DNA from: Pseudomonadota bacterium
GTDB taxonomy: Bacteria; Pseudomonadota; Alphaproteobacteria; Rhodobacterales; Rhodobacteraceae
Direction of reading: 5' to 3'
NCBI GenBank assembly: GCA_021779835.1
Contig: JAJXZX010000014.1
Location: forward strand, 1-64,000
Length of the DNA stretch: 64,000 bases
Part shown: piece by piece, positions 1-64,000 of the stretch
Layout of the letters: the number at the start of each line of letters is the position of its first letter
Position numbering within the stretch: position 1 is the stretch's first letter
The notes under the pieces: generated by a model
Database searches by the model: none
What the model saw: the letters and a program-made list of their open reading frames with translations, nothing else
Told to the model about the DNA's origin: nothing
Position numbers and translations under genes: made by a program

Positions 1-294
1 GCGGAATCCGCACGCTGAGCGATACCACGCTGCTTCTGTTGCGGAAGGTCAGCGGTTGAACCGGCGTAGAGGCACCTTTGTCCGCTACGGACCCGCCTTC
101 GGCTGAACCAAAATCGTAGTAGTGATAGGCAAGCTCGAGGATCACGGGACGCGTGCCAGGCGCCGTCATCTGGTAGGCCACACCAAAGCCCAGCGAGAAT
201 GCCACGTCAGTGTGTGTGGCACGAGAGAAAGTGCGAACCACGGGCGAAATCATCCGCCTGGCGGTGATGATGTATGTTCGATATCCGCTGTCAC
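1..294 (-). pseudogene. Outer-membrane beta-barrel protein, C-terminal fragment cut off by an IS element
   Basis: On the minus strand one frame stays open for about 97 codons from the IS boundary to the window edge. It reads as alternating aromatic and polar strands with glycine turns, for example DVAFSLGFGVAYQM, VILELAYHYYDFGS and SSVVSLSVRIP, which is the texture of the last strands of an outer-membrane barrel. Such proteins end in an aromatic residue, so the stop probably lies a codon or two beyond position 1. No start codon with a ribosome site is present; the frame's upstream end coincides with the IS5 terminal repeat, so the 5' part is missing or displaced. The protein family is inferred from composition, not from a named homologue. 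Confidence 0.55.
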
Positions 295-320
295 TACGCA
301 GTCGCCTCTGAACAACGTGT

Positions 321-1706
321 TCATGCGGCGATCCGAACATTTGGTTGATCGATTTCGGGGCTGACGGCGGCGAGCACGACTGCCAGGATGGCGATCATTA
401 GCGCCCTGAGGTGGGCAAGGATCTTGCGGATGTTGTGGCCGCAACCGCAGAGAACGGCGAAGATCGCGTCGCCGATTGTGCCCTTCAGCGGACAGCGGGC
501 GAGGCGACCGTCGGATTTCATGTGGCCGATCTCGGGCTCGATGGCGCTTCGGCGCTTGAGGAGTTTCGCCAGCATCGGCGTGATGCCCCGTCGGGTGCCG
601 CTGATCAGCACGCGGGTGGCCTCAATGCCGTGGCCGCGGTAGCCGCGGTCGACGACGGCCAAGGTGGGTTTCTGCTCGGTCAGGATCTCGACCTGCTCCA
701 GCGCCTCGGCCAGCGTATGGCCATCGTAAGGGTTGCCTGGCAAGGCCCTCATGCCGACGACAAAGCCCTCGTCGATGGTGGTGGCGATGCTGACCTTGGT
801 GCCAAATTCGTAGCGCACCCGCGCCTTGCCCTTCGAGATGCAGTCCACCTCGGGCGCGTGCAGGGCATAGATCTTGGCCTGGCTCTTCGGGGTCTGCTGC
901 AGCAGCCGGCCAACCAGCGAAAGCTTGTCCAGAACCCGTTCGCGGAAGGCCCCTTCGGGGATATCCTGCAACTGGCGCCGGATATCGCGGAGGACACGGC
1001 CCGTATAGCCTTTAAGCTTTTTCAATGCCTTGCGCATGCGACGGAACTGTTTGGCATGCGCGTAGCGGCCCACCTGCATCGCCAGCGGCGGGGCAAGCCG
1101 GTTGTAATTCTGCCGCAGATCGATCCCGCCTTCCACGGCCAGGGCGACCAACTGGCGGCGGGCTTTCTCATAGAGCCGGGCGTCGGTCGGATGCGCGATG
1201 TTCTTCTCCATCACGGTGGTGTCGACGGCGATACGGGTCAGGCTGTCATTGTCGACGGCCCCGGATTTGCGCCCGGCCTCGATGGTCTTGGTTAACAGCC
1301 ACTCGGCACCTTCTTCGCCGATCCTTTTGCGCCAGCCATTGCCCGGCAGGCAAATGTTTACATTCGCCGAGAGGGGCACCAGCGAGGACGGGTCGATCGG
1401 CACATGGTGCTGAAAGAACGTCTCGCCGCAAAAGTGTTGGACGTAGGGGCTGTCAATCCAGCGCGCGACCACCGCTTCGTCCGAGAGCCGGTAGGCGTGC
1501 TGCAGATACAAGAGCCCCGCCACCAGCCGCGGCGAGCTTGCAGGCCGTCCACGGTCGGAGGGAAAGAACCCGGCCCATTCGGTCTCGAAAAACTTCCAGT
1601 CGATCAGCGCCGCCAGCTTCACCAACTCGTGGCGCATGTCGATGATATCCACCAGGCGCGGGCGCAGGAGGTCATCTTGTTCTTCAGAGCGCGGACGGTG
1701 CTTCAT
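321..1706 (-). CDS. IS5-family DDE transposase
   Basis: This is a cut-and-paste DDE transposase acting on the terminal repeats of its own element. Numbering from an upstream start at 1745, the catalytic residues are D175 (VDTTVME), D366 (VVDRGYRG) and E403 (RSAIEPE), followed by the basic C-terminal segment typical of IS5. The start at 1706 (MKHRPRSEEQ) is preferred because family members begin close to that motif. One feature is unusual: between SSL and WRKRIGEEG there are about 15 residues where family members, as I recall them, have one or two, encoded by a near-palindromic segment at 1335-1379. The frame is otherwise intact, but activity with the insert is uncertain. Confidence 0.85.
   Translation of the reverse strand: MKHRPRSEEQDDLLRPRLVDIIDMRHELVKLAALIDWKFFETEWAGFFPSDRGRPASSPRLVAGLLYLQHAYRLSDEAVVARWIDSPYVQHFCGETFFQHHVPIDPSSLVPLSANVNICLPGNGWRKRIGEEGAEWLLTKTIEAGRKSGAVDNDSLTRIAVDTTVMEKNIAHPTDARLYEKARRQLVALAVEGGIDLRQNYNRLAPPLAMQVGRYAHAKQFRRMRKALKKLKGYTGRVLRDIRRQLQDIPEGAFRERVLDKLSLVGRLLQQTPKSQAKIYALHAPEVDCISKGKARVRYEFGTKVSIATTIDEGFVVGMRALPGNPYDGHTLAEALEQVEILTEQKPTLAVVDRGYRGHGIEATRVLISGTRRGITPMLAKLLKRRSAIEPEIGHMKSDGRLARCPLKGTIGDAIFAVLCGCGHNIRKILAHLRALMIAILAVVLAAVSPEIDQPNVRIAA
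1335..1379. repeat. Near-palindromic in-frame insert within the transposase gene
   Basis: The segment has TGCCC at 1340-1344 and GGGCA at 1374-1378, and inside them GGCAAATGT (1349-1357) opposite ACATTCGCC (1360-1368), complementary except for one pair. It adds roughly 13 codons to a normally compact stretch of the transposase without breaking the frame. This resembles a small palindromic element that can be translated, but I have no family to assign it to. Confidence 0.4.
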
Positions 1707-1810
1707 CCCGAGGTCCCGAATTTGCAAGGTTTCGAGCCAAATCATACAAAGCCTTGCAATTCAAAGCCACAATTGTCGTAGTATTACTGCGTAAAATCAG
1801 TGCTTTAAGA

Positions 1811-2443
1811 CTTTTTCAGCATCGACTACACAACGTGGAGGACCTGCTGCCTGAGCGCCGCATCGAGATCAGCCACGAAACGGTGCGATTCTGGCGGAAC
1901 CGCTTTGGTACGTTGTTCGCTGCGGAAATCTGAAAACGTCGGGATTCTGGGATGCGGTCGAGCCACTGGCGATGGCACCTCGACGAAGTTTTCGTGAAGA
2001 TCAACGGTGAGCTGCATTATCTGTGGCGGGCTGTTGATCACGACGGTGAAGTGCTTGAGAGCTTCGTGACGAAGCGGCGCGACAAGAAAGCCGCGTTGAA
2101 ATTCTTGAAGAAATCACTGAAACGCCACGGCCGCACCGGTGAGATTGTTCCTGACCTGATGCGGTCATACGGCGCGGCGCTGAGGGAACTCGGCATATCC
2201 GATCTCCAGGAAACGGGCCGCTGGGCCAACAACCGGGCTGAGAACTCGCACCAACAGTTCCGAAGGAGCAGAGAGAGGGCGATGCTTCGCTTCCGGCGGA
2301 TGCGAACGTCGCAGAAATTCGTCGCCGTTCACGCCTCGGTTCAAAACGACTTCAACCAGAAACGGAGCGTCTCGTCTCGCTCCATCTTCAGGCTGAACCG
2401 CGCCGCCTTTCTCGCCGATTGGCCTAGCCTCTGCACCAAGTAA
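1811..2443 (+). pseudogene. IS6-family transposase remnant with a nonsense codon
   Basis: The frame gives NVEDLLPER, SHETVRFW and NRFG before an in-frame TGA at 1931-1933, then continues with SHWRWHLDEVFVKING, YLWRAVDHDGEV and RWANNRAENSH, the conserved core of IS6/IS26-type transposases, ending at 2443. Where the stop lies, related proteins have an Arg or Lys, so a CGA to TGA change is likely. The N-terminal 30-40 residues are missing and the break lies at the IS5 end near 1794. The second Asp region reads VPDLMRSYG instead of the usual VTDGLRSYG, and the Glu motif is followed by HQQFRRS instead of HLPFRRR, so the gene is decaying. It cannot make an active enzyme as it stands. Confidence 0.85.
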
Positions 2444-2506
2444 GGTACAGCATCGCTATCCTAGCAGAGATGAATTTGCATTGGTCCGACGCCACCCTTT
2501 GCTGGG

Positions 2507-2671
2507 CTAAAGCTTGCCCAGCAAGAGGAGGACCACCAGAATAATAATAACGATGCCGAGGCCACCACCGCCATAGTAGCCAGTACCGTAAAATGGGCCG
2601 CCGCCGATTCCACTAAATCCGCCCAACAACGCGATCACCAAAATGATGATAATGATGGTCCAAAGCGACAT
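2507..2671 (-). CDS. DUF3309 family small membrane protein
   Basis: A 54-residue peptide, MSLWTIIIIILVIALL followed by a Gly/Tyr-rich hinge (GGGPFYGTGYYGGGG) and a second hydrophobic run ending LLLLGKL. Two short membrane segments (about residues 4-17 and 38-52) around a glycine-rich loop is the signature of DUF3309 proteins, whose function is unknown. The start is set by ATG at 2671 with a GGGG-type ribosome site about ten bases upstream. It stands alone: the IS6 remnant ends about 60 bases before its stop, and the next gene on the same strand is more than 250 bases upstream. The roughly 260 bases between it and the EamA gene show no further gene. Confidence 0.75.
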   Translation of the reverse strand: MSLWTIIIIILVIALLGGFSGIGGGPFYGTGYYGGGGLGIVIIILVVLLLLGKL

Positions 2672-2935
2672 ATGAAAAGCCCCTGTCCCAGATCTGCCGC
2701 GACCGTCGCGGCGCGTTCAATGCAAAATTATCCGCATTCCCCAAGTGGCGGGGTGTGGAGCGCAGTCTCGCACGACATCGCTGCCTGCCCAAGTGTTTTC
2801 TGCCGATTCCATCACGTCCGGTATACAAGCACTATCAGCACAAAATTCTTGAGCGCGGGAGGCTTCCTCCGCAACAATTCAAAGTTTGCAACATAACGAC
2901 CTAGCCTGACTTCACTCAAATGGCGGCGCGAACGG

Positions 2936-3781
2936 TTAGCTTAGCCGAAGGGCCATAGCGCCTGCCAAGATGGAAATCGCAGCGATCACGCGCCAGCGGG
3001 TGGCCGCCTCTCCCAAGAAAATGACCGAGATCACCAAACCAAAGAAAATCGAAGTTTCGCGCAGGGCCGCGACCGACGCAATCGGGGCCTTGGTCATCGC
3101 CCATAGCGCGATCCCGTAAGAGGCGGCTGTCAAGATGCCCGCGAGCAGGCCGGTTTTCCATTCTCTAGCGATGACAGGAACTATGGCCCGTCCCCGCGAA
3201 GCAAAGCCGATGATGGTGGCCGTCATGCCATCACAGACAAAGAGCCATGCGGCATAACTGATCGCCGGAGTGGTAATCCGCGCCCCATTGCCATCGCTAA
3301 GCGTGTAGGCACTGATCAGGACCGCCGTCAGCAAGGCGTACTTGACCGCTCGATGATTGAACCGTTCAAGGTGAAGCCCCCCGCGCAGCGACATCAGCAC
3401 CGTACCGCAACTCAGCAGCACAATCCCGAGCATGGCGATGCCAGTTGGAACCTCATTATTAAAAAAGAATGCTCCAGCGGCCGTCAGCAAAGGGGCTGTC
3501 CCGCGCGCCAAAGGATAGGTCTGCGCCATATCCCCCGCGTCATAGGCCCGCACAAGAAAGAGGCGATACCCGATGTGGATCGTCACCGAAGCGGCAATCC
3601 AAGGCCAGGCTGCCAGCGACGGCACCGGAACGAAGGGCAAGACCGGAACCGCCGCTATCGCTGTGCCAAGCGCCGTGATTGAGATCGAGGCAAAACGGTC
3701 TGATCGCACCTTGATCAGAGCATTCCAGCTCGCATGCATCAGGGCTGCGGCAAGGAGTGCCAAAAAAACGGTAAGTGTCAT
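2936..3781 (-). CDS. EamA/DMT-family transporter
   Basis: A polytopic inner-membrane protein of 281 residues with about ten hydrophobic segments arranged as two similar halves, the drug/metabolite transporter fold. Members export metabolites or amino acids; no substrate can be read from the sequence. The start is placed at the ATG at 3781 (MTLTVFLALLAAALMHASWNA) because this ATG overlaps the stop of the upstream hydrolase gene in an ATGA junction, implying translational coupling. A longer frame begins at 3817 but would lie inside the neighbour and lacks hydrophobic character. The HASWNALIK motif near the N-terminus is common in this family. Confidence 0.8.
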   Translation of the reverse strand: MTLTVFLALLAAALMHASWNALIKVRSDRFASISITALGTAIAAVPVLPFVPVPSLAAWPWIAASVTIHIGYRLFLVRAYDAGDMAQTYPLARGTAPLLTAAGAFFFNNEVPTGIAMLGIVLLSCGTVLMSLRGGLHLERFNHRAVKYALLTAVLISAYTLSDGNGARITTPAISYAAWLFVCDGMTATIIGFASRGRAIVPVIAREWKTGLLAGILTAASYGIALWAMTKAPIASVAALRETSIFFGLVISVIFLGEAATRWRVIAAISILAGAMALRLS

Positions 3782-4677
3782 GGCGCGAACGGGGTTTCCA
3801 GATCGATGTCGATCCACAGGGGGTGATGATCTGAAGCAATCTCGTCGTTCCGCGCCGTAACATCGTGCACGCGCGGCGCAAGGGCGGGACTTACGAAACA
3901 GTGATCAAGCTGGCGCAACCGCCGCGTGCCGTCGATGATCTTTGCGTGGGTGTAAAGACTGCCGGTAGGCACCCCCGCAGCCACTGCTGCGTCGCAAAAG
4001 CCGCCATAATACCGGGCGCCGCGATGGTAGGGAGTCTCATCAGTGATGCGGCGATATTCGGCACTTGCCGGCTCGGTGTTGAAATCGCCAAGCCAGATCG
4101 CCGCCGTCGGGCAAGCGGGTTCGGTCTCGCCATTGGTCCAATTGCGGCTGGGCTCGTCATCCAGTCCACTCCACGGCCCGCCTTCCGCTGAACTGCGGTT
4201 GTGCTGATCGATGAGGTAGTCGATCTGCTCAAGCCGCTCGGCCACGCCGACATGGGCCAGATGCAGCGAAAGGAAGCGCAAAGGCCCGGCGGGCGTAAGG
4301 ATCGTCCCTTCGAGCGCTGCGTTGCGGGTGTTGAGCGGATTAATCATTCGGCGCATCGGCAAGGCAAAAAGGCGCGACCAGGCAATGGGATACTTCGACA
4401 GCAACATCGTTCCGAATTGCCGCCTGCGATTGGTTACGATGCCGCTCTCGATCGAACTGGCATCCATGTCGAACGCTGGACCGTAAACGCAAAAATATTC
4501 CGGCAACATTTGCGCCAGCAAGGCGGGCTGGTCGTCATCATTTGTCCTGCTCCAATGCCGTTCGACCTCCTGCAACGCAATCACATCAGCCCCGGCTACG
4601 GCTTTGGCAATGCGAGACAGATTGTAGTGACCATCGCTGCCGAAGCCATATTGAATATTGTAACTGACAAGCTTCAC
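3778..4677 (-). CDS. Endonuclease/exonuclease/phosphatase (EEP) family hydrolase
   Basis: The 299-residue product has the EEP metal-dependent phosphodiesterase motifs in order: SYNIQYG at the N-terminus, ALQEVERH for the metal-binding Glu, LHLAHVG in the middle, WLGDFNTEP for the Asp-x-Asn pair, and ASDHHPLWIDI at the C-terminus for the catalytic Asp-His. Members cleave nucleic acids, phospholipids or inositol phosphates, and the substrate cannot be chosen here. There is no signal peptide, so it is likely cytoplasmic. Its stop overlaps the start of the EamA transporter gene, so the two form a small operon. The order suggests a linked task but does not say which. Confidence 0.8.
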   Translation of the reverse strand: MKLVSYNIQYGFGSDGHYNLSRIAKAVAGADVIALQEVERHWSRTNDDDQPALLAQMLPEYFCVYGPAFDMDASSIESGIVTNRRRQFGTMLLSKYPIAWSRLFALPMRRMINPLNTRNAALEGTILTPAGPLRFLSLHLAHVGVAERLEQIDYLIDQHNRSSAEGGPWSGLDDEPSRNWTNGETEPACPTAAIWLGDFNTEPASAEYRRITDETPYHRGARYYGGFCDAAVAAGVPTGSLYTHAKIIDGTRRLRQLDHCFVSPALAPRVHDVTARNDEIASDHHPLWIDIDLETPFAP

Positions 4678-5119
4678 GTAATCCCCCGTAAGCCTATGCC
4701 CCAGCTGGGGAACACAGCTGTTGCCGAGTCGCCCAACCTGTGCATCCCGTGGTGCCCGGTGAGTTATGTCGAAAACATCCGGTCAGTCATTCCCGGGCAT
4801 CCGGTCACATGAGGATCGATGCCCAGTAGGCGTCGTTATTGATGTCAGGCCGGGAGGCGTTCGTCAACTTTTCCGCAATGGTCAACCGAGTTACACATGG
4901 AATGGCCGTCGAGTTCGAGGCGGAGGGTTTGATGTTAGTCAGAGAAAGTGGCGCAAAATCATTATATCGTATACTTTTCAATGACTTAACTCCCAGAGAA
5001 GGTTCGACGTGGGTCGCGTCCGATCCGCCAGCGGTTCCTTGCGCTTGGCGCCGATCGGCGCGGTCTTTGCGCAGAAAGTGGTGCAACTCCACGGTTAATC
5101 TGATCGCAAGGAGTTTGGC
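4678..5119. other. Intergenic region of 440 bases without a supportable gene
   Basis: Two short open frames (4839-5129 plus, 4805-5092 minus) cross this region, but neither has a clear ribosome site, a recognisable domain, or the third-position GC bias of the neighbours. Part of it is more AT-rich (about 4925-4990) than the flanks. It may be a remnant of a lost gene between two minus-strand transcription units. Confidence 0.5.
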
Positions 5120-5962
5120 CTATCCGTGAGGGACGAGGCGGGCGCGGGCGGCGCGGCGGGTGCCCAGGCGCAGGAGCGCCAGGACACTGACCCAGTAGGC
5201 ACCCCAGGCCGCGAGGGTGATTACATCAGGGGCGGAGCGATAGCCGGTGAGCGAGGCGACCACGCCGCCAAAGCGGCTGCTGTCGTCGAGAAGCCAGCTG
5301 ATGTTCCAAACGGTGGCGGTATAGGGCAGAAAGCCGAGTGAGATCAGGTTGCCGATGCCGGACAGGAAGAGCGCGCTGCCGAGGAGGAGGAGAATGACCT
5401 CGGATACACGGAAGAAGCTACGCCAGGGCAGAATGCGGCTGCCGAGTTGCAAAAGCGTGAAAGTGCCGAGGGCGGCGGCAAGGCCGATCAGCGCGGCGAT
5501 GCCGGCGGAGGCAAGCGCCGCACCCTTGGCGGCGGCGAGGGTGCCATAGAGGAAGATCACCGTCTCGCTGCCTTCGCGGCCAACGGCGAGCATGGCGAGG
5601 ATGAACACCGACCACCAGTGGTCGGCCTGTGCGGCGGCATCAAGGCCCTGCTCAAGCTCTCGTTTCAGGGTGCGGCCGTGGGCGCGCATCCAAAGGACCA
5701 TCTGCACGATCAGGCCCGCCGCAATGAACAGCATGGCGGTCATCAGGTAATCTTGCGCATCGGCGGGCAGCACCTCGGAGAAGCCGAGGATGCCGAGCGC
5801 GAAGGCGAAGGCGAGGGCGAAGCCGGCAACGACGCCGCCCCAGAGGTATGCCTTGGCGCGCGCACCCGCATTATTGCGCGCGAGCCAAGTTAACAGGATG
5901 CCGATGACCAGCAGCGCCTCGATGCTTTCTCGCCACAGGATGAAGATGATCTGACCGCTCAT
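5120..5962 (-). CDS. FTR1-family iron permease
   Basis: An integral membrane protein of 280 residues with seven predicted membrane segments. It carries the two iron-binding Arg-Glu motifs of the FTR1/EfeU family: RESIE at residues 11-15 and REGSE at 129-133. The family moves iron across the inner membrane, usually with a periplasmic oxidising or binding partner. Here the partner is the cupredoxin-like gene just upstream, 15 bases away, and a strong GGAGG ribosome site precedes the ATG. It matches the C component of the FtrABCD system known from Brucella, but no P19 protein (A) or ferredoxin (D) gene is next to it. Confidence 0.85.
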   Translation of the reverse strand: MSGQIIFILWRESIEALLVIGILLTWLARNNAGARAKAYLWGGVVAGFALAFAFALGILGFSEVLPADAQDYLMTAMLFIAAGLIVQMVLWMRAHGRTLKRELEQGLDAAAQADHWWSVFILAMLAVGREGSETVIFLYGTLAAAKGAALASAGIAALIGLAAALGTFTLLQLGSRILPWRSFFRVSEVILLLLGSALFLSGIGNLISLGFLPYTATVWNISWLLDDSSRFGGVVASLTGYRSAPDVITLAAWGAYWVSVLALLRLGTRRAARARLVPHG

Positions 5963-5977
5963 CGGCGTCGCCTCCGC

Positions 5978-6328
5978 TTAGTTCGCTACGATCACGCCAT
6001 GCGCAGTGGCGAGGTTTTCGTGGAATTCGTCAACGAATTCATACTCGCCTGCGGGCAATCCGCGAAGCTCAACCTTGATCTCGGCGCCGGGGGCCACGGC
6101 TTTTTCTTTGTGGAGGCGTTTGCTTTCGAACTCTGCGCCGGTTTTGCCGGTGTTGCGCACGGTGACGGTAACGGTGGTGCCCTTCGGGACTTCGAGGCGC
6201 TGCGGGGTGATGAGGCCGTCGTTGAAGGTGATGATCAAGGGCGCGGTGTCGGCGCGAACCGCAATCGGTGCGGTGCAAAGCGCGAGGCTGAGCGCGAGCA
6301 GGGTTTGGCGGGCAAGGGACAAAGACAT
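5978..6328 (-). CDS. Periplasmic cupredoxin-domain protein of the FTR1 iron uptake unit
   Basis: A 116-residue exported protein with a signal peptide of about 26 residues ending AVRADT. The mature part is a small beta-rich cupredoxin-like domain (FNDGLITPQRLEVPKGTTVTV, EFVDEFHENLATAHGVIVAN). It lacks an obvious full blue-copper ligand set, but has Met/His/Glu-rich ends (LHKEKAV, DEFHENLATAH) as in the FtrB-type partners of FTR1 permeases. Transcription with the permease downstream (15-base gap) supports a joint role in ferrous iron oxidation or delivery. The start has a GGAG site eight bases upstream. The putative operator at 6384-6398 lies in its leader. Confidence 0.75.
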   Translation of the reverse strand: MSLSLARQTLLALSLALCTAPIAVRADTAPLIITFNDGLITPQRLEVPKGTTVTVTVRNTGKTGAEFESKRLHKEKAVAPGAEIKVELRGLPAGEYEFVDEFHENLATAHGVIVAN

Positions 6329-6383
6329 CGGGCAGGCTCCACAACAATGGGTCAGGGCCGCAGCCCGGTGAGGGATTTGTAGC

Positions 6384-6398
6384 CGACTAATTCAGTCA
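6384..6398. promoter_or_regulatory. Possible iron-responsive operator (TGA-N9-TCG)
   Basis: The sequence CGACTAATTCAGTCA, about 55 bases upstream of the cupredoxin gene, is a near-perfect inverted repeat (GACT...AGTC core). Read on the minus strand it is TGA-N9-TCG, one base from the Iron-Rhodo box TGA-N9-TCA associated with RirA-type iron regulation in Rhodobacterales. The assignment rests on the motif and on the iron-uptake genes behind it. Confidence 0.35.
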
Positions 6399-6515
6399 GG
6401 TAAAGATTAAAGTCGAGCAAATCACTCTGGATTGAGGGCGCGTCACGGGGGCTTCGGACTTGCCGCAGATCTGAACGAACCCCCCCGCCGGTCGGGTGAC
6501 GGGCGGGGGGATGTT

Positions 6516-8117
6516 TCAGTGTTGGCCGAACTTCAGGATCTGCTGGGCATGGATCTGACCCAGCCAGGTTTCCGTCAGCGGCGCGCCATCTTTGGCAAGG
6601 TAGGCGCGCACGTCGAAGGTTTCCATCGCGGCGGGCGCCTTCAGATCGAAGATCAGGCGCCAGTTGTCGGTGCCGACCACTGGCAGGACATAGGCGTTGA
6701 TGACCACTACCCCCGGAGGTGCCGAGACCATCGCTTTGACGCCGTCCTTCTGGGTCAGGCCGGTCAGCGTCGGGCCAGCGAAGTCGACGGCGTATTTCAG
6801 TTGACCCGCGGGGTGGGGCTGGCCGGGAACACCGCCGCGACCGATGCGGGTGGCGACCGTCTTGGCCAGCTTCCAATCCACCGGCTCTTGGCGGCCCCAG
6901 TAGAGCTTGTAGTCGAGCGAGACGGTGGAGCCTGCCTTCGGTTCGTCCTTCGGCACCCAATAGGCGACGATATTGTCAAAGATTTCGTCGTCGGTCGGGA
7001 TTTCGACCAGTTGCACCGCACCTTTGCCCCAGTTGCCGATCGGCTCGACCCAGACCGAGGGGCGTTTGTTGTAGAACACTCCGTCGTCCTGATAATGCGC
7101 GAAATCGCGGTCGCGTTGGATCAGGCCGAAGCCTTTGGGGTTGGTGTCAGAAAAGCTGGAGGTGACAACGCGGTTGGGGTCGTTCAGCGGACGCCAGATA
7201 TGTTCGCCCGCGCCGGTAATCATCGACAGACCGTCCGAGTCATGCACCTCGGGTCGCCAGTCGAAGCCTTGCAGGCGGTTCGCCTCGGAATACCAGAACA
7301 TCGAGGTGAGCGGCGCGATTCCAAGTCGACCGACCGGGTCACGGAAGAACAGGCGGCTGGCGATCTCCATGATCTGGCCGTCGCTGTCGCGCGCTTTGAT
7401 GCGGTAGGCGCCAGTGACGCTGGGGCCATCCATCAGCGCGTAGATGGTGACGGCGCCGTCAGTGCCGCCCTCAATGTAAAACTCGGTGAAGCGGGGGAAT
7501 TCCTCGGGCTGGGCCATGCCGGTGTTCAGCGCCACGGCGCGCGCCGACAGGCCATATTGGCGATCCGCCCCATCCGTGCGGAAATAGGCCGCGCCAAGGA
7601 AGGACACCCAATCGGTTTTCAGATCGGGCCGCATCAGGCGAAAGCCGGCAAAGCCCGCCTCGGCTTGGATGGCACGGGCCGGGCTGTCTTTCGGCATGTC
7701 GAAATAATCGGTGGAATAGAGAACTTCGCGTTCCTTGCCGTCGGCTACGATGTGCATGCCGACCGGATTGCGGAAATAGGTGCCCTCGTGAAAGAACTGG
7801 ATCGGGACCGAGCCCGCCATGATCGTCGCCTCAGGCTTGAACTGGATGTGCCAGTAGGCGTCATAGTCGATCTTGTCGTAAAGCGCGGGGTGCAGCACCT
7901 TGTGCGCCTCATAGGGCTTTTTCGCCAGTGCATCCGCTTGGGCGATCAGGGTGTAAAAGGTGAAGGGCTGGGCAGGGCCGAGCTTTGGCGTGAAGGTGGC
8001 TGGCGTGTCGGCGCGCACGGTCGCAGGCAGGGTCAGTGCGAGGCCAAGGACGAAGGCGGCGAGGGGCCGCAGCAAGCTCAGGGCGTGAAGCCGAGGGCGC
8101 GGGAGGGCGTGGGGCAA
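6516..8117 (-). CDS. opgG: Periplasmic glucan biosynthesis protein OpgG/OpgD type
   Basis: The product matches the MdoG/OpgG family needed to build osmoregulated periplasmic glucans. It has an N-terminal signal peptide (about 35 residues, AAFVLGLALTLPATVRA), then a large beta-sandwich domain with conserved segments YDAYWHIQFKP, FFHEGTYF, LTSMFWYSEANRL, GAGEHIWRPLNDP and VYWVP-like repeats, and a C-terminal immunoglobulin-like domain. I place the start at the TTG at 8117, which has GGAGA six bases upstream and gives a clean signal peptide (533 residues). An upstream in-frame TTG at 8216 would add 33 residues ahead of the signal and directly abut the previous gene. No opgH glucosyltransferase follows, which is unusual for this operon. 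Confidence 0.85.
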   Translation of the reverse strand: MPHALPRPRLHALSLLRPLAAFVLGLALTLPATVRADTPATFTPKLGPAQPFTFYTLIAQADALAKKPYEAHKVLHPALYDKIDYDAYWHIQFKPEATIMAGSVPIQFFHEGTYFRNPVGMHIVADGKEREVLYSTDYFDMPKDSPARAIQAEAGFAGFRLMRPDLKTDWVSFLGAAYFRTDGADRQYGLSARAVALNTGMAQPEEFPRFTEFYIEGGTDGAVTIYALMDGPSVTGAYRIKARDSDGQIMEIASRLFFRDPVGRLGIAPLTSMFWYSEANRLQGFDWRPEVHDSDGLSMITGAGEHIWRPLNDPNRVVTSSFSDTNPKGFGLIQRDRDFAHYQDDGVFYNKRPSVWVEPIGNWGKGAVQLVEIPTDDEIFDNIVAYWVPKDEPKAGSTVSLDYKLYWGRQEPVDWKLAKTVATRIGRGGVPGQPHPAGQLKYAVDFAGPTLTGLTQKDGVKAMVSAPPGVVVINAYVLPVVGTDNWRLIFDLKAPAAMETFDVRAYLAKDGAPLTETWLGQIHAQQILKFGQH

Positions 8118-8216
8118 GATCGTCTCCAATAGGGCAGGCGGAAGTCGCTCGTCCCGAGGGAGAGCTGCGCGGTCGATATATCCTGTATTGTCGCTGCCGG
8201 AAAGAGTTCTGCGCAA

Positions 8217-8783
8217 TCAGCCCTTTGGTGACGGCGCGGCATCGCGCGCGTTGCGGCAGAGCGCGTCCATACCGATCGGCGCGTTCAACACGGAGGGCGC
8301 CGCGGCGCAACTAATCCAGCCCTTCCGCTTACCCAAAAGCGCATCAACGCGCGCGAAAAACAGATCGTAGGGGCCGCGCACCTGAATCGGCCCACCGGAA
8401 TAACTGGTCGGCGTAATGCTAACATCGGGGAAATTCAGGCTGTCATACTGACTGTCGTCGCGGATATTGACGGTCAGGATACTGCCTTTCCCCGCCGCCG
8501 TCGCGGTGACCTGAAAGTCATAGTCGCCGGTAACCGGGGCCATTCCGCTCATCCCAGTGAAATAGCGATGCGCCTCAAATCCGTTGCTGCGGTCGGTGAA
8601 ATCGGCGTTGTGCGGGGCCGCGGCGAGCGTGATGACCTCTTTCGCCGCCTGCAGCGCCTGTGCGGGCGTCACATCGGCATAGCTGTGCGTCGTGACAGAC
8701 TGCGCGTAATCCTTGGTCCAAAGCGGGATCGAGGCACCGCAAGAGGCAACTGTGGTGGCAAGAAGAACCCAAGTGTAGCGCAT
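8217..8783 (-). CDS. Putative lipoprotein of unknown function
   Basis: A 188-residue protein starting MRYTWVLLATTVASCGAS, a short signal sequence ending in the lipobox V-A-S-C, so Cys15 should be lipidated and the protein anchored in the envelope. The rest is a soluble mixed alpha/beta domain; AQALQAAKEVITLAA and ADFTDRSNGFEAHRYF are the most structured parts. I recognise no domain. It sits directly upstream of opgG on the same strand, with only about 100 bases between its stop and the opgG start, so the two may be co-transcribed and the protein may act in the periplasm. The start has a GGAGAG site. Confidence 0.7.
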   Translation of the reverse strand: MRYTWVLLATTVASCGASIPLWTKDYAQSVTTHSYADVTPAQALQAAKEVITLAAAPHNADFTDRSNGFEAHRYFTGMSGMAPVTGDYDFQVTATAAGKGSILTVNIRDDSQYDSLNFPDVSITPTSYSGGPIQVRGPYDLFFARVDALLGKRKGWISCAAAPSVLNAPIGMDALCRNARDAAPSPKG

Positions 8784-8997
8784 GTCACTCTCCGCCGATG
8801 GTTTGCGTTTAAACGTAATTGTGGGCCGTTTCCGTCGCGGATCAAGCGTGACGCGCTACGGAATATCTGGGGCGAGGTGTAGCGGCTGGATCGGTCGCCG
8901 TCGACGGCGATCAACGGGAGTGACCGCACCGGAAGGCTTGCCATGGGCCGCGAAGTGAGAAAGCTTGACGCAACCCGGCAACCCGATGGAGACCGCC

Positions 8998-9639
8998 ATG
9001 AACCTTGATGACGCCGCGATGAGCGTGTTGTGCTTTGGCGATTCCAATACCTATGGCACCGCGCCGTTGCGCTGGCTTGGCGATGCGCAGCGCTACCCGC
9101 GCTCGGTTCGCTGGACAGGGCATCTGCAACGCGCGTTGGGGGCGGGTGTCGAGGTGATCGAGGAGGGCCATCCGGGGCGCACCTCGGTGCATGACGACGT
9201 GGTCGAAGGCGAACATCGCAACGGCAAGCGGATGCTGCCGGCTATACTGGAAAGCCATGCACCGGTCGATCTGGCCGTGGTGATGCTGGGCACCAATGAT
9301 TTCAAAACGCGCTATGCGGTGACGCCGATGGATGTGGCAATGTCGGTGGAAAAGCTCGCGTCGATGATTTTGGACGCCGGGGTCGCCAAGCTGTTGCTGA
9401 TCGCGCCGCCGCCGGTGGTCGAGGTCGGCTGTCTGGCCGGCATGTATTTCGGCGCGGCAGAGAAGTCGCAGCGCTTCGCGGCAGCGTTGGCGCAGGCCGC
9501 AGAACGGCGCGGCGTGGGGTTTCTGGATGCCGGACGGCTGATTGAGTCGTCGCCGCTGGATGGGGTGCATTTTGAAGCTGCCGCGCATACCAAACTGGGC
9601 ACCGCGATTGCCGCGGTGGTGTCGGACATGTTGGGGTGA
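8998..9639 (+). CDS. SGNH/GDSL-family hydrolase (arylesterase-like)
   Basis: The 213-residue product has the SGNH blocks in order: CFGDSNTYG (nucleophile Ser) near the N-terminus, a conserved Gly at EEGHPGRT, MLGTNDF (Asn) in the middle, and LDGVHFEAAAH with the catalytic Asp and His near the end. These enzymes hydrolyse esters or thioesters. No signal peptide is present, so it is probably cytoplasmic, as for the arylesterase subgroup. The ATG at 8998 is chosen because GGAG lies seven bases upstream; in-frame upstream starts lack a site. It is a single-gene unit between a divergent lipoprotein gene and the importer operon. Confidence 0.8.
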   Translation: MNLDDAAMSVLCFGDSNTYGTAPLRWLGDAQRYPRSVRWTGHLQRALGAGVEVIEEGHPGRTSVHDDVVEGEHRNGKRMLPAILESHAPVDLAVVMLGTNDFKTRYAVTPMDVAMSVEKLASMILDAGVAKLLLIAPPPVVEVGCLAGMYFGAAEKSQRFAAALAQAAERRGVGFLDAGRLIESSPLDGVHFEAAAHTKLGTAIAAVVSDMLG

Positions 9640-9803
9640 GGGTCTTGATAGACCGATTGCCGTTATAGCCGCCGCTTATGGCGCGGGCGTGATCTCTAAC
9701 TTGACCTGATGCGGGCTTTCCTCAACATGTTGGGATGAGGGGGCGTTCGGCTCGTCGCATAGGCAAAGGGGGCCTTGGCGTTGAGTGATTGCGCTATTGA
9801 AAA

Positions 9804-9824
9804 GCATACATATGATATGTATGC
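9804..9824. promoter_or_regulatory. Perfect 21-bp palindrome, probable operator of the importer operon
   Basis: GCATACATAT, one central base, then ATATGTATGC: a fully symmetric site 45 bases upstream of the binding-protein start. AT-rich palindromes with this shape are typical of dimeric GntR-type repressors, but no regulator gene lies beside it. It stands out sharply from the GC-rich surroundings. Confidence 0.6.
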
Positions 9825-9869
9825 ATCCTAATATGAATGGCCGGGAATCGGCGATAGGGGAGGATCGAC

Positions 9870-11036
9870 ATGAAATTCACGCATAGACTTGCCGTCGCTG
9901 CCGTGGTTGCGGCAATCGCGCAAAGTGCCGGCGCCGACACGGTCAAGATCGGCATTCTGGCGCCGTTCTCGGGTCCGTTCGCCATGTATGGCACCCAATT
10001 CAAGCAGGCGATCGAGGTCTATCAGGCGCAGAATGGCACCTCGGTTGGCGGCCATGATATCGAGTTGATCTACAAGGACACCGGCGGGCCGAACCCCGAT
10101 GTGGCCAAGCAACTGGCGCAAGAGCTGTTGATCAAGGACGGCGTCAAATACCTTGGCGGCATCGTGTTCACGCCGAACGCGATGGCGGTCGCGCCGTTGA
10201 TAAACCAATCCAAAACGCCGACGGTTCTGTTCAACGCAGCCACCTCTGTCATCAACGCAAAATCGCCGTTTTTCGTGCGCACCAGCATGACGCTGCCGCA
10301 GGTTTCGGCGCCGATGGCGGATTGGGCCTTTGCTCATGGCATCAAGACGGTAGCGACGGCTGTCACCGACTATGGCCCCGGCATTGACGCTGAAACGGCG
10401 TTTACCAAGGAGTTCACCGCCAAGGGCGGCAAGGTTGTCGATGCGATCCGGATGCCGATCCAGACCACCGACTTTGGCCCCTTCATGCAACGCATCAAGA
10501 CCGAAGCGCCGAACGCGCTGTTCGCGTTCATCCCCGCAGGCGCGCCGGCGTTTGCCTTTACCAAAGCCTATAGCGACAACGGCCTGAAAGCTGCGGGTAT
10601 TCAGGCTCTTGGCACCGGCGATATCAATGACGAGACGACGTTGGAGGGGCTGGGCGATGCCTCGATCGGGATCATCACCTCGCACCATTACTCGATGGCG
10701 CATGACTCGGCTGAGAACAAAGCCTTCATCGCAGAGCTGCAAAAGCTGCATCCCGGCGCGGTGTCGAACTTTGCCTCGATCGGGGCCTATGACGGCATCA
10801 AGGTGCTGTACAAGATGATCGAGACTACGGGTGCCTCGGGTGGCGAGCCTGCGGTGAAATCGGTGCTTGGCATGTCTTGGGTCAGCCCGCGCGGCCCGGT
10901 GACGATTGATCCGACCAACCGGACGGTGACGCAGAACGTCTATATCCGCGCGATCACCAAGGGCGCCGACGGCAAGCTGGAGAACAAGGAAATCGACACG
11001 TTCCCGAACGTGCCGGATCTTGGCTGGGCAAACTGA
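9870..11036 (+). CDS. ABC transporter substrate-binding protein, branched-chain amino-acid (HAAT) type
   Basis: A 388-residue periplasmic binding protein with a signal peptide of about 23 residues (cleavage after AGA). The mature part starts DTVKIGILAPFSGPFAMYG, the hallmark of Leu/Ile/Val-type receptors (Peripla_BP_6), and continues as two Rossmann-like lobes. Family members bind branched-chain amino acids, amides, urea or aromatic acids. It is the first gene of a five-gene run including two permeases, two ATPases and a methyltransferase, with a strong GGGGAGG ribosome site and the palindrome at 9804 in its leader. The downstream enzyme suggests that the ligand is a methylated organic compound, but that is inference. 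Confidence 0.85.
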   Translation: MKFTHRLAVAAVVAAIAQSAGADTVKIGILAPFSGPFAMYGTQFKQAIEVYQAQNGTSVGGHDIELIYKDTGGPNPDVAKQLAQELLIKDGVKYLGGIVFTPNAMAVAPLINQSKTPTVLFNAATSVINAKSPFFVRTSMTLPQVSAPMADWAFAHGIKTVATAVTDYGPGIDAETAFTKEFTAKGGKVVDAIRMPIQTTDFGPFMQRIKTEAPNALFAFIPAGAPAFAFTKAYSDNGLKAAGIQALGTGDINDETTLEGLGDASIGIITSHHYSMAHDSAENKAFIAELQKLHPGAVSNFASIGAYDGIKVLYKMIETTGASGGEPAVKSVLGMSWVSPRGPVTIDPTNRTVTQNVYIRAITKGADGKLENKEIDTFPNVPDLGWAN

Positions 11037-11100
11037 CACTCGGTTCTGGCCCGGTGCCCGTTGAGGGGCCGGGCCGTTTCTTTGCCCGGTCGGAGACGCC

Positions 11101-11961
11101 ATGACAACGATCCTATCCATTCTGATCGACGGGATCGCCTATGGCATGATCCTTTTCATGATCTCGGTCGGTCTGTCGGTGACGATGGGGCTGATGCGGG
11201 TGGTGAACCTTGCGCATGGCGGCTTTGCGCTGCTGGGCGGCGCGTTTACCCATGTCGCCATGGCCTCGCTGGGGATGCCGTTTCTGCTGGCGGCGCCGGT
11301 GGCGGTGCTGGTGGTGATGGTGCTGTCGGTGCCGATGGAGCGGGTGCTCTATCGCCCGATCTACAAGATGGGCGAGCTGCCGCAGGTGCTGGCCACCATT
11401 GGCATCACCTTCCTGATGATCGCGAGCGTGAACCGCTGGCTGGGCTCCTCGCCGTTGTCGATCCCGTTGCCAGCGGCGATGTCGGGCGCGATGAACATCG
11501 GGTTCCGCACGCTGCCAACCCAGCGGATCTATGTGATCGCGGCGGGGCTGATCGTGATCGTCGGACTTTATGCGCTGATCGAGCGCACGCGGTTTGGCAT
11601 CACCCTGCGTGCCTCGGTCGATCATCCGGGCACGGCGGCGTGTCTTGGCATCGACACCAGCCGAGTGTTCCTGTTGACCTTCGCGCTTGGCGCGGGGCTT
11701 GCGGCGCTTGGCGGTATTCTGGGGGCCGAGCTATTGCCGATCACCGCCTATTACCCGTTGCACTACATGGTGCTGTTCCTGACCGTGGTGGCGGTGGGCG
11801 GCATGGGGTCGATCATGGGGTCGTTCGTGGCGGCGCTGGGGCTTGGCATTCTCGATACTGCGACGCGCTATCTGGTGCCGGATTTCGGCACGGTTTTCTT
11901 CTATGTCGCGATGATCCTTGTTCTGGGCTTCCGCCCGCACGGTCTGTTGGGGAAGGCATGA
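11101..11961 (+). CDS. HAAT ABC transporter permease, LivH type
   Basis: A 286-residue inner-membrane permease with about eight hydrophobic segments and the LivH-type sequence MGLMRVVNLAHGGFALLGGAF near residue 30. Conserved GIDTSRVFLLTFALGAGLAALGG and a C-terminal GFRPHGLLGKA are typical. It pairs with the LivM-type permease, whose start overlaps its stop in an ATGA junction, so equal translation is expected. A GGAG site lies eight bases upstream of its ATG. The substrate follows from the binding protein, not from this sequence. Confidence 0.9.
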   Translation: MTTILSILIDGIAYGMILFMISVGLSVTMGLMRVVNLAHGGFALLGGAFTHVAMASLGMPFLLAAPVAVLVVMVLSVPMERVLYRPIYKMGELPQVLATIGITFLMIASVNRWLGSSPLSIPLPAAMSGAMNIGFRTLPTQRIYVIAAGLIVIVGLYALIERTRFGITLRASVDHPGTAACLGIDTSRVFLLTFALGAGLAALGGILGAELLPITAYYPLHYMVLFLTVVAVGGMGSIMGSFVAALGLGILDTATRYLVPDFGTVFFYVAMILVLGFRPHGLLGKA

Positions 11962-12914
11962 AGATGATGCGCGCGCTTTTCACGCTTGGGCCTTACGCGG
12001 GGCTGATTGCCGCCGCCATCGCGGCCTATTACCTGTTCCCAAGCAACCTTGGCTTTGTCACCACCGTTGTCGTCGCGATGATTTTCGTGCTGTCGCTGGA
12101 CCTGGTGATGGGCGTGGCCGGGATTTCGACGCTGGGCCATGCCGCGCTTTACGGCACCGGCGCCTATGCGGCGGCGATCTTCGCCACCCTGGTCAGCGCG
12201 GACCCGCTGCTGGGGCTGGCGGTTGGCGCGGGGGCGGGGGCGGCGATTGCCTTTGTGTCGGGCCTGTTCCTGATGCGGGCGCAGGGGCTGACGCTGTTGA
12301 TGTTGTCGATCGCGGTGACAGAGGTGCTGTCGTCGCTGGCCAACAAATACAGCGGCTTGACCGGCGGCGCGGATGGGCTGAGCTTTACCCCCGGCGCGCT
12401 GTTCGGGCGCTTTGAGTTCGATTTCTACGGCCAGCTTGGCTACATTTACGCGGTCTGCGTGTTCCTCGTGGTCTTCGGTATGCTGCGCATCGTGGTCGCC
12501 TCACCCTTCGGGCTGACCGCACGCGGGATCAAGGAAAGCCCGGCGCGGATGCGCGCGATCGGCACACCGGTCTATTGGCGGCTGGTGTCGGTCTATACCT
12601 TCGCGGGCGCCATTGCGGGGCTGGCAGGGGCGCTTGGCGCGCAATCGACGGCGTTGGTCAGCCTGAACGTCTACGACTTTCAACGCTCCGCCGAAGCGGT
12701 GATCATGCTGATTATCGGCGGCACCGGCAGGCTTTGGGGCGCAGTCATTGGCACCATCGTGTTCATGACGGTGCATCAGGTCGCGGCCTCGGCCGATCCG
12801 TTTAACTGGCTGTTCGTGATTGGCGCGCTGGTGCTTGCGGTGGTTTATATCGTGCCGGCCGGACTGTTGGGCCTACCAGAGATGGTCAAAAAACTGACGG
12901 GAGGCGCGCGATGA
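11958..12914 (+). CDS. HAAT ABC transporter permease, LivM type
   Basis: The second permease, 318 residues, begins MKMMRALFTLGP at the ATG overlapping the LivH stop. The family motif MGVAGISTLGHAALYGTGAYAAA lies near residues 50-75, and QRSAEAVIMLIIGGTGRLWG near the C-terminal third. The open frame extends far upstream (to 11061), but that part is the out-of-frame shadow of livH, so the ATGA start is preferred. Its stop overlaps the start of the LivG-type ATPase gene. Together with LivH it forms the membrane channel. Confidence 0.9.
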   Translation: MKMMRALFTLGPYAGLIAAAIAAYYLFPSNLGFVTTVVVAMIFVLSLDLVMGVAGISTLGHAALYGTGAYAAAIFATLVSADPLLGLAVGAGAGAAIAFVSGLFLMRAQGLTLLMLSIAVTEVLSSLANKYSGLTGGADGLSFTPGALFGRFEFDFYGQLGYIYAVCVFLVVFGMLRIVVASPFGLTARGIKESPARMRAIGTPVYWRLVSVYTFAGAIAGLAGALGAQSTALVSLNVYDFQRSAEAVIMLIIGGTGRLWGAVIGTIVFMTVHQVAASADPFNWLFVIGALVLAVVYIVPAGLLGLPEMVKKLTGGAR

Positions 12915-13649
12915 AGGGCCTTCAGGTGCGCAACCTCAACAAGTCGTTCGGCGGGCTGGTGGTGGCGCGCGACATCACGCTGGATCTTGCACCCGGTGAC
13001 CGCAAGGCGCTGATCGGGCCGAACGGGGCCGGGAAATCGACCTTCACCAACCTCATCACCGGCATCCTCGCGCCGACCAGCGGGGAAATCCGCCTTGACG
13101 GCCGCGACATCGGGCGGCTGAGCGAGGCGCAAAGGGTGAAGGCGGGGATTGCCAAAACCTTTCAGATCACCACCCTGTTTCGCAGCCTGACGGTGCGCGA
13201 AAACCTGCGCCTGCCGTTGTTGGAGCGGCGCGGGCTGACCGCGCGCATGATCGGGCGCGCCGATGCCGACCCCGCGTTGGAGGCCGAGATCGAGGCGCTG
13301 TTGGCGCAATTCAAGCTGAGCGCATTCGGTGACGCCAAGGTAGACCGGTTGGCCTATGGCCAGCAACGTCTGGTGGAAATGGCGATGACGCTGGCCCTGC
13401 GGCCGCGCATCCTGATCCTGGACGAGCCCGCCGCCGGTGTGCCGTCCAGCGAAAGCCCACTGATTTCCGACGCCATCGCAGCGCTGCCCAAGGATCTGTC
13501 GGTGCTGATTATCGAGCATGACATGAACCTTGTCTTCAAGGTGGCCGCCAAGATCATCGTTCTGGTCGCCGGGGCGATTCTGACCGAGGGCAGCCCGCAA
13601 GAGATCTCTGCCGATGCCCGTGTGCGCGATTTGTATCTGGGGGCGCATC

Positions 13650-13657
<8 letters not shown>
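12911..13657 (+). CDS. HAAT ABC transporter ATP-binding protein, LivG type
   Basis: A 248-residue ABC ATPase with Walker A GPNGAGKST, the Q-loop at KTFQITT, a signature region reading LAYGQQRLVEMAM in place of the usual LSGGQ-like form (normal for LivG), Walker B ILILDEPAAGV, and the H-loop IIEHDM. The C-terminal segment YLGAHHD is the short LivG tail. Both ends overlap neighbouring genes (4 bases with LivM, 8 bases with LivF), so the operon is tightly coupled. It energises the LivHM-type channel on the cytoplasmic side. Confidence 0.9.
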
Positions 13658-15796
<2,139 letters not shown>

Positions 15797-15874
15797 GCCC
15801 GCGCGCGATGAATTGAGTTGCCAGTTTCGCCGCGCTGTGCTCCTGCTCCGCGCGGCGACAGGCTGGTCGCCGCC

Positions 15875-16651
15875 ATGATCGGAGACGGCATCTTGTGCAA
15901 CGCCTGTTTTTCCCGCCGCGCGCTGTTGCAAGGGGCGGCGCTGCTGCCCTTCGCGGCTCCGGCATTGGCGGCCAAGCCTGACACCAAGGGGCTGATCGAG
16001 CCGCATATGCGTATCACGGGCGCAGGCGCGGATGGCCCGCGCGTGGCGCTGACCTTTGATGCCTGCGACGGGCACACGGATCGCCGCGTCCTCGACATGC
16101 TGCTTGCCGAGAATATCCCAGCGACGATCTTCGCCTCGGGCAAATGGCTGCGCGGGAACGCCGCCGTGTTCAAGGAACTGCTTGCCCACCCCGAGCTTTT
16201 CGAGATCGGCGATCATGGCGCGCATCACTTCGCGCCTATTGACCGGCCCGAGACGATCTGGGGTGTCCGCGCCGCCGGGTCGGGGCAGGGGGTCACGACC
16301 GAGGTATCGGAAGGCGCGCGTTTGCTAGAGGCTGCGGGCGCGCCGCGCCCCGGGTGGTTTCGCGGCGCGACGGCGCTTTATACGGATAAGGCGATGCAGA
16401 TCATCACGGACCTTGGCTATCGCATCGCAGGGTTTTCGATCAACGCAGATCAGGGCGCATCGCTCAGAGCCGAGGGCACCGCGCGGCGTTATCACGGCGC
16501 AAGCGACGGCGATGTGCTGATCTCGCACATCAACCAGCCGAACCGGGCAGCGGGGGCAGGGGTCGTTCGTGGCGTGCTGGCCCTGAAGGCGCGCGGCGTG
16601 CGTTTCGTGAAACTTTCCGATCCGACCTTGACGATTGCGCCAATCGGGTGA
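15875..16651 (+). CDS. Polysaccharide deacetylase family protein with Tat-type leader
   Basis: A NodB-fold hydrolase of 258 residues. The leader CFSRRALLQGAALLPFAAPALA has a twin-Arg and hydrophobic core, so export by the Tat system is likely. Deacetylase motifs follow: VALTFDACDGHTD for the metal Asp pair, EIGDHGAHHF for the metal His motif, RPGWFRGA, and DVLISHIN near the C-terminus. Typical substrates are acetylated glycans in the cell wall or exopolysaccharide. The start could be the ATG at 15875 or a TTG at 15893 that has GGAGA upstream; both keep the Tat motif. It follows the methyltransferase gene by about 80 bases and may be a separate unit. Confidence 0.75.
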   Translation: MIGDGILCNACFSRRALLQGAALLPFAAPALAAKPDTKGLIEPHMRITGAGADGPRVALTFDACDGHTDRRVLDMLLAENIPATIFASGKWLRGNAAVFKELLAHPELFEIGDHGAHHFAPIDRPETIWGVRAAGSGQGVTTEVSEGARLLEAAGAPRPGWFRGATALYTDKAMQIITDLGYRIAGFSINADQGASLRAEGTARRYHGASDGDVLISHINQPNRAAGAGVVRGVLALKARGVRFVKLSDPTLTIAPIG

Positions 16652-16659
16652 GACTTCAC

Positions 16660-16698
16660 CACACCCTTTAATGTTTTTTCCGTGAAGGGTTGTGTTTT
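16660..16698 (+). terminator. Possible rho-independent terminator after the deacetylase gene
   Basis: CACACCCTT (16660-16668) faces AAGGGTTGTG (16685-16694) across a loop of 16 bases, followed by TTTTCT. The arms pair except for one bulge. The large loop makes it weak. It separates the deacetylase gene from the efflux operon. Confidence 0.35.
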
Positions 16699-16711
16699 CT
16701 CACGACTACAC

Positions 16712-16731
16712 ATATTCATACTTGCGAATAT
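16712..16731. promoter_or_regulatory. ATATTC-N8-GAATAT dyad upstream of the RND efflux operon
   Basis: ATATTC at 16712-16717 and GAATAT at 16726-16731 are exact inverted repeats with an 8-base spacer, 31 bases before the adaptor gene start. Dyads of this shape are bound by ArsR-type winged-helix repressors. No regulator gene is adjacent, so the partner is unknown. Confidence 0.5.
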
Positions 16732-16761
16732 ATATGAACCCCCTTTCCAGAGGTCCAGTAA

Positions 16762-17736
16762 ATGCGCCCACTCCTAGCCGCCCTTTGTCTGTCCGTGGCG
16801 CCTTTCGCGGCGTTCGCGCAAAATGCCACGCCGCTCGCTCCGGTGACTATCACCGAATGGAAGGCCGTCTATGGCCAGATCGAGACCAAGGACCGCATCC
16901 CGGCCCGCGCGCGCATTGGTGGCACCCTGACCGAGCTGACCGTGACCGAGGGCGATATGGTGACGGCGGGCCAGAAGATCGGGGTTGTTCTGGATCAGAA
17001 AATAGCGTTTCAATTGAGTGCCTTGGACGCGCAACTTAAAGCGTATCAGGCGCAGTTGGACAACGCGCAGACAGAGTTGACGCGCGGGCAGCAATTGCTG
17101 TCGCGCGGGGTCAGCACCAACCAGCAACTCGACGCGCTGCGCACGCAGGTTGACGTGCTGACCAGCCAGATTGCGTCGGGCGTAGCCAACCGCCGCGTCA
17201 TCGAAGAGCAGGCAAATGAGGGCGACGTTCTGGCGCCCATCGCGGGCGAGGTGCTGGAAGTGCCGGTGACCAAAGGCGCTGTGATCCTGCCGGGCGAGGC
17301 GGTGGCAACCTTGGGCGGCGGCGGCTTCTTCCTGCGTCTCGCGATTCCGGAACGCTTTGCGACGTCGCTGAAAGAAGGTGCGCCGATTGATGTTGAAACC
17401 ACCGGCGGCAGCACCGAGGGGCATCTGGCCAAGATCTATCCGCTGATCCAGAACGGCCGCGTGACCGCCGACGTCGAAGTCAGCAACCTGCCGGACCACT
17501 TCGTTGACGCCCGCGTGCTGGTGCGTCTGCCGGTGGGGCAGCATCAGGCGCTGATGGTGCCGGTCAGCGCGCTTGAGACCCGCTCTGGCGTTGATTTCGT
17601 CGGCGTAACGCAGGACGCCAAGACCGCGCTGCGCGCCGTGGTTACGGGCGACCAGCAAAAGGTGAACGGCACCGAGATGGTGGAAATTCTCAGCGGCCTT
17701 GCCGCCGGTGACATGGTGGTGGCAGCCCATGACTAA
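16762..17736 (+). CDS. RND efflux periplasmic adaptor subunit
   Basis: A 324-residue membrane fusion protein with a signal peptide of about 19 residues (cleavage after AFA). A split lipoyl domain (IPARARIGGTLTELTVTEGDMV and EGDVLAPIAGEVLEVPVTKG) flanks a helical hairpin rich in Gln/Leu (about residues 85-145), followed by beta-barrel and membrane-proximal domains. It links the inner-membrane pump to an outer-membrane channel. The next gene starts inside its last codons (8-base overlap), so the pump pair is translationally coupled. It has no lipobox. No outer-membrane factor gene is present, so a shared TolC-type channel is likely. Confidence 0.85.
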   Translation: MRPLLAALCLSVAPFAAFAQNATPLAPVTITEWKAVYGQIETKDRIPARARIGGTLTELTVTEGDMVTAGQKIGVVLDQKIAFQLSALDAQLKAYQAQLDNAQTELTRGQQLLSRGVSTNQQLDALRTQVDVLTSQIASGVANRRVIEEQANEGDVLAPIAGEVLEVPVTKGAVILPGEAVATLGGGGFFLRLAIPERFATSLKEGAPIDVETTGGSTEGHLAKIYPLIQNGRVTADVEVSNLPDHFVDARVLVRLPVGQHQALMVPVSALETRSGVDFVGVTQDAKTALRAVVTGDQQKVNGTEMVEILSGLAAGDMVVAAHD

Positions 17737-20700
17737 TTTGCCTGAAAAAGCGCTTGGCATTGCCGGGCGGCTGACCCGCACCTTTATCATCTCGCCACTG
17801 ACACCGTTGTTCATCATCGCGGCCATCGCGGTGGGCCTTGTCGCGCTGAACTCGCTGCCGCGTGAAGAAGAGCCGCAGATTTCGGTGCCGCTGGTCGACA
17901 TCCACATCTCTGCCCCCGGTCTGAAGGCCGAGGATGCGGTGAAACTGGTGACCGAGCCGATGGAGACTATCGTCAAGGGCATCGACGGGGTCGAACACGT
18001 CTATTCGCAGACGCAAGATGATGGCGCGCTGGTTACGGTGCGCTTCAAGGTCGGCACGTCGTCCGACGCGGCGATTTTGCGCGTGCATGACAAGGTCAAT
18101 GCCAATCTTGACCAGATCCCCTTGGGCATCCCGCAACCGCTGATCGTCGGGCGCGGCATCAATGACGTGGCAATTGTCACGCTGACGCTGTCGGGCAAGC
18201 CGGGCTCGACCGTCACGGCCAACGACCTGACGCGGGTGACGCGCGCACTGCGCACCGAGGTCAGCAAGATCGACAACGTGGGGCTGACCTACATCGTCGG
18301 CGACGCGCCCGAGGCGATCCGCATCGCGCCAGATCCGGAAAAGCTCGCGCTTTATGGGGTGACGCTGCAAGAACTGGCCGGGAAGGTGCAGGGCGCCAAC
18401 GAAGTGCTGAACGCGGGCAAAGTGCGCGATCAGGGGCAGATGATCGACCTTGAGGCCGGCCAAACTCTGACTGCGCCTGCCGAAGTCGCCAACCTGCTGT
18501 TGACAACCCGCGACGGTCGCCCGGTTTATGTCGGCGACGTGTCCAAGGTGGAATTTGTGCCCAACACCTCGGATCAACTGGTGTCCAACATCGTCCGCGG
18601 CGCGGATGGCAAGATCGACCGCACCCCCGCCGTGACGCTTGCGATTGCAAAAAGGGCAGGGTCCAACGCGGTTCTGGTGGCGCAACAAATCCTCGACAAG
18701 GTTGACACCCTCAAGGGCAGCCTTATCCCGTCCAACATGACGGTGGAGACGACGCGCGACTATGGCGTCAGTGCCAACGCCAAGGCGAACGAACTGCTGT
18801 TCCACCTCGCGCTCGCCACCGTCTCGATCATCGGCCTGGTGTTGCTGGCGGTGGGCTGGCGCGAGTCGATCGTGGTGGCGATTGTGATCCCGGTGACCAT
18901 CCTGCTCACGCTGTTTGCCGCGTGGATCATGGGGTATACGCTGAACCGGGTGTCGCTGTTCGCGCTGATCTTCTCGATCGGGATTCTGGTCGATGACGCC
19001 ATCGTGGTGATCGAAAACATTGCGCGGCACTGGGCCATGAAGGGCGAGGGCAGCCGGGTTGACCGCGCCATCGACGCCGTGGCCGAGGTCGGCAACCCAA
19101 CTATCGTCGCGACGCTGACAGTGGTCGCGGCCCTGCTGCCGATGCTGTTCGTCTCTGGCATGATGGGGCCTTATATGAGCCCGATCCCGGCCAACGCCTC
19201 TGCCGCGATGATCTTTTCGTTCTTTGTCGCGGTCATCATCACGCCTTGGCTGATGGTGAAAGTGGCGGGCAAGGCCGAAATGAAAGGCCATAGCGACGAA
19301 GACATCTATGGCGGCCATCATGGCGGCAAGCTGGGCCAGATTTATGCCTTTGTCGCGCGCCCCATCCTGAAGACCAAGCGGCGCAGTCTGACGTTCCTTT
19401 TGGTGACGGCGGCGCTGTCGTTTGGCTCGCTGGCCTTGCTTTACACCAAGGATGTCACGGTGAAGCTGCTGCCGTTCGACAATAAGGCAGAGCTGTCGGT
19501 GATGATCGACATGCCGGCGGGCACCTCGGTTGAGGCGACGGATGCGGTGGCGCAACAGGTCGTGGCGCAGGTGATGGACCTGCCTGAGGTGATCTCGGCG
19601 CAAACCCATGCCGGGACTGCGGCGCCGTTCAACTTCAACGGGCTGGTGCGGCACTACTACCTGCGCGCCAATCCCAATCAGGGCGACGTGCAGATCAACC
19701 TGACGTCGAAAGACGAACGCTCGCGCACCAGCCATGACATCGCGCTGCAAATCCGTGACCGCATTGCCAAAATCAAGCTGCCCGAGGGGGCGAGCCTGAA
19801 AACGGTGGAACCACCGCCGGGTCCGCCGGTGATCTCGACCCTTCTGGCCGAGGTTTATGGCCCCGACGCGCAAACCCGCCGCGCGGCGGCACGCAAGATC
19901 GAGCAAGCGTTCAAAAGCGTGCCGTTCATCGTGGACGTTGACAACAGCTTTGGCACGCAAGCGCGGCGTCTGCGCGCCACCATCAACAGCGACAAGCTGG
20001 AGTTCTTTGGCGTGCAGGAATCGGATGTGTTGAACACGATCCAGATCCTGAACGGCGGCACCACGGTCGGCTATTCGCACCGCGGGGCAGGGCGCGACCC
20101 TATCCCGATCGAAGTGGCGCGCGGCAAGGCGAACCGGGTGATGAACGAGGCGTTCCTGACGACACCGATTCCGGCCAACGTTCTGCCGGGGGCCAAAGGC
20201 GTGGTAGAGCTGGGCGACGTGATCTCTGTCAAACCGGAACTCGCCAGCTATCCGATCTACCGCCACAACGGTCGCTTTGCCGAGATGGTGACCGGAGAGC
20301 TTGCCGGGGCCTATGAGGCGCCGCTTTACGGCATGCTGGCGGTCGATTCTGCGCTGAACAAGATGAGCTGGGCGCCGGGCGAAAAGCCGGTGGTCGCGCT
20401 GCACGGTCAGCCGGACAACGAAAGCCACGTCACGCTGCTTTGGGATGGGGAATGGGAGGTGACATGGGTCACGTTCCGCGACATGGGGGCGGCCTTTGGG
20501 GTGGCTCTGTTGGGGATCTACATCCTCGTGGTGGCGCAGTTCGGGTCATTCCGCCTGCCGCTGGTGATCCTGACGCCAATCCCGCTGACCTTCCTTGGCA
20601 TCATGATCGGCCACCTGATTTTCCACGCGCCATTCTCGGCCACCTCGATGATCGGCTTCATCGCTTTGGCGGGGATTATCGTGCGGAACTCCATCCTGTT

Positions 20701-20944
20701 GGTGGACTTCATCCGCAACGCCGATACCGAGGGGAAATCCAACATCGATATCCTGATCGAGGCGGGCGCCATCCGTTTCAAACCGATCATCCTTACGGCG
20801 ATTGCCGCGATGATCGGGGCGGTGGTGATCCTCAGCGACCCGATCTTCCAAGGCCTCGCGATCTCCTTGTTGTTCGGGTTGATGAGTTCGACCTTGCTGA
20901 CGGTTCTGGTGATCCCGGCGATCTATCGCGTCTTCAAGACCTGA
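17729..20944 (+). CDS. RND efflux transporter permease subunit (AcrB/HAE1-like)
   Basis: A 1071-residue pump of the resistance-nodulation-division superfamily. The first membrane segment (FIISPLTPLFIIAAIAVGLVAL) is followed by the porter domain opening PREEEPQISVPLVDI, a block of five to six membrane helices with SIGILVDDAIVVIENI carrying the proton-relay Asp pair, a second porter domain, and a C-terminal helix block with GIIVRNSILLVDF. Duplicated architecture and length fit drug or solvent pumps of the proton-driven type. The start at 17729 (MTNLPEKAL) overlaps the adaptor stop. A strong hairpin terminator follows 22 bases after the stop. A 912-codon open frame on the opposite strand is a shadow. 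Confidence 0.9.
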   Translation: MTNLPEKALGIAGRLTRTFIISPLTPLFIIAAIAVGLVALNSLPREEEPQISVPLVDIHISAPGLKAEDAVKLVTEPMETIVKGIDGVEHVYSQTQDDGALVTVRFKVGTSSDAAILRVHDKVNANLDQIPLGIPQPLIVGRGINDVAIVTLTLSGKPGSTVTANDLTRVTRALRTEVSKIDNVGLTYIVGDAPEAIRIAPDPEKLALYGVTLQELAGKVQGANEVLNAGKVRDQGQMIDLEAGQTLTAPAEVANLLLTTRDGRPVYVGDVSKVEFVPNTSDQLVSNIVRGADGKIDRTPAVTLAIAKRAGSNAVLVAQQILDKVDTLKGSLIPSNMTVETTRDYGVSANAKANELLFHLALATVSIIGLVLLAVGWRESIVVAIVIPVTILLTLFAAWIMGYTLNRVSLFALIFSIGILVDDAIVVIENIARHWAMKGEGSRVDRAIDAVAEVGNPTIVATLTVVAALLPMLFVSGMMGPYMSPIPANASAAMIFSFFVAVIITPWLMVKVAGKAEMKGHSDEDIYGGHHGGKLGQIYAFVARPILKTKRRSLTFLLVTAALSFGSLALLYTKDVTVKLLPFDNKAELSVMIDMPAGTSVEATDAVAQQVVAQVMDLPEVISAQTHAGTAAPFNFNGLVRHYYLRANPNQGDVQINLTSKDERSRTSHDIALQIRDRIAKIKLPEGASLKTVEPPPGPPVISTLLAEVYGPDAQTRRAAARKIEQAFKSVPFIVDVDNSFGTQARRLRATINSDKLEFFGVQESDVLNTIQILNGGTTVGYSHRGAGRDPIPIEVARGKANRVMNEAFLTTPIPANVLPGAKGVVELGDVISVKPELASYPIYRHNGRFAEMVTGELAGAYEAPLYGMLAVDSALNKMSWAPGEKPVVALHGQPDNESHVTLLWDGEWEVTWVTFRDMGAAFGVALLGIYILVVAQFGSFRLPLVILTPIPLTFLGIMIGHLIFHAPFSATSMIGFIALAGIIVRNSILLVDFIRNADTEGKSNIDILIEAGAIRFKPIILTAIAAMIGAVVILSDPIFQGLAISLLFGLMSSTLLTVLVIPAIYRVFKT

Positions 20945-20965
20945 GAGGGCGGGACGCAACAAACG

Positions 20966-20996
20966 AAAAGGCGCGCCGCGGAGGCACGCCTTTTTT
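20966..20996 (+). terminator. Rho-independent terminator of the RND operon
   Basis: AAAAGGCGCGCC at 20967-20978 pairs with GGCACGCCTTTT after a 5-base loop, with one mismatch, and runs into six T. It ends the efflux operon. The roughly 110 bases beyond it up to cbbR are AT-rich with no gene. Confidence 0.8.
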
Positions 20997-21106
20997 GTCG
21001 GAGTATGGGGGGCTGGTTCGGGCTTTCTATATTTCCTATAATCAATATTATGTTAAATATATTGATGCCGGAACGCAGCGTATCCCGCTGAAAACCCTGT
21101 CGTTCC

Positions 21107-22030
21107 TTACTCTGGCAAGAAACCGCCCTGCATCCCCATAATCGCCTTGCGTAAGGTATCGGTCACAGGCCGCATCGGTTTGTCCGCAGGCCAAACCAGA
21201 AACCAGTGGCGCACAATGGGTAGTCCCGGCGCGCGCAATTGCACCAGACGACCAGAATGCAGCTCGTCCATCACCGTGTGCAGCGACAGCACGGCAATTC
21301 CCAGCCCGGCGATGACTGCCTGCTTGATCGTCTCGTTAGAGCCCATTTCCACCGTGTCAAAGACATGGCCCTCGCCAATGCGGTCCAGATAGCGCGACAT
21401 CAGGATGCGCGTGCCAGAGCCGTCTTCTCGAGCCAGAAAAACCTGCGAAAACAGATCACTGGCGGTAATGTCGGCCTTACCAGCCAGCGGATGATCCGGC
21501 GCCGCGACAAGCCCGTGCGGATGCGGCCCCAGCGGCTCCGCTATCACGGAAGGAAACCGCGGCGGACGGCCCATCACGGTCAGGTCAACCGCATGGCGTT
21601 CCAAATCGCGGATAACGTCGTCGCGGTTGCCAACGCGAAGAATCACATCAATATCCGGGCATAACGCCTTTAGTTGCTTCACTAATTTTGGCGCAAAGTA
21701 CTTCCCGGTCGACACAACGCCTAAAATGACCTTGCCCGCACGCCCACGCGCCAGGGCATCAACCTGACCCGCGCACTGCGACAGAATGACCTCAATCCGC
21801 TCGGCTGCCTCCAGCATCGCGAAGCCGACCTCGGTCAGCTGCGAGCCCGCGGTATCAGAGGTCCGCTGCAATATCGGTACTTCAAGTATGGCCTCCAACC
21901 CTTTGATTTGCGCATGAATTGCTGGCGGCGTCAGGTTTAGCTGCTCGGCAGCGGCGGTGATTGAACCGCGGCGCGCCACCGCGGCAAGCGCACGAAGTTG
22001 CTTCAAACTCAGGGCATCAAACGCTGACAT
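21107..22030 (-). CDS. cbbR: LysR-family regulator of the CO2-fixation operon
   Basis: A 307-residue LysR-type transcription factor. The N-terminal helix-turn-helix (about residues 8-65: LKQLRALAAVARRGSITAAAE, TPPAIHAQIKGLE) is followed by a periplasmic-binding-protein-like effector domain with GVVSTGKYFAPKLV and AGLGIAVLSLHTV. It is divergent from cbbF with a 96-base shared control region, the usual place of cbbR, which activates cbb genes in response to metabolites such as RuBP. AAGGA precedes the ATG. A CTTAT-N11-ATAAG dyad with the LysR T-N11-A form lies in the shared region. Confidence 0.9.
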   Translation of the reverse strand: MSAFDALSLKQLRALAAVARRGSITAAAEQLNLTPPAIHAQIKGLEAILEVPILQRTSDTAGSQLTEVGFAMLEAAERIEVILSQCAGQVDALARGRAGKVILGVVSTGKYFAPKLVKQLKALCPDIDVILRVGNRDDVIRDLERHAVDLTVMGRPPRFPSVIAEPLGPHPHGLVAAPDHPLAGKADITASDLFSQVFLAREDGSGTRILMSRYLDRIGEGHVFDTVEMGSNETIKQAVIAGLGIAVLSLHTVMDELHSGRLVQLRAPGLPIVRHWFLVWPADKPMRPVTDTLRKAIMGMQGGFLPE

Positions 22031-22040
22031 TCATATTTTC

Positions 22041-22061
22041 CTTATCAGGCGCGCAAATAAG
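22041..22061. promoter_or_regulatory. LysR-type (CbbR) binding site in the cbbR-cbbF region
   Basis: CTTAT at 22041-22045 and ATAAG at 22057-22061 are inverted repeats separated by 11 bases, the T-N11-A form of LysR operators. It lies 10 bases upstream of the cbbR start and about 65 bases upstream of the cbbF start, where CbbR would repress itself and activate the operon. Confidence 0.6.
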
Positions 22062-22126
22062 TAAATGGCATTTAATCATCCGCTTCGCAATCCTGATTCC
22101 AGTTCGTAGCTTTGGGAGGAGAGACG

Positions 22127-23134
22127 ATGCCGCTAGACCAATCCGCCTTTGCCGGATGCGAAGTGCCGGTTCACCTGCAAGAGGTGATTGGCCGTCTCGC
22201 AGCGGTTTCCGTCACTCTGGCGCGCCGCATTGCGCGCGGCGGGATCGAAGATGACCTTGCCAGCGCCGTCGGCACCAACAGTGATGGCGACGGCCAAAAA
22301 GCATTGGACGTCATCGCGGACGAGGCGTTCATGGCAGCGCTTCGCGGCACCGGGGTGCGCTATTACGCGTCCGAAGAGCAGGAAAGCGCCCTGCCCCTCA
22401 ATCCCACCGGCTGTCTCGCGTTGGCGATCGACCCGCTGGACGGCTCGTCGAACATCGACGCCAACGTCTCGATCGGCACGATCTTTTCGATCTATCCCGC
22501 CGCCGAGTCCCCCGAGGCCAGCTTTCTGCGCCCGACGTCAGAGCAGATCGCCGCAGGCTACATCATCTACGGCCCGCAGTGCTGCATGATGGTCACCTTC
22601 GGCAAGGGCGTGCTGAAATATGTGTTGGAACCGGAAACCGCGCAGTTTCGCCTGGTCAATGCCAACGTGCGGGTGCCGGCGGAATCCACCGAATTCGCCA
22701 TCAACGCCTCCAACTACCGGCACTGGCCGCGCGCAATCCGCTCTTACATCGATGACTGCGTGGCGGGTGCCGAGGGTCCGCGAGAGCGCAATTTCAACAT
22801 GCGCTGGATCGCCTCTCTCGTGGCGGAAACCCACCGCATCCTGACGCGCGGCGGCATCTTTCTGTATCCGCGTGATGGCCGCAAAGGCTACGAGAATGGC
22901 CGCCTGCGGCTGCTTTATGAAGGCGGCCCGATCGCCTTTCTGGTCACGCAAGCGGGCGGCGAGGCAACGGACGGCGCCGATCCGATCCTGACGCAAGCGC
23001 CCAAGCATCTGCACGCGCGCACGCCGCTGATCTTCGGCTCTGCCAGCAAGGTCGCGCGCGTTGCGGCCTATCACGACCTGCCAGAGCAGGAAACTTCCGC
23101 CCTTTTCGGCACGCGTGGCCTTTTCCGGAGCTGA
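22127..23134 (+). CDS. cbbF: Fructose-1,6-bisphosphatase class I, Calvin cycle
   Basis: Hydrolyses fructose-1,6-bisphosphate (and often sedoheptulose bisphosphate) to regenerate RuBP. The 335-residue protein has the metal-binding motif [11 protein letters not shown], the preceding EEQES, and the substrate-binding region [22 protein letters not shown]. The ATG at 22127 has GGGAGGAGAG just upstream, which decides the start over an in-frame upstream codon. It is the first gene of the operon, divergent from cbbR, and its stop is four bases from cbbP. Confidence 0.93.
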
Positions 23135-23138
23135 CATC

Positions 23139-24011
23139 ATGAGCAAAAAACACCCCATCATCTCGGTCACCGGATCTTCAGGCGCAGGCACATCGACGGT
23201 CAAGCACACGTTCGACCAGATATTCCGCCGCGAAGGGATCAAGGCGGTTTCGATCGAGGGCGATGCCTTCCACCGCTTTGATCGCGCCGCGATGAAGGCC
23301 GAACTGGAGAGCCGCGCGGCCTCGGGTAACTCAAACTTCTCGCATTTCTCATACGAAGCCAATGAGTTGGTCGAGCTGGAGCGCGTCTTTCGCGACTATG
23401 GCGAAACCGGCAAGGGGCGCACGCGTCACTATATCCACGATGCGACCGAGGCCGAGAAATACGGCACGCCGCCCGGCAAATTCACCGAATGGGCGGCGTT
23501 CGAGGATGGCTCTGACATCCTCTTCTACGAGGGGCTGCACGGATCGGTGGTCAATGACGACGTCGATCTTCCCAAATACGCCGACCTGAAAATCGGCGTG
23601 GTGCCGGTTATCAACCTCGAATGGATCCAGAAAATCCACCGCGACCGCGCCCATCGCGGCTACACGACCGAGGCGGTGACCGACACGATCCTGCGCCGGA
23701 TGCACGCCTATGTGCATTGCATCACGCCGCAGTTCACCAACACCGACATCAACTTTCAGCGCGTGCCGGTGGTTGACACCTCCAACCCCTTCATCGCGCG
23801 CTGGATTCCCACGGCGGACGAAAGCCTTGTGGTGATCCGCTTTCGCAGCCCGCGTGGGATCGACTTTCCCTACCTCGTCTCGATGATCGAGGGCAGCTGG
23901 ATGAGCCGCGCCAATTCCATCGTCATTCCCGGCGGCAAGATGGATCTGGCGATGCAGCTGATCCTCACCCCCCTGATCGAACGGCTGGTGCGCGACTCAA
24001 AGCGTGCCTGA
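23139..24011 (+). CDS. cbbP: Phosphoribulokinase
   Basis: Phosphorylates ribulose-5-phosphate to RuBP, the CO2 acceptor. The 290-residue protein is the bacterial octameric (class I) type, with the P-loop SVTGSSGAGTSTVK near residues 8-21, the Walker-B-like DILFYEGLHG region, and HRDRAHRGYTTEAV. The start ATG lies five bases after the cbbF stop, with CCGGAG as the ribosome site. In Rhodobacter sphaeroides cbbT and cbbG follow at this point; here the next gene is cbbA. Confidence 0.93.
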   Translation: MSKKHPIISVTGSSGAGTSTVKHTFDQIFRREGIKAVSIEGDAFHRFDRAAMKAELESRAASGNSNFSHFSYEANELVELERVFRDYGETGKGRTRHYIHDATEAEKYGTPPGKFTEWAAFEDGSDILFYEGLHGSVVNDDVDLPKYADLKIGVVPVINLEWIQKIHRDRAHRGYTTEAVTDTILRRMHAYVHCITPQFTNTDINFQRVPVVDTSNPFIARWIPTADESLVVIRFRSPRGIDFPYLVSMIEGSWMSRANSIVIPGGKMDLAMQLILTPLIERLVRDSKRA

Positions 24012-24041
24012 GCCCCCTGCCCTGCATTAGGAGTATCCGAT

Positions 24042-25124
24042 ATGGCACTGATAACACTCAGACAACTGCTGGACCATGCCGCCGAACATAGCTACGGCGT
24101 GCCCGCGTTCAACATCAACAACATGGAACAGGGATTGGCCATCATGGAGGCCGCAAAGGCCGTCGATGCTCCGGTTATCATCCAGGCCAGCCGCGGCGCG
24201 CGTTCTTACGCCAATGACACCATGCTGGCCAAGATGATCGAGGCGCTGGCCGCGATCTACCCGACCATCCCGCTGTGCATGCACCAAGACCACGGCAATA
24301 ACGAGGCCACCTGCATGACCGCGATCCGCTATGGCTTCACCTCGGTGATGATGGATGGCTCGCTCGAGGGCGACGCCAAAACGCCCGCCAGCTACGATTA
24401 CAACGTCGCGATCACCGAACGCGTCAGCCGTATGGCACATTGGGTCGGCGCGTCGGTGGAGGGCGAACTGGGTGTGCTGGGCAGTCTGGAAACCGGCGAA
24501 GGCGAGGCCGAGGATGGCCACGGCGCGACGGGAAAACTCAGCCACGATCAGCTTTTGACCGACCCCGATCAGGCGGTGGATTTCGTGCGCCGAACCAAGG
24601 TTGACGCGCTGGCGATTGCCTGCGGCACCAGCCACGGCGCATATAAGTTCTCGCGCAAACCGACCGGCGACATCCTTGCGATGCGCGTGATCGAGGAAAT
24701 CCACGCCAAGCTGCCCAATACCCACCTTGTGATGCACGGCTCGTCCTCGGTGCCGCAGGAATTGCAGGACGTTATCAACAAATATGGCGGCGAGATGCCC
24801 CAGACCTACGGCGTTCCGGTCGAGGAAATCGTGCGCGGCATCCGCCACGGCGTGCGGAAGGTCAACATCGACACCGATTGCCGCATGGCGATGGCCGGGC
24901 AGTTCCGCAAGGTCGCCATGTTGAACCCGGCAGAGTTCGACCCGCGCAAATTCCTGAAACCGGCGATGGATGCGATGCGGGATCTGTGTCGCGACCGTCT
25001 GGAACAGTTCGGTGCCGCCGGGCACGCCAGCAAAATCAAGGTCATCGCGCAGGACGACATGGCAAAACGCTATGCCTCGGGCGCGCTCGACCCCGTCACC
25101 CTTCACGCCCAAGCCGCAGAATAA
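24042..25124 (+). CDS. cbbA: Class II fructose-bisphosphate aldolase, Calvin cycle type
   Basis: A 360-residue zinc aldolase that joins dihydroxyacetone phosphate with glyceraldehyde-3-phosphate or erythrose-4-phosphate. Zinc-binding His are seen in CMHQDHGNN and in the later KFSRKPT and VMHGSSSVP blocks. The long loop [20 protein letters not shown] is typical of the CbbA subgroup. TAGGAG precedes the ATG. The stop is 10 bases before cbbM, with an AAGGAGG site between them. Confidence 0.92.
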
Positions 25125-25134
25125 GGAGGATACC

Positions 25135-26520
25135 ATGGATCAGTCAGACCGCTACGCAAACCTCAAGCTTCGCGAAAAAGACCTTATCGCAGGCGGGCGC
25201 CATGTGCTTTGCGCCTATATCATGAAGCCCAAAGCGGGCTACGGCTACCTGGAAACTGCGGCCCATTTCGCGGCCGAAAGCTCGACTGGCACCAATGTCG
25301 ATGTCTCGACCACCGACGCGTTCACCCGGGGCGTCGATGCGCTGGTATATGAAATAAATCCGGAAAAAGAGGTGATGAAGATCGCCTATCCGGTTGATCT
25401 GTTTGACAGAAACATCATAGACGGTCGCGCGATGCTGGCCTCTTTCCTGACCCTGACCATTGGCAACAACCAAGGCATGGGTGACGTCGAATACGCCAAG
25501 ATGCACGACTTCTGGGTGCCGCCGGCCTATCTGCGCCTGTTCGACGGTCCCTCGACCACCATTCGCGATCTGTGGCGCGTGCTCGGTCGCCCGGTGGTTG
25601 ACGGCGGCTTCATCGTCGGCACCATCATCAAGCCAAAACTTGGCCTGCGCCCCAAACCCTTTGCCGATGCCTGCTATGATTTCTGGCTGGGCGGCGATTT
25701 CATCAAGAACGACGAGCCGCAGGGCAACCAGACCTTCGCGCCCTTCAAGGATACCGTGCGGCTGGTGCACGATGCGATGGTGCGCGCGCAGGAAAAGACC
25801 GGGCAGGCAAAGCTGTTTTCGTTCAACATCACCGCTGATGACTATCGCGAAGAAATCGCGCGCGGCGAGTATATTCTGGAGACCTTCGGCGAAAATGCCG
25901 ATCACATCGCCTTCCTTGTTGATGGCTACGTCACCGGACCTCAAGCGATCACCACGGCGCGCCGCACCTTCCCCAAGCAATACCTGCATTACCACCGTGC
26001 CGGTCATGGCGCCGTCACATCGCCCTCGGCCAAGCGTGGCTATACCGCGTTCGTCCTGTCCAAAATGGCCCGCCTTCAGGGCGCCAGCGGCATCCACACC
26101 GGCACCATGAGCTACGGCAAGATGGAGGGTGAGGCTTCGGACAAGCTGATGGCCTATATGATCACTGACGATAGCGCCGACGGGCCGTTCTACCATCAGG
26201 AATGGCAGGGTATGAACCCGACGACGCCGATCATCTCTGGCGGCAAGAACGCGCTGCGGATGCCTGGGTTTTTCGCGAACCTTGGCCACTCCAACCTGAT
26301 CATGACGGCGGGCGGCGGGGCGTTCGGCCACATCGACGGTGCGGCCTCTGGTGCGATTTCCTTGCGTCAGGCAGAACAATGCTGGAAAGAAGGGGCGAAC
26401 CCGGTGGAGTTTGCGAAAGATCACAAGGAATTCGCCCGCGCCTTTGAAAGCTTCCCCGGCGACGCCGACAAGCTTTACCCCGGCTGGCGCGAGGCCCTTC
26501 GCATTAACTCCGCCGCCTAA
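25135..26520 (+). CDS. cbbM: Ribulose-bisphosphate carboxylase, form II
   Basis: Carboxylates RuBP as a homodimer, without a small subunit. The 461 residues keep Rhodospirillum rubrum numbering exactly: catalytic K166 in TIIKPKLG, carbamylated K191 in [10 protein letters not shown] with D193 and E194, and loop-6 K329 in YGKMEGE. The phosphate-binding ISGG at 367-370 is followed by Lys371, where the form II sequences I recall have Met. The start is fixed by AAGGAGG seven bases upstream of ATG at 25135; a longer open frame from 24970 is the shadow of cbbA. Form II alone suggests fixation under high CO2 and low O2, or redox balancing, though a form I copy elsewhere cannot be excluded. Confidence 0.95.
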
Positions 26521-26568
26521 CCCATTGCGGGTGGACAGAAATGTCCGCCCCCTTATCAGGAGACCGCC

Positions 26569-27252
26569 ATGTTTGATCGCACGCTCAAGATCGCCCCCTC
26601 GATCCTTTCCGCCGATTTTGCCAACTTCGGCCTCGAATGCGAGGCGATCGAGGCGGAGGGCTGCGACTGGGTCCATGTCGATGTGATGGACGGCCATTTC
26701 GTGCCAAACCTCACCTTTGGCCCCGCGATGTGCAAGGCGATCCGCCCGCATATCAAGACGGTGATGGACGTGCACCTAATGATCGCGCCGGTCGATGCCT
26801 ACATCGAGGCATTCGCAGAGGCTGGCGCCGATATTATCTCGGCCCATCTGGAGGCCGGGCCGCACATTCACCGCACCTTGCAAGCCATTCGTGGTGCAGG
26901 GAAAAAGGCAGGTCTCGCCATCAATCCCGGCACCGGCATCGAGGATGTGGACTACCTGTTGGACATGGTCGATCTCGTCTGCGTGATGACGGTGAACCCG
27001 GGCTTCGGGGGGCAGAAATTCATCCACTCGCAGGTTGAAAAGGTGCGCAAACTGCGCGCCATGATCGGCGACCGCCCGATCCATATCGAGATTGACGGCG
27101 GCGTCACGCCAGAAACCGCGCCTTTGGTGGTGGCGGCGGGCGCTGATGTGCTTGTCGCGGGCTCGGCCGTGTTCAAGGGCGGCTCGGTCAAGAATCCATC
27201 GCCGTATGGGGCCAATATGGCCGCGATCCGCGCCTCGGTCGCGGGCAGGTAG
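26569..27252 (+). CDS. rpe: Ribulose-phosphate 3-epimerase
   Basis: Interconverts xylulose-5-phosphate and ribulose-5-phosphate, feeding phosphoribulokinase. The 227-residue TIM barrel has the family motifs APSILSADFANF, WVHVDVMDGHFVPNLTFGP, MDVHLMI, MTVNPGFGGQKF and EIDGGVTPE. It is the cbbE type, placed 48 bases after cbbM, with AGGAG before the ATG. Its position in the operon links it to carbon fixation instead of the general pentose phosphate pathway. Confidence 0.93.
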   Translation: MFDRTLKIAPSILSADFANFGLECEAIEAEGCDWVHVDVMDGHFVPNLTFGPAMCKAIRPHIKTVMDVHLMIAPVDAYIEAFAEAGADIISAHLEAGPHIHRTLQAIRGAGKKAGLAINPGTGIEDVDYLLDMVDLVCVMTVNPGFGGQKFIHSQVEKVRKLRAMIGDRPIHIEIDGGVTPETAPLVVAAGADVLVAGSAVFKGGSVKNPSPYGANMAAIRASVAGR

Positions 27253-27294
27253 CACGCGACGCGAGGGTTTTGCCAAGCGAAGAAGGACCGAACC

Positions 27295-27951
27295 ATGAAA
27301 GCCGTGATCTTCGATCTTGACGGAACGCTGATCGACAGCGCGCCCGACATTCATGCAGCCGTCAACTTGACGCTGGCGGAAATTGGCGCCGCGCGGATCG
27401 ACCTGCGGCAGGTGAAGTCCTTTATCGGCAACGGCGTCGGTGTGCTGATTGAAAAGGTGCGCGCCGCGCGGGGTCTGACGCTGCCGCAGCCAGAGGTGTT
27501 GGAGCGCTTCATGCGGCACTACAACGCGAACCCCGCGACGCTGACCACGCTCTACCCCAATGTGCGGGCCACGCTGGAGCTGTTGACGGCGCAGGGCACC
27601 GCCCTTGGCGTCTGCACCAACAAACCCGAGGGTCCGACGCGGGAAATCCTTGCCGCCTTTGACCTGACCCGGTTCTTTAGCGCCGTGGTCGGCGGCGACA
27701 CCCTGACCGCGCGTAAGCCGGACCCGGCGCCGCTGGCCTATGCCGTGGCAGCGCTGAACCGCCCAACCACTGCCTATGTCGGCGATAGCGAGGTTGATGC
27801 CGAAACCGCGCAGCGCGCCGCCCTGCCCTTTGCGATCTTCTCGCAAGGCTACCGCAAGACCCCGATCAGCGAGTTGCCGCATGATGCAAGCTTTGACGAC
27901 TTTGCCGAGCTTCCCGCCGTGCTCGACCGTCTGATGCCGGTGCCTGCATGA
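27295..27951 (+). CDS. gph: Phosphoglycolate phosphatase, CbbZ type
   Basis: A 218-residue HAD-superfamily phosphatase that removes the 2-phosphoglycolate made by RuBisCO oxygenation. The nucleophile motif FDLDGTLIDSAPDIH is at residues 5-19, then CTNKP (motif II), the Lys in TARKPDPAP (motif III) and YVGDSEVDAE (motif IV). AGAAGGA precedes the ATG. Its stop overlaps the start of cbbY (ATGA). Its placement after cbbM and rpe is the usual cbbZ position. Confidence 0.88.
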   Translation: MKAVIFDLDGTLIDSAPDIHAAVNLTLAEIGAARIDLRQVKSFIGNGVGVLIEKVRAARGLTLPQPEVLERFMRHYNANPATLTTLYPNVRATLELLTAQGTALGVCTNKPEGPTREILAAFDLTRFFSAVVGGDTLTARKPDPAPLAYAVAALNRPTTAYVGDSEVDAETAQRAALPFAIFSQGYRKTPISELPHDASFDDFAELPAVLDRLMPVPA

Positions 27952-28643
27952 CGCTGGCTGCGCTGATCTTTGACGTTGACGGCACGCTCGCCGAAACCGA
28001 AGAGGCCCATCGCGCGGCGTTCAACGCGGCTTTCGCGGCCCTTGGGCTAAACTGGCACTGGACGCGCGCGGATTATCGCACCCTGCTGAAAACCACCGGC
28101 GGCAAGGAACGCATCCGCGCGTATCTTGCAGCGCAGGGGCTTGCCCCATTGGCTGACGTGGAAATCGCGGAAATTCACGCGAAGAAGACGGCGCAATACG
28201 TTGAAATCCTTGGATCTGGACAGCTTCCTCTGCGCGACGGCGTGGCCGACCTGATAGCCTCCGCCCGTGCCGCTGGCCTGAGCCTTGCCATCGCCACGAC
28301 CACAAGCCGCCCCAATATCGAGGCGCTGGCGCACTGCTGTTGGGGCCGCCCTGCCGCAGAGGTTTTCGACGTGATCGCCGCCGGGGATGAGGTCGCGCGC
28401 AAAAAGCCGGCACCCGACGTCTTTCAACTCGCCCTGTCGCGCCTGGGCGTGGCCCCCGACCGCGCCATTGCCTTTGAGGATAGTCTCAACGGCCTGCGTT
28501 CGGCGCAAGCTGCGGGGATACGCACCGTCGTTACACCCAGCCTTTATACCGATGACGAAGACCACGGCGCGGCCCAGTGGTGCGTTCCCTCGCTTGCCCT
28601 CGCGCATCTGCCGGTCGAGGTGACGCGGGCCATTGCGTCATAG
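27948..28643 (+). CDS. cbbY: CbbY-family HAD phosphatase
   Basis: A 231-residue HAD hydrolase with IFDVDGTLAETEEAHRAAFN at the N-terminus, the TEEAHR extension typical of CbbY, ATTTSRPN (motif II), RKKPAPDVF (motif III) and AIAFEDSLNG (motif IV). CbbY dephosphorylates xylulose-1,5-bisphosphate, a misfire product that inhibits RuBisCO. It is the last clearly operonic cbb gene, coupled to gph by an ATGA overlap. Confidence 0.9.
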   Translation: MTLAALIFDVDGTLAETEEAHRAAFNAAFAALGLNWHWTRADYRTLLKTTGGKERIRAYLAAQGLAPLADVEIAEIHAKKTAQYVEILGSGQLPLRDGVADLIASARAAGLSLAIATTTSRPNIEALAHCCWGRPAAEVFDVIAAGDEVARKKPAPDVFQLALSRLGVAPDRAIAFEDSLNGLRSAQAAGIRTVVTPSLYTDDEDHGAAQWCVPSLALAHLPVEVTRAIAS

Positions 28644-28764
28644 CGACCCGACGCGGCAGCAACCGCGAATTTGGTATCGACAAGACGCGAGTGCGGCGGC
28701 TAAACTTCGCGCAGGAAGATATCGAGTGCTGTGCGTTTGAACGGGACTTCAGGAGACGGCACCG

Positions 28765-29514
28765 ATGCTGGGCCTAATGGAGCGTATGATCGGCGCGCAG
28801 TCGGTCGACGAAGTGTGGGCATGCTACCTGGAGGGCCTGAATACCTTCGGTTTTTCCAAAGCAATGTATGGTCTGGTCAACTTTCATCCCAAGCTTCCCA
28901 CGTTTGCCAGTTTCGAAGACATCCTGTTCCTGTCCAATCATGACAAGGCCTATCTCGACACCTTTATCGGTGAGGCGCTTTACAAGGACGCGCCGATGGT
29001 GAAATGGGCCGCCGAAAATGACGGTGCAGCCAGTTGGCGGCTGGTGGCAGAGATGTTCGAGGCGGGCACCCTGTCAGCGGCCGCGCAGCGTGTGATCCAG
29101 TTCAACCGCAGGATGGGCGTCGTCGCCGGGTATTCGATCAGCTTCCGCGGTCTGTCGGTGCGCTCTAAGGGCACAATCGGCCTCGTTGGCGCGCCGGGCT
29201 ATACACAGGATGATGTTGACGGGATATGGGACGAACACGGGCGAAAGATCATGACGCTGTCCTCTCTGCTGCATCTCAAGGCCACCAACCTGCCCCGCGA
29301 CCTGCCCTACAGCCTGACTGAACGGCAGCGAGAGGCGCTGGAATGGGTGGCCGAGGGCAAGACCACGCAGGATATCGCCGTGCTGATGGCGATCTCGACC
29401 GCGATGGTGGAAAAGCACCTCCGGCTCGCCAGAGAGGCTATGGACGTGGAAACCACGGCCCATGCGGTGGCTAAGGCCTCGCGGTTAAATCAGATTTTCA
29501 GCGCTCGCGGTTGA
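28765..29514 (+). CDS. LuxR-family regulator (autoinducer-binding domain plus HTH), solo
   Basis: A 249-residue protein with an N-terminal acyl-homoserine-lactone-binding-type domain (about 10-160) and a C-terminal LuxR helix-turn-helix (YSLTERQREALEWVAEGKTTQDIAVLM, about 186-212). In the pocket, the positions of TraR Trp57 and Tyr61 look like Tyr63 and Phe67, the Asp is kept (D75) and Trp91 matches Trp85, so the ligand may differ from a standard lactone. No luxI synthase is nearby. AGGAG lies nine bases before the ATG. It sits 121 bases after cbbY and probably has its own promoter; a link to the cbb operon is unproven. Confidence 0.8.
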   Translation: MLGLMERMIGAQSVDEVWACYLEGLNTFGFSKAMYGLVNFHPKLPTFASFEDILFLSNHDKAYLDTFIGEALYKDAPMVKWAAENDGAASWRLVAEMFEAGTLSAAAQRVIQFNRRMGVVAGYSISFRGLSVRSKGTIGLVGAPGYTQDDVDGIWDEHGRKIMTLSSLLHLKATNLPRDLPYSLTERQREALEWVAEGKTTQDIAVLMAISTAMVEKHLRLAREAMDVETTAHAVAKASRLNQIFSARG

Positions 29515-29764
29515 AATCTAAAACCGCCATACAGAGTTTACGCAAAGGTAAGGAATACCCGACTTCCGCCCGGCGGAGCTTCGCGTCACCATAACCGAGT
29601 TCCGAAAGTGGTGGCTTAGGCCAAGGAACGGCGGCTGCCATAACCCACCTATTTTGATGGGGATATGGCTTTCGTGATCTGGACCTGTTGGATGAATAGT
29701 GCTTCCGACGGGTCCGGACATTATCGAGTTCGCGCTGTCCCCGACGCTATAGTGTGGCGCAAAT
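29515..29764. other. Intergenic region without a supportable gene
   Basis: About 250 bases between the LuxR-type gene and the tsf terminator. Open frames here are short, lack ribosome sites and have no family resemblance. No promoter with both boxes was seen. It may hold the 3' end of the LuxR transcript. Confidence 0.5.
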
Positions 29765-29799
29765 GAAAACGGTGCAGACCTAAGGTCCGCACCGTTTTC
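29765..29799. terminator. Strong hairpin terminator after tsf
   Basis: GAAAACGGTGC at 29765-29775 pairs perfectly with GCACCGTTTTC at 29789-29799, and AGACC/GGTCC extend the stem toward a small loop. It lies 20 bases past the tsf stop. The A/T-rich arm ends let it work on both strands, closing tsf on the minus strand and any readthrough on the plus strand. Confidence 0.85.
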
Positions 29800-29819
29800 T
29801 ATTTTGCTGAAGGCTTTAA

Positions 29820-30716
29820 TCAGCCCTTGAGGGTTTTCGCCACTTCCGCCGCGAAATCCTCTTCCTTCTTCTCGATGCCGTCGCCGACCGCAAGACGGAT
29901 GAAACCGGTCACTTCAACGCCAGCCTGCTTCGCGGCTTCCGCCACGGTCAGGTCGGGGTTCATAACAAATTTCTGTCCCAACAGCGTGTTTTCTTCGAGG
30001 AACTTCTTCATCCGACCCGGAATGATGTTGTTCTCGATCACCGACGCGGGCTTCGGCTTGGCCGAGGTTGCGTTCTCTTCCATCGCTTTCTCGGTCTGCA
30101 CGGTGCGCTCACGCTCGACCACAACCGGATCAAGGTCCGCTTCCGACAGCGCCAGCGGGTTGGTGGCCGCAACGTGCATCGCGATCTGCTTGGCGATACC
30201 GTTGTCGGTGCCTTTCACGGCAACCAGAACGCCGATCTTGCCCATGCCATCAGCAGCCGCGTTGTGGACGTAAGACGCTACAGCGTCGCCCGAAATCGAG
30301 GCCATGCGGCGCAGCGTCATGTTCTCGCCAATGCGGGCAATCGCCTCGCTCAGCGTGGTCTCGACCGATTTGCCATCGATCGTCGCCGCTTTGAGCGCTT
30401 CAATATCCGTCAGGCCGAGGGCTGCCTTGGTGAAGCCCGAAACCAACGCCTGGAAATCGGCGTTTTTCGCAACGAAGTCGGTTTCCGAGTTCACTTCGAC
30501 GGCAACGCCCTTGCCGCCCGCGACCAAAACGCCAACCAGACCTTCCGCAGCGGTGCGGTCAGCCTTTTTCGCAGCTTTCGCCAGACCCTTGGTGCGCAGC
30601 CAATCGACCGCAGCGTCCATGTCGCCGTCGGTTTCGACCAGCGCTTTTTTCGCGTCCATCATGCCAGCGCCGGTGGATTCGCGCAGTTCCTTCACCATCT
30701 GAGCGGTGATTGCCAT
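29820..30716 (-). CDS. tsf: Elongation factor Ts
   Basis: The guanine-nucleotide exchange factor that recycles EF-Tu during translation. The 298-residue product starts with the UBA-like helices and the TDVP-like region [20 protein letters not shown], followed by the dimerisation core ([21 protein letters not shown]) typical of alphaproteobacterial EF-Ts. TGAGGAGAG precedes the ATG. It lies downstream of rpsB on the minus strand, the conserved rpsB-tsf order, with an 84-base gap, and ends in a strong hairpin at 29765. Confidence 0.95.
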
Positions 30717-30800
30717 AGCGGCTCTCCTCAGTTGAAATTCATAAAGACCGAGCGGGGCTTACCCCCGCCCGGTAACAGTTCGGTAACGCCGTGCCTGTAA

Positions 30801-31559
30801 TCAGGCCTCGGTCGCGACCTCTTCCACAGGCGCTTGTTCCATTGCACCGATGTCAACGCCAGCCGCACCCAGTTGGGCCGACATGCCGTCCAACGCCGCG
30901 CGGCTGATCAGGTCGCAATACAGCGCAATCGCGCGTGCCGCGTCATCGTTGCCGGGGATCACATAATCCACGCCCTTGGGCGAGTTGTTGGTGTCCACAA
31001 CGCCGATCACCGGGATACCCAGCTTTTGCGCTTCGAGGATCGCGAGGCTTTCTTTGCCCGTGTCGATCACGAACAGCAGATCCGGCACGCCGCCCATTTC
31101 ACGGATGCCGCCCAGCGAGGCTTGCAGTTTGGTCTGCTCGCGCTCCATGCCAAGGCGTTCTTTCTTGGTCAGGCCCTCGGCGCCATGGCCCAGAACCTCG
31201 TCCAGCTGCTTCAGGCGCTGGATCGACTTTGACACCGTCTGCCAGTTGGTCAGCGTGCCGCCCAGCCAGCGGTGGTTCATGTAATACTGCGCGCATTTCT
31301 CGGCAGCATCAGCGATCGGCTTTTGGGCCTGACGCTTGGTGCCGACGAACAGGATGCGGCCACCCTTGGCCACGGTCTCGCGCACGACGTTCAGCGCGGA
31401 GTCCAAAAGCGGAACCGTCTGCGTCAGGTCGAGGATGTGGATGCCATTGCGGTCGCCGTAAATAAACGGACCCATCTTGGGGTTCCAGCGTTGCGTCTGG
31501 TGACCGTAGTGAACGCCAGCTTCAAGCAGCTGACGCATCGAAAATTCGGGAAGCGCCAT
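30801..31559 (-). CDS. rpsB: 30S ribosomal protein S2
   Basis: A 252-residue S2 protein of the small subunit, needed for S1 binding. Family signatures are [15 protein letters not shown] near residues 15-29, [10 protein letters not shown] near 93, and [16 protein letters not shown] followed by [22 protein letters not shown]. The C-terminal acidic tail ([11 protein letters not shown]-like) is short. A strong AAGGAAAAGAG site precedes the ATG. It heads the rpsB-tsf operon, with a promoter around 31677-31703. Confidence 0.95.
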
Positions 31560-31676
31560 TCTCTTTTCCTTTCCGGTTTATTCCTCGGTAAGGCCACTCA
31601 GGCTTTCGCCCAACCGGCGGACCGTCGGGGATTTCTCCCCCGAATGGCCCAAGCCCTACCTGTGAAGTGCGGCGCG

Positions 31677-31703
31677 TTTATAACGACTGCGTGGGTATTG
31701 CAA
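31677..31703 (-). promoter_or_regulatory. Probable promoter of rpsB-tsf
   Basis: On the minus strand TTGCAA (31703-31698) and TATAAA (31682-31677) are separated by 15 bases, about 120 bases upstream of the rpsB start. Both hexamers are close to the housekeeping consensus; the spacing is short. The leader is long enough for S2 autoregulation, but I cannot show a structure. Confidence 0.45.
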
Positions 31704-31753
31704 CCCCTCACCCGTTGCGAAGGGGGGGTAAAGGCGGAACGCCTCCGGCGGAG

Positions 31754-31775
31754 GAGTATTTTTGCCAAGAAGAAA
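31754..31775 (+). repeat. Intergenic repeat, copy 1 (exact 22-mer)
   Basis: A 22-base string starting GAGTATTTTTGCC and ending AAGAAGAAA occurs identically here and at 35926-35947. It is preceded by CGCCTCCGGCGGAG, a G/C arm shared with the inverted copy near 35980-36015. Related elements are common between genes in Rhodobacterales. Confidence 0.75.
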
Positions 31776-31829
31776 TACGCGCCCGTGTTTTGCCTTGCCA
31801 AGCCGTGTGCCCCTTGGCAGGTATCGGCC

Positions 31830-32714
31830 ATGACCCCGGATATCCTTTGCATCGGTTCTGTCCTGTGGGACATCATTGGGCGCACCCCGTCCAACATGCG
31901 GCTTGGCTCTGACGTGCCGGGCCGCATCACGCGCCTGCCGGGGGGTGTTGCGATGAACATCGCCATGACGCTGGCGCGTTTTGGCTTGCGCCCCGCGTTG
32001 CTGACCGCAATCGGGCGCGACGCCGAGGGGCAGGAGTTGCTGGCCGCCTGTCAGCGCCTTGGCCTGCTGACCGGCCACGTCTATGTGTCAGAAGACCTGC
32101 CGACCGACCGCTATATGGCGATCGAGGGCGCAAACGGCCTGATCGCCGCCATCGCTGACGCCCATTCGCTGGAGGCGGCGGGCGACAAGATCCTGCGCCC
32201 GCTGGCCGATGGCGCGCTGGGATCGGCGCGTGCGCCGTGGCGCGGCCCGATTGCGCTGGATGGCAACCTGACCACCGCGCTGCTTGCCGAGATTGCGCAA
32301 AGCCCGCTGTTCGCACTGGCCGATCTCCGCGTGGCACCGGCGTCTCCGGGCAAGGCAGAGCGACTGCTGCCGCTGCTTGCCCACCCACGCGCGACGTTCT
32401 ACGTCAACCTCGAAGAGGCGGGCCTGCTGTGTCACACGCGCTTCGACACCTCAATGCGCGCGGCGGAGGGGCTGCTGGAGCGTGGCGCGTTCCGTGTGCT
32501 GGTTACCGATGGTGGGCGCGCTTGCACTTCTGGCACTTCGGCAGGCTGTCATTCGCTGCAACCCCCGCCGGTTATGGTCACGCGCGTTACGGGCGCAGGC
32601 GACACCTTCATGGCCGCCCATATCGCCGCCGAGGCGCGCGGGGATGCGGCAGAAGTGGCGCTTGCCTCTGCCGTCCACGCGGCTGCCGATTATGTATCGG
32701 CCGAGGTGGGCTAG
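31830..32714 (+). CDS. psuK: PfkB-family kinase, probable pseudouridine kinase
   Basis: A 294-residue ribokinase-fold enzyme. It starts ILCIGSVLWDIIGRTP, with the GGVAMNIAMTLARFG motif near residue 40 and the PfkB signature TRVTGAGDTFMAAHI near residue 250 carrying the catalytic Asp. PsuK phosphorylates pseudouridine to its 5'-phosphate, the substrate of PsuG, whose gene is 900 bases downstream on the same strand. That pairing, not sequence alone, gives the substrate. The ATG at 31830 is chosen because the open frame to its left overlaps rpsB antisense. Its stop shares two bases with that of the convergent gene at 32711. Confidence 0.75.
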   Translation: MTPDILCIGSVLWDIIGRTPSNMRLGSDVPGRITRLPGGVAMNIAMTLARFGLRPALLTAIGRDAEGQELLAACQRLGLLTGHVYVSEDLPTDRYMAIEGANGLIAAIADAHSLEAAGDKILRPLADGALGSARAPWRGPIALDGNLTTALLAEIAQSPLFALADLRVAPASPGKAERLLPLLAHPRATFYVNLEEAGLLCHTRFDTSMRAAEGLLERGAFRVLVTDGGRACTSGTSAGCHSLQPPPVMVTRVTGAGDTFMAAHIAAEARGDAAEVALASAVHAAADYVSAEVG

Positions 32715-33139
32715 GCCCCGTCCTTGTCGCCGCCCTTGCCGCCGGTTAACAGCGACAGCATCAGCACCGCGACGCCCAAGGCGACTGCCGAGCCGACCTT
32801 CAGCCCCGGCAGTGCCAGCACCAGGGCAGTTTCGATCACGCGTTTGCGTTCCGCCGCCTGCCGCGCCCGCTCACGCGCATGATTGCGCGCCTCAAGCCGC
32901 AACAGGATCAGCATCACCAAGGCGCCAAGGATTGCCACGCCAAGCGCCACGGCCAGTGCGGCAATCAACCCGATCCACGCCGCCAGCGCCACCACGCCCA
33001 GCGCGAGACCAAAGCCGAGCGCCAGAACCGCGAACACCGCTAACGCCACCATCATCTCCGCGCGCCCCGCGACATGGCTGCGCCACAGCCCGGCTTCCGC
33101 TGCGGCCAACGCCACGGCGATGCGCCACAGTGACCCCAT
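32711..33139 (-). CDS. Small membrane protein, YqjE/phage-holin-like (DUF1469 type)
   Basis: A 142-residue protein with hydrophobic segments near 25-45, 48-75 and 110-130, separated by a basic helix (LRLEARNHARERARQAAERKR). This layout matches the YqjE-like family, small inner-membrane proteins of unknown role that usually follow a YqjD/ElaB-like gene. The gene one base upstream is of that type. The assignment comes from layout and neighbour, since no catalytic motif exists. The C-terminus GGKGGDKDGA is charged. It is convergent with psuK and overlaps its stop by two bases. Confidence 0.55.
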   Translation of the reverse strand: MGSLWRIAVALAAAEAGLWRSHVAGRAEMMVALAVFAVLALGFGLALGVVALAAWIGLIAALAVALGVAILGALVMLILLRLEARNHARERARQAAERKRVIETALVLALPGLKVGSAVALGVAVLMLSLLTGGKGGDKDGA

Positions 33140-33140
33140 T

Positions 33141-33464
33141 TTAGCGCCGCAAGATCAGGCTAAGCAAAAACCCACCCAGCGCTGCAAAGCCCAAGGTGCG
33201 CCAAGGATTTTCGCGCATTTGCGCCACAACCCGCGTCTCAAGCCCCTTGATATCGCCTGCCAACCCGTCCGCCAGCCCTTCGCCAGCAGCAAGCCGCGCT
33301 TTCGCGGCCTCGCTCACGCTCGCCACACCGGCAGAGCCGATGCGCCCGACGGTCGCGGCCAGTGCCGCCAACTCTTTGCGCAGCGCTGCAATCTCGTTCG
33401 AGAGTTCGAGAGCGTCGTCCTCGATAGCATCAGACGCCGAAGGGGATGATTTATGCGATGCCAT
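33141..33464 (-). CDS. YqjD/ElaB-like (DUF883) membrane-anchored protein
   Basis: A 107-residue protein: an acidic N-terminus, a long amphipathic helix (about 20-80, LSNEIAALRKELAALAATVGR), then MRENPWRTLGFAALGGFLLSLILRR. This is the C-terminal anchor with the R-x-x-P-W pattern of YqjD/ElaB proteins, which bind ribosomes in Escherichia coli on entering stationary phase. The start at 33464 has AAGGAGG upstream; a codon at 33482 does not. It precedes the YqjE-like gene by one base. Both lie opposite to psuK and psuG and interrupt that pair. Confidence 0.7.
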   Translation of the reverse strand: MASHKSSPSASDAIEDDALELSNEIAALRKELAALAATVGRIGSAGVASVSEAAKARLAAGEGLADGLAGDIKGLETRVVAQMRENPWRTLGFAALGGFLLSLILRR

Positions 33465-33609
33465 GACGACACCTCCTTGCATGAAGGGTGGGCCTTTATT
33501 TTAAGTAGGCACGGCGCCCCTTGCATTCAATGCCCCGCGGCACTGCGCCCTTGATCCTGCGGGCCCGCCTTGTCATACCTCGCGCAACCCAAGGCAAAGG
33601 CGATCCCCG

Positions 33610-34524
33610 ATGGAACTTATCCTGTCCGATGAAGTGCGCAGCGCGCGCGCAAATGGCACCCCGATTGTGGCGCTTGAATCCACCATTATCACCCACGGTA
33701 TGCCTTGGCCGCAAAACGTTGACACCGCAGCCGAGGTCGAGGCCGAGGTGCGCAACCACGGTGCCACGCCCGCCACCATCGCCGTGCTGAAGGGCAAGCT
33801 GCACATCGGGCTGTCCGCGGCGGAACTCTCCACCCTCGGCAAGGCGCATGACGCGCTGAAACTCTCGCGCGCGGATTTTGCCGCCTGCATCGCCATGGGC
33901 AAAACCGGCGCTACCACCGTCGCCGCCACCATGATCGCGGCACGGCTGGCTGGCATTGACGTCTTTGCCACCGGCGGCATCGGTGGCGTGCATCGTGGCG
34001 CCGAACTCAGCTTTGACATCTCTGCCGACCTCCGCGAGTTGTCGGAAACCGCCGTCACCGTGGTTTCTGCCGGTGCCAAGGCCATCCTCGATTTGCCGAA
34101 AACGCTGGAGGTGCTGGAAACCCTCGGCGTGCCGGTGATCGCCTACGGGCAGGATGCGTTCCCCGGCTTCTGGGCGCGCGATTGCGGGCTGCCCGCGCCG
34201 CTGCGCATGGACACTGCGGCGGAAATCGCGGCGGCCCACCTGATGCGCGCCCGCCTGGGCCTGCCCGGCGGCCAGCTTGTCGCCAACCCGATCCCGCTTG
34301 CGTCCGAGATCCCGCTGGCCGACCTTACCCCCGCCATCAATACCGCGCTGGCCGAGGCAGAGGCGCAAGGCATCGCCGCCAAGGCGGTCACGCCCTTCCT
34401 GCTCGACCGGATATTCCAGTTGACCGAGGGCCGCTCGCTTGCCGCCAACTGCGACCTTGTGCTGAACAACGCGCGCCTTGCCGCCGCCATCGCCGCCGAG
34501 ATCGCCCGCCAGCGCGCAAGCTGA
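33610..34524 (+). CDS. psuG: Pseudouridine-5'-phosphate glycosidase
   Basis: Splits the C-C bond of pseudouridine-5'-phosphate into uracil and ribose-5-phosphate (the reaction is reversible). The 304-residue protein has the family motifs VALESTIITHGMPWPQN at about 20-36, AACIAMGKTGATTVAATM, FATGGIGGVHRGAE, a catalytic-Lys region SAGAKAILDLPKTLE, and ANPIPL. With psuK, 900 bases upstream, it completes the salvage of pseudouridine from RNA turnover. The two are split by two opposite-strand genes, an uncommon arrangement. Confidence 0.92.
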   Translation: MELILSDEVRSARANGTPIVALESTIITHGMPWPQNVDTAAEVEAEVRNHGATPATIAVLKGKLHIGLSAAELSTLGKAHDALKLSRADFAACIAMGKTGATTVAATMIAARLAGIDVFATGGIGGVHRGAELSFDISADLRELSETAVTVVSAGAKAILDLPKTLEVLETLGVPVIAYGQDAFPGFWARDCGLPAPLRMDTAAEIAAAHLMRARLGLPGGQLVANPIPLASEIPLADLTPAINTALAEAEAQGIAAKAVTPFLLDRIFQLTEGRSLAANCDLVLNNARLAAAIAAEIARQRAS

Positions 34525-34592
34525 CCCATTGTCGCCTGCGTGCCGCGCTCCTACCTTCCGGTGACGGCCCCAAGCAACAGGATACCTGATCG

Positions 34593-35297
34593 ATGAGCGA
34601 GACCGAAGACCACAGCAAACGCCGCGGCCTGTTGGCAAGCCTTCGCGCCAGCTTTCTGACCGGCCTCGTGGTGATCCTGCCGATCGGTCTTACGCTCTAT
34701 CTGATCTGGACGGTGACCGGCTGGATCGACAGTTGGGTGTTGCCCTTCGTGCCCAATTCCTGGCGCCCCGATACGCTGCTGCACGGCTACTTGGGCGGCA
34801 ACGGTCCGGTGAATATCCGCGGCATCGGTGTGCTGATCTTCCTTATCTTCACCGTGGTGATAGGCTGGCTTGCCAAGGGGCTGATCGGCCGCTCGCTGCT
34901 ATTGTGGGCGGAGCACCTTGTTGACCGCATGCCGGTGGTGCGTTCGATCTACAATGGGCTGAAACAGATCGCGGAAACGGTGTTTGCCCAAAGCGATACC
35001 TCGTTCGACAAGGCCTGCATTGTCGAATACCCGCGTGAGGGGCTTTGGGCGATCGGTTTCATCTCGACCGCCGCCAAGGGTGAGATCGCGCAGAAGGTGC
35101 CGGGCGAGGAACAGATCCTGTCGGTGTTCGTGCCGACCACGCCCAACCCCACCTCTGGCTTTCTGCTTTACGCAGCGGTAAGCCGCGTCGTCATGCTTGA
35201 TATGACGGTCGAGGATGCCGCCAAACTGATCATCTCGGCAGGGCTGGTCTATCCCAATCCGAAAGACCCGAGCCAACCGCCCGGAAAGGTGAATTAA
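34593..35297 (+). CDS. DUF502 family membrane protein
   Basis: A 234-residue protein with two membrane segments (about 18-40 and 74-97), then a soluble domain with the conserved VRSIYNGLKQI, VEYPREGLWAIGFIS, VFVPTTPNPTSGFLLY and TVEDAAKLIISAG motifs of DUF502. The function is unknown. AGGAT lies eight bases before the ATG. It is 68 bases after psuG and 1 base before the LysE-type gene, so at least the latter is co-transcribed. Confidence 0.85.
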   Translation: MSETEDHSKRRGLLASLRASFLTGLVVILPIGLTLYLIWTVTGWIDSWVLPFVPNSWRPDTLLHGYLGGNGPVNIRGIGVLIFLIFTVVIGWLAKGLIGRSLLLWAEHLVDRMPVVRSIYNGLKQIAETVFAQSDTSFDKACIVEYPREGLWAIGFISTAAKGEIAQKVPGEEQILSVFVPTTPNPTSGFLLYAAVSRVVMLDMTVEDAAKLIISAGLVYPNPKDPSQPPGKVN

Positions 35298-35298
35298 G

Positions 35299-35913
35299 AT
35301 GATGCTGACCGCCGCCCTCACCGGCTTTGCCACCGCGATTTCGCTGATCCTCGCGATTGGCGCGCAGAACGCCTATGTCCTGCGCCAAGGTCTGCTGAAA
35401 TCGCACGTTTTCCCGCTGGCGCTGATGTGCGCCCTGTCGGACGCCGTCCTGATCACCGCAGGCGTCGCAGGCTTTGGCGCTGTCGTTGCGCTGTGGCCGC
35501 TGCTGCCCGCGATCATGGCCGCCCTCGGTGCTGCGTTCCTCATCGTTTACGGCGCCTTGAAACTGCGCGCCGCTTGGGCTGGCGATTACGCCCTTACCCT
35601 GTCGGGGCAAAGCGCCGCGCTTTGGCCAACGCTCCTGACCGGGATCGCGTTCACCTGGCTGAACCCACATGTTTACCTCGACACGCTGGGCCTGATCGGG
35701 GCGGTCTCGACCAAGTTCACCCCCACGCCGCAAAAGGTTGCGTTTGCGGTGGGCGCCTGTTCGGCGTCTTTCACCTTCTTCTTCGCGCTCGGCTACGGTG
35801 CGCGGCTGCTTGCCCCCATCATGCAAAGCCGCCGCGCCTGGCAGATCCTTGACGCACTGATCGCCCTGACGATGTGGACCCTCGCCTACAGCCTGATCCG
35901 CGCGTTGCTTTGA
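35299..35913 (+). CDS. LysE/ArgO-family amino-acid exporter
   Basis: A 204-residue exporter with about six hydrophobic segments. The N-terminus has the LysE/ArgO motif ILAIGAQNAYVLRQGL, and TWLNPHVYLDT in the middle is the second diagnostic segment, closer to ArgO-type basic amino-acid exporters. The start is at 35299 (ATGATG; the second ATG is equally possible). It is directly coupled to the DUF502 gene. There is no LysG-like regulator beside it. The Rhodobacterales-type repeat lies right after its stop. Confidence 0.8.
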   Translation: MMLTAALTGFATAISLILAIGAQNAYVLRQGLLKSHVFPLALMCALSDAVLITAGVAGFGAVVALWPLLPAIMAALGAAFLIVYGALKLRAAWAGDYALTLSGQSAALWPTLLTGIAFTWLNPHVYLDTLGLIGAVSTKFTPTPQKVAFAVGACSASFTFFFALGYGARLLAPIMQSRRAWQILDALIALTMWTLAYSLIRALL

Positions 35914-35925
35914 TCGGCGGAATTT

Positions 35926-35947
35926 GAGTATTTTTGCCAAGAAGAAA
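35926..35947 (+). repeat. Intergenic repeat, copy 2 (exact 22-mer)
   Basis: Identical over 22 bases to 31754-31775 and again preceded by a CGGCGGA arm. It lies 12 bases after the LysE-type stop and faces the inverted copy at 35980-36015. Confidence 0.75.
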
Positions 35948-35979
35948 GCGCGAGAGAAGCCCTGCTTTCCCCGCGCCCC

Positions 35980-36015
35980 ATTGCTTTGGTCCAAATATCC
36001 CCGCCGGAGGCGAAG
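35980..36015 (-). repeat. Intergenic repeat, diverged inverted copy
   Basis: Read on the minus strand: CGCCTCCGGCGGGGATATT followed by TGGACCAAAGCAATGG, the same GC arm and ATATTT/CCAA core as the other copies. With 35926-35947 it forms a head-to-head pair between two convergent genes. Confidence 0.6.
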
Positions 36016-36043
36016 GTCGGCAAGATGCTGCGGCGAAACCCGC

Positions 36044-36817
36044 TTACATCGCGGTCCAGCCACCATCGATGCTGATCGTGGTCCCCGTCACCTGATCGGC
36101 CGCGGCCGAGCACAGGTAGACCACGGTGCCGCCAATTTGCTCTACCGTCGCGAACTGACGCGAGGGCTGACGGTCCAGCATGACCTCGCGGATCACCGTC
36201 TCGCGGTCCATGTTATGCGCCTTCATCTGATCGGGGATCTGCGCCTCGACCAGGGGCGTCAGCACATAGCCGGGGCAGATCGCGTTGCAGGTGATGCCCT
36301 GCCCGGCCGTCTCTAGCGCCACGGTTTTAGACATGCCGACCAGCCCGTGCTTGGCTGAGACATAGGCCGATTTGAACGGCGACGCGCGCAGCCCGTGTGC
36401 CGAGGCGATGTTGACCACACGGCCCCAGCCCGCCTTGCGCATCATCGGCAGCGCGACCGCCGTGGTGTGGAACGACGAGGTCAGGTTGATCGCAATGATC
36501 GCATCCCACTTGGCCGCCGGAAATTCATCAATCGGCGCGACATACTGGATGCCCGCGTTGTTCACGAGGATGTCGCACGCACCTGCTTTGGTAATCAGCG
36601 CGCGGCAATCGTCGCCCTTGGACATGTCGGCCTGAATATAGCGCACAGTGACGCCGTATTGCTTGGCCAGCCCCTCGGCGATCTCGTGGTCGCTGTCAGC
36701 ATCCGTGAAGGAGTTGATCACAAGGTTCGCACCCGCCGCTCCCAAGGCATGCGCAATCCCCAGTCCGATCCCCGATGTCGATCCAGTGATAACGGCGGTT
36801 TTTCCCTGAAATGACAT
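36044..36817 (-). CDS. bdhA: 3-hydroxybutyrate dehydrogenase
   Basis: Oxidises (R)-3-hydroxybutyrate to acetoacetate with NAD, the step that feeds carbon from poly-hydroxybutyrate breakdown into central metabolism. The 257-residue SDR has TGSTSGIGLGIA near residues 11-22, NNAGIQYV, and the catalytic Ser/Tyr/Lys in IASAHG and YVSAKHG, with the C-terminal ISIDGGWTAM common to BdhA. AAAGGA precedes the ATG at 36817; an upstream open frame is non-coding in character. A CTGC-N4-GCAG site lies in its promoter. The gene stands alone, without phaA, phaB or phaC nearby. Confidence 0.88.
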   Translation of the reverse strand: MSFQGKTAVITGSTSGIGLGIAHALGAAGANLVINSFTDADSDHEIAEGLAKQYGVTVRYIQADMSKGDDCRALITKAGACDILVNNAGIQYVAPIDEFPAAKWDAIIAINLTSSFHTTAVALPMMRKAGWGRVVNIASAHGLRASPFKSAYVSAKHGLVGMSKTVALETAGQGITCNAICPGYVLTPLVEAQIPDQMKAHNMDRETVIREVMLDRQPSRQFATVEQIGGTVVYLCSAAADQVTGTTISIDGGWTAM

Positions 36818-36838
36818 GGTCTCAATCCTTCTTTGCTG

Positions 36839-36865
36839 ATCATAGTTAAGCTGCACTAGCAGCAA
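36839..36865 (-). promoter_or_regulatory. bdhA promoter with a PhaR-type CTGC-N4-GCAG site
   Basis: CTGC-ACTA-GCAG at 36851-36862 is a perfect dyad that lies between a TATGAT box (36844-36839) and a TTGCTG box (36865-36860) on the minus strand, 22-45 bases upstream of the start. The form CTGC-N3/4-GCAG is, as I recall, the site reported for PhaR of Rhodobacter sphaeroides and Paracoccus. A repressor bound there would block the promoter. Confidence 0.5.
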
Positions 36866-36935
36866 TATCGGGTTCTGCGGCTGCGAATACCACCACCACA
36901 CCGTCCTCGTCGCACAGAAGTGACCGCGCGAGGCC

Positions 36936-37011
36936 AAAAAAAACGCCCGCACAAGGCGGGCGTTAAGTTATTGAGGCAGGTTTCATACAGGCAAGAAACC
37001 TATCGAGCAGT
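36936..37011 (-). ncRNA. Putative small RNA, about 76 nt, upstream of bdhA
   Basis: No frame is coding here, yet on the minus strand there is a complete transcription unit. It has -35 TTGGAG (37046-37041), a 17-base spacer, -10 TATAAA (37023-37018), a predicted start near 37011, and an end in a strong terminator: AACGCCCGC/GCGGGCGTT with a 5-base loop and then eight T (36943-36936). Inside, AGGTTTC/GAAACCT (positions 36978-36984 and 36995-37001 on the plus strand) forms a perfect 7-bp stem with a 10-base loop containing TGCCTGTAT. A single-stranded linker (CCTCAATAACTT) lies between stem and terminator, as in Hfq-binding sRNAs. hfq is in the same window. The family is not identified. Confidence 0.7.
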
Positions 37012-37017
37012 GCATTC

Positions 37018-37046
37018 TTTATACGCAGTTATCCGCTGCTCTCCAA
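37018..37046 (-). promoter_or_regulatory. Housekeeping-type promoter of the putative sRNA
   Basis: TTGGAG and TATAAA on the minus strand with exact 17-base spacing. The -10 is followed by GAATGCA, placing the start six to seven bases downstream, just 5' of the first stem of the putative sRNA. Confidence 0.6.
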
Positions 37047-37124
37047 GCTAAAAGTTTGAAAAGGTTGCAAAGCCCGGTTAGGCACAGGTGTAATTAAACA
37101 AGGCCCGGAAGGATTGTCGCCAAA

Positions 37125-38936
37125 ATGAAACCGGATTATTTCCGCTTCCTGGCCCGCAGCATCGCTGTTCTTGGCCTGCTTTCTGCCACCGCCCCAGCCT
37201 TCGCTGATTCCGCCTATGGCATAGCTATGTATGGTGCCCCAGCGTTGCCACCGGATTTTGTGTCGCTGCCCTACGCCAACCCGAATGCACCGCAAGGCGG
37301 CAGCATCGTAACGGGCGAATCGGGCAGTTTTGACTCGCTCAATCCCTACATCCTCAAGGGTAATGCGCCCTATTGGCTTGGCCCTCTCACCGTCGAGTCG
37401 CTGATGGGCCGCAGCTATGACGAGCCTTTCACCCTCTACGGTCTGCTGGCCGAATCGATCAACACGCCACCCGACCGCTCGTGGGTTGAATTCACGCTGA
37501 ACCCCAAGGCCCGATTCTCTGACGGCCACCCGGTTACGGTTGACGACGTGATCTGGTCGTTCGAGACGCTCGGCACCAAAGGCAGCCCGCGCTATTGGGG
37601 CGCGTGGAAAAAGATCGCCAAGGCCGAGCAAACCGGCCCGCTGAGCGTGCGCTTTACCTTCAACACCCCGGACCGAGAGTTGCCGTTGATCCTTGGCCTG
37701 CGACCGATCCTGGAAAAGGCGCAATGGCAGGGCAAGGACTTCGCCGCCTCGTCGCTGGAGGCGCCGATCGGCTCTGGCCCCTATGTCGTCGACAAGATGG
37801 AGCCGGGGCGCTTTATCAGCTTCAAGAAGAACCCGGACTGGTGGGGCAAGGATCTGCCCTTCAACCGTGGCCAGTGGAACCTGTCCGAAATCCGCTATGA
37901 TTACTTCAGCGACGCCAATGTGGTGTTCGAGGCGTTCAAGGGTGGCACGCTGACCTCTTATCGCGAAACCAGCCCGGCGAAATGGGCGTCAAATTACGAT
38001 TTCCCCGCCGTGAAATCCGGCGCCATCACCCTGTCGGAAATCCCCGACCACCGGCCGTCGGGCATCCAGGGGCTGGTGATGAACACGCGCAAGCCGATCT
38101 TTGCCGATTGGCGCGTGCGCGAGGCGCTGATTGACGCCTTCAACTATGAATTCATCAACCGCACCGTCAACGGCGGCACAGATCCGCGCATCACGTCATA
38201 CTACTCGAACTCCATCCTTGGCATGTCGCATGGCCCCGCCACCGGCACCGTCCTTGCCGACTTGCAACCCTTCGCCTCAACCCTGCTGCCCGGCGCGATA
38301 GAGGGCTATTCCCTTCCCGTATCGGATGGAACCGAGGCCAACCGCAGCAATCTTCGCAAGGCCACGCATCTGCTGGAAGACGCAGGCTGGACCATTCAGA
38401 ACGGTGCCCTGCGCAACGCCAAGGGCGAGGATTTCACCTTCACCATCCTGCTGCCCCAAGGCGCAAGTGTGATGCAATCGGCGGTCAACATCTACATCGC
38501 CGCCCTGAAACGCCTTGGCATCACCGCCACCGTCTCTACCGTCGATTCCGCGCAATACGTCGCCAGGACACAGTCCTATGACTTCGACATGACGCAATAC
38601 GAGGTCTCGCTGTCGCTTAGCCCCGGCAATGAGCAATGGCTCTACTGGGGCAAGGATGGCGTCACCAATCCCGGCACGCGCAATCTGATGGGCATGGACT
38701 CGCCCGCCGCCGAGGCGATGATTACCAAGCTGCTGACCTCGACCAGCCACGACGATTTCATCGCAGCCACCCGCGCGCTGGACCGCATCCTGACGTCAGG
38801 CCGCTATGTGATACCGGTCTGGTATTCCAACGTCTCGCGCATTGCCCATATCAAGCAACTGAAATACCCTGCAACACTGCCGGTCTATGGTGACTGGACC
38901 GGCTTTCAACCCAATGTCTGGTGGTATCAGGACTGA
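37125..38936 (+). CDS. ABC transporter substrate-binding protein, peptide type (YejA-like)
   Basis: A 603-residue periplasmic receptor of the SBP_bac_5 (DppA/OppA) family. Its signal peptide of about 28 residues ends APAFAD. The start of the mature protein, DSAYGIAMYGAPALPPDF and LPYANPNAPQGGSIV, is the characteristic opening of YejA-like proteins, whose partners import peptides including microcin C-type ones in Escherichia coli. No permease or ATPase genes (yejB, yejE, yejF) follow, so it is an orphan receptor here. AAGGA precedes the ATG. A tiny entericidin gene starts 5 bases after its stop. Confidence 0.85.
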   Translation: MKPDYFRFLARSIAVLGLLSATAPAFADSAYGIAMYGAPALPPDFVSLPYANPNAPQGGSIVTGESGSFDSLNPYILKGNAPYWLGPLTVESLMGRSYDEPFTLYGLLAESINTPPDRSWVEFTLNPKARFSDGHPVTVDDVIWSFETLGTKGSPRYWGAWKKIAKAEQTGPLSVRFTFNTPDRELPLILGLRPILEKAQWQGKDFAASSLEAPIGSGPYVVDKMEPGRFISFKKNPDWWGKDLPFNRGQWNLSEIRYDYFSDANVVFEAFKGGTLTSYRETSPAKWASNYDFPAVKSGAITLSEIPDHRPSGIQGLVMNTRKPIFADWRVREALIDAFNYEFINRTVNGGTDPRITSYYSNSILGMSHGPATGTVLADLQPFASTLLPGAIEGYSLPVSDGTEANRSNLRKATHLLEDAGWTIQNGALRNAKGEDFTFTILLPQGASVMQSAVNIYIAALKRLGITATVSTVDSAQYVARTQSYDFDMTQYEVSLSLSPGNEQWLYWGKDGVTNPGTRNLMGMDSPAAEAMITKLLTSTSHDDFIAATRALDRILTSGRYVIPVWYSNVSRIAHIKQLKYPATLPVYGDWTGFQPNVWWYQD

Positions 38937-38940
38937 TCGC

Positions 38941-39063
38941 ATGACCAAAACAGCCCTTCTCCTCGTGCTTCTTGCAACGCTGGCGGCCTGCAACACTGTG
39001 GCCGGTGTCGGCCAAGACATCACCGGTGCCGCGCATAAGGTCGGCAACATGGTCGGCGGCTAA
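38941..39063 (+). CDS. Entericidin-family small lipoprotein
   Basis: A 40-residue peptide: MTKTALLLVLLATLAACNTV then AGVGQDITGAAHKVGNMVGG. The lipobox L-A-A-C puts a lipid on Cys17, and the GQDI/GxAHKV tail is the EcnA/EcnB pattern. Entericidins are small outer-membrane lipoproteins of toxin or antidote type in Escherichia coli; in alphaproteobacteria they occur singly and their role is unclear. AGGA lies before the ATG, five bases after the yejA-like stop, so it is probably co-expressed. Confidence 0.85.
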   Translation: MTKTALLLVLLATLAACNTVAGVGQDITGAAHKVGNMVGG

Positions 39064-39071
39064 GCGCGCCT

Positions 39072-39695
39072 TCAGACCAGCGAAGTCACCCATAGGATTG
39101 TCGCATCCTCTTCCGAGGTGGAGATGACGTTGTGCCCCATGGTCGCGTCATAATAGGCGCTGTCGCCGCGCCGCATGTCCTGCGGCTCGTAGAACTCGGT
39201 GTATAGCCGGATGGTGCCGGTGAGGACGTAGAGAAACTCCTCGCCGTCATGGCGCACCCAGCCTTCAAACTCCGCAACCGAGCGCGCCCGGATGCGCGCG
39301 CGATAAGGCAGCATCTGCTTTTTGGTCAGCGCCGCCGCCAACAGCTCGTGTTCATAGGTGGCGGTGGCATGGCCCTGCCCCTCGCCCTGCTTAGTCACCG
39401 CCATGCGCCCCGTCACCTGCGCCTTGGAGGGCGCGGTGAACAGTTGCGGCACCGAGATCGCCAGCCCCTCGGCCAGCTTCTTCAGCGCCTCATAGGTCGG
39501 CGACATCTGCCCGTTCTCGATCTTGGACAGGGTCGAGCGCGCGAGCCCCGCCTGCACCGCCGCCTGCTCCAGCGTCCAGCCGCGCGCCTTGCGCAGCTCT
39601 CGCACGCGGATGCCAAGGTCCAAGGGCTGCGGCGTGGCCTCTTCGCCATTGGCGCGTGCAATGCGGATGATGCTGGTCGGGTCGCTTTTTATCAT
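39072..39695 (-). CDS. XRE-family regulator with C-terminal cupin domain
   Basis: A 207-residue regulator. The helix-turn-helix (about residues 28-82: IRVRELRKARGWTLEQAA, LARSTLSKIENGQMSPTYEAL) is joined to a cupin barrel (about 125-205: FEGWVRHDGEEFLYVLTG, RRGDSAYYDATMGHNV). Proteins of this build (PuuR-like) sense small metabolites such as polyamines through the cupin. The start at 39695 is the first ATG in a frame whose upstream part (to 40022) has no coding character. It is convergent with the entericidin gene, and its target genes cannot be named. Confidence 0.8.
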   Translation of the reverse strand: MIKSDPTSIIRIARANGEEATPQPLDLGIRVRELRKARGWTLEQAAVQAGLARSTLSKIENGQMSPTYEALKKLAEGLAISVPQLFTAPSKAQVTGRMAVTKQGEGQGHATATYEHELLAAALTKKQMLPYRARIRARSVAEFEGWVRHDGEEFLYVLTGTIRLYTEFYEPQDMRRGDSAYYDATMGHNVISTSEEDATILWVTSLV

Positions 39696-39827
39696 GGCAC
39701 CGAAATACGCCACCCGCGCGCTGTCTTGCAACTGCCAGCGCACAGCGCTAGCCACCGCGGATGATGGTTTCCCTTCACCGCACCCTTGCCCCCTCACCCG
39801 GCCGTCCTCGATTGCGCTACGGTGGAA

Positions 39828-40034
39828 GTGACCGTGACGCTCGACACCGCCGTCATTGCCTGCTTCAATTACGGCGAGGACATGACTGACGCGGACCTCG
39901 CTGCCGCCCGCCGGGTGCGCGGCAAATAACCCCGGCTGTTCCTGCTGTGCGATGCACTGCTGACGCGGACAAACGAAAAACTCCTCCGGCAACACCTGCG
40001 CCGGCACTATGAGGCGACCCATGCTGAAACTTGA
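39828..40034 (+). pseudogene. Possible short broken gene with an in-frame stop
   Basis: Two stretches in the same frame, VTVTLDTAVIACFNYGEDMTD...RVRGK and PRLFLLCDALLTRTNEKLLRQH, are separated by a single TAA at 39927-39929 and end at TGA 40032-40034, over the start of the DsbA-like gene. Both show the third-position GC bias of coding DNA. I recognise no family, and in GC-rich DNA such open stretches can occur by chance, so this is tentative. Confidence 0.25.
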
Positions 40035-40659
40035 TATCTTCTCCGACCCGATCTGCCCGTGGTGCTATATCGGCAAAACCTACCTTGACCGCGCGCTGGA
40101 ACAGGCCCCGACGCCGCCTTTCATCGTTGAATGGCACCCGTTCCAACTGAACCCCGACATGGCACCGGGCGGGCAGGACCGCCGCGCCTATCTGGCGGCG
40201 AAGTTTGGCGGCCCAGGGGGCGTCACCCGCGCTGATGACACGGTCGAGGCCGCAGCCCGCGCCGCGGGGATCGAGATTGACTCGGCCCGCATCCCCACCA
40301 TTCCCAACACGCTGAACGCGCACCGCCTGATCCACTGGGCAGGGCTGGAGGAATGTCAGACCGCCGTGGTCGGCGCGCTTTTCCGCGCCCATTTCCGCGA
40401 AGGCCGTAACATCGGCGACGCCAACACGCTGGCCGACATTGCCGCCGCCAATGGCATGGACCGCGAGGTCACGCTGCGCCTTCTTGCCACCGACGCCGAT
40501 CTCAATGATATACGCGCCCGCGACGCTCACGCCCGCTCGCGCGGGGTGAATGCCGTGCCGACCTACCTGATCGCCAACCAGTACGTCCTGCAAGGCGCGC
40601 AACCGGCAGACCTCTGGCAACAGGTGATCGCAGAGATCACACAATCCCCCGAGTCTTGA
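40021..40659 (+). CDS. DsbA-family (FrnE-like) thiol oxidoreductase
   Basis: A 212-residue cytoplasmic DsbA-fold protein with FSDPICPWCYIGK at residues 6-18, the C-P-W-C active site, then the helical insertion and a C-terminal thioredoxin part with the cis-Pro segment VNAVPTYLI. The subgroup resembles FrnE and 2-hydroxychromene-2-carboxylate isomerases. There is no signal peptide. The ATG at 40021 is preferred (GAGG six bases upstream); an ATG at 40009 is in frame. Possible roles are disulfide isomerisation or aromatic metabolism; the sequence does not decide. Confidence 0.8.
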   Translation: MLKLDIFSDPICPWCYIGKTYLDRALEQAPTPPFIVEWHPFQLNPDMAPGGQDRRAYLAAKFGGPGGVTRADDTVEAAARAAGIEIDSARIPTIPNTLNAHRLIHWAGLEECQTAVVGALFRAHFREGRNIGDANTLADIAAANGMDREVTLRLLATDADLNDIRARDAHARSRGVNAVPTYLIANQYVLQGAQPADLWQQVIAEITQSPES

Positions 40660-40796
40660 CCACGCCAGCGCCCGATTTTCCCGCAATTGCCTGCATTTGG
40701 CTTGGCAACGCGCGGCTTGCCGCCCTATACACTTTAAGAAACCGTCACGGTTTTGAGCGACTTTCCGACTTCAATCAGCACGAAGGAGCGTTCGAC

Positions 40797-41339
40797 ATGG
40801 CATTCCAATATCGCCGAAGCCCTCTCCACGACAGCGGGGGCTGGATGATCGGTTTCGGGATCATCGCCCTCGTCGCCGGTGTGCTGGCGTTCTACCACCC
40901 CTTCGCGGCGTCCCTTACCGTCGTCAGCTTCGCCGCGCTGAGCTTTATCGTGCTGGGCATCCTCAAGGCGCTTTACGCCGCGCGCCTGCGCCACGACGAC
41001 AGCTTCATCGTCTCGCTGATCCTTGCCGCGCTGTTCATCTTCCTTGGCTTCGGCCTCTGGTCCAACCCGATTGCCGGGCTATTGTCGCTGACCGCGCTCG
41101 CCGCCGTGCTTTTCATTGCCATCGGTATTTTCAAGGCGGCCTTCGCCATGCGCATTCGTCCGGCAAGCGGCTGGGGTTGGGTTATGGTGTCGGGCCTTGT
41201 GTCGATGCTGCTCGGGGGGATGATTATCGTGAACTTCCCCGCATCGGCCGCCACCATCCTTGGTTTACTTCTGGGGATCGAACTTCTTTCTACCGGCGTC
41301 GCCTTTGTGATGGCGGGCCTTACCCTGCGCCGCCTCTGA
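40797..41339 (+). CDS. HdeD-family (DUF308) membrane protein
   Basis: A 180-residue protein with six hydrophobic segments in three helical hairpins and the family's repeated GIIALVAGVLAFYHP, AALFIFLGFGLWSNP and LVSMLLGGMIIVNFPASA, in which each pair ends in a short N/H-P turn. HdeD-type proteins are linked to acid resistance in Escherichia coli, but the molecular role is unknown. AAGGAG precedes the ATG at 40797; the open frame to the left overlaps the dsbA-like stop without a good site. A K+ channel gene follows after 61 bases. Confidence 0.8.
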   Translation: MAFQYRRSPLHDSGGWMIGFGIIALVAGVLAFYHPFAASLTVVSFAALSFIVLGILKALYAARLRHDDSFIVSLILAALFIFLGFGLWSNPIAGLLSLTALAAVLFIAIGIFKAAFAMRIRPASGWGWVMVSGLVSMLLGGMIIVNFPASAATILGLLLGIELLSTGVAFVMAGLTLRRL

Positions 41340-41400
41340 CCCAAGCGCACGTACAGGGACCAGAACGAACCGCCCTACCGGGCATCAAGGCAAGGCCAGC

Positions 41401-41676
41401 ATGCGCTTCATCATCAGTACCGTTCTTGGCCTCGTGTTTCTGGTCGTGACAATTGCCACCACCTTCTTTCACTACGTGGAGGGCTGGGCGTGGATTGACA
41501 GCTACTATTTCACCGTCGTTACCCTTTCGACCGTCGGGTATGGCGATCTTACGCCCAAGACCGATGTCGGCAAAATCGGCGCGACGATCCTGATCTTTGT
41601 CGGCCTTGGCGTTTTTGCTCTGGCTGTTCAGCAGATCGGCCTATACGTCTCTCGGCAATCCAACGACGATAACTGA
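41401..41676 (+). CDS. Minimal two-helix potassium channel
   Basis: A 91-residue protein: a first membrane helix (about 3-22), a pore helix and the selectivity filter TVGYGD at residues 44-49, and a second helix (about 58-80), followed by a short polar tail QSNDDN. This is the Ion_trans_2 core with no regulatory RCK domain, so it should form a tetrameric KcsA-like pore without a ligand gate. The start is the ATG at 41401. It may be co-transcribed with the HdeD gene; nothing else in the neighbourhood indicates potassium handling. Confidence 0.85.
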   Translation: MRFIISTVLGLVFLVVTIATTFFHYVEGWAWIDSYYFTVVTLSTVGYGDLTPKTDVGKIGATILIFVGLGVFALAVQQIGLYVSRQSNDDN

Positions 41677-41743
41677 CAACGTCAACCACTTCCCGACGTC
41701 GCCACTTCAGTTTCCGTCCGCCCCCTAGAGACCAGTTCAGCCG

Positions 41744-42943
41744 ATGCCAACCAAGCCCATGCCACAAAAGGAATTCATCGCGCTATTGGCGATGCTTTTC
41801 GCCATCGTCTCTTTCTCCATCGACGGCATGTTGCCCGCGCTGCCGCAAATCGCACGAGAGCTGACACCCGATGATGTCAACCGTGCGCAACTCATCATCA
41901 CCTCGTTCGTGCTTGGCATGGGTATTGGCACGCTGTTTGCCGGGCCGATCTCTGACACTATCGGCCGCCGTCCCGCCATCTTCGGCGGCGTCGCGATCTA
42001 TATTCTCGGCAGTATCCTCGCCTCACTCACCCACTCGCTTGACCTGTTGCTCGCCGCCCGGCTGCTGCAAGGGCTGGGTGCCGCCGGGCCGCGCATCGTG
42101 ACGCTGGCAATGGTGAGAGACCTTTATTCGGGCCGCAACATGGCGCGCATCGTGTCCTTCGCCATGATGATCTTCACGCTCGTGCCAGCCATCGCGCCCT
42201 CGATCGGCGCGCTCATCATCGCGGGCTTCGGCTGGCGCGGCATCTTTGGCGCGGTGATCGTCTTCGCGCTGATAGCGTCGGGATGGCTCACGCTGCGCCA
42301 ACCCGAAACCCTCTTGCCAGAGAAACGCCGCCCGCTGCAATTCTCCCCCCTCCTCGCCGCCTTCCGCGAGGTGATGACCCACCGCCTTGTCGTCACCTCC
42401 ATCGCGGTTCAGACCCTGGTCTATGGCGCGTTGTTCGGCACGCTGTCTTCGACGCAGCAGATCTTCGACATCACCTTTCATCGGGCAGAGAGCTTCCCCA
42501 TCTGGTTTGCCGCCATCGCCCTGATGGCAGGCTGCGCCAACCTGTTGAACGCGTCCTTGGTGATGCGGCTTGGTATGCGCGTCCTCATCACCGCAGCGCT
42601 TGCCATGCAGGTGGTGATCTCTGGCGTGATGGCGGTGATGACTGTCGCTGGCCTCTGGCCCGACTGGCTGTATTTCCCCGCCTACATCTTCTGGACCACG
42701 AGCGTATTTTTTACCGCAGGCCTGACGCTGGGCAACCTGAACGCGCTGGCGTTAGAGCCTTTGGGCCACATCGCCGGCATGGCCGCCTCGGTCAACGGCT
42801 GCATCGCCACCGTGCTTGCCGTCGCGATCGCCGCCCCCATCGGTCTCGCGTTCAACGGAACCCCGGTGCCGATCATGGGCTCCATCGCCACGCTGTGCTT
42901 GGCGGGCTGGGTGCTGATGCGCTCGATCCCGCGCCAGACGTAA
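41744..42943 (+). CDS. MFS drug:proton antiporter, Bcr/CflA type
   Basis: A 399-residue, twelve-helix major facilitator. The loop after helix 2 has the motif A form GPISDTIGRRPAI, helix 4 begins RLLQGLGAAGPRIVTLAMVRDLY, as in Bcr/CflA exporters, and the N-terminus SFSIDGMLPALPQIA is typical of the subgroup (bicyclomycin/sulfonamide exporters). The substrate is unknown. The stop is six bases from the stop of the convergent mfd. The ATG at 41744 is the earliest in frame; a second is at 41759. Confidence 0.85.
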   Translation: MPTKPMPQKEFIALLAMLFAIVSFSIDGMLPALPQIARELTPDDVNRAQLIITSFVLGMGIGTLFAGPISDTIGRRPAIFGGVAIYILGSILASLTHSLDLLLAARLLQGLGAAGPRIVTLAMVRDLYSGRNMARIVSFAMMIFTLVPAIAPSIGALIIAGFGWRGIFGAVIVFALIASGWLTLRQPETLLPEKRRPLQFSPLLAAFREVMTHRLVVTSIAVQTLVYGALFGTLSSTQQIFDITFHRAESFPIWFAAIALMAGCANLLNASLVMRLGMRVLITAALAMQVVISGVMAVMTVAGLWPDWLYFPAYIFWTTSVFFTAGLTLGNLNALALEPLGHIAGMAASVNGCIATVLAVAIAAPIGLAFNGTPVPIMGSIATLCLAGWVLMRSIPRQT

Positions 42944-42949
42944 AGCGCG

Positions 42950-45900
42950 TCAGGCGCTGGCCTTCTTCGCCTTCCGCGCCGCCTCCCCCGCAACCACCTT
43001 CTCGGCCAGATCGCGCGCCACGCCAAACGCGCCCTTGATGCGGTCGGCCTCGGTCGGCCAATCGCGCACCAAGGATATCTTGTTGTCCTTGATCCGCGCC
43101 TGCCCCGACTGCGCCTGCAAAAACTCAACCAGCCCCGCCGGATTGGCAAACTTGTCATTGTGGAACTGCACCGAGGCCCCCTTTGGCCCCGCATCCAGCC
43201 TCGAAATCCCGGCGCGTTTGCACATTGCCTTGATCCGCACCACCAGCATCAGCGTGTTCACCTCGCGCGGCAGCGGGCCAAAACGGTCGATCAACTCGGC
43301 GGCAAAGCCTTCCAGCTCCACCTTCGTCGTCAGCCCGGACAAGCGGCGATAGAGGCCCAGCCGCACATCCAGATCCGGCACATAGGGCTCCGGGATCAGC
43401 ACCGGCACGCCCAGATTGATTTGCGGCGCCCAGCGGTCGTCGGTGGGCAGGCCCTGCAATTCGCCCGATTTGATCCGCGCAATCGTTTCTTCCAGCATCT
43501 GTTGGTAAAGCTCATAGCCGACCTCGGTGATGTGCCCCGACTGCTCCTCGCCCAGAATATTGCCCGCCCCGCGCAGGTCGAGATCCTGCGACGCGAGCGT
43601 GAACCCGGCCCCCAGACTGTCGAGGCTTCCCAGCAGGCGCAACCGCTTCACCGCCTGCGGCGTCAGCGGCGCGCGCGGCTTGGTGGTCAGATAGCAATAG
43701 GCCCGCGTCTTGGCGCGCCCGACCCTGCCGCGGATCTGATAAAGCTGGCTTAACCCAAAGCGATCCGCGCGATGGATAATCATCGTGTTCGCGGTCGGAA
43801 TATCGAGGCCGGATTCCACGATCGTGGTCGCCAACAGCACGTCATACTTTCCGTCGTAAAACGCGTTCATCCGCTCATCCAGATCGCCCGCCGCAAGCTG
43901 CCCATGTGCGGTGACCACCGTCACCTCTGGCACATGGTCGCGCAAAAACGCCTCCATCTCGGGCAGGTCGCTGATGCGCGGCACGACAAAGAACGACTGC
44001 CCGCCGCGATAATGTTCGCGCAGCAACGCCTCGCGCAGCGTCACGGTATCGAACTCGCTGACATAGGTGCGGATCGCCAGCCGGTCCACCGGGGGCGTGC
44101 CGATGATCGACAGATCCCGCACCCCCGTCAGCGAAAGCTGCAAGGTGCGCGGGATCGGCGTCGCGGTCAGCGTCAGCACATGCACGTCTGACCGCATCTC
44201 TTTCAGCCGCTCTTTGTGGGTGACGCCGAAGTGCTGTTCCTCGTCGATCACCATCAGCCCAAGGTTTTTGAACTTGATCGACTTCGCCAACAGCGCGTGC
44301 GTGCCGATGCAGATATCGACCGAGCCATCGGCAATCCCCTCTCGCGTGGCGGCGGCGTCCTTGGCCGACACAAAGCGCGACAGGGGGCGGATGGTGATCG
44401 GAAAACCCCGGAAACGCTCGACAAAGCTCTTGTAGTGCTGCCGCGCCAGCAGCGTCGTGGGGGCGATCACCGCGACCTGAACCCCCGACATCGCCGCGAC
44501 AAAGGCCGCGCGCATCGCCACCTCGGTCTTGCCAAAACCCACATCGCCGACAATCAGGCGGTCCATCGGGCTGCCCGCCGCCATATCACCCAGCACATCA
44601 TTGATGGCGGCAAGCTGGTCGTCGGTCTCCTGATAGGGAAAGCGCGCGGCGAAGGCCTCCCATATCGAGTGTTCCGCCTCCAATATCGGCGCGTGGCGCA
44701 GGTGGCGCTCCGCCGCGATGCGGATCAGCTTGTCGGCAATTTCGCGGATACGGTCCTTGAGCTTTGCCTTCTTGGCCTGCCACGCGCCACCGCCCAAACG
44801 GTCCAGCAAGCCTTCCTCGTGCCCATACCGGCTGAGGAGTTCGATATTCTCCACCGGCAGGTAAAGCCGCGCGCCCTCGGCATATTCCAGCGCGATGCAC
44901 TCATGCGGCGCCCCCAACGCCGTGATGGTCTCCAACCCGGTATACCGGCCCACGCCATGCTCGACATGCACCACCAGATCGCCGGGACTAAGGGCCTGAG
45001 CTTCGGTCAGGAAGTTCTCGGCTTTCCTACGTTTTTTGGCAGAGCGCACCAGACGTTCGCCCAGCACGTCCTGTTCTGATATGACCGTCAGCCCCGGCCC
45101 TTCAAAGCCATGCTCCAACGCCCAGATCGCCAGAAACAGCCCGCCACGCCCCGGCGGGACATCGCGACTATCCGCAATCTCCACTGCGCCCTTGACGCCC
45201 TGATCCTCGATCAGCCCCTTGAACCGCTCTCGTGCGCCTTCGGAGTAGGAGGTGACGACCACTTGGCCGCCTTCACGTTTTGCGCGAAGATGATCGGCCA
45301 AAGCACCGAAAAGGCTAACATTTTCCAACTGCCGCTCTGGCGAGAAGTTGCGCCCGATGCGCCCACCCGCATCCAGCACGCCCGGCCCGGTCGGCTGCGG
45401 CAAGGGCGCCAGTTGCACCACGCGATGCGCCTGGATCGCGGCCTCCCATCCCGCGTCGTCCAGATACAACAACCCCGGGGGGCACGGCTTATACACCGTA
45501 TCCATGCGCCCCTTGGCCCCCATCGCCTCGCGCCGCGCATCATACTGGTCGGCAATGCCCTCCCACCGGCTCAACCGGGTGGGCGTAACCTGATCGTCCA
45601 GCATCACGCTGGCATCCGGAAGATAGTCGAACAGAGTCTCCATCCGCGCGTGGAAGAACGGCAGCCAATGTTCCATCCCCTGATGCTTGCGCCCGGCGCT
45701 GACCGCCTCATACAGCGGATCATCCGCCCCGGCAGAGCCGAATTCGATGCGGTAATTCTGGCGAAACCGCGTGATCGCCGCCTCGTCCAGAATAACCTCC
45801 GACACCGGCGCGAGTTCAATCATCGTCAGCTTCTCGGTGGTGCGCTGCGTCACCGCATCAAAGCGCCGCGCGCCGTCCAGCACATCGCCGAACAGGTCGA

Positions 45901-46423
45901 GCCTGAGCGGCCCGCCCTCACCCGGCGGAAAGATGTCGATGATGCCGCCGCGCACCGCGTAATCGCCCGGCTCTGACACGGTCGAGGTCTGCGAAAACCC
46001 CATCCGCACCAGAAACTGCCGCAAGCCCGCCTCGTTGACCCGCCCGCCGACGCGCGCGGAAAAAGACGCCTCTTGCAGCACCGCGCGCGCGGGTAGCCGC
46101 TGCGTCACCGCATTCACCGTGGTCAGCAGGATAAACGGCCCCGGCACACCATGCGCGAGTGCCGCCAGCGTCGCCATCCGCACCGCCGACACATCCGGGT
46201 TGGGCGAGACGCGGTCATAGGGAAGGCAGTCCCACGCCGGCAGCACCAGCACCACCGCATCGGGCGCGAAAAACGCCAGCGCGGTGCGCATCGCCTCCAG
46301 CCGCTTGTCATCGCGCGCGATATGAATAACCGGCCGCCCAGCCGAGGCCAGTTCCTTGGCGACCAGACGGGCATCGAACCCCTCCGGCGCGCCGCTCAGC
46401 ACAATTTGATTGCCCGTTACCAT
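42950..46423 (-). CDS. mfd: Transcription-repair coupling factor
   Basis: Removes RNA polymerase stalled at DNA lesions and recruits UvrA. The 1157-residue protein has the UvrB-like N-terminal part (VLPAWDCLPYDR, RGGIIDIFPPGEGGPLRLDLFGD), a CarD-like polymerase-interaction domain (PGDLVVHVEHGVGRYTGL), and a translocase module with Walker A GDVGFGKTEVA, the DEEQHFGV motif and LTATPIPRTL, then the TRCF C-terminal domain. The C-terminal EAARKAKKASA is short. It is single and minus-strand; the gene at 46455 lies upstream on the same strand, 31 bases away. Confidence 0.95.
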   Translation of the reverse strand: MVTGNQIVLSGAPEGFDARLVAKELASAGRPVIHIARDDKRLEAMRTALAFFAPDAVVLVLPAWDCLPYDRVSPNPDVSAVRMATLAALAHGVPGPFILLTTVNAVTQRLPARAVLQEASFSARVGGRVNEAGLRQFLVRMGFSQTSTVSEPGDYAVRGGIIDIFPPGEGGPLRLDLFGDVLDGARRFDAVTQRTTEKLTMIELAPVSEVILDEAAITRFRQNYRIEFGSAGADDPLYEAVSAGRKHQGMEHWLPFFHARMETLFDYLPDASVMLDDQVTPTRLSRWEGIADQYDARREAMGAKGRMDTVYKPCPPGLLYLDDAGWEAAIQAHRVVQLAPLPQPTGPGVLDAGGRIGRNFSPERQLENVSLFGALADHLRAKREGGQVVVTSYSEGARERFKGLIEDQGVKGAVEIADSRDVPPGRGGLFLAIWALEHGFEGPGLTVISEQDVLGERLVRSAKKRRKAENFLTEAQALSPGDLVVHVEHGVGRYTGLETITALGAPHECIALEYAEGARLYLPVENIELLSRYGHEEGLLDRLGGGAWQAKKAKLKDRIREIADKLIRIAAERHLRHAPILEAEHSIWEAFAARFPYQETDDQLAAINDVLGDMAAGSPMDRLIVGDVGFGKTEVAMRAAFVAAMSGVQVAVIAPTTLLARQHYKSFVERFRGFPITIRPLSRFVSAKDAAATREGIADGSVDICIGTHALLAKSIKFKNLGLMVIDEEQHFGVTHKERLKEMRSDVHVLTLTATPIPRTLQLSLTGVRDLSIIGTPPVDRLAIRTYVSEFDTVTLREALLREHYRGGQSFFVVPRISDLPEMEAFLRDHVPEVTVVTAHGQLAAGDLDERMNAFYDGKYDVLLATTIVESGLDIPTANTMIIHRADRFGLSQLYQIRGRVGRAKTRAYCYLTTKPRAPLTPQAVKRLRLLGSLDSLGAGFTLASQDLDLRGAGNILGEEQSGHITEVGYELYQQMLEETIARIKSGELQGLPTDDRWAPQINLGVPVLIPEPYVPDLDVRLGLYRRLSGLTTKVELEGFAAELIDRFGPLPREVNTLMLVVRIKAMCKRAGISRLDAGPKGASVQFHNDKFANPAGLVEFLQAQSGQARIKDNKISLVRDWPTEADRIKGAFGVARDLAEKVVAGEAARKAKKASA

Positions 46424-46454
46424 TCCTGCCGACTTAACCGCCTGACCGCCCGTG

Positions 46455-46982
46455 TCAACGCCACATAACGCTCAATTGCAGGTTCTGGTACATGCCCCAC
46501 ATCGAGGTAATCAGGATCGCCACCATCCCGATCGCCTGAACGGTAAAGCGATGCCAATGCAACCGGCGCTGCAAGGCCGCACCGGCATTTTCGCCCGCTT
46601 CGATGCGCCGCGCGGTTACCAGGCTTAACACGCCGACCAGGCTCATCGGTGCCATCAACAGAAACAGAGCCTGCGCGAACTCCACATGGTAGTAAAACCC
46701 AAGCGTCACCAGAGTTGTCAGCGCAAAGAACAAAAACCCCAGTAACCACAGGCCAGAGGTGCGCGCGATAAACAGATAACGCCCGACGTTGATGCGCGTC
46801 AGATCCTCCAGATCGGACTGCGCCTGCCCGCCTTGAGTGCGCGCACGCGACACCATGTCATAAGGCACGCCCAGCACATAATGGCTGGCAGAGGACCATA
46901 AAACCGCCAGTGCAATCCAGAACCAAAGGTTGGAAAACGACCGCAGATCAATCAAGTGGTGGATGGTCTGGTAGATACTCAC
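46455..46982 (-). CDS. Conserved four-helix membrane protein of unknown function
   Basis: A 175-residue protein with four hydrophobic segments (about 18-38, 76-98, 104-125, 143-163) and an internal loop GVPYDMVSRARTQGGQAQSDLEDL. I recall Rhodobacteraceae proteins of this form annotated as 'component of SufBCD complex', but nothing in the sequence supports a Suf role. The start MSIYQTIHHLIDLRSFSNLWFWIA is typical of the group. It lies just upstream of mfd on the same strand and is divergent from hemB. Confidence 0.6.
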   Translation of the reverse strand: MSIYQTIHHLIDLRSFSNLWFWIALAVLWSSASHYVLGVPYDMVSRARTQGGQAQSDLEDLTRINVGRYLFIARTSGLWLLGFLFFALTTLVTLGFYYHVEFAQALFLLMAPMSLVGVLSLVTARRIEAGENAGAALQRRLHWHRFTVQAIGMVAILITSMWGMYQNLQLSVMWR

Positions 46983-47101
46983 GCCTGCGCCTCACACCTG
47001 TTTTTCGCCACCGTAGTGGCTCGGTCCGGGAATTCCTACCCTTGAGATGTCGGGAAAACCATGCCACGCAGGCATTGTCCATCCAAGTCCGGAATTTGCC
47101 G

Positions 47102-48106
47102 ATGCGCTCCACCCTCGCCGCCTTCCCCGCCGCCCGTTTTCGCCGCACCCGCGCCAGCGCCGCGCTGCGCGACCTGACGCAGGAAAACCGCCTGTCGGTC
47201 AAGGATCTGATCTGGCCAGTATTCATCCGCGACGGCAAGGATATGGTTGAACCGATCGCCTCGATGCCCGGCGTCCCTCGCCTTTCGATCGACCGCGTGG
47301 TGATGGCGGCGGAAGAGGCGGCAACCCTTGGCATTCCGGCGATTTGCCTGTTTCCCTACACCGATCCCGCCCTGAAAACCGAGACCTGCGAAGAGGCATG
47401 GAACCCCGACAACCTTGCCAACCGCGCCATTCGCGCCATTAAAGCCGCCGTGCCGCAGATCGCGGTAATGACGGATGTGGCGCTTGACCCCTACAACGCC
47501 AACGGCCACGACGGCCTCGTGCGCGACGGCATCATCGTGAACGACGAAACCGTCGAGGCGCTGGTGAAAATGGCGCTCGCGCAGGCCGACTCGGGCGCTG
47601 ATATCCTTGGTCCCTCGGATATGATGGACGGCCGCATCGGTGCGATGCGCGCGGCGTTAGAGGCGGCGGGTCACAAGGATGTGACGATCCTGTCCTACTC
47701 TGCCAAATATGCCAGCGCCTTTTACGGCCCGTTCCGCGATGCGGTCGGCGCGTCCGGCGCGCTGAAGGGCGATAAAAAGACCTATCAGATGAACCCCGGC
47801 AATTCCGACGAGGCGCTGCGCCTGATCGCGCGCGATCTGTCAGAGGGCGCGGATATGGTGATGGTGAAACCGGGGATGCCCTATCTCGACATCTGCCGAC
47901 GGGTGAAGGACACCTTCGGCGTGCCGACCTATGCCTATCAGGTCTCGGGCGAATATTCGATGATCCGGGGCGCTGCCGACCACGGCTGGATCGACGGCGA
48001 AAAGGCGATGATGGAAAGCCTGCTCGCCTTCAAGCGCGCGGGCTGTGACGGCATCCTGACCTACTTCGCCCCCGCCGCCGCGCGCCTGCTTGGCCCCGCA
48101 TACTGA
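47102..48106 (+). CDS. hemB: Porphobilinogen synthase (delta-aminolevulinate dehydratase)
   Basis: Condenses two 5-aminolevulinate molecules to porphobilinogen for haem and bacteriochlorophyll. The 334-residue TIM barrel has the Schiff-base Lys pair in ILSYSAKYASAFYGP and MVKPGMPYLD. The metal loop MTDVALDPYNANGHDG lacks the Cys triad of zinc enzymes and has Asp residues, so the protein should be of the Mg/alkali-metal type. The start at 47102 was chosen since the longer open frame overlaps the divergent gene. Confidence 0.93.
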   Translation: MRSTLAAFPAARFRRTRASAALRDLTQENRLSVKDLIWPVFIRDGKDMVEPIASMPGVPRLSIDRVVMAAEEAATLGIPAICLFPYTDPALKTETCEEAWNPDNLANRAIRAIKAAVPQIAVMTDVALDPYNANGHDGLVRDGIIVNDETVEALVKMALAQADSGADILGPSDMMDGRIGAMRAALEAAGHKDVTILSYSAKYASAFYGPFRDAVGASGALKGDKKTYQMNPGNSDEALRLIARDLSEGADMVMVKPGMPYLDICRRVKDTFGVPTYAYQVSGEYSMIRGAADHGWIDGEKAMMESLLAFKRAGCDGILTYFAPAAARLLGPAY

Positions 48107-48237
48107 CCACAGCGCGCCTCGGCGTCGCTCCGCGCATCGCTTGCGTAAATCGGGTGACATAGAGTGAAAAACCCACTATCTTTAGTGGCAAGCGGTCGTC
48201 CAAGGCCCAGATAACAGGCAAGAGCAGAGGTATTCCC

Positions 48238-48798
48238 ATGAGCAATTTCACCAGACGCGGTTTCTTGGTCAGCGCAGGCTCCGTCGCCACTCTGACCGCC
48301 GCTTGCGGTAATGGCGTCGGCAATAATGGCGCTGCCACGATCGACGCGCGGGTTGATGCGACGCAGGCCTATCTGCACAGCACCTACCCCGGCACGGACG
48401 AGCTGAAGAGAAAGGCCGTCGGCATCCTCTACTTCCCGCTTATCACCGAGGCGGGCTTTGGCATCGGTGGTGCCTACGGCCGCGGCGCGCTGCGCATCAA
48501 TGGCACCACGGTCGATTACTATTCCGCCGTCCGCGGCACGATCGGTTTCCAGATCGGCGGACAGCAATATGCCCACGTCATCTACTTCATGACCGAACAG
48601 GCGCTGTCGGATTTCCGCAGCTCTTCGGGTTGGGCAATGGGCGCCGATGCGCGCTATGCGGTGTCCAACAAGGGCGGCAGCCTAGGTATCGACACCACCA
48701 CCGAGATGGCGCCGGTCGTGGCGCTGGTGTTCGGTCAGGCCGGTCTTATCGCCGGCGCGACGCTCGGCGGCACCAAATACACCCGTATCCTGCCGTAA
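48238..48798 (+). CDS. SYLF/YSC84-domain lipoprotein with Tat-type leader
   Basis: A 186-residue protein. The leader FTRRGFLVSAGSVATLTAAC has a twin-Arg and also a lipobox T-A-A-C at Cys23, so it is probably exported folded by Tat and then lipidated. The rest is a single SYLF (Ysc84) domain, about 55-186: ELKRKAVGILYFPLITEAGFGIGG, YYSAVRGTIGFQIGGQ, SLGIDTTTEMAPVVALVFGQAGLIAGATLGGTKYTRI. Such domains bind phosphoinositides in eukaryotes; the bacterial role is unknown. AGAGG precedes the ATG. It is a single-gene unit. Confidence 0.8.
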   Translation: MSNFTRRGFLVSAGSVATLTAACGNGVGNNGAATIDARVDATQAYLHSTYPGTDELKRKAVGILYFPLITEAGFGIGGAYGRGALRINGTTVDYYSAVRGTIGFQIGGQQYAHVIYFMTEQALSDFRSSSGWAMGADARYAVSNKGGSLGIDTTTEMAPVVALVFGQAGLIAGATLGGTKYTRILP

Positions 48799-48937
48799 CC
48801 CGCGCAAGCCTTTCGTCTTTCGCACAAAACACGCACAAGTGTGGCACCCGCCCTATTTGTGCCCAAATTTAATGCGATGCGATGCAGGGAATGGCAATCG
48901 AAACGACGTTACCTGACGTGAAGCTGAGGCGTTTTTC

Positions 48938-50191
48938 ATGAGTACCACTTATACCTATAACAACAACTTCGACATTTACGGCAACCCGCTGAACGGCGCG
49001 ACGCAGACCTCCACCGGCACAGGAGTTGGCGTCACCAGTATCTCCAGCCCCTCGCCGGGCGATAGCGGCAACGAGTTTGCGTTTTTTTCTGGTAACAGTG
49101 AAAGCGCAACCCTCGCGCTACCGTCGCTCAACTTGACGGCGACACAAGAGGTCACAAGCTTTACCGCCAGTATGAACCTGACGATTCAGACCGGCACCAA
49201 TGACACCTTCGGCAACAAAGAACCCGATGGTGTCAGCTTCAACTTCGGCGGTACTGCCACTGCAGGCGCTGAAGAGCAGGGCACCAACACCGGTCTTTCC
49301 GTCGACATCATTCCCTACCAATGGGCGTCTCCGGGCGGCGGCAATAACATGCTGATCAAATGGAACGGCGTCGTGATCGGCACGACCAGCTTGAACAACC
49401 TAGGCTCGACAACGGCCGGCGCGACCGGGACGTTCCAGATTGGCGTGGATGCCGCGGGGCATGTCACGGCAAGCTGGGGCAGTTTCTCGGTCAGCGCCAC
49501 CATCCCGTCCGATCAGTGGGCCACGACCAGCCAAAGCAACTTCAACTTCAACATCGCGGGCCGCACCGGCGGTAACGCTGGCACCGCCTATATCGACAAC
49601 GTCAAGCTCAGCGCCACCGTGGTCTGCTTTGCGCGCGGCACGCTGATTGAAACCGAAACCGGTCCCCGCCGTGTAGAGGATCTGGCGGCTGGTGATCGCA
49701 TCCTGACCGTGGACAATGGCTATCAACCGATCCGCTGGATCGGATGCAGCCGTGTGCCGGCGCAAGGCCGCCTCGCCCCGATCCGCATCAACACCGGCGT
49801 GCTTGGCAACACCCGTCCGCTTATCGTGTCACCGCACCATCGCCTGTTGATCAGCGGTTGGCGCGCCGAATTGCTGTTTGGCGAACCAGAGGTTCTGGTC
49901 GCAGCCAAAGCGCTGGTGAACGACCACTCGATCCTCCGTCAGGAAGGTGGCCACGTCGATTATTTCCACGTTCTGTTCGATCAGCATGAACTGATCTATG
50001 CCGAAGGTGCGGTGGCCGAAAGCCTGTTCCTTGGCGCGGAAAGCCTGACGGCGCTCAGCGATGAAGCGCGCGGAGAGATTGAATCGCTCTTCCCGGATCT
50101 TGCCGAAACTGGTGAAGTCGCGCACTTCATCACTGCACGTCGGGTGCTTACCAGCAATGAAACGCGCGCCCTGCAAGCGCGCGCTGCCTGA
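48938..50191 (+). CDS. Lectin-like beta-sandwich protein with C-terminal Hint domain
   Basis: A 417-residue protein. The first 225 residues are Asn/Thr/Gly-rich and resemble an L-type (concanavalin-like) lectin: FDIYGNPLNGATQTSTGTG, EPDGVSFNFGG, NMLIKWNGVVIGTTSL, FNFNIAGRTGGNAGTAYIDNV. From Cys230 a Hint domain begins: CFARGTLIETETGPRRVEDL with the block A Cys, then RILTVDNGYQPIRWIG and SPHHRLLISG (block F), then a domain reaching about residue 360. Hint domains self-splice or cleave at their first Cys, so the lectin part may be released or attached to another molecule. No signal peptide is present. A bidirectional terminator follows. Confidence 0.75.
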   Translation: MSTTYTYNNNFDIYGNPLNGATQTSTGTGVGVTSISSPSPGDSGNEFAFFSGNSESATLALPSLNLTATQEVTSFTASMNLTIQTGTNDTFGNKEPDGVSFNFGGTATAGAEEQGTNTGLSVDIIPYQWASPGGGNNMLIKWNGVVIGTTSLNNLGSTTAGATGTFQIGVDAAGHVTASWGSFSVSATIPSDQWATTSQSNFNFNIAGRTGGNAGTAYIDNVKLSATVVCFARGTLIETETGPRRVEDLAAGDRILTVDNGYQPIRWIGCSRVPAQGRLAPIRINTGVLGNTRPLIVSPHHRLLISGWRAELLFGEPEVLVAAKALVNDHSILRQEGGHVDYFHVLFDQHELIYAEGAVAESLFLGAESLTALSDEARGEIESLFPDLAETGEVAHFITARRVLTSNETRALQARAA

Positions 50192-50201
50192 TCTCACAAC
50201 G

Positions 50202-50234
50202 CCAAAAGCCCGCCCATACCGGGCGGGCTTTTGG
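50202..50234. terminator. Bidirectional rho-independent terminator
   Basis: CCAAAAGCCCGCCC (50202-50215), a 5-base loop, then its perfect 14-base complement to 50234. The A and T runs at either side allow function on both strands, ending the Hint gene and the convergent dehydrogenase gene at 50248. Confidence 0.9.
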
Positions 50235-50247
50235 CCTGCGCGAACTG

Positions 50248-51120
50248 TCAGCTCAACCGACGCAGCCGCTCGATCAACGACGAGGTATCCCAGCGCGCGC
50301 CGCCCATCGCCTGCACGTCCTTGTAGAACTGGTCCACCAGGGCCGTCATCGGCAAGGGCGCGCCAATCGCATCTGCGGTGTCCAGACAGATACCCAGATC
50401 CTTGCGCATCCAGTCCACGGCAAAGCCATAGTCGAACTTGCCCTCCAGCATGGTCTTGTGCCGGTTTGCCATCTGCCACGACCCTGCGGCACCCTGACTG
50501 ATGACCTCGACCACCGCCGCGCCATCAAGGCCCGCCTTCTCGCCAAAGCGCAGCGCCTCGGCCAAGCCCTGCACCAGCCCCGCGATGCAGATCTGGTTCA
50601 TCATCTTGGCCAACTGCCCCGCGCCGGTCTCCCCGATCCGCTTGCAGACGCGCGCATAGGCGGCAATCACAGCCTCGGCTTTGGCATAGGTCGTAGCCTC
50701 GCCGCCACACATCACCGACAACACGCCGTTCTCAGCCCCGGCTTGCCCGCCCGACACCGGCGCATCGACAAAGCCAAAGCCCATGCCCGAAGCCACTGCC
50801 GCCATCTCGCGCGTGATGCGTGCCGAAACCGTGGTGTGATCGACAAAGATCGCGCCCTTGGCCATGCCGCCGAAAGCGCCCTCAGCGCCAATGCAAACCT
50901 CGCGCAGATCGTCGTCATTGCCGACGCAGGCCATCACAAATTCGGCACCCACCGCAGCCTCACCCGGCGTTGCGCCCATCTTGCCGCCATGCTTGGCAAC
51001 CCAAGCCTCGGCCTTCGCGCGCGTGCGGTTATAGACCGTAACCTCGTGCCCGGCCTTCACCAGATGCCCAGCCATTGGGAAGCCCATGACTCCCAGCCCA
51101 AGAAATGCAACCTTCGCCAT
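50248..51120 (-). CDS. NAD-dependent beta-hydroxyacid dehydrogenase (3-hydroxyisobutyrate/GarR-like)
   Basis: A 290-residue oxidoreductase with the N-terminal dinucleotide motif GLGVMGFPMAGHLVKAGHEV, the substrate-binding VDAPVSGGQAGAENG near residue 117, the catalytic Lys in GAGQLAKMMNQ (about 170), and the all-helical C-terminal domain. The family oxidises 3-hydroxyisobutyrate, tartronate semialdehyde or similar acids. The exact substrate is not fixed by these motifs. It is a single gene, divergent from the acylase gene with a 73-base gap and convergent with the Hint gene. Confidence 0.85.
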   Translation of the reverse strand: MAKVAFLGLGVMGFPMAGHLVKAGHEVTVYNRTRAKAEAWVAKHGGKMGATPGEAAVGAEFVMACVGNDDDLREVCIGAEGAFGGMAKGAIFVDHTTVSARITREMAAVASGMGFGFVDAPVSGGQAGAENGVLSVMCGGEATTYAKAEAVIAAYARVCKRIGETGAGQLAKMMNQICIAGLVQGLAEALRFGEKAGLDGAAVVEVISQGAAGSWQMANRHKTMLEGKFDYGFAVDWMRKDLGICLDTADAIGAPLPMTALVDQFYKDVQAMGGARWDTSSLIERLRRLS

Positions 51121-51193
51121 GACTTCCCCCCAGCGCGCGTTTCGATTATCCCCTACCTAACGACTTCCCCCCAGCCGTCAAGTTGAGGCACCC

Positions 51194-53656
51194 ATGGCGA
51201 CCGTGTTCCGCTGGCTCTTGCGTATCTTTACCGCCCTGATCGTGCTGGGTGGCATCACGCTGGTGCTTGCCTATTATTTTCTGTCACGCTCGCTGCCGGA
51301 CTATTCGGCGCACTATCAGACGCCCGGCCTCTCGGCACCGATGCAAATTGTGCGCACCAATACTGACGTGCCGCATATCTTCGGCGCCACCGATGCCGAC
51401 AGCTACTACGGCCTTGGCTTCGCGCAGGCGCAGGACAGGCTGTGGCAAATGACCCTGCTGCGCCGCACCGCGCAGGGCCGCCTGTCAGAGCTTTTCGGCC
51501 CGAGTCAGGTGAAAACCGATGAACTGCTGCGCCGTCTCGACCTTTACGGCCTTGCCGTGCAAAGCGTCGCCGCGCAGGACGACCAGACCAAGGCAGCCCT
51601 TGAGGCCTATGCGCGCGGCGTCAATGCCTGGATCGACATCGTCAACAAACAGGCGCTTGGCCGTGGCGCGCCTGAATTCTTCCTGTTCGGCAACCAGATC
51701 GCGACGTGGACCCCCGCCGACTCCATTGCCATCATCAAACTGATGGCGCTTAACCTGTCCTCGCATCTGGAATCCGAGGTCCTGCGCGCCCGTGTTTCCC
51801 TTATCATGCCGCCGGAACGGGTGAAGGACATCCTGCCCGACGCCGCCGATCCCGCCATCGCCGCCCTGCCGAAATACTCCAGCCTGTTTCCCACCGTGCA
51901 GCCCAGCTATGCCGATCTGAACATCAGCCAGGACCCCCTGTCGCCGATCCCCGCCCCCGACATGGGTGGCGCATCAAACGCCTGGGCCGCCGCGCCCTCG
52001 CGCTCGGCCGCTGGCGGCTCGCTGCTGGCCAATGACCCGCACCTGGCCTTCACCGCGCCCTCGATCTGGTATCTTGCCCGCCTCAAACTCGCCTCGGGCG
52101 ATGTGATCGGCGCCACCATCCCCGGCACCCCCATCGTCATGCTGGGCCGGTCCGAGAAACTGGGCTGGGGTCTGACCTCCTCCTACCTCGACGACCAGGA
52201 CGTGCATATCGAGAAGGTGAACCCCGATAATCCGCAGGAATATCTGACGCCGACCGGCTACAAACCTTTCATCACGCGCCAGTCGATCATCAATATCAAG
52301 GGCGCCGCCCCGATCACCCTCACCCTGCGCTGGACTGACAACGGCCCGGTGCTGCCCGGCTCGCTTTATAACCTCAAAGACATCACGCCGGTCGGCTACG
52401 TCACCTCGCTGTCGTGGACAGCGCTAAGCCCGAATGACACCTCGATGACCGCCGCCATCCACCTTATGGGCGCGCATTCGGTGGACGAGGCGATCAAGGC
52501 CGGCGCGCTGTTCATCGCGCCGTCGCAAAACCTTATGCTGGCTGACAAGAATGGCATCGCCATGCAGATGATAGGCGCGATGCCGAAACGTGACGCGCGC
52601 AACACCACGCAGGGGCGGATGCCCAACCAAGGCTGGCTGCCGGAAAACCGCTGGAACGGCATGTTCCCCTACTCCGACAACCCCAGCTTTGTAAACCCGG
52701 CCAGCGGTATCCTTGGCAACACCAACAACAAGATGATCGACCGGCCTTTCCCCAACAACGTCTCGTTCGACTGGGGCGACACCGAGCGTATCAAGCGCTG
52801 GCTTGACCTGATGAAAACCCGCGAGGTTCATACCCGCGAAAGCTTTATCGAGGCGCAACTGGATACCGTCAGCCCCGCCGCGCGTGATCTGCTGCCCTTG
52901 GTCGCGAAAGACCTGTGGTTCTCGGGCGAGGATGCCCCCGAAGGCACGCCGCTGCGGATGCGCCAGCGCGCGCTCAAGCTGCTGGCTGCATGGAACGGCG
53001 ATATGAACGAACATATGCCAGAGCCGCTGATTTACGCGGCATGGATGAAATTCCTGCAAGACCGCATCATCCGGGATGAGCTTGGCCCCCTCGCCGATGC
53101 CTTCACCCATATCAACCCGGTGTTCCTTGAACGCGTGTTCCGCAACACCGACGGCGCCGCGAAATGGTGCGACGTGGTGCAGACCACGCCAGTCGAGACA
53201 TGCACCGACATGGCGCGCATGTCGCTGGACGATGCGCTTTTGTGGCTGTCGCAGCGCTATGGCACCAACATCGAAAGCTGGCGCTGGGGCGACGCGCATC
53301 AGGCCGCGCATGACCATCCGGTGTTGGGCCGCATCCCGATTCTGCGTTACTTCGTCAACATCCGCCAATCGGTCAGCGGTGGCGACTTCACCTTGAACCG
53401 AGGCCAGACCATCGGCACCGGCCCCAACCCCTTCCTCGATGTCCACGGCGCTGGCTACCGCGGCGTCTATGACTTCGCCGACCCAGACAGCTCGGTGTTT
53501 ATCACCTCGACCGGCCAATCCGGCCAGCCGCTCAGCCGCTTCTATGATGATCTGGGCGAGCTTTGGCGGCGCGGCGAATACATCCCGATGTCGTTAGACC
53601 CCGCACTCGCCCGCGCCGGAGCGGTGGGGATCACCACGTTGACGCCAACACCATAG
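51194..53656 (+). CDS. Penicillin acylase family protein (Ntn hydrolase)
   Basis: An 820-residue precursor that cuts itself to give a Ser N-terminus. An N-terminal hydrophobic segment (about 5-28) anchors or exports it. The alpha region carries DSYYGLGFAQAQDRLWQM, and the cleavage site is at GGA-S261-NAW, making Ser261 the nucleophile of the beta chain, which continues SLLANDPHLAFTAPSIWY. The beta chain motifs GTPIVMLGRSEKLGWG and ILGNTNNKMIDRPFP are typical. The family cleaves amides, including acyl-homoserine lactones and cephalosporins; the substrate is unknown here. A hairpin follows the stop. Confidence 0.85.
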   Translation: MATVFRWLLRIFTALIVLGGITLVLAYYFLSRSLPDYSAHYQTPGLSAPMQIVRTNTDVPHIFGATDADSYYGLGFAQAQDRLWQMTLLRRTAQGRLSELFGPSQVKTDELLRRLDLYGLAVQSVAAQDDQTKAALEAYARGVNAWIDIVNKQALGRGAPEFFLFGNQIATWTPADSIAIIKLMALNLSSHLESEVLRARVSLIMPPERVKDILPDAADPAIAALPKYSSLFPTVQPSYADLNISQDPLSPIPAPDMGGASNAWAAAPSRSAAGGSLLANDPHLAFTAPSIWYLARLKLASGDVIGATIPGTPIVMLGRSEKLGWGLTSSYLDDQDVHIEKVNPDNPQEYLTPTGYKPFITRQSIINIKGAAPITLTLRWTDNGPVLPGSLYNLKDITPVGYVTSLSWTALSPNDTSMTAAIHLMGAHSVDEAIKAGALFIAPSQNLMLADKNGIAMQMIGAMPKRDARNTTQGRMPNQGWLPENRWNGMFPYSDNPSFVNPASGILGNTNNKMIDRPFPNNVSFDWGDTERIKRWLDLMKTREVHTRESFIEAQLDTVSPAARDLLPLVAKDLWFSGEDAPEGTPLRMRQRALKLLAAWNGDMNEHMPEPLIYAAWMKFLQDRIIRDELGPLADAFTHINPVFLERVFRNTDGAAKWCDVVQTTPVETCTDMARMSLDDALLWLSQRYGTNIESWRWGDAHQAAHDHPVLGRIPILRYFVNIRQSVSGGDFTLNRGQTIGTGPNPFLDVHGAGYRGVYDFADPDSSVFITSTGQSGQPLSRFYDDLGELWRRGEYIPMSLDPALARAGAVGITTLTPTP

Positions 53657-53684
53657 GGCGGGGTTCCCCGTGCCCTATAGGTGT
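53648..53684. terminator. Hairpin between convergent acylase and hflX genes
   Basis: ACACC and ATAGGGC pair with GCCCTAT and AGGTGT with one bulge, and GGGGTTCCCC adds an inner stem. The stem includes the last codons of the acylase and lies before the hflX stop at 53691. No T-run follows, so it may be an RNA stability element or a weak terminator. Confidence 0.5.
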
Positions 53685-53690
53685 CGTGAC

Positions 53691-54980
53691 TTACTCAGGC
53701 GTTGCGCCGTGCAACATTTCCCGAAAGCGCTTTTCCTGCCGCGCCGTCCAACGAACCGAAACCCGGTATCCCTCGTCGGTTTCGATCTCGGAAATCACCA
53801 GCCCCTGCTCAAACAACCAGGCCCGAACCCGACCCTCGGCAAAGGGGATCAAGACCTCCCGCTCGGTCTTTTCTTCTTCCAGCATTTCGGAAATCAGATC
53901 GGTCAACCCCGCGATCCCATCCCCGTTCAGCGCCGAAATCGCCCGGATCGTCTCACTCCGCCCCGCCTGCGTTTCCAGCGCGGCCCGCGCCTCGCCCTCG
54001 GTCAGGTCGATCTTGTTCCAGACCTCGATCATTGGCACATCTGCCTTCACGCCAAGGCTGGTCAGAATATCCGCTACATCCTTCGCCTGCTCGGCCGTTT
54101 CGGGATGCGAAATGTCGCGGACATGCAGGATCAGATCGGCCTCCAGCACCTCCTCCAAGGTCGCACGGAAAGCGGCAACCAACTGGGTCGGCAGATCCGA
54201 GATGAACCCGACCGTATCCGACAAGATCACCTTGCGCCCCGAAGGCAGCACCACGCCCCGCATCGTCGGGTCAAGCGTGGCGAACAGCATATCCTTGGCC
54301 AGCACATCCGCGCCAGTCATACGGTTGAACAAGGTCGATTTCCCGGCGTTGGTATAGCCGACCAGCGCCACGATCGGAAACGGCACCTTTTTGCGCGACG
54401 CGCGGTGCAACTCGCGGGTTTTCACCACGCGCTCCAGCTGCTTCTTGATCTGCAGCACCTGATCGTCAATCGCGCGCCGGTCCGCCTCGATCTGCGTCTC
54501 GCCGGGGCCACCGACAAAGCCAAAGCCGCCGCGCTGCCGTTCAAGATGGGTCCAGGCCCGCACAAGCCGGGTGCGCTGAAAGCTGAGCGCCGCAAGCTCG
54601 ACTTGCAGCACCCCTTCGCGCGTCCGCGCCCGGTTGGCGAAAATCTCCAGAATAAGGCCGGTGCGGTCCAGCAGCTTGACGCCCCATTCCTTTTCAAGGT
54701 TGCGCTGCTGCACCGGCGTCACCGGACCGTCAACCAGAACGAGGCCAACCTCCAGCTCCTCGAACCGCGCTTTCAGCTCGGCGACCTTGCCTGATCCGAA
54801 CAGCATCCCCGGCGTGACCTTGGGTAAGCGAACAGAATCCGCGCCCATGACCTCCAGATCCGGCAGCGCCGCCGCCAGCGACACAGCCTCGGCCAGCGCA
54901 TGTTCTGGCGTGCGCCGGGTTCGGGCGGATTTCAGGTCCGGATGCAGCACATAGGCACGCATCGCGCCCTCGTCAGACAT
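53691..54980 (-). CDS. hflX: Ribosome-associated GTPase HflX
   Basis: A 429-residue translational GTPase that binds and splits the 70S ribosome under stress. The N-terminal HflX domain (about 1-190) is rich in helices and includes GGFGFVGGPGETQIEADRR. The G domain starts at IVALVGYTNAGKSTLFN (G1), with ATLDPTMRG (G2), SDTVGFI (G3), and VWNKIDL (G4). It is directly downstream of hfq with an 8-base gap, the conserved hfq-hflX order. The convergent acylase gene ends 34 bases away. Confidence 0.92.
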   Translation of the reverse strand: MSDEGAMRAYVLHPDLKSARTRRTPEHALAEAVSLAAALPDLEVMGADSVRLPKVTPGMLFGSGKVAELKARFEELEVGLVLVDGPVTPVQQRNLEKEWGVKLLDRTGLILEIFANRARTREGVLQVELAALSFQRTRLVRAWTHLERQRGGFGFVGGPGETQIEADRRAIDDQVLQIKKQLERVVKTRELHRASRKKVPFPIVALVGYTNAGKSTLFNRMTGADVLAKDMLFATLDPTMRGVVLPSGRKVILSDTVGFISDLPTQLVAAFRATLEEVLEADLILHVRDISHPETAEQAKDVADILTSLGVKADVPMIEVWNKIDLTEGEARAALETQAGRSETIRAISALNGDGIAGLTDLISEMLEEEKTEREVLIPFAEGRVRAWLFEQGLVISEIETDEGYRVSVRWTARQEKRFREMLHGATPE

Positions 54981-54988
54981 CGGGGCGA

Positions 54989-55222
54989 TCAGTCTTCACC
55001 GTCGTAAAGGCTGATCGGCTGGCCCGGCATGATGGTCGAGATTGCATGCTTATAGACCAGTTGCGACTGCCCATCGCGGCGCAGGAGAACGCAGAAATTG
55101 TCAAACCAAGTGATTACACCTTGCAGCTTGACGCCATTAATCAGGAAAATCGTGACAGGAATTTTTGTCTTGCGGACATGATTGAGAAACGCGTCCTGCA
55201 AATTCTGTTTATCGGCGGCCAT
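54989..55222 (-). CDS. hfq: RNA chaperone Hfq
   Basis: A 77-residue hexameric RNA chaperone that pairs small RNAs with mRNAs. Sm1 ([25 protein letters not shown]) and Sm2 with the YKHAISTI motif are complete. The C-terminal tail is very short, ending DGED, as in alphaproteobacteria. A purine-rich AAAGGC site precedes the ATG. The gap of 172 bases to ntrX has no trkA, which I expect between them in relatives. The presence of Hfq supports functional sRNAs such as the one proposed at 36936-37011. Confidence 0.95.
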
Positions 55223-55394
55223 CTTTTTGCCTTTGTTTTTTATCGCGCTGGTGGTCGTCTTTGTCCCTCGGCTTTGATCCGATGGTTATGAGCCGAAGTA
55301 TGGAGTGGTAAACGAGGAGATTCCAGCCCAAAAAACAGTCCGTTATGGACCTACCTGACGACCATTGCGCGAAACCGCGGGAAGGCGATGCCCC

Positions 55395-56810
55395 TCACTG
55401 CGCTTCGTCGTCCTCGTCGTCCTCCAGATGCGCAACTCTTGCCCCGGATTTCGCCGTGGTGACCACCCCCAACGACTTGAGTTTCCGGTGCAGCGCAGAC
55501 CTCTCCATGCCAACAAAGCTTGCCGTTCGGCTGATATTTCCGCCAAATCGATTGATCTGGGTCAGCAGGTATTCCCGCTCGAACAACTCTCGCGCCTCGC
55601 GCAACGGTAGGGTCGCGAGGCCACCGGACAGGATGATGCGGCCCTCGTCCTCGACCGCATCTTCACGCCCAGGCAGCTCTCTCGCCTCGATCGGCTCACT
55701 ATTTTCACCAAGGATAAGAACCCGCTCGATCATGTTGCGCAATTGGCGCACGTTGCCCGGCCATTGCATGGTTTGCAGCAAGGCTTCGGCGTCCTCGGTC
55801 AGGTCACGCAACGGCAGGCCCTGCGCCTTGTTGAACATGGCGATGAAATGACGGGCAAGTTCGGGAATATCCTCGCGGCGGTCGTCCAGCGAAGGAACCG
55901 TAATCGGCACCACGTTCAGGCGGTCGAAAAGCTCCTGCCGGAAGCGACCTGCACTGATTTCGGCTTTCAGATCGCGGGTCGTGGACGAGATCACCCGCAG
56001 GTCAACCCGCACCTTGTCGCTGCCACCGACCCGGCTGAACTGTTGCTCGACCAGCACGCGCAGGATTTTCGACTGCGTTCCCAGCGGCATATCGGCCACT
56101 TCGTCGAAATAGATCACGCCGCCATGCGCCTGCTCCAACAGGCCCTGCTCCACGCCACGCTCGGTGGTTTCGCGGCCAAACAGCACCTCTTCCATGCGGT
56201 CCGGCTGGATCGAGGCGGAACTGACAGTAATGAACGGGGCCGTCGCACGGGTCGATTGGGCATGGATGAAGCGCGCCGCCACCTCCTTGCCCGAACCAGA
56301 CGGGCCGGTCAGCATCACCCGGCCATTCGATTTGGTCACTTTTTCCAGGTTAGACTTCAGCGCCTTGAACGCGGCACCAGAGCCGATCATGTCGGCGGTG
56401 GTCACATCGCGACGGCGCAGGTCGGTATTTTCGCGGCGCAGTCGGGAGGTCTCCATCGCGCGGCTGACAACCACCATCAACTGGTCGATATTAAAGGGTT
56501 TTTCGATGAAGTCATAGGCGCCCTGCTTGATCGCGGCGACCGCGATTTCGATGTTGCCGTGGCCAGAGATGATGACCACCGGCACATCCGGGTTATCCCG
56601 CTTCACCGTCTTGAGAATGTCGATCCCGTCCATCCGGCTGTCCTTCAGCCAGATGTCGAGGATCATCAGCGCCGGTGCTTCGGCGTTGATTGCGGCCATG
56701 CACTCGTCTGAATTACCCGCCAGCCGCGTCACATAACCTTCGTCCCTCAGAATATCCGAAATAAGTTCCCGAATATCGCGCTCGTCATCAACGATAAGAA
56801 TACCGCCCAT
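55395..56810 (-). CDS. ntrX: Nitrogen response regulator NtrX
   Basis: A 471-residue response regulator for NtrY. The receiver domain has the phosphoacceptor Asp52 (MILDIWL) and ends near 115. The AAA+ domain has Walker A GPSGSGKE (169-176) and Walker B VIYFDE (232-237). At 211-222 the sequence FGRETTERGVEQ replaces the GAFTGA sigma-54 contact loop, as is usual for NtrX. The C-terminal DNA-binding part has ISRTASFVGMERSALHRKLKSLGV. It starts immediately after the ntrY stop. It likely controls nitrogen, redox and envelope genes, as known for Caulobacter, Brucella and Rhodobacter NtrX. Confidence 0.92.
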   Translation of the reverse strand: MGGILIVDDERDIRELISDILRDEGYVTRLAGNSDECMAAINAEAPALMILDIWLKDSRMDGIDILKTVKRDNPDVPVVIISGHGNIEIAVAAIKQGAYDFIEKPFNIDQLMVVVSRAMETSRLRRENTDLRRRDVTTADMIGSGAAFKALKSNLEKVTKSNGRVMLTGPSGSGKEVAARFIHAQSTRATAPFITVSSASIQPDRMEEVLFGRETTERGVEQGLLEQAHGGVIYFDEVADMPLGTQSKILRVLVEQQFSRVGGSDKVRVDLRVISSTTRDLKAEISAGRFRQELFDRLNVVPITVPSLDDRREDIPELARHFIAMFNKAQGLPLRDLTEDAEALLQTMQWPGNVRQLRNMIERVLILGENSEPIEARELPGREDAVEDEGRIILSGGLATLPLREARELFEREYLLTQINRFGGNISRTASFVGMERSALHRKLKSLGVVTTAKSGARVAHLEDDEDDEAQ

Positions 56811-59159
56811 CTACCGTTCCTCTTGACCTGCTGAAGGTGTTTGCAACGGCGCGTTTTCCGCCGCCTTCTTGATTTTTACATCCGATCCACCGACGTTCCT
56901 GCGCGGCAAACGGATCACAGCCATAGCGCCAAAATGCGCATTGCCGGCAAACAGGGGGGCGTCCGTCAGTGAGAGCGAGCCCCCGTGTTCCTCGATAATC
57001 TTCTTCACAATTGGCAATCCCAGCCCGGTGCCTTGCGCGCGCGTTGTCACATAAGGCTCGAACAGGCGCGACCGGTCCTCTGGAAGGCCGATTCCGTTAT
57101 CTGCAATCTCGATGACAACCGCGGTGTCCTCAACCCTCACCGTTACATGAACCACAGGTGAGTAGCCATTTGGAACGCCTTTTTCTACATAACTTTCAAT
57201 CGCTTCACCAGCGTTCTTAATCAGGTTTGTGAGGGCCTGCGACATAAGCGTCGCGTCAAGGTCAAGCAAAATTTCGGCGTCAGGGATATCCGCAAGCAGA
57301 CGCGCGCCGTGAAGGGCATTTTCCTGCAAGACGATTGCGTCCCGCACAAGCTGGATGAGATCTGTCTCGATCCGCTCGGGTTCAGGCATACGCGCGAACT
57401 TCGAAAATTCATCAACTATGCGTCGCAACCCATTGGTTTGCCTTATGATTACATCAGTATACTGATCAAGGGACGCAACCTCGTCGCCGACCATCGGGCG
57501 GAACTTGCGCCGGATCCGTTCGGCGGACAGTTGGATCGGGGTCAAGGGGTTCTTGATTTCATGTGCGATGCGCCGCGCCACGTCGCCCCAGGCCGCCATA
57601 CGCTGCGCACTCACCAAGTCTGTAACGTCATCGAAAGCGACCACATAGCCCTCCAGATGCCCGGAATCGCTGCGGCGCATCGCCATGCGCACGAGAAGAC
57701 TTTCAAGCCGCCCGTTGCGCGAAACCTTGATTTCCTCTTGCACGACGATGCTGGCACCGCTGCGCAGCCGCTCGAACAGGTGAACCAGTTCCGGGGCCGC
57801 GTGGCCAAGGTCACGGCCGTGATCGCGCCCTTCCTCGATGCCAAGCAACCGTTGCGCCGAGCGGTTGACGAAGTCGATCCGGCCCTGTGCGTCAAGTCCG
57901 ATAACGCCGGCGGTAACCGACGACAGAACCGAGTCAAACTGACGCCGCCGCGCCTCGGTCTGGCGGTTGTTCTGGATCAGCGCCTCGCGCTGCCCCTTCA
58001 ACTGCCGCGTCATCTGGTTGAAGATGCGGCCCAGCATGGCAATTTCATCGTCGCCCTCTTCCTCCTGCACCTGCACGTCCAGATCGCCGGCGCCGATCCG
58101 TTGCGCGGCACCCGCCAAACGCCCAACGGGGCGCGAAAGGCGCTCGGCAAACCAGAGGCCCAGCCATATCGCCGCGAGGATGAGGATCAACGCAAAGCCC
58201 AGATAGAGCAGTCCGAACTCGAACAACAGGCGACCGCGTTGGCTCTCAAGTTGTTGATACAGGTGGACGGTCTGCTGGGTTTCATCCAGCAGTTTCAATA
58301 TCTTGCCATCCACAACGCGCGAAACGTAGAGATAGCGGTCAACATACGGGGGCAGCGCGACCAGCGCGCGCAACTCGTTATTATTCCAATCGTCGATCAG
58401 AACCGTCTCGCCCTTTTGCGCCTTTGCAATGTCCGCGGCGGAGGGTGCCGCGTAATTGAAAAGGTAAGAGCGTTCGCCGCGCGCGCGGATCATGCCTTCG
58501 CCATTGATCACATAAGCACCCCGCAGGCCGCGCTGCACCTGTGTCTGACCGTCGGTCAGAAGCTGGCGCAAATCGCCGTCACCAACGAAGAAATTAGCGT
58601 CATGAGCCCGATCGAGAAATTGCGCGAGGGCGTCCGCATCCACCGTCAGATCGTGGCGATGTTCGCCCTCGTAGGCCTGCGCGGCTGAAAGCGAGTTGAC
58701 GACGACGTCCCGCACCCGGTTGGAAAACCACCCCTCAAGCCCGACGTTGACGGTGAGAACCGCAAAAATCGCGACGAGGATGGTCGGCGTCAGCGCGATC
58801 ACCACGAACACGCCGGTCAACCGCATATGCAGCCGCGACCCGGCGGACTGTGACCGTCGGTCGGAAATCATCCGTGCCACGCGGCGCAAAACCAGTGCGG
58901 CAACCACCAGCACATAGACGAGATCAAGCAGAAGAACGACGCGCAGAACCGGCGATGAAGCGCCTTGGCTCATCGGGCCGAACGCAAGGAAGGTAGCGAG
59001 CGCCGTGATGGGGCCCAGCGTGACCAGCGCGAGGGTCGACGCAGTCTGAAACCGGCGTTGCTTTCGCAGCCGGTTCAGGCCTTCCCATGTCCATTTACGC
59101 GCCGCCCGCTGCACGGGGTCCGCCCTCAATATGGGGATGCCAACGCATCCGTACCGCAT
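56811..59159 (-). CDS. ntrY: Membrane sensor histidine kinase NtrY
   Basis: A 782-residue sensor kinase paired with NtrX. The N-terminus has two to three membrane segments (about 38-62, 72-95, 114-140), a periplasmic sensor region of about 160 residues, a further membrane helix near 305-325 (FGLLYLGFALILILAAIWLGL), HAMP, a PAS domain (SSVTAGVIGLDAQGRIDFVNRS), then HisKA with His533 in [13 protein letters not shown] and an HATPase domain (DNGIGLPEDRS, GTGLGLPIVKKI). It abuts ntrX without a gap and follows ntrC by 55 bases. The ligand is unknown; redox and nitrogen roles are reported for homologues. Confidence 0.92.
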   Translation of the reverse strand: MRYGCVGIPILRADPVQRAARKWTWEGLNRLRKQRRFQTASTLALVTLGPITALATFLAFGPMSQGASSPVLRVVLLLDLVYVLVVAALVLRRVARMISDRRSQSAGSRLHMRLTGVFVVIALTPTILVAIFAVLTVNVGLEGWFSNRVRDVVVNSLSAAQAYEGEHRHDLTVDADALAQFLDRAHDANFFVGDGDLRQLLTDGQTQVQRGLRGAYVINGEGMIRARGERSYLFNYAAPSAADIAKAQKGETVLIDDWNNNELRALVALPPYVDRYLYVSRVVDGKILKLLDETQQTVHLYQQLESQRGRLLFEFGLLYLGFALILILAAIWLGLWFAERLSRPVGRLAGAAQRIGAGDLDVQVQEEEGDDEIAMLGRIFNQMTRQLKGQREALIQNNRQTEARRRQFDSVLSSVTAGVIGLDAQGRIDFVNRSAQRLLGIEEGRDHGRDLGHAAPELVHLFERLRSGASIVVQEEIKVSRNGRLESLLVRMAMRRSDSGHLEGYVVAFDDVTDLVSAQRMAAWGDVARRIAHEIKNPLTPIQLSAERIRRKFRPMVGDEVASLDQYTDVIIRQTNGLRRIVDEFSKFARMPEPERIETDLIQLVRDAIVLQENALHGARLLADIPDAEILLDLDATLMSQALTNLIKNAGEAIESYVEKGVPNGYSPVVHVTVRVEDTAVVIEIADNGIGLPEDRSRLFEPYVTTRAQGTGLGLPIVKKIIEEHGGSLSLTDAPLFAGNAHFGAMAVIRLPRRNVGGSDVKIKKAAENAPLQTPSAGQEER

Positions 59160-59214
59160 TATCTTGTAGCCGAGTTTTCGGCTGGCGCAGTTCTGCCACG
59201 CCTCTGTTGCGGTT

Positions 59215-60579
59215 TTACATCAATTTTCTGCGACGTGTCACGCGAATATCCAGATCGGTGATCTTCTTGCGCAAAGTATTTCGGTTGATGCCCAGCAGGT
59301 CGGCGCATTTCGCCTGATTTCCGGCAGTGGCGTCCAGCGCGATCTCAATCAGCGGCATTTCTATCTCGCGCAGGATTCGCTGATAGACGCCGGGCGGAGG
59401 CAGCGCGCCGCCGTGCAGGTCGAAATAACGCGTCAAATGTCGCGCGACCGAGGCCGAGAGTTTTTCACCCTCACCACCACCGCGCAGCGGCTCCATCGCG
59501 GGCTGACTTCCCAGCGCGGCCTCGACTTCGGCGCGGGTGATTTCCTCCTCGGACGAGGTGACTACAAGGCGGCGCACGGTGTTTTCCAACTGGCGCACAT
59601 TGCCGGGCCACGGAAACGCCCGGACCAATTCCATCGCCTCGGGCGAGAAGTGGCGGCGGGTGCCAATCTCTCTGTCGCCGCGCACAAGGAAATGTTCGGC
59701 CAGCAGCGGAATGTCGTCAACCCGCTCCCGCAGCGCCGGAACCGAGATGGTCACACCGCCTAGGCGGTAGAACAGATCACGGCGGAAGGTGCCTGCCTCG
59801 ATCCGGGCGGCAAGGTCGATCTGGCTGGTGGCCAAGACGCGGGGCGCGTTGTCGCCCAATGTGTCCAGCATCCGCACCACGCGGGCCTGCGCGTCGTCGT
59901 CGTAGTCTGACACCTCGTCGAACACCAGTGAGCCACCCTTGGCGCGGGCGATCACGGCAGCAGGGCCCTCGAGTCCGTCAATATCGGCGGCAGCCACCAC
60001 GATGCAGGGCTGCGCGCGGCGGTCGGAAAAGTCATGGATGGCGCGCGCGATCAGCGATTTTCCGGTGCCAGACTCGCCCGTGATCAGCACCGGAAGATCG
60101 GTGTTCATCACCCGCGCAACCAGACGATAAAGCGCCTGCATCAAGGCGGTGCGCCCCACCAGCGGCAGGTCATCGCCTGCGGTGCGCACCTCTGCCACGC
60201 GCGGCACAACCCTGCGCTTTTGCTCCAACGCGCGGGCGGCGCGCTTCATCAGGTCGGGCAGATCGAACGGCTTGGGAAGGTAGTCATAGGCCTCGGCCTC
60301 GGCAGCCTGAATAGCCGTCATGATGGTGTTCTGCGCCGAGATCACGATCACTGGCAGGCCGGGGCGTTCCTTGGCGATGCGCGGCAGCGCTTCCAGCCCA
60401 TTGCCGTCGGGCATCATCACGTCAGAGATGACAAGGTCGCCCTTCCCCTCTTCGACCCACCGCATCAGCGTCATCAGGCTGGACGTCGCATGAACCTTGC
60501 AGCCCGCGCGCGTCAGCGCCTGCGTCAGAACCGTGCGGATGGTGCGATCGTCGTCGGCAACCAGAACAGTGCCATCCAT
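59215..60579 (-). CDS. ntrC: Nitrogen regulator NtrC (NRI), GAFTGA-less type
   Basis: A 454-residue response regulator: receiver domain with Asp53 ([11 protein letters not shown]), AAA+ domain with Walker A GESGTGKS (168-175) and Walker B SLVFDE (217-222), and C-terminal HTH ([18 protein letters not shown]). The stretch 199-216 ([18 protein letters not shown]) has no GAFTGA loop, as in Rhodobacter capsulatus NtrC, which activates transcription with the housekeeping sigma instead of sigma-54. It overlaps ntrB by one base. Function: activates nitrogen assimilation genes when phosphorylated by NtrB. Confidence 0.93.
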
Positions 60580-61658
60580 CAGAGGGTCTCCTTGTCTTTG
60601 GGAACCACGGGCAGCGAAACGCGGAAAACGGTGCGTCCCGGAGCCGAGTCGACGGCGATCCAGCCGCCGTGGTCGGAAATGATCTTTGACACCAGCGCGA
60701 GGCCAAGGCCCGTTCCGTTTTCCCGCCCTGACACGAAAGGCTCGAACACGTCGCCTGCGATTTCGGGGGGAAGGCCGGGGCCGTCGTCGATAATCTCGAC
60801 TTGCAGCGGCAGCGCATTACCGGTGCCGTCTTTGTGACGCACCCGCAGGGATTGCTCGTAAAAGGTATGGATACGGATGGTGCCACCCTTCGGCCCCGCC
60901 GCCTCGGACGCGTTTTTCAGCAGGTTAAGGAAGACCTGCAACAGCTGGTCGCCATCAGCCCACGCCAAGGGCAACGAGGGGTCGTAGTCCTCGATGATCT
61001 GCATGCGGGCGGCAAAACCGACCAGCGCCGATTTGCGGGCACGATCCAGCACGTCGTGAATATTGACCGCGCGCCGGTCCAAGGGGCGCAGGTTGCCAAA
61101 CTGCTCCACCTGCTCCAGCAGTTTGACGATGCGCCGGGTTTCCTCGACGATCAGGACGGTCAACTCTCGGTCCTCGGCATTGGCGTTCATCGAGATCAGT
61201 TGTGCAGCACCGGAAATCCCGGCGAGAGGGTTCTTGATTTCGTGGGCCAGCATCTCTGCCATGCCGATCGCCGATTTGGCGGCCGTATTGACGTGCATCG
61301 CGCGGCCCATGCGGTCGGCAATATCGCGCGAGGAGATCAGCAGCAGGATGATCTCTGGAGCGTCGTTCAGGGGGGCGAGTTGGATGTTGCACTGGATCGG
61401 CGGGCGGTCGCCGGTGCCCACATCCACGTCATTGATAAACAACGCCGCTTGGTTTTGCCGCACACGGACAAAGGCCTCGTCCAGCGGCGCGTCAATCGCA
61501 AGACGGTCAAAAGCAGGCGTGCCGCGCAGGCTTTTGGCGGACGCGTTGAGAAAGGTTTCCGCCGCAGGGTTGGCATCCATGATGCGGTTGTCAGGGCCGA
61601 TCAGGAACGAGGGAACCGGAAGCGAGGTCCAGATGATGCCGGGGGAAGGAATGGTCAT
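60579..61658 (-). CDS. ntrB: Nitrogen sensor kinase NtrB (NRII)
   Basis: A 359-residue cytoplasmic kinase/phosphatase of NtrC. An N-terminal PAS domain ([18 protein letters not shown]) is followed by HisKA with His139 in [14 protein letters not shown] and an HATPase domain with [15 protein letters not shown] and [13 protein letters not shown]. Activity is set by PII (GlnB) in known systems. The ATG overlaps the dusB stop (ATGA) and its stop overlaps the ntrC start, so dusB-ntrB-ntrC are translationally coupled, the conserved nifR3-ntrBC order. Confidence 0.93.
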
Positions 61659-62638
61659 GCGGCGACCCTCGCGGTCTCGCGCAAAGCGCGGCGGATCAGG
61701 CGATGGATTTCCCTCGGCGCGGTCGAGGTCAGAATCGCGTGGCGGAGGGCCATGTCGCCCGCGGCCGCGTCAAGATACCAACCCAGATGCTTGCGCGCCG
61801 TGCGGAGGCCCAGATCAACGCCGTAGAACTCCAGCATCATCGTATGATGCTCAATGACGAGATCGGCCAGATCCGCGCCGCATGGCACCACGGGTTCCTT
61901 GGTGCCATACAACGCAGCAGCGATTTGCGCCAAAAGCCAAGGTCGCCCCTGCACACCCCGCCCAACCATCACTCCATCGGCGCCGGACAAGCGCAAAGCC
62001 TCGGCAGCGGTGGCGGCGTCGGTGATATCGCCATTGGCGATGACCGGAATCATCACGGCCTCTTTCACCGCCCGGATCGCCGCCCAATCCGCCATGCCAG
62101 TGTAGAACTGGCAGCGCGTGCGCCCGTGAATGGTGATCATCGCGACCCCCGCCGCCTCTGCCCTACGCGCCAACTCGGGCGCGTTCAACAGGTCGTCGTC
62201 CCAGCCCAGCCGCGTTTTCAGCGTTACGGGAACCTTCACCGCACCCACCACCGCCTCTATCAGGCTAAGCGCGTGGTCGAGGTCTTTCATCAGCGCAGAG
62301 CCGGAATAGCCGTTCGTCACCTTGCGCGCCGGGCATCCCATGTTGATGTCGATGATCCGCGCGCCCTGCCCTTCGACAAAGCGCGCCGCCTCGGCCATCC
62401 AATGCCCCTCGCGCCCCGCAAGTTGCACCGATGTAGCGGATTCGCCGAAGCCCAGCTCTGCCCTTGCACGCGCTAAAGGTCGCGCCTGCACGACCTCCTG
62501 GCTCGCCACCATTTCGCTGACCACCAGCCCCGCGCCAAAGCGGCCAACGATGCGCCGGAACGGCAGATCGGTGATGCCCGCAAGCGGTGCCAGCAGCACC
62601 GGCGGGTCAATCAAAATATCTGCCACCTTTATCGACAA
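61655..62638 (-). CDS. dusB: tRNA-dihydrouridine synthase (NifR3)
   Basis: A 327-residue FMN enzyme that reduces uridine in tRNA. Family motifs: APLAGITDLPFRRIV at about 18-32, QLAGREGHWMAEAAR, the conserved INMGCPARKVTNGYSGSALM (catalytic Cys), and TIHGRTRCQFYTGMADW followed by VIANGDI and DGVMVGRGVQGRPW. It is the first gene of the operon with ntrB and ntrC; this arrangement gave the older name nifR3. A 188-base control region separates it from ispDF. Confidence 0.93.
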   Translation of the reverse strand: MSIKVADILIDPPVLLAPLAGITDLPFRRIVGRFGAGLVVSEMVASQEVVQARPLARARAELGFGESATSVQLAGREGHWMAEAARFVEGQGARIIDINMGCPARKVTNGYSGSALMKDLDHALSLIEAVVGAVKVPVTLKTRLGWDDDLLNAPELARRAEAAGVAMITIHGRTRCQFYTGMADWAAIRAVKEAVMIPVIANGDITDAATAAEALRLSGADGVMVGRGVQGRPWLLAQIAAALYGTKEPVVPCGADLADLVIEHHTMMLEFYGVDLGLRTARKHLGWYLDAAAGDMALRHAILTSTAPREIHRLIRRALRETARVAA

Positions 62639-62826
62639 GTGCCCAATCCTTCAGCGTCCCTGCTTCAGCTAGTCCTGACGTCGGCAAAAGGCAATTCGGC
62701 AGGCTGGACCAAGTGGTCAAATCTGTGCATATGCCTATTTTTTAGGCTCTCATGCGCGATCCCTCCGCGCCATTGTCACGGCAACCGGCATCTCATAGAC
62801 ATATGACCGAACTCTGTGGAGCGCAC

Positions 62827-63966
62827 ATGACGACAGTTGCGATCATCGTAGCCGCGGGGCGTGGCTCTCGGGCCGGCGGTGGCGTGCCCAAGCAATGGCG
62901 GGCTTTGGGTGGGTCTGTCGTGCTGGCCCACAGCCTCGCCGCCTTTCGCGCGTCGCCGGATATCGACAGAATTGTTGTGGTCGTGCATCCCGATGACATG
63001 CCGCGCGCGGCGGTTCTCGCAGCAGAGGGCATCACTTTCACCGCCGGGGGCGCGACAAGGGACGCGTCGGTGCGCAATGCTCTGGAAACGTTGGCGGATA
63101 GTGGCGCCACGCGCGTGCTGATCCATGACGGCGCGCGACCTTTGGTCAGCCCTGCGCTGATCGCCCGGATGATTTTGGCGCTTGACGAGGTGGTGGCTGC
63201 GGCGCCCGCACTTCCCGTCACCGATGCCTTGTGGCGCGGCGAGGACGGGCATGTCATCGGCACCGTCGCCCGCGACGGCCTGTATCGCGCGCAAACGCCG
63301 CAGGCCTTTGACTTCGCCGCCATCCTTGCCGCCCATCGCGCCCATCCCGGCGGGGCTGCCGATGATGTCGAAGTTGCCCGTGCTGCTGGCCTTGACGTGA
63401 CAATCATCGACGGGGATGAAGACAATATTAAGCTCACCTACCCCAGCGACTTCGTGCGGGCAGAGCGGATTTTGCGGGAGAGACGGATGGATATTCGCGC
63501 GGGCAATGGCTTTGACGTGCATGCGTTCGGGCCGGGCGATCATGTCTGGCTGTGCGGGGTCAAGGTGCCGCACGGACGCGGGCTGGTCGGCCATTCCGAC
63601 GCCGATGTCGGAATGCACGCGCTGACCGACGCCATCTATGGCGCCTTGGCCGAGGGCGATATTGGCCGCCACTTTCCGCCGTCAGACCCGCAATGGAAAG
63701 GTGCCGCGTCGCACATATTTCTGACCCACGCCGTGCGCCTGATGCGCGAGCGGGGCTTTGCGCTTTCCAATTGCGATGTGACCTTGGTGTGTGAGCACCC
63801 GAAGATCGGCCCGCATGCCATTACGATGCAACAAGAATTGGCGAAAATCATGGAGGTGGACGTGACCCGGATCAGCGTAAAGGCGACAACGTCAGAACGA
63901 TTGGGTTTCACCGGCCGCGAGGAAGGCATCGCCGCATTGGCAACCGCCCTTCTGGTGACAGCATGA
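62827..63966 (+). CDS. ispDF: Bifunctional IspD/IspF (MEP pathway isoprenoid synthesis)
   Basis: A 379-residue fusion with two successive enzymes. The N-terminal part (about 1-218) is the cytidylyltransferase IspD with [19 protein letters not shown] and DGARPLVS. The C-terminal part (about 222-379) is IspF, MEcPP synthase, with [39 protein letters not shown], zinc-binding Asp/His and a C-terminal [18 protein letters not shown]. The fusion is typical of alphaproteobacteria. The ATG at 62827 has GTGGAG upstream; earlier in-frame starts do not. Its stop overlaps the next gene. Confidence 0.95.
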
Positions 63967-64000
63967 GCCGCCTTGTCGCGACGGTCTTCGGCGTCGGCTA
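63963..64000 (+). CDS. pgpA: Probable phosphatidylglycerophosphatase A, first codons only
   Basis: The ATG overlaps the ispDF stop (ATGA) and reads [12 protein letters not shown] before the window ends. This N-terminus and the position after ispDF match PgpA, which dephosphorylates phosphatidylglycerophosphate. Only about 12 residues are visible, so the call rests on context. Confidence 0.5.

Follow-up and report, generated by a model that had tools for sequence, protein, structure and literature searches.

A probable small RNA gene between bdhA and a divergent solute-binding-protein gene, conserved throughout the Rhodobacteraceae

Introduction

The alpha-r8/MmgR RNA is a known alphaproteobacterial small RNA (sRNA) linked to polyhydroxybutyrate, and its gene usually lies beside that of N-formylglutamate amidohydrolase. 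The alpha-r8/MmgR/SisA-D family (Rfam RF00519, 'suhB') comprises RNAs of about 77 nt from Alphaproteobacteria that consist of a 5' hairpin, then a C/U-rich region without pairing, then an intrinsic terminator; its members regulate genes of carbon storage and transport (PMC12559287, PMC7143759). The defining core of this family is the single-stranded 10-mer UUUCCUCCCU (PMC12559287). For a second sRNA, StsR (RSs0827) of Rhodobacter sphaeroides, the Northern probe GGACAGTGAAGGTAGAACGG has been published (PMC11354728). A third, 'Intergenic 134' of Paracoccus denitrificans, is described in PMC5107571 as an 84-nt, minus-strand RNA, confirmed by RT-PCR and conserved in Rhodobacteraceae.

Here, we describe a locus in a 64,000-nt stretch of Rhodobacteraceae DNA (the window) for which an earlier note had proposed a new sRNA gene beside bdhA, possibly tied to carbon storage. 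Its overall plan resembles that of the alpha-r8 family, with matching size, a 5' hairpin, a single-stranded linker and a terminator, but it differs from that family in sequence and in genomic neighbourhood.

Results

Organization of the sRNA gene

The gene sits in a 307-base gap, with bdhA on one side and a divergent family-5 solute-binding-protein gene on the other. It is composed of the following elements:

36936..37012, minus strand: sRNA gene; transcript of about 76-77 nt, probable +1 at the A at 37011
36971..37011, minus strand: near-invariant 41-nt core ACTGCTCGATAGGTTTCTTGCCTGTATGAAACCTGCCTCAA; mean identity 99.0% over 73 loci
36977..37002, minus strand: 5' hairpin of 8 pairs whose 10-nt loop is UUGCCUGUAU; sequence variation almost nil, no covariation signal
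36936..36964, minus strand: intrinsic terminator, formed by the stem AACGCCCGC/GCGGGCGTT and a run of eight T; covariation in the stem among relatives
37018..37023, minus strand: -10 element TATAAA of the sRNA promoter; TAT/TAA here in 69/73 loci
37041..37046, minus strand: -35 element TTGGAG (CTTG-type) of the sRNA promoter; CTT[GT] in 65/73 loci

Read along the minus strand from 37046 to 36936, the sequence is TTGGAG-N17-TATAAA-N5-C-ACTGCTCGATAGGTTTCTTGCCTGTATGAAACCTGCCTCAATAACTTAACGCCCGCCTTGTGCGGGCGTTTTTTTT, with a spacer of 17 bases between the -35 and -10 elements and CACTGC as the 5' end at 37012. The RNA is expected to begin with ACUGCUCG and to end in the U tract. Its 5' hairpin, GGTTTC-N10-GAAACC, reaches 8 pairs when the flanking A-U and U-G are counted, and is separated from the terminator (9 pairs, then eight T at 36936-36943) by the linker UGCCUCAAUAA, which is predicted to be single-stranded. 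The motif UGCCU occurs twice in the core, once in the hairpin loop and once in the linker. When folded, the 76-nt RNA reaches -25 kcal/mol (z = -4.6), and none of 200 shuffled sequences was equally stable. These elements lie where the earlier note had placed them, from the promoter (TTGGAG, 17-base spacer, TATAAA) to the internal stem, here extended to 8 pairs, the linker, the GC terminator with eight T and the length of about 76 nt; the conserved part of the -35 element, however, is CTT(G).

A coding function was considered and rejected. The RNA contains a 7-codon frame (ATG AAA CCT GCC TCA ATA ACT TAA), which has no ribosome-binding site and whose stop position is not kept: among 125 distinct loci, the frame reads MKPAS in 57 (mostly Paracoccus), MKPASIT in 29, and is longer in many others. 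Nor is the RNA the tail of an mRNA, a possibility that the earlier note had raised against its own proposal, because the upstream gene is divergent.

Relation to described sRNAs

Nothing in the window exceeds an Rfam threshold. The RNA scores 24.2 and 19.2 bits against the alpha-r8 model, with a gathering score of 41, and the 10-mer that defines the alpha-r8 core occurs neither in the window sequence nor in the 41-nt core; together, the missing 10-mer and the low covariance score rule out an alpha-r8/MmgR identity. The neighbours also differ, being a peptide-binding-protein gene and bdhA, and alpha-r8-like matches in the genus are found at loci other than that of the sRNA. One of these (G001:C34:60833-60908) is a sub-threshold alpha-r8-like RNA with a CUACCUCCCU stretch and a terminator, a possible divergent MmgR relative in the genus. 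Among other candidates, SorY (RF02651) was rejected at 13.3 bits against a gathering score of 111, and the remaining sub-threshold Rfam matches (Hrs13, leaders, RyhB) were set aside as mainly driven by the terminator hairpin. StsR is likewise a short (72 nt), stand-alone RNA from the same bacterial family, but its published probe has no counterpart in 36936-37012. In more general terms, its own promoter, seed-like single-stranded regions, a U-tailed terminator and the presence of hfq in the genome are all features shared with Hfq-dependent trans-acting sRNAs, from which the RNA nevertheless stands apart in the unusual invariance of its core across a whole family.

Conservation within the Rhodobacteraceae

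A blastn query comprising promoter and RNA gave a single match in its own genome, indicating a single copy, and matched 7/7 genomes of the genus and 290/296 genomes of the family, nearly all from different genera; four of the six family genomes without a match are less than 90% complete or badly fragmented. With the RNA alone as query, all 293 near-complete Rhodobacteraceae genomes, representing 113 genera, were matched (the sample was drawn for the order, and held this family alone). We then aligned 73 distinct loci, picked so as to cover the most divergent ones. Mean column identity is 99.0% from +1 to +41, falls to 79% in the linker, and is 87% in the terminator stem and 96% in the T tail, compared with 45% in the flank ahead of the promoter and 38% in the downstream flank. 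The 41-nt core is intact even where the promoter sequences are unrelated, and its conservation is therefore not a mere reflection of recent ancestry.

Within the alignment, a CTTG/TAT pair is kept at fixed spacing in most of the loci. In the -35 element, strict conservation is confined to CTT(G) and does not extend to the full TTGGAG; several species of the same genus have CTTCCC at this place. The terminator stem shows two-sided changes at 8 pairs among relatives, whereas the 5' hairpin varies so little that covariation neither proves nor disproves its pairing. It is this family-wide conservation, rather than agreement with a promoter or terminator consensus, that exceeds chance: in this region, the promoter alone is not beyond chance and fails a consensus scan, terminator-like sites are not over-represented, and the terminator alone is likewise not beyond chance. 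The comparison with Rfam and related genomes that the earlier note had named as a check came out strongly in favor of a new sRNA gene, with a near-invariant core hairpin, promoter elements held at fixed spacing in most loci, a presence in 293/293 family genomes, a promoter and terminator of its own, and no Rfam family above threshold.

The sRNA is found in 56 Paracoccus records, one of which is the second chromosome of P. kondratievae, and it also occurs on plasmid-like replicons of P. ferrooxidans, P. versutus and P. pantotrophus.

Partial extra copies were seen in two genomes. In G136, two hairpin-like sequences, CCCGATAGGGTTTCTGCC[AT]GTATGAAA, are present without a terminator (L174 and L175, near 559-592 of C101 and 365584-365613 of C114), each preceded by similar GC-rich palindromes; they may be an interspersed repeat in which the sRNA hairpin recurs. 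In G275, part of the core recurs in degenerate form, TTGCCTGTATGAAATCTGCCTCAA, outside the usual neighbourhood (L173, C1:334137-334160). With the terminator missing, these partial sequences look like degenerate copies or repeats.

Range outside the family

A covariance model (R1) built from 39 sequences was run on 387 alphaproteobacterial genomes. All six Rhodobacteraceae among them score 100-106 bits, and the search of about 381 other Alphaproteobacteria returned no convincing homologue, just 13 weak matches of 25-32 bits. These were rejected as homologues, with at least 18 mismatches to the 41-nt core throughout and the family neighbour genes absent at every one; as the terminator is present and the core absent, we regard them as terminators. 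Judged by sequence, the sRNA looks specific to the Rhodobacteraceae, with the proviso that strict filters and the few candidates scored per genome mean that strongly diverged relatives could be missed.

Neighbouring genes and the shared promoter region

Two protein-coding genes flank the sRNA gene:

37125..38936, plus strand: family-5 extracellular solute-binding protein (peptide/nickel ABC type); Pfam SBP_bac_5, 220 bits; syntenic in 70/72 loci
36044..36817, minus strand: bdhA, 3-hydroxybutyrate dehydrogenase; TIGR01963, 368 bits against a cut-off of 307; syntenic in 54/72 loci

In a survey of 72 distinct loci with about 1.5 kb of flank on each side, the binding-protein gene is the most constant neighbour (70/72 vs 54/72 for bdhA), and in Paracoccus it is divergent from the sRNA at all loci having enough flank. 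Among the open reading frames near the binding-protein gene in the window, we noticed neither a permease nor an ATPase gene, so this protein may be an orphan. On the other side, the bdhA start (36817) follows the sRNA terminator at a distance of 118 bases, as given in the earlier note. Where bdhA is present it lies downstream in the same direction, between +125 and +1300 relative to the hairpin; in the other 18 loci it was not found within the flank searched. The hfq gene is also encoded in the window, as previously noted, on the minus strand near 54989-55222.

The PhaR-type site that the earlier note had assigned to bdhA was found as well. It is a PhaR-like palindrome of the form TGCN4GCA at 36852-36861, TGCACTAGCA, which reads GCTGC-TAGT-GCAGC in the opposite strand and lies in the gap separating bdhA from the sRNA terminator. 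Given this location downstream of the terminator, the site is not part of the sRNA promoter but belongs to bdhA. PhaR-like TGCN3-4GCA sites occur in 34/72 of the gaps between the sRNA and bdhA, compared with 14% in shuffled sequences, and this over-representation suggests that bdhA is under separate control.

Two further features lie between the sRNA and the binding-protein gene:

37041..37061, no strand assigned: conserved box TTTCAAACTTTTAGCTTGGAG; core AAACTT[TC]TAGCTT in 45/72 loci
37056..37084, plus strand: putative divergent promoter of the binding-protein gene, TTGAAA-N17-TAGGCA

The box core CAAACTT[CT]TAGCTT has a single exact match in each genome of the genus. We considered a special regulator site and rejected it in favor of two promoters arranged back to back: on the binding-protein side, TTGAAN-N17-TA is found in 43 of the 46 loci having the -35 element, and the 20-base box, upstream of the RNA, is best explained by the -35 elements of both genes flanking a centre rich in A and T. 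Because they share this divergent promoter region, the two genes may be co-regulated.

Discussion

Our preferred reading, to which we assign a probability of roughly 60%, is that the locus is an independent sRNA gene with its own promoter and terminator, representing a Rhodobacteraceae-wide family that most likely acts in trans by Hfq-type base pairing. Transcription would start at a housekeeping-type promoter of its own and stop at its own intrinsic terminator, with Hfq bound to the U-rich 3' end of the RNA. A large number of mRNAs may then be contacted by base pairing through the linker, the hairpin loop and the exposed 5' end. The probable contact sites are ribosome-binding sites rich in purines, which would complement the UGCCU present in two copies, and the paired mRNAs would be repressed or destabilised. 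Neither the neighbour-pairing nor the genus seed searches yielded a conserved target. Pairing between the sRNA and the start regions of bdhA or the binding-protein gene was not consistent between loci. In seven genomes of the genus, TGAGGCAGG-N1-10-ATG occurs at 34 sites and TACAGGCAA-N1-10-ATG at 5, and the only genomes to share sites in front of a clear common gene are the closely related G004 and G005.

The proximity of bdhA invites two other explanations. The RNA could be a cis-acting leader or attenuator, left when transcription ends prematurely within the 5' leader of bdhA, as is compatible with its strand, with a terminator 118 bases upstream of bdhA, and with bdhA being the next gene in 54/72 loci. 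Yet the RNA is unchanged in the 18 loci where bdhA was not found nearby, the distance to bdhA varies from +125 to +1300, the stretch between terminator and bdhA is unconserved, and no alternative antiterminator is evident; the intervening PhaR-like site further suggests that bdhA has its own control. Together with the divergent upstream neighbour, the variable distance argues against a 3'-UTR or obligatory leader origin, and we consider the leader explanation very improbable. A role of the sRNA in polyhydroxybutyrate metabolism, as the earlier note had proposed, would fit the adjacency of bdhA and the enrichment of PhaR-like sites in the gap, but these sites sit downstream of the sRNA, the peptide-binding-protein gene is the more constant neighbour, no conserved pairing with bdhA was found, and the RNA fails the alpha-r8/MmgR tests. 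This part of the earlier proposal did not hold up: the link is not supported beyond the bdhA neighbourhood, and appears quite unlikely.

The near-identity of the core raises the further question of whether a protein, rather than mRNA, is the main partner, the RNA serving as a stand-alone decoy or scaffold in the manner of 6S or CsrB-type RNAs. Ordinary base-pairing sRNAs usually show less invariance in both hairpin arms, and here both arms and the loop are nearly unchanged, with no compensatory changes, as expected if a protein reads folded shape and sequence; a protein partner could therefore be involved. As the main mode of action, however, this seems unlikely, since no repeated protein-binding motif is evident past the two UGCCU copies, the single-stranded flanks are conserved as strongly as the hairpin, and the terminator and long U tail resemble those of Hfq sRNAs. 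A different question is whether the RNA has already been detected, for example as Intergenic 134 of P. denitrificans or as an unnamed abundant Rhodobacter sRNA. Size and conservation of Intergenic 134, as PMC5107571 describes them, fit, and the numbering of its list would assign the position in strain PD1222 (not among our loci), 759993-760077, to chromosome 2, in line with Paracoccus relatives that carry the sRNA on a secondary chromosome or large plasmid. Against this, PMC5107571 also lists non-alphaproteobacterial matches, which are not expected for the sRNA described here; the sRNA is also not StsR, and we found no paper containing the core sequence as text. We therefore regard earlier detection as a tentative identification, a little short of an even chance.

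Returning to the reading as a trans-acting sRNA gene, its occurrence in essentially every genome, the fixed neighbourhood and the almost frozen core imply that it probably controls something central. At even odds, it is a core regulatory RNA of all Rhodobacteraceae, as constant as a structural RNA and with no described function or Rfam family, whose core may be frozen by many mRNA targets (or a dedicated protein) contacted through the UGCCU loop and UGCCU linker. The alignment would make a clean new Rfam family, and the sRNA is amenable to deletion and probing by standard methods in several laboratory species. The Rhodobacteraceae are a large family of marine and soil bacteria, among the most abundant in the sea, and include model phototrophs and denitrifiers. 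To our knowledge, few sRNAs are common to all of them, and the surprise is that this one would be universal and almost frozen across the entire family.

Follow-up and report, generated by a model that had tools for sequence, protein, structure and literature searches.

The 64,000-nucleotide window analysed here (positions 1 to 64,000 of contig JAJXZX010000014.1, from a bacterium of the Rhodobacteraceae) contains a gene in which a front domain is fused to a Hint domain. A preliminary description read the front part as L-type-lectin-like and the whole as a protein that might be released by a type I system or act as a self-cleaving surface or toxin-like protein. Does the Hint domain cut, what would it release, and how would the product leave the cell?

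Gene structure

The gene is a single, real forward-strand ORF (48938-50191, 417 aa) with an ATG start; GAGG, read directly at 48926-48929, lies 8 bases 5' of it. The coordinates agree with those first given, as does Cys230 as the first Hint residue. The absence of a signal peptide also holds: by reading, nothing in the N-terminus MSTTYTYNNNFDIYG resembles the hydrophobic core of such a peptide. A feature missing from the preliminary description is the conserved, folded stretch of 51 residues after the Hint domain (the extension). The parts are listed in Table 1, with a downstream inverted repeat that is absent from the output of a terminator scan.

Table 1. Features of the target gene and its immediate surroundings.
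Feature	Residues	Coordinates	Strand	Remarks
CDS: N-domain + Hint_2 domain + C-terminal extension	417 aa	48938..50191	+	
N-domain (passenger)	1-228	48938..49621	+	family without Pfam name; lectin fold unproven
Hint_2 domain	229-366	49622..50035	+	PF13403 match and predicted HINT fold
Cys230	230	49625..49627	+	expected N-S acyl shift nucleophile; invariant among close relatives
Expected cut site	Val229 / Cys230 bond	just before 49625 codon		predicted from sequence
His301	301	49838..49840	+	block-B histidine in SPHH motif; 41/41 close, 45/52 overall
His350	350	49985..49987	+	block-F histidine in FDQHE motif; 41/41 close, 47/52 overall
Glu361-Ser362	361-362	50018..50023	+	at His-Asn position of inteins (block G absent); 41/41 invariant
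C-terminal extension	367-417	50036..50188	+	predicted helical; conserved R.EI..LFPEL ... AR..L...EA..L
GC-rich inverted repeat, 15-base arms		50201..50235		terminator-like; between convergent genes; read directly

Hint domain and catalytic residues

Hint_2 (PF13403) is the sole Pfam family above cut-off in the target protein. It matches residues 229-366 with E 2.2e-52 and 177.8 bits (cut-off 28.4), a sequence similarity far beyond chance. An AlphaFold model of the Hint domain plus extension, built from alignment A7 (target residues 227-417 and 19 viral-contig Hint proteins, 20 rows), has a mean pLDDT of 94.1 and a pTM of 0.88. The closest solved folds (Foldseek, VIA-align) are BIL domains and inteins, led by the BIL domain 2lwy (Z 14.2, rmsd 2.2, 117 residues) and 6y75 (Z 13.8), while Hedgehog 1at0 (Z 12.1) aligns from its residue 258 with model residue 4, which is Cys230. 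For most of the matched folds, the alignment stops at about model residue 136 (Ser362).

The histidines of the SPHH and FDQHE motifs are those we take to be the block B and block F residues. We compared 52 distinct Hint_2 domains drawn from viral contigs, one plasmid, the own genome and genomes of the family. Where the target has Cys230, 44 have Cys, 4 Gly, 3 Ser and 1 Ala; 45 retain His301 and 47 retain His350. In a closer set of 41 domains (E <= 1e-55; L006, L054 and the second L033 domain left out), Cys230, His301, His350, Glu361 and Ser362 are all invariant. The block A Cys and block F His were thus rightly called intact, with His301 to be added. Degeneration of the Hint residues in relatives, which would have spoken against the first reading, occurs in distant paralogues but in none of the 41 closer domains. 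With the PF13403 match and its catalytic residues kept, the self-processing part of the earlier assignment is well supported, and the target Hint protein is probably active.

The C-terminal Asn and +1 nucleophile that splicing requires are replaced by Glu361-Ser362 followed by Leu363. Because Glu361-Ser362 stands in place of the His-Asn of inteins, splicing is not expected; by analogy with B-type BILs, the expected reaction would be N-terminal cleavage of the Val229-Cys230 bond.

The own genome has 11 Hint_2 loci, 5 of which keep the Cys. The six others (C48:63023-63430, C66:97957-98358, C73:131327-131722, C20:29381-29761, C49:26387-26797 and C10:33888-34295) have Ala, Gly or Ser at that position, and a Hint_2 domain therefore need not be active; judging by this substitution, the six are perhaps inactive modules retained for another role.

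The N-domain

The N-domain belongs to a rare sequence family that Pfam does not cover. It was found once among 61 relatives (own genome only), in 3 of 390 order genomes (own included), and in 394 family genomes as three strong matches (own included) and a further match of E 7.9e-9. A plasmid protein of Paracoccus seriniphilus (WP_245847094.1) that carries it is 45% identical across the whole protein. The genome_contigs set and the viral contigs contained no relative, and phages no significant one (best E 0.3). Of five relatives found, four have a Hint domain directly after the N-domain (L052, L053, L097 and the stop-interrupted L054); in the fifth, L098 (genome G026), the N-domain is embedded in an RTX protein of 3460 aa that itself ends with Hint_2 and the extension.

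The L-type-lectin-like label gained no support from sequence and profile comparison. The target N-domain has no significant match in Pfam, NCBIfam, PHROGs or PDB sequences; none of six N-domain members matched a lectin family or any Pfam family below E 0.09; and PDB sequences gave no significant match to the six-row profile (best E 1.5). Against a profile of three bacterial L-type lectins (PF18483), hhalign returned a probability of 1.3%, compared with 98-99% for same-depth controls (true lectins, N-domain). Structure prediction, the check proposed earlier, was informative for the Hint domain and extension, but the full-length single-sequence AlphaFold model reached a pLDDT of just 33.5. That the N-domain is all-beta is plausible only.

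An L-type lectin, which would make the target a self-released sugar-binding protein and is compatible with the explanation we prefer below, is possible, but we doubt it. The hhalign score of 20.15 exceeds all 100 of 100 column shuffles, and DG.SF, GLSV and RtGG patterns seen by eye seem to recall ConA-like domains. Yet the score is modestly above that of the reversed alignment (15.2), the hhalign register differs from the by-eye register, in which the residues of the E.D metal site vary, and the target alone scores 11.87 against the lectin profile, below unrelated passengers (up to 18.45).

Exchange of front parts and insertion of the gene

A tree of 56 Hint domains places the target beside L029 (96/84) in a group of seven rows (97/84), while the Hints of L052, L053 and L054 fall in a separate clade of 15 (98/94). 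A constraint that unites the Hints of the four N-domain carriers in this tree is 85.6 log units worse (p-AU 1.6e-7). The four were grouped by their shared N-domain; their differing tails had been seen before the test, and L097 was outside the tree. N-domain homology extends to the residues immediately before Cys230. As the Hint partners of the N-domain come from different Hint clades, the front parts have been swapped at the cleavage point. More generally, 111 passengers of >= 60 aa fall into 45 clusters, 33 of them singletons, whereas the Hints of the same 111 rows form one (both by BLAST linkage). The best reading is that Hint plus extension is a reusable carrier for recombined extracellular passengers.

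One locus, L116 (G780:C2:6000-18000), contains at least six Hint-motif ORFs of 317-418 aa with differing front parts; one carries the N-domain, and a stretch there reads N.

The target is surrounded by mfd-, hemB-, hflX- and hfq-like genes, a dehydrogenase and a penicillin amidase (names inferred from Pfam domains). All six same-genus genomes keep hemB, the Ysc84-like gene, the dehydrogenase and the penicillin amidase (the last tested via its first 400 residues) in this order, and none has a Hint gene between the second and the third, so that the target gene is a clean insertion of a single gene. The Ysc84-like gene directly upstream (48238-48795; PF04366, E 2.2e-9), itself conserved in 6/6 same-genus genomes, encodes a product with, by reading, a twin-arginine/lipobox-like start.

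Association with type I secretion

Since the neighbours are housekeeping genes, no secretion genes lie nearby, and T1SS genes in particular are absent near the target. Across genomes the picture is different. Hint_2 matches occur in 218 of 248 family genomes: 203 have both Hint and a PrtD over cut-off, 15 Hint only, 15 PrtD only and 15 neither. PrtD over cut-off is missing from 15/30 Hint-lacking and 15/218 Hint-bearing genomes (Fisher p 2.2e-8, ignoring phylogeny); with background set at E > 1e-80 it is missing from 12/30 and 5/218, respectively (p 4.3e-9, again ignoring phylogeny). The 30 genomes below the PrtD cut-off were assigned from listed E-values, consistent with the tally of 218, and ten unlisted Hint-lacking genomes were inferred from missing handles. 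Five of the 15 Hint-bearing genomes without PrtD, including the same-genus G006, have background ABC scores only and no TIGR03375 match over cut-off; TIGR03375 is uninformative for T1SS, because none of 18 genomes has one over cut-off. In the own genome a single PrtD passes the cut-off (C7:112444-114048), and an HlyD gene adjoins it.

By a crude hydropathy test, 36/39 closed Hint ORFs have no strongly hydrophobic segment close to their start, and RTX repeats (HemolysinCabind) occur in 12/51 Hint proteins (51 of 52 distinct Hint ORFs scanned), with none in the target itself (Pfam). The idea of type I export is supported indirectly by the lack of a signal peptide, the RTX relatives and the PrtD co-occurrence, but not by the gene neighbours; co-occurring secretion genes are found across the 248 genomes, but not next to the target. 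A folded extension at the extreme C-terminus is not typical of a type I signal and counts against export.

A conserved C-terminal extension

In the model, the extension forms helices at model residues 141-145, 149-158, 160-165 and 180-190, with block-mean pLDDT of 76-94. Its pattern, R.EI..LFPEL followed by AR..L...EA..L, includes five residues invariant in 30/30 rows, and it was present in all 12 genomes searched. Among the 50 of ~95 listed matches that we examined (50 loci), a Hint domain accompanies the extension in 50 of 51 extension-bearing ORFs, and the lone exception seems to be the remains of a broken Hint; four Hint ORFs in these loci have no match to the target-type extension model. 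More broadly, 30-80 residues follow the Hint in 111/116 distinct Hint domains, and a second type of extension, rich in arginine and histidine, is found among prophage-like and plasmid relatives. The VIA list contains no counterpart of the extension, and, spanning mainly model residues 1-139, barely tests it.

On the matches examined, we reject a generic type I signal role for the extension, which turned up in them only alongside Hint, the apparent remnant aside.

In one genome (G153) the Hint extension is matched 23 times; several of these matches sit close together, which suggests local Hint gene expansion. Hint_2 proteins with the Arg/His-rich extension occur in prophage-like viral contigs (L055, L058, L070, L074, L075, L078, L085); integrase- or lysozyme-like ORFs lie near the Hint in L055 and L058, and L058 holds two Hint ORFs. 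A BFVD search with the Hint plus extension model brought up predicted giant-virus proteins, from Cafeteria roenbergensis virus and Mimiviridae sp. ChoanoV1. The alignment of the viral protein A0A2Z4QG37 covers 188 columns (TMq 0.69) and thus probably includes the extension.

Proposed mechanism and alternatives

The explanation that we prefer, with somewhat more confidence than doubt, is that the target is a secreted, self-cleaving passenger-Hint protein resembling B-type BILs, whose passengers are recombined onto a carrier. Domain content, intact catalytic residues, the predicted HINT fold, conservation of the extension, passenger swapping, accessory insertion and PrtD co-occurrence are results of this analysis; from here we infer cleavage, export and the role of the passenger. 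Once made, the protein would most likely pass through a PrtD-type type I secretion system before it is cleaved. Cys230 would then attack the Val229-Cys230 peptide bond in an N-S acyl shift aided by His301 and His350, and resolution of the thioester by water or another nucleophile would free the ~23-kDa N-domain from Hint plus extension. As block G is missing, neither splicing nor Asn-driven C-terminal cleavage would follow. Different extracellular passengers would be recombined onto the same Hint plus extension carrier, with a passenger role that is probably surface or extracellular binding.

The fate of the thioester could be another. With block G absent, the classical reactions can lead only to an N-terminal thioester, and in a bacterial Hedgehog-like transacylase an acceptor recognised by the extension (a lipid, glycan, amine or surface protein) would attack it, leaving the passenger covalently anchored. 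The conserved, folded extension sits where Hedgehog has its adduct-recognition region and keeps company with Hint in nearly every ORF (the 50/51 above), and the clip-and-link reaction of FrpC-type RTX proteins offers a functional analogue (PMC7078468). However, no acceptor is known, and the fold listing hardly reaches the extension; we regard this outcome as unlikely. Its broadest form, a bacterial counterpart of Hedgehog autoprocessing in which Hint_2 plus extension passes interchangeable extracellular passengers covalently to a specific acceptor, is held with equally low confidence. If true, it would be a general carrier widespread in Rhodobacteraceae-type bacteria, acting on a small molecule, glycan or protein, and new passengers would be recombined exactly at the scissile bond.

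Also improbable, to a similar degree, is an inert or structural Hint that does not cleave and serves only as a C-terminal export or assembly module. In its favour, the Cys-less distant paralogues (6/11 in the own genome) still score as Hint_2, but the three catalytic residues are kept in the target and in every one of the 41 close relatives. Release of a C-terminal toxin, as by the Hint domains of polymorphic toxins (PMC3482391), is rejected as highly improbable, and with it the earlier toxin-like idea: no toxin-resembling domain follows the Hint, just 51 conserved residues common to RTX and non-RTX relatives, and the neighbours are housekeeping genes.

Comparison with known systems

Alone, the target gene is ordinary for its bacterial group, and its surroundings matter more: Hint active site and extension are conserved while front parts change completely, and Hint tracks the type I exporter. 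The small size of the target (417 aa) also makes it a handy construct with which to study the purpose of the thioester. The open-licence literature yielded no paper on the N-domain/Hint pair, in line with the earlier statement that experimental work was lacking; that statement holds for the exact pair, but B-type BIL cleavage and Hint domains in RTX proteins have been published.

B-type BILs, including Rhodobacter examples, and RTX flanks were reportedly described by Amitai in 2003 and Dassa in 2004. Like them, the target has a (predicted) HINT fold with blocks A, B and F and no block G; it has Cys230, His301 and His350 and no His-Asn end, and its cleavage is predicted from these residues. Type B BILs have no C-terminal motif and are described as cleaving at their own ends (N-terminus) (PMC7765530, PMC4031507).

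Hedgehog Hog (1at0) likewise joins a front domain, a Hint domain and a C-terminal extension. The Hedgehog Hint domain begins with Cys-Phe, as does that of the target. Unlike Hog, described as Hint plus SRR/ARR (PMC2362128), the target has an extension that is unrelated as far as seen, and no sterol evidence.

FrpC offers a parallel: a clip-and-link module by which secreted RTX-type proteins cleave themselves, with a different chemistry (Asp-Pro, Ca2+; PMC7078468). Nine putative RTX proteins are reported to be weakly homologous to Hedgehog/Intein domains and might autoprocess (PMC3034196). Hint and RTX domains are over-represented in responsive (fast-responding) marine Rhodobacteraceae according to PMC12487129, the available portions of which assign Hint no function. 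Roseobacter exoproteomes contain secreted RTX proteins (PMC3933643, PMC5489592), and inteins or hedgehog are not mentioned in the accessible portions of these two papers.

With bacterial L-type lectins (PF18483) the N-domain perhaps shares a beta-sandwich, at no significant profile match. Hint_2 proteins (PF13403) are like the target in combining a C-terminal Hint with a variable front part; unlike the Pfam model, the target has a front domain that belongs to no Pfam family and an extension that lies outside the model. The target is a probably active Hint protein of a familiar kind, and its front domain is rare and swappable.
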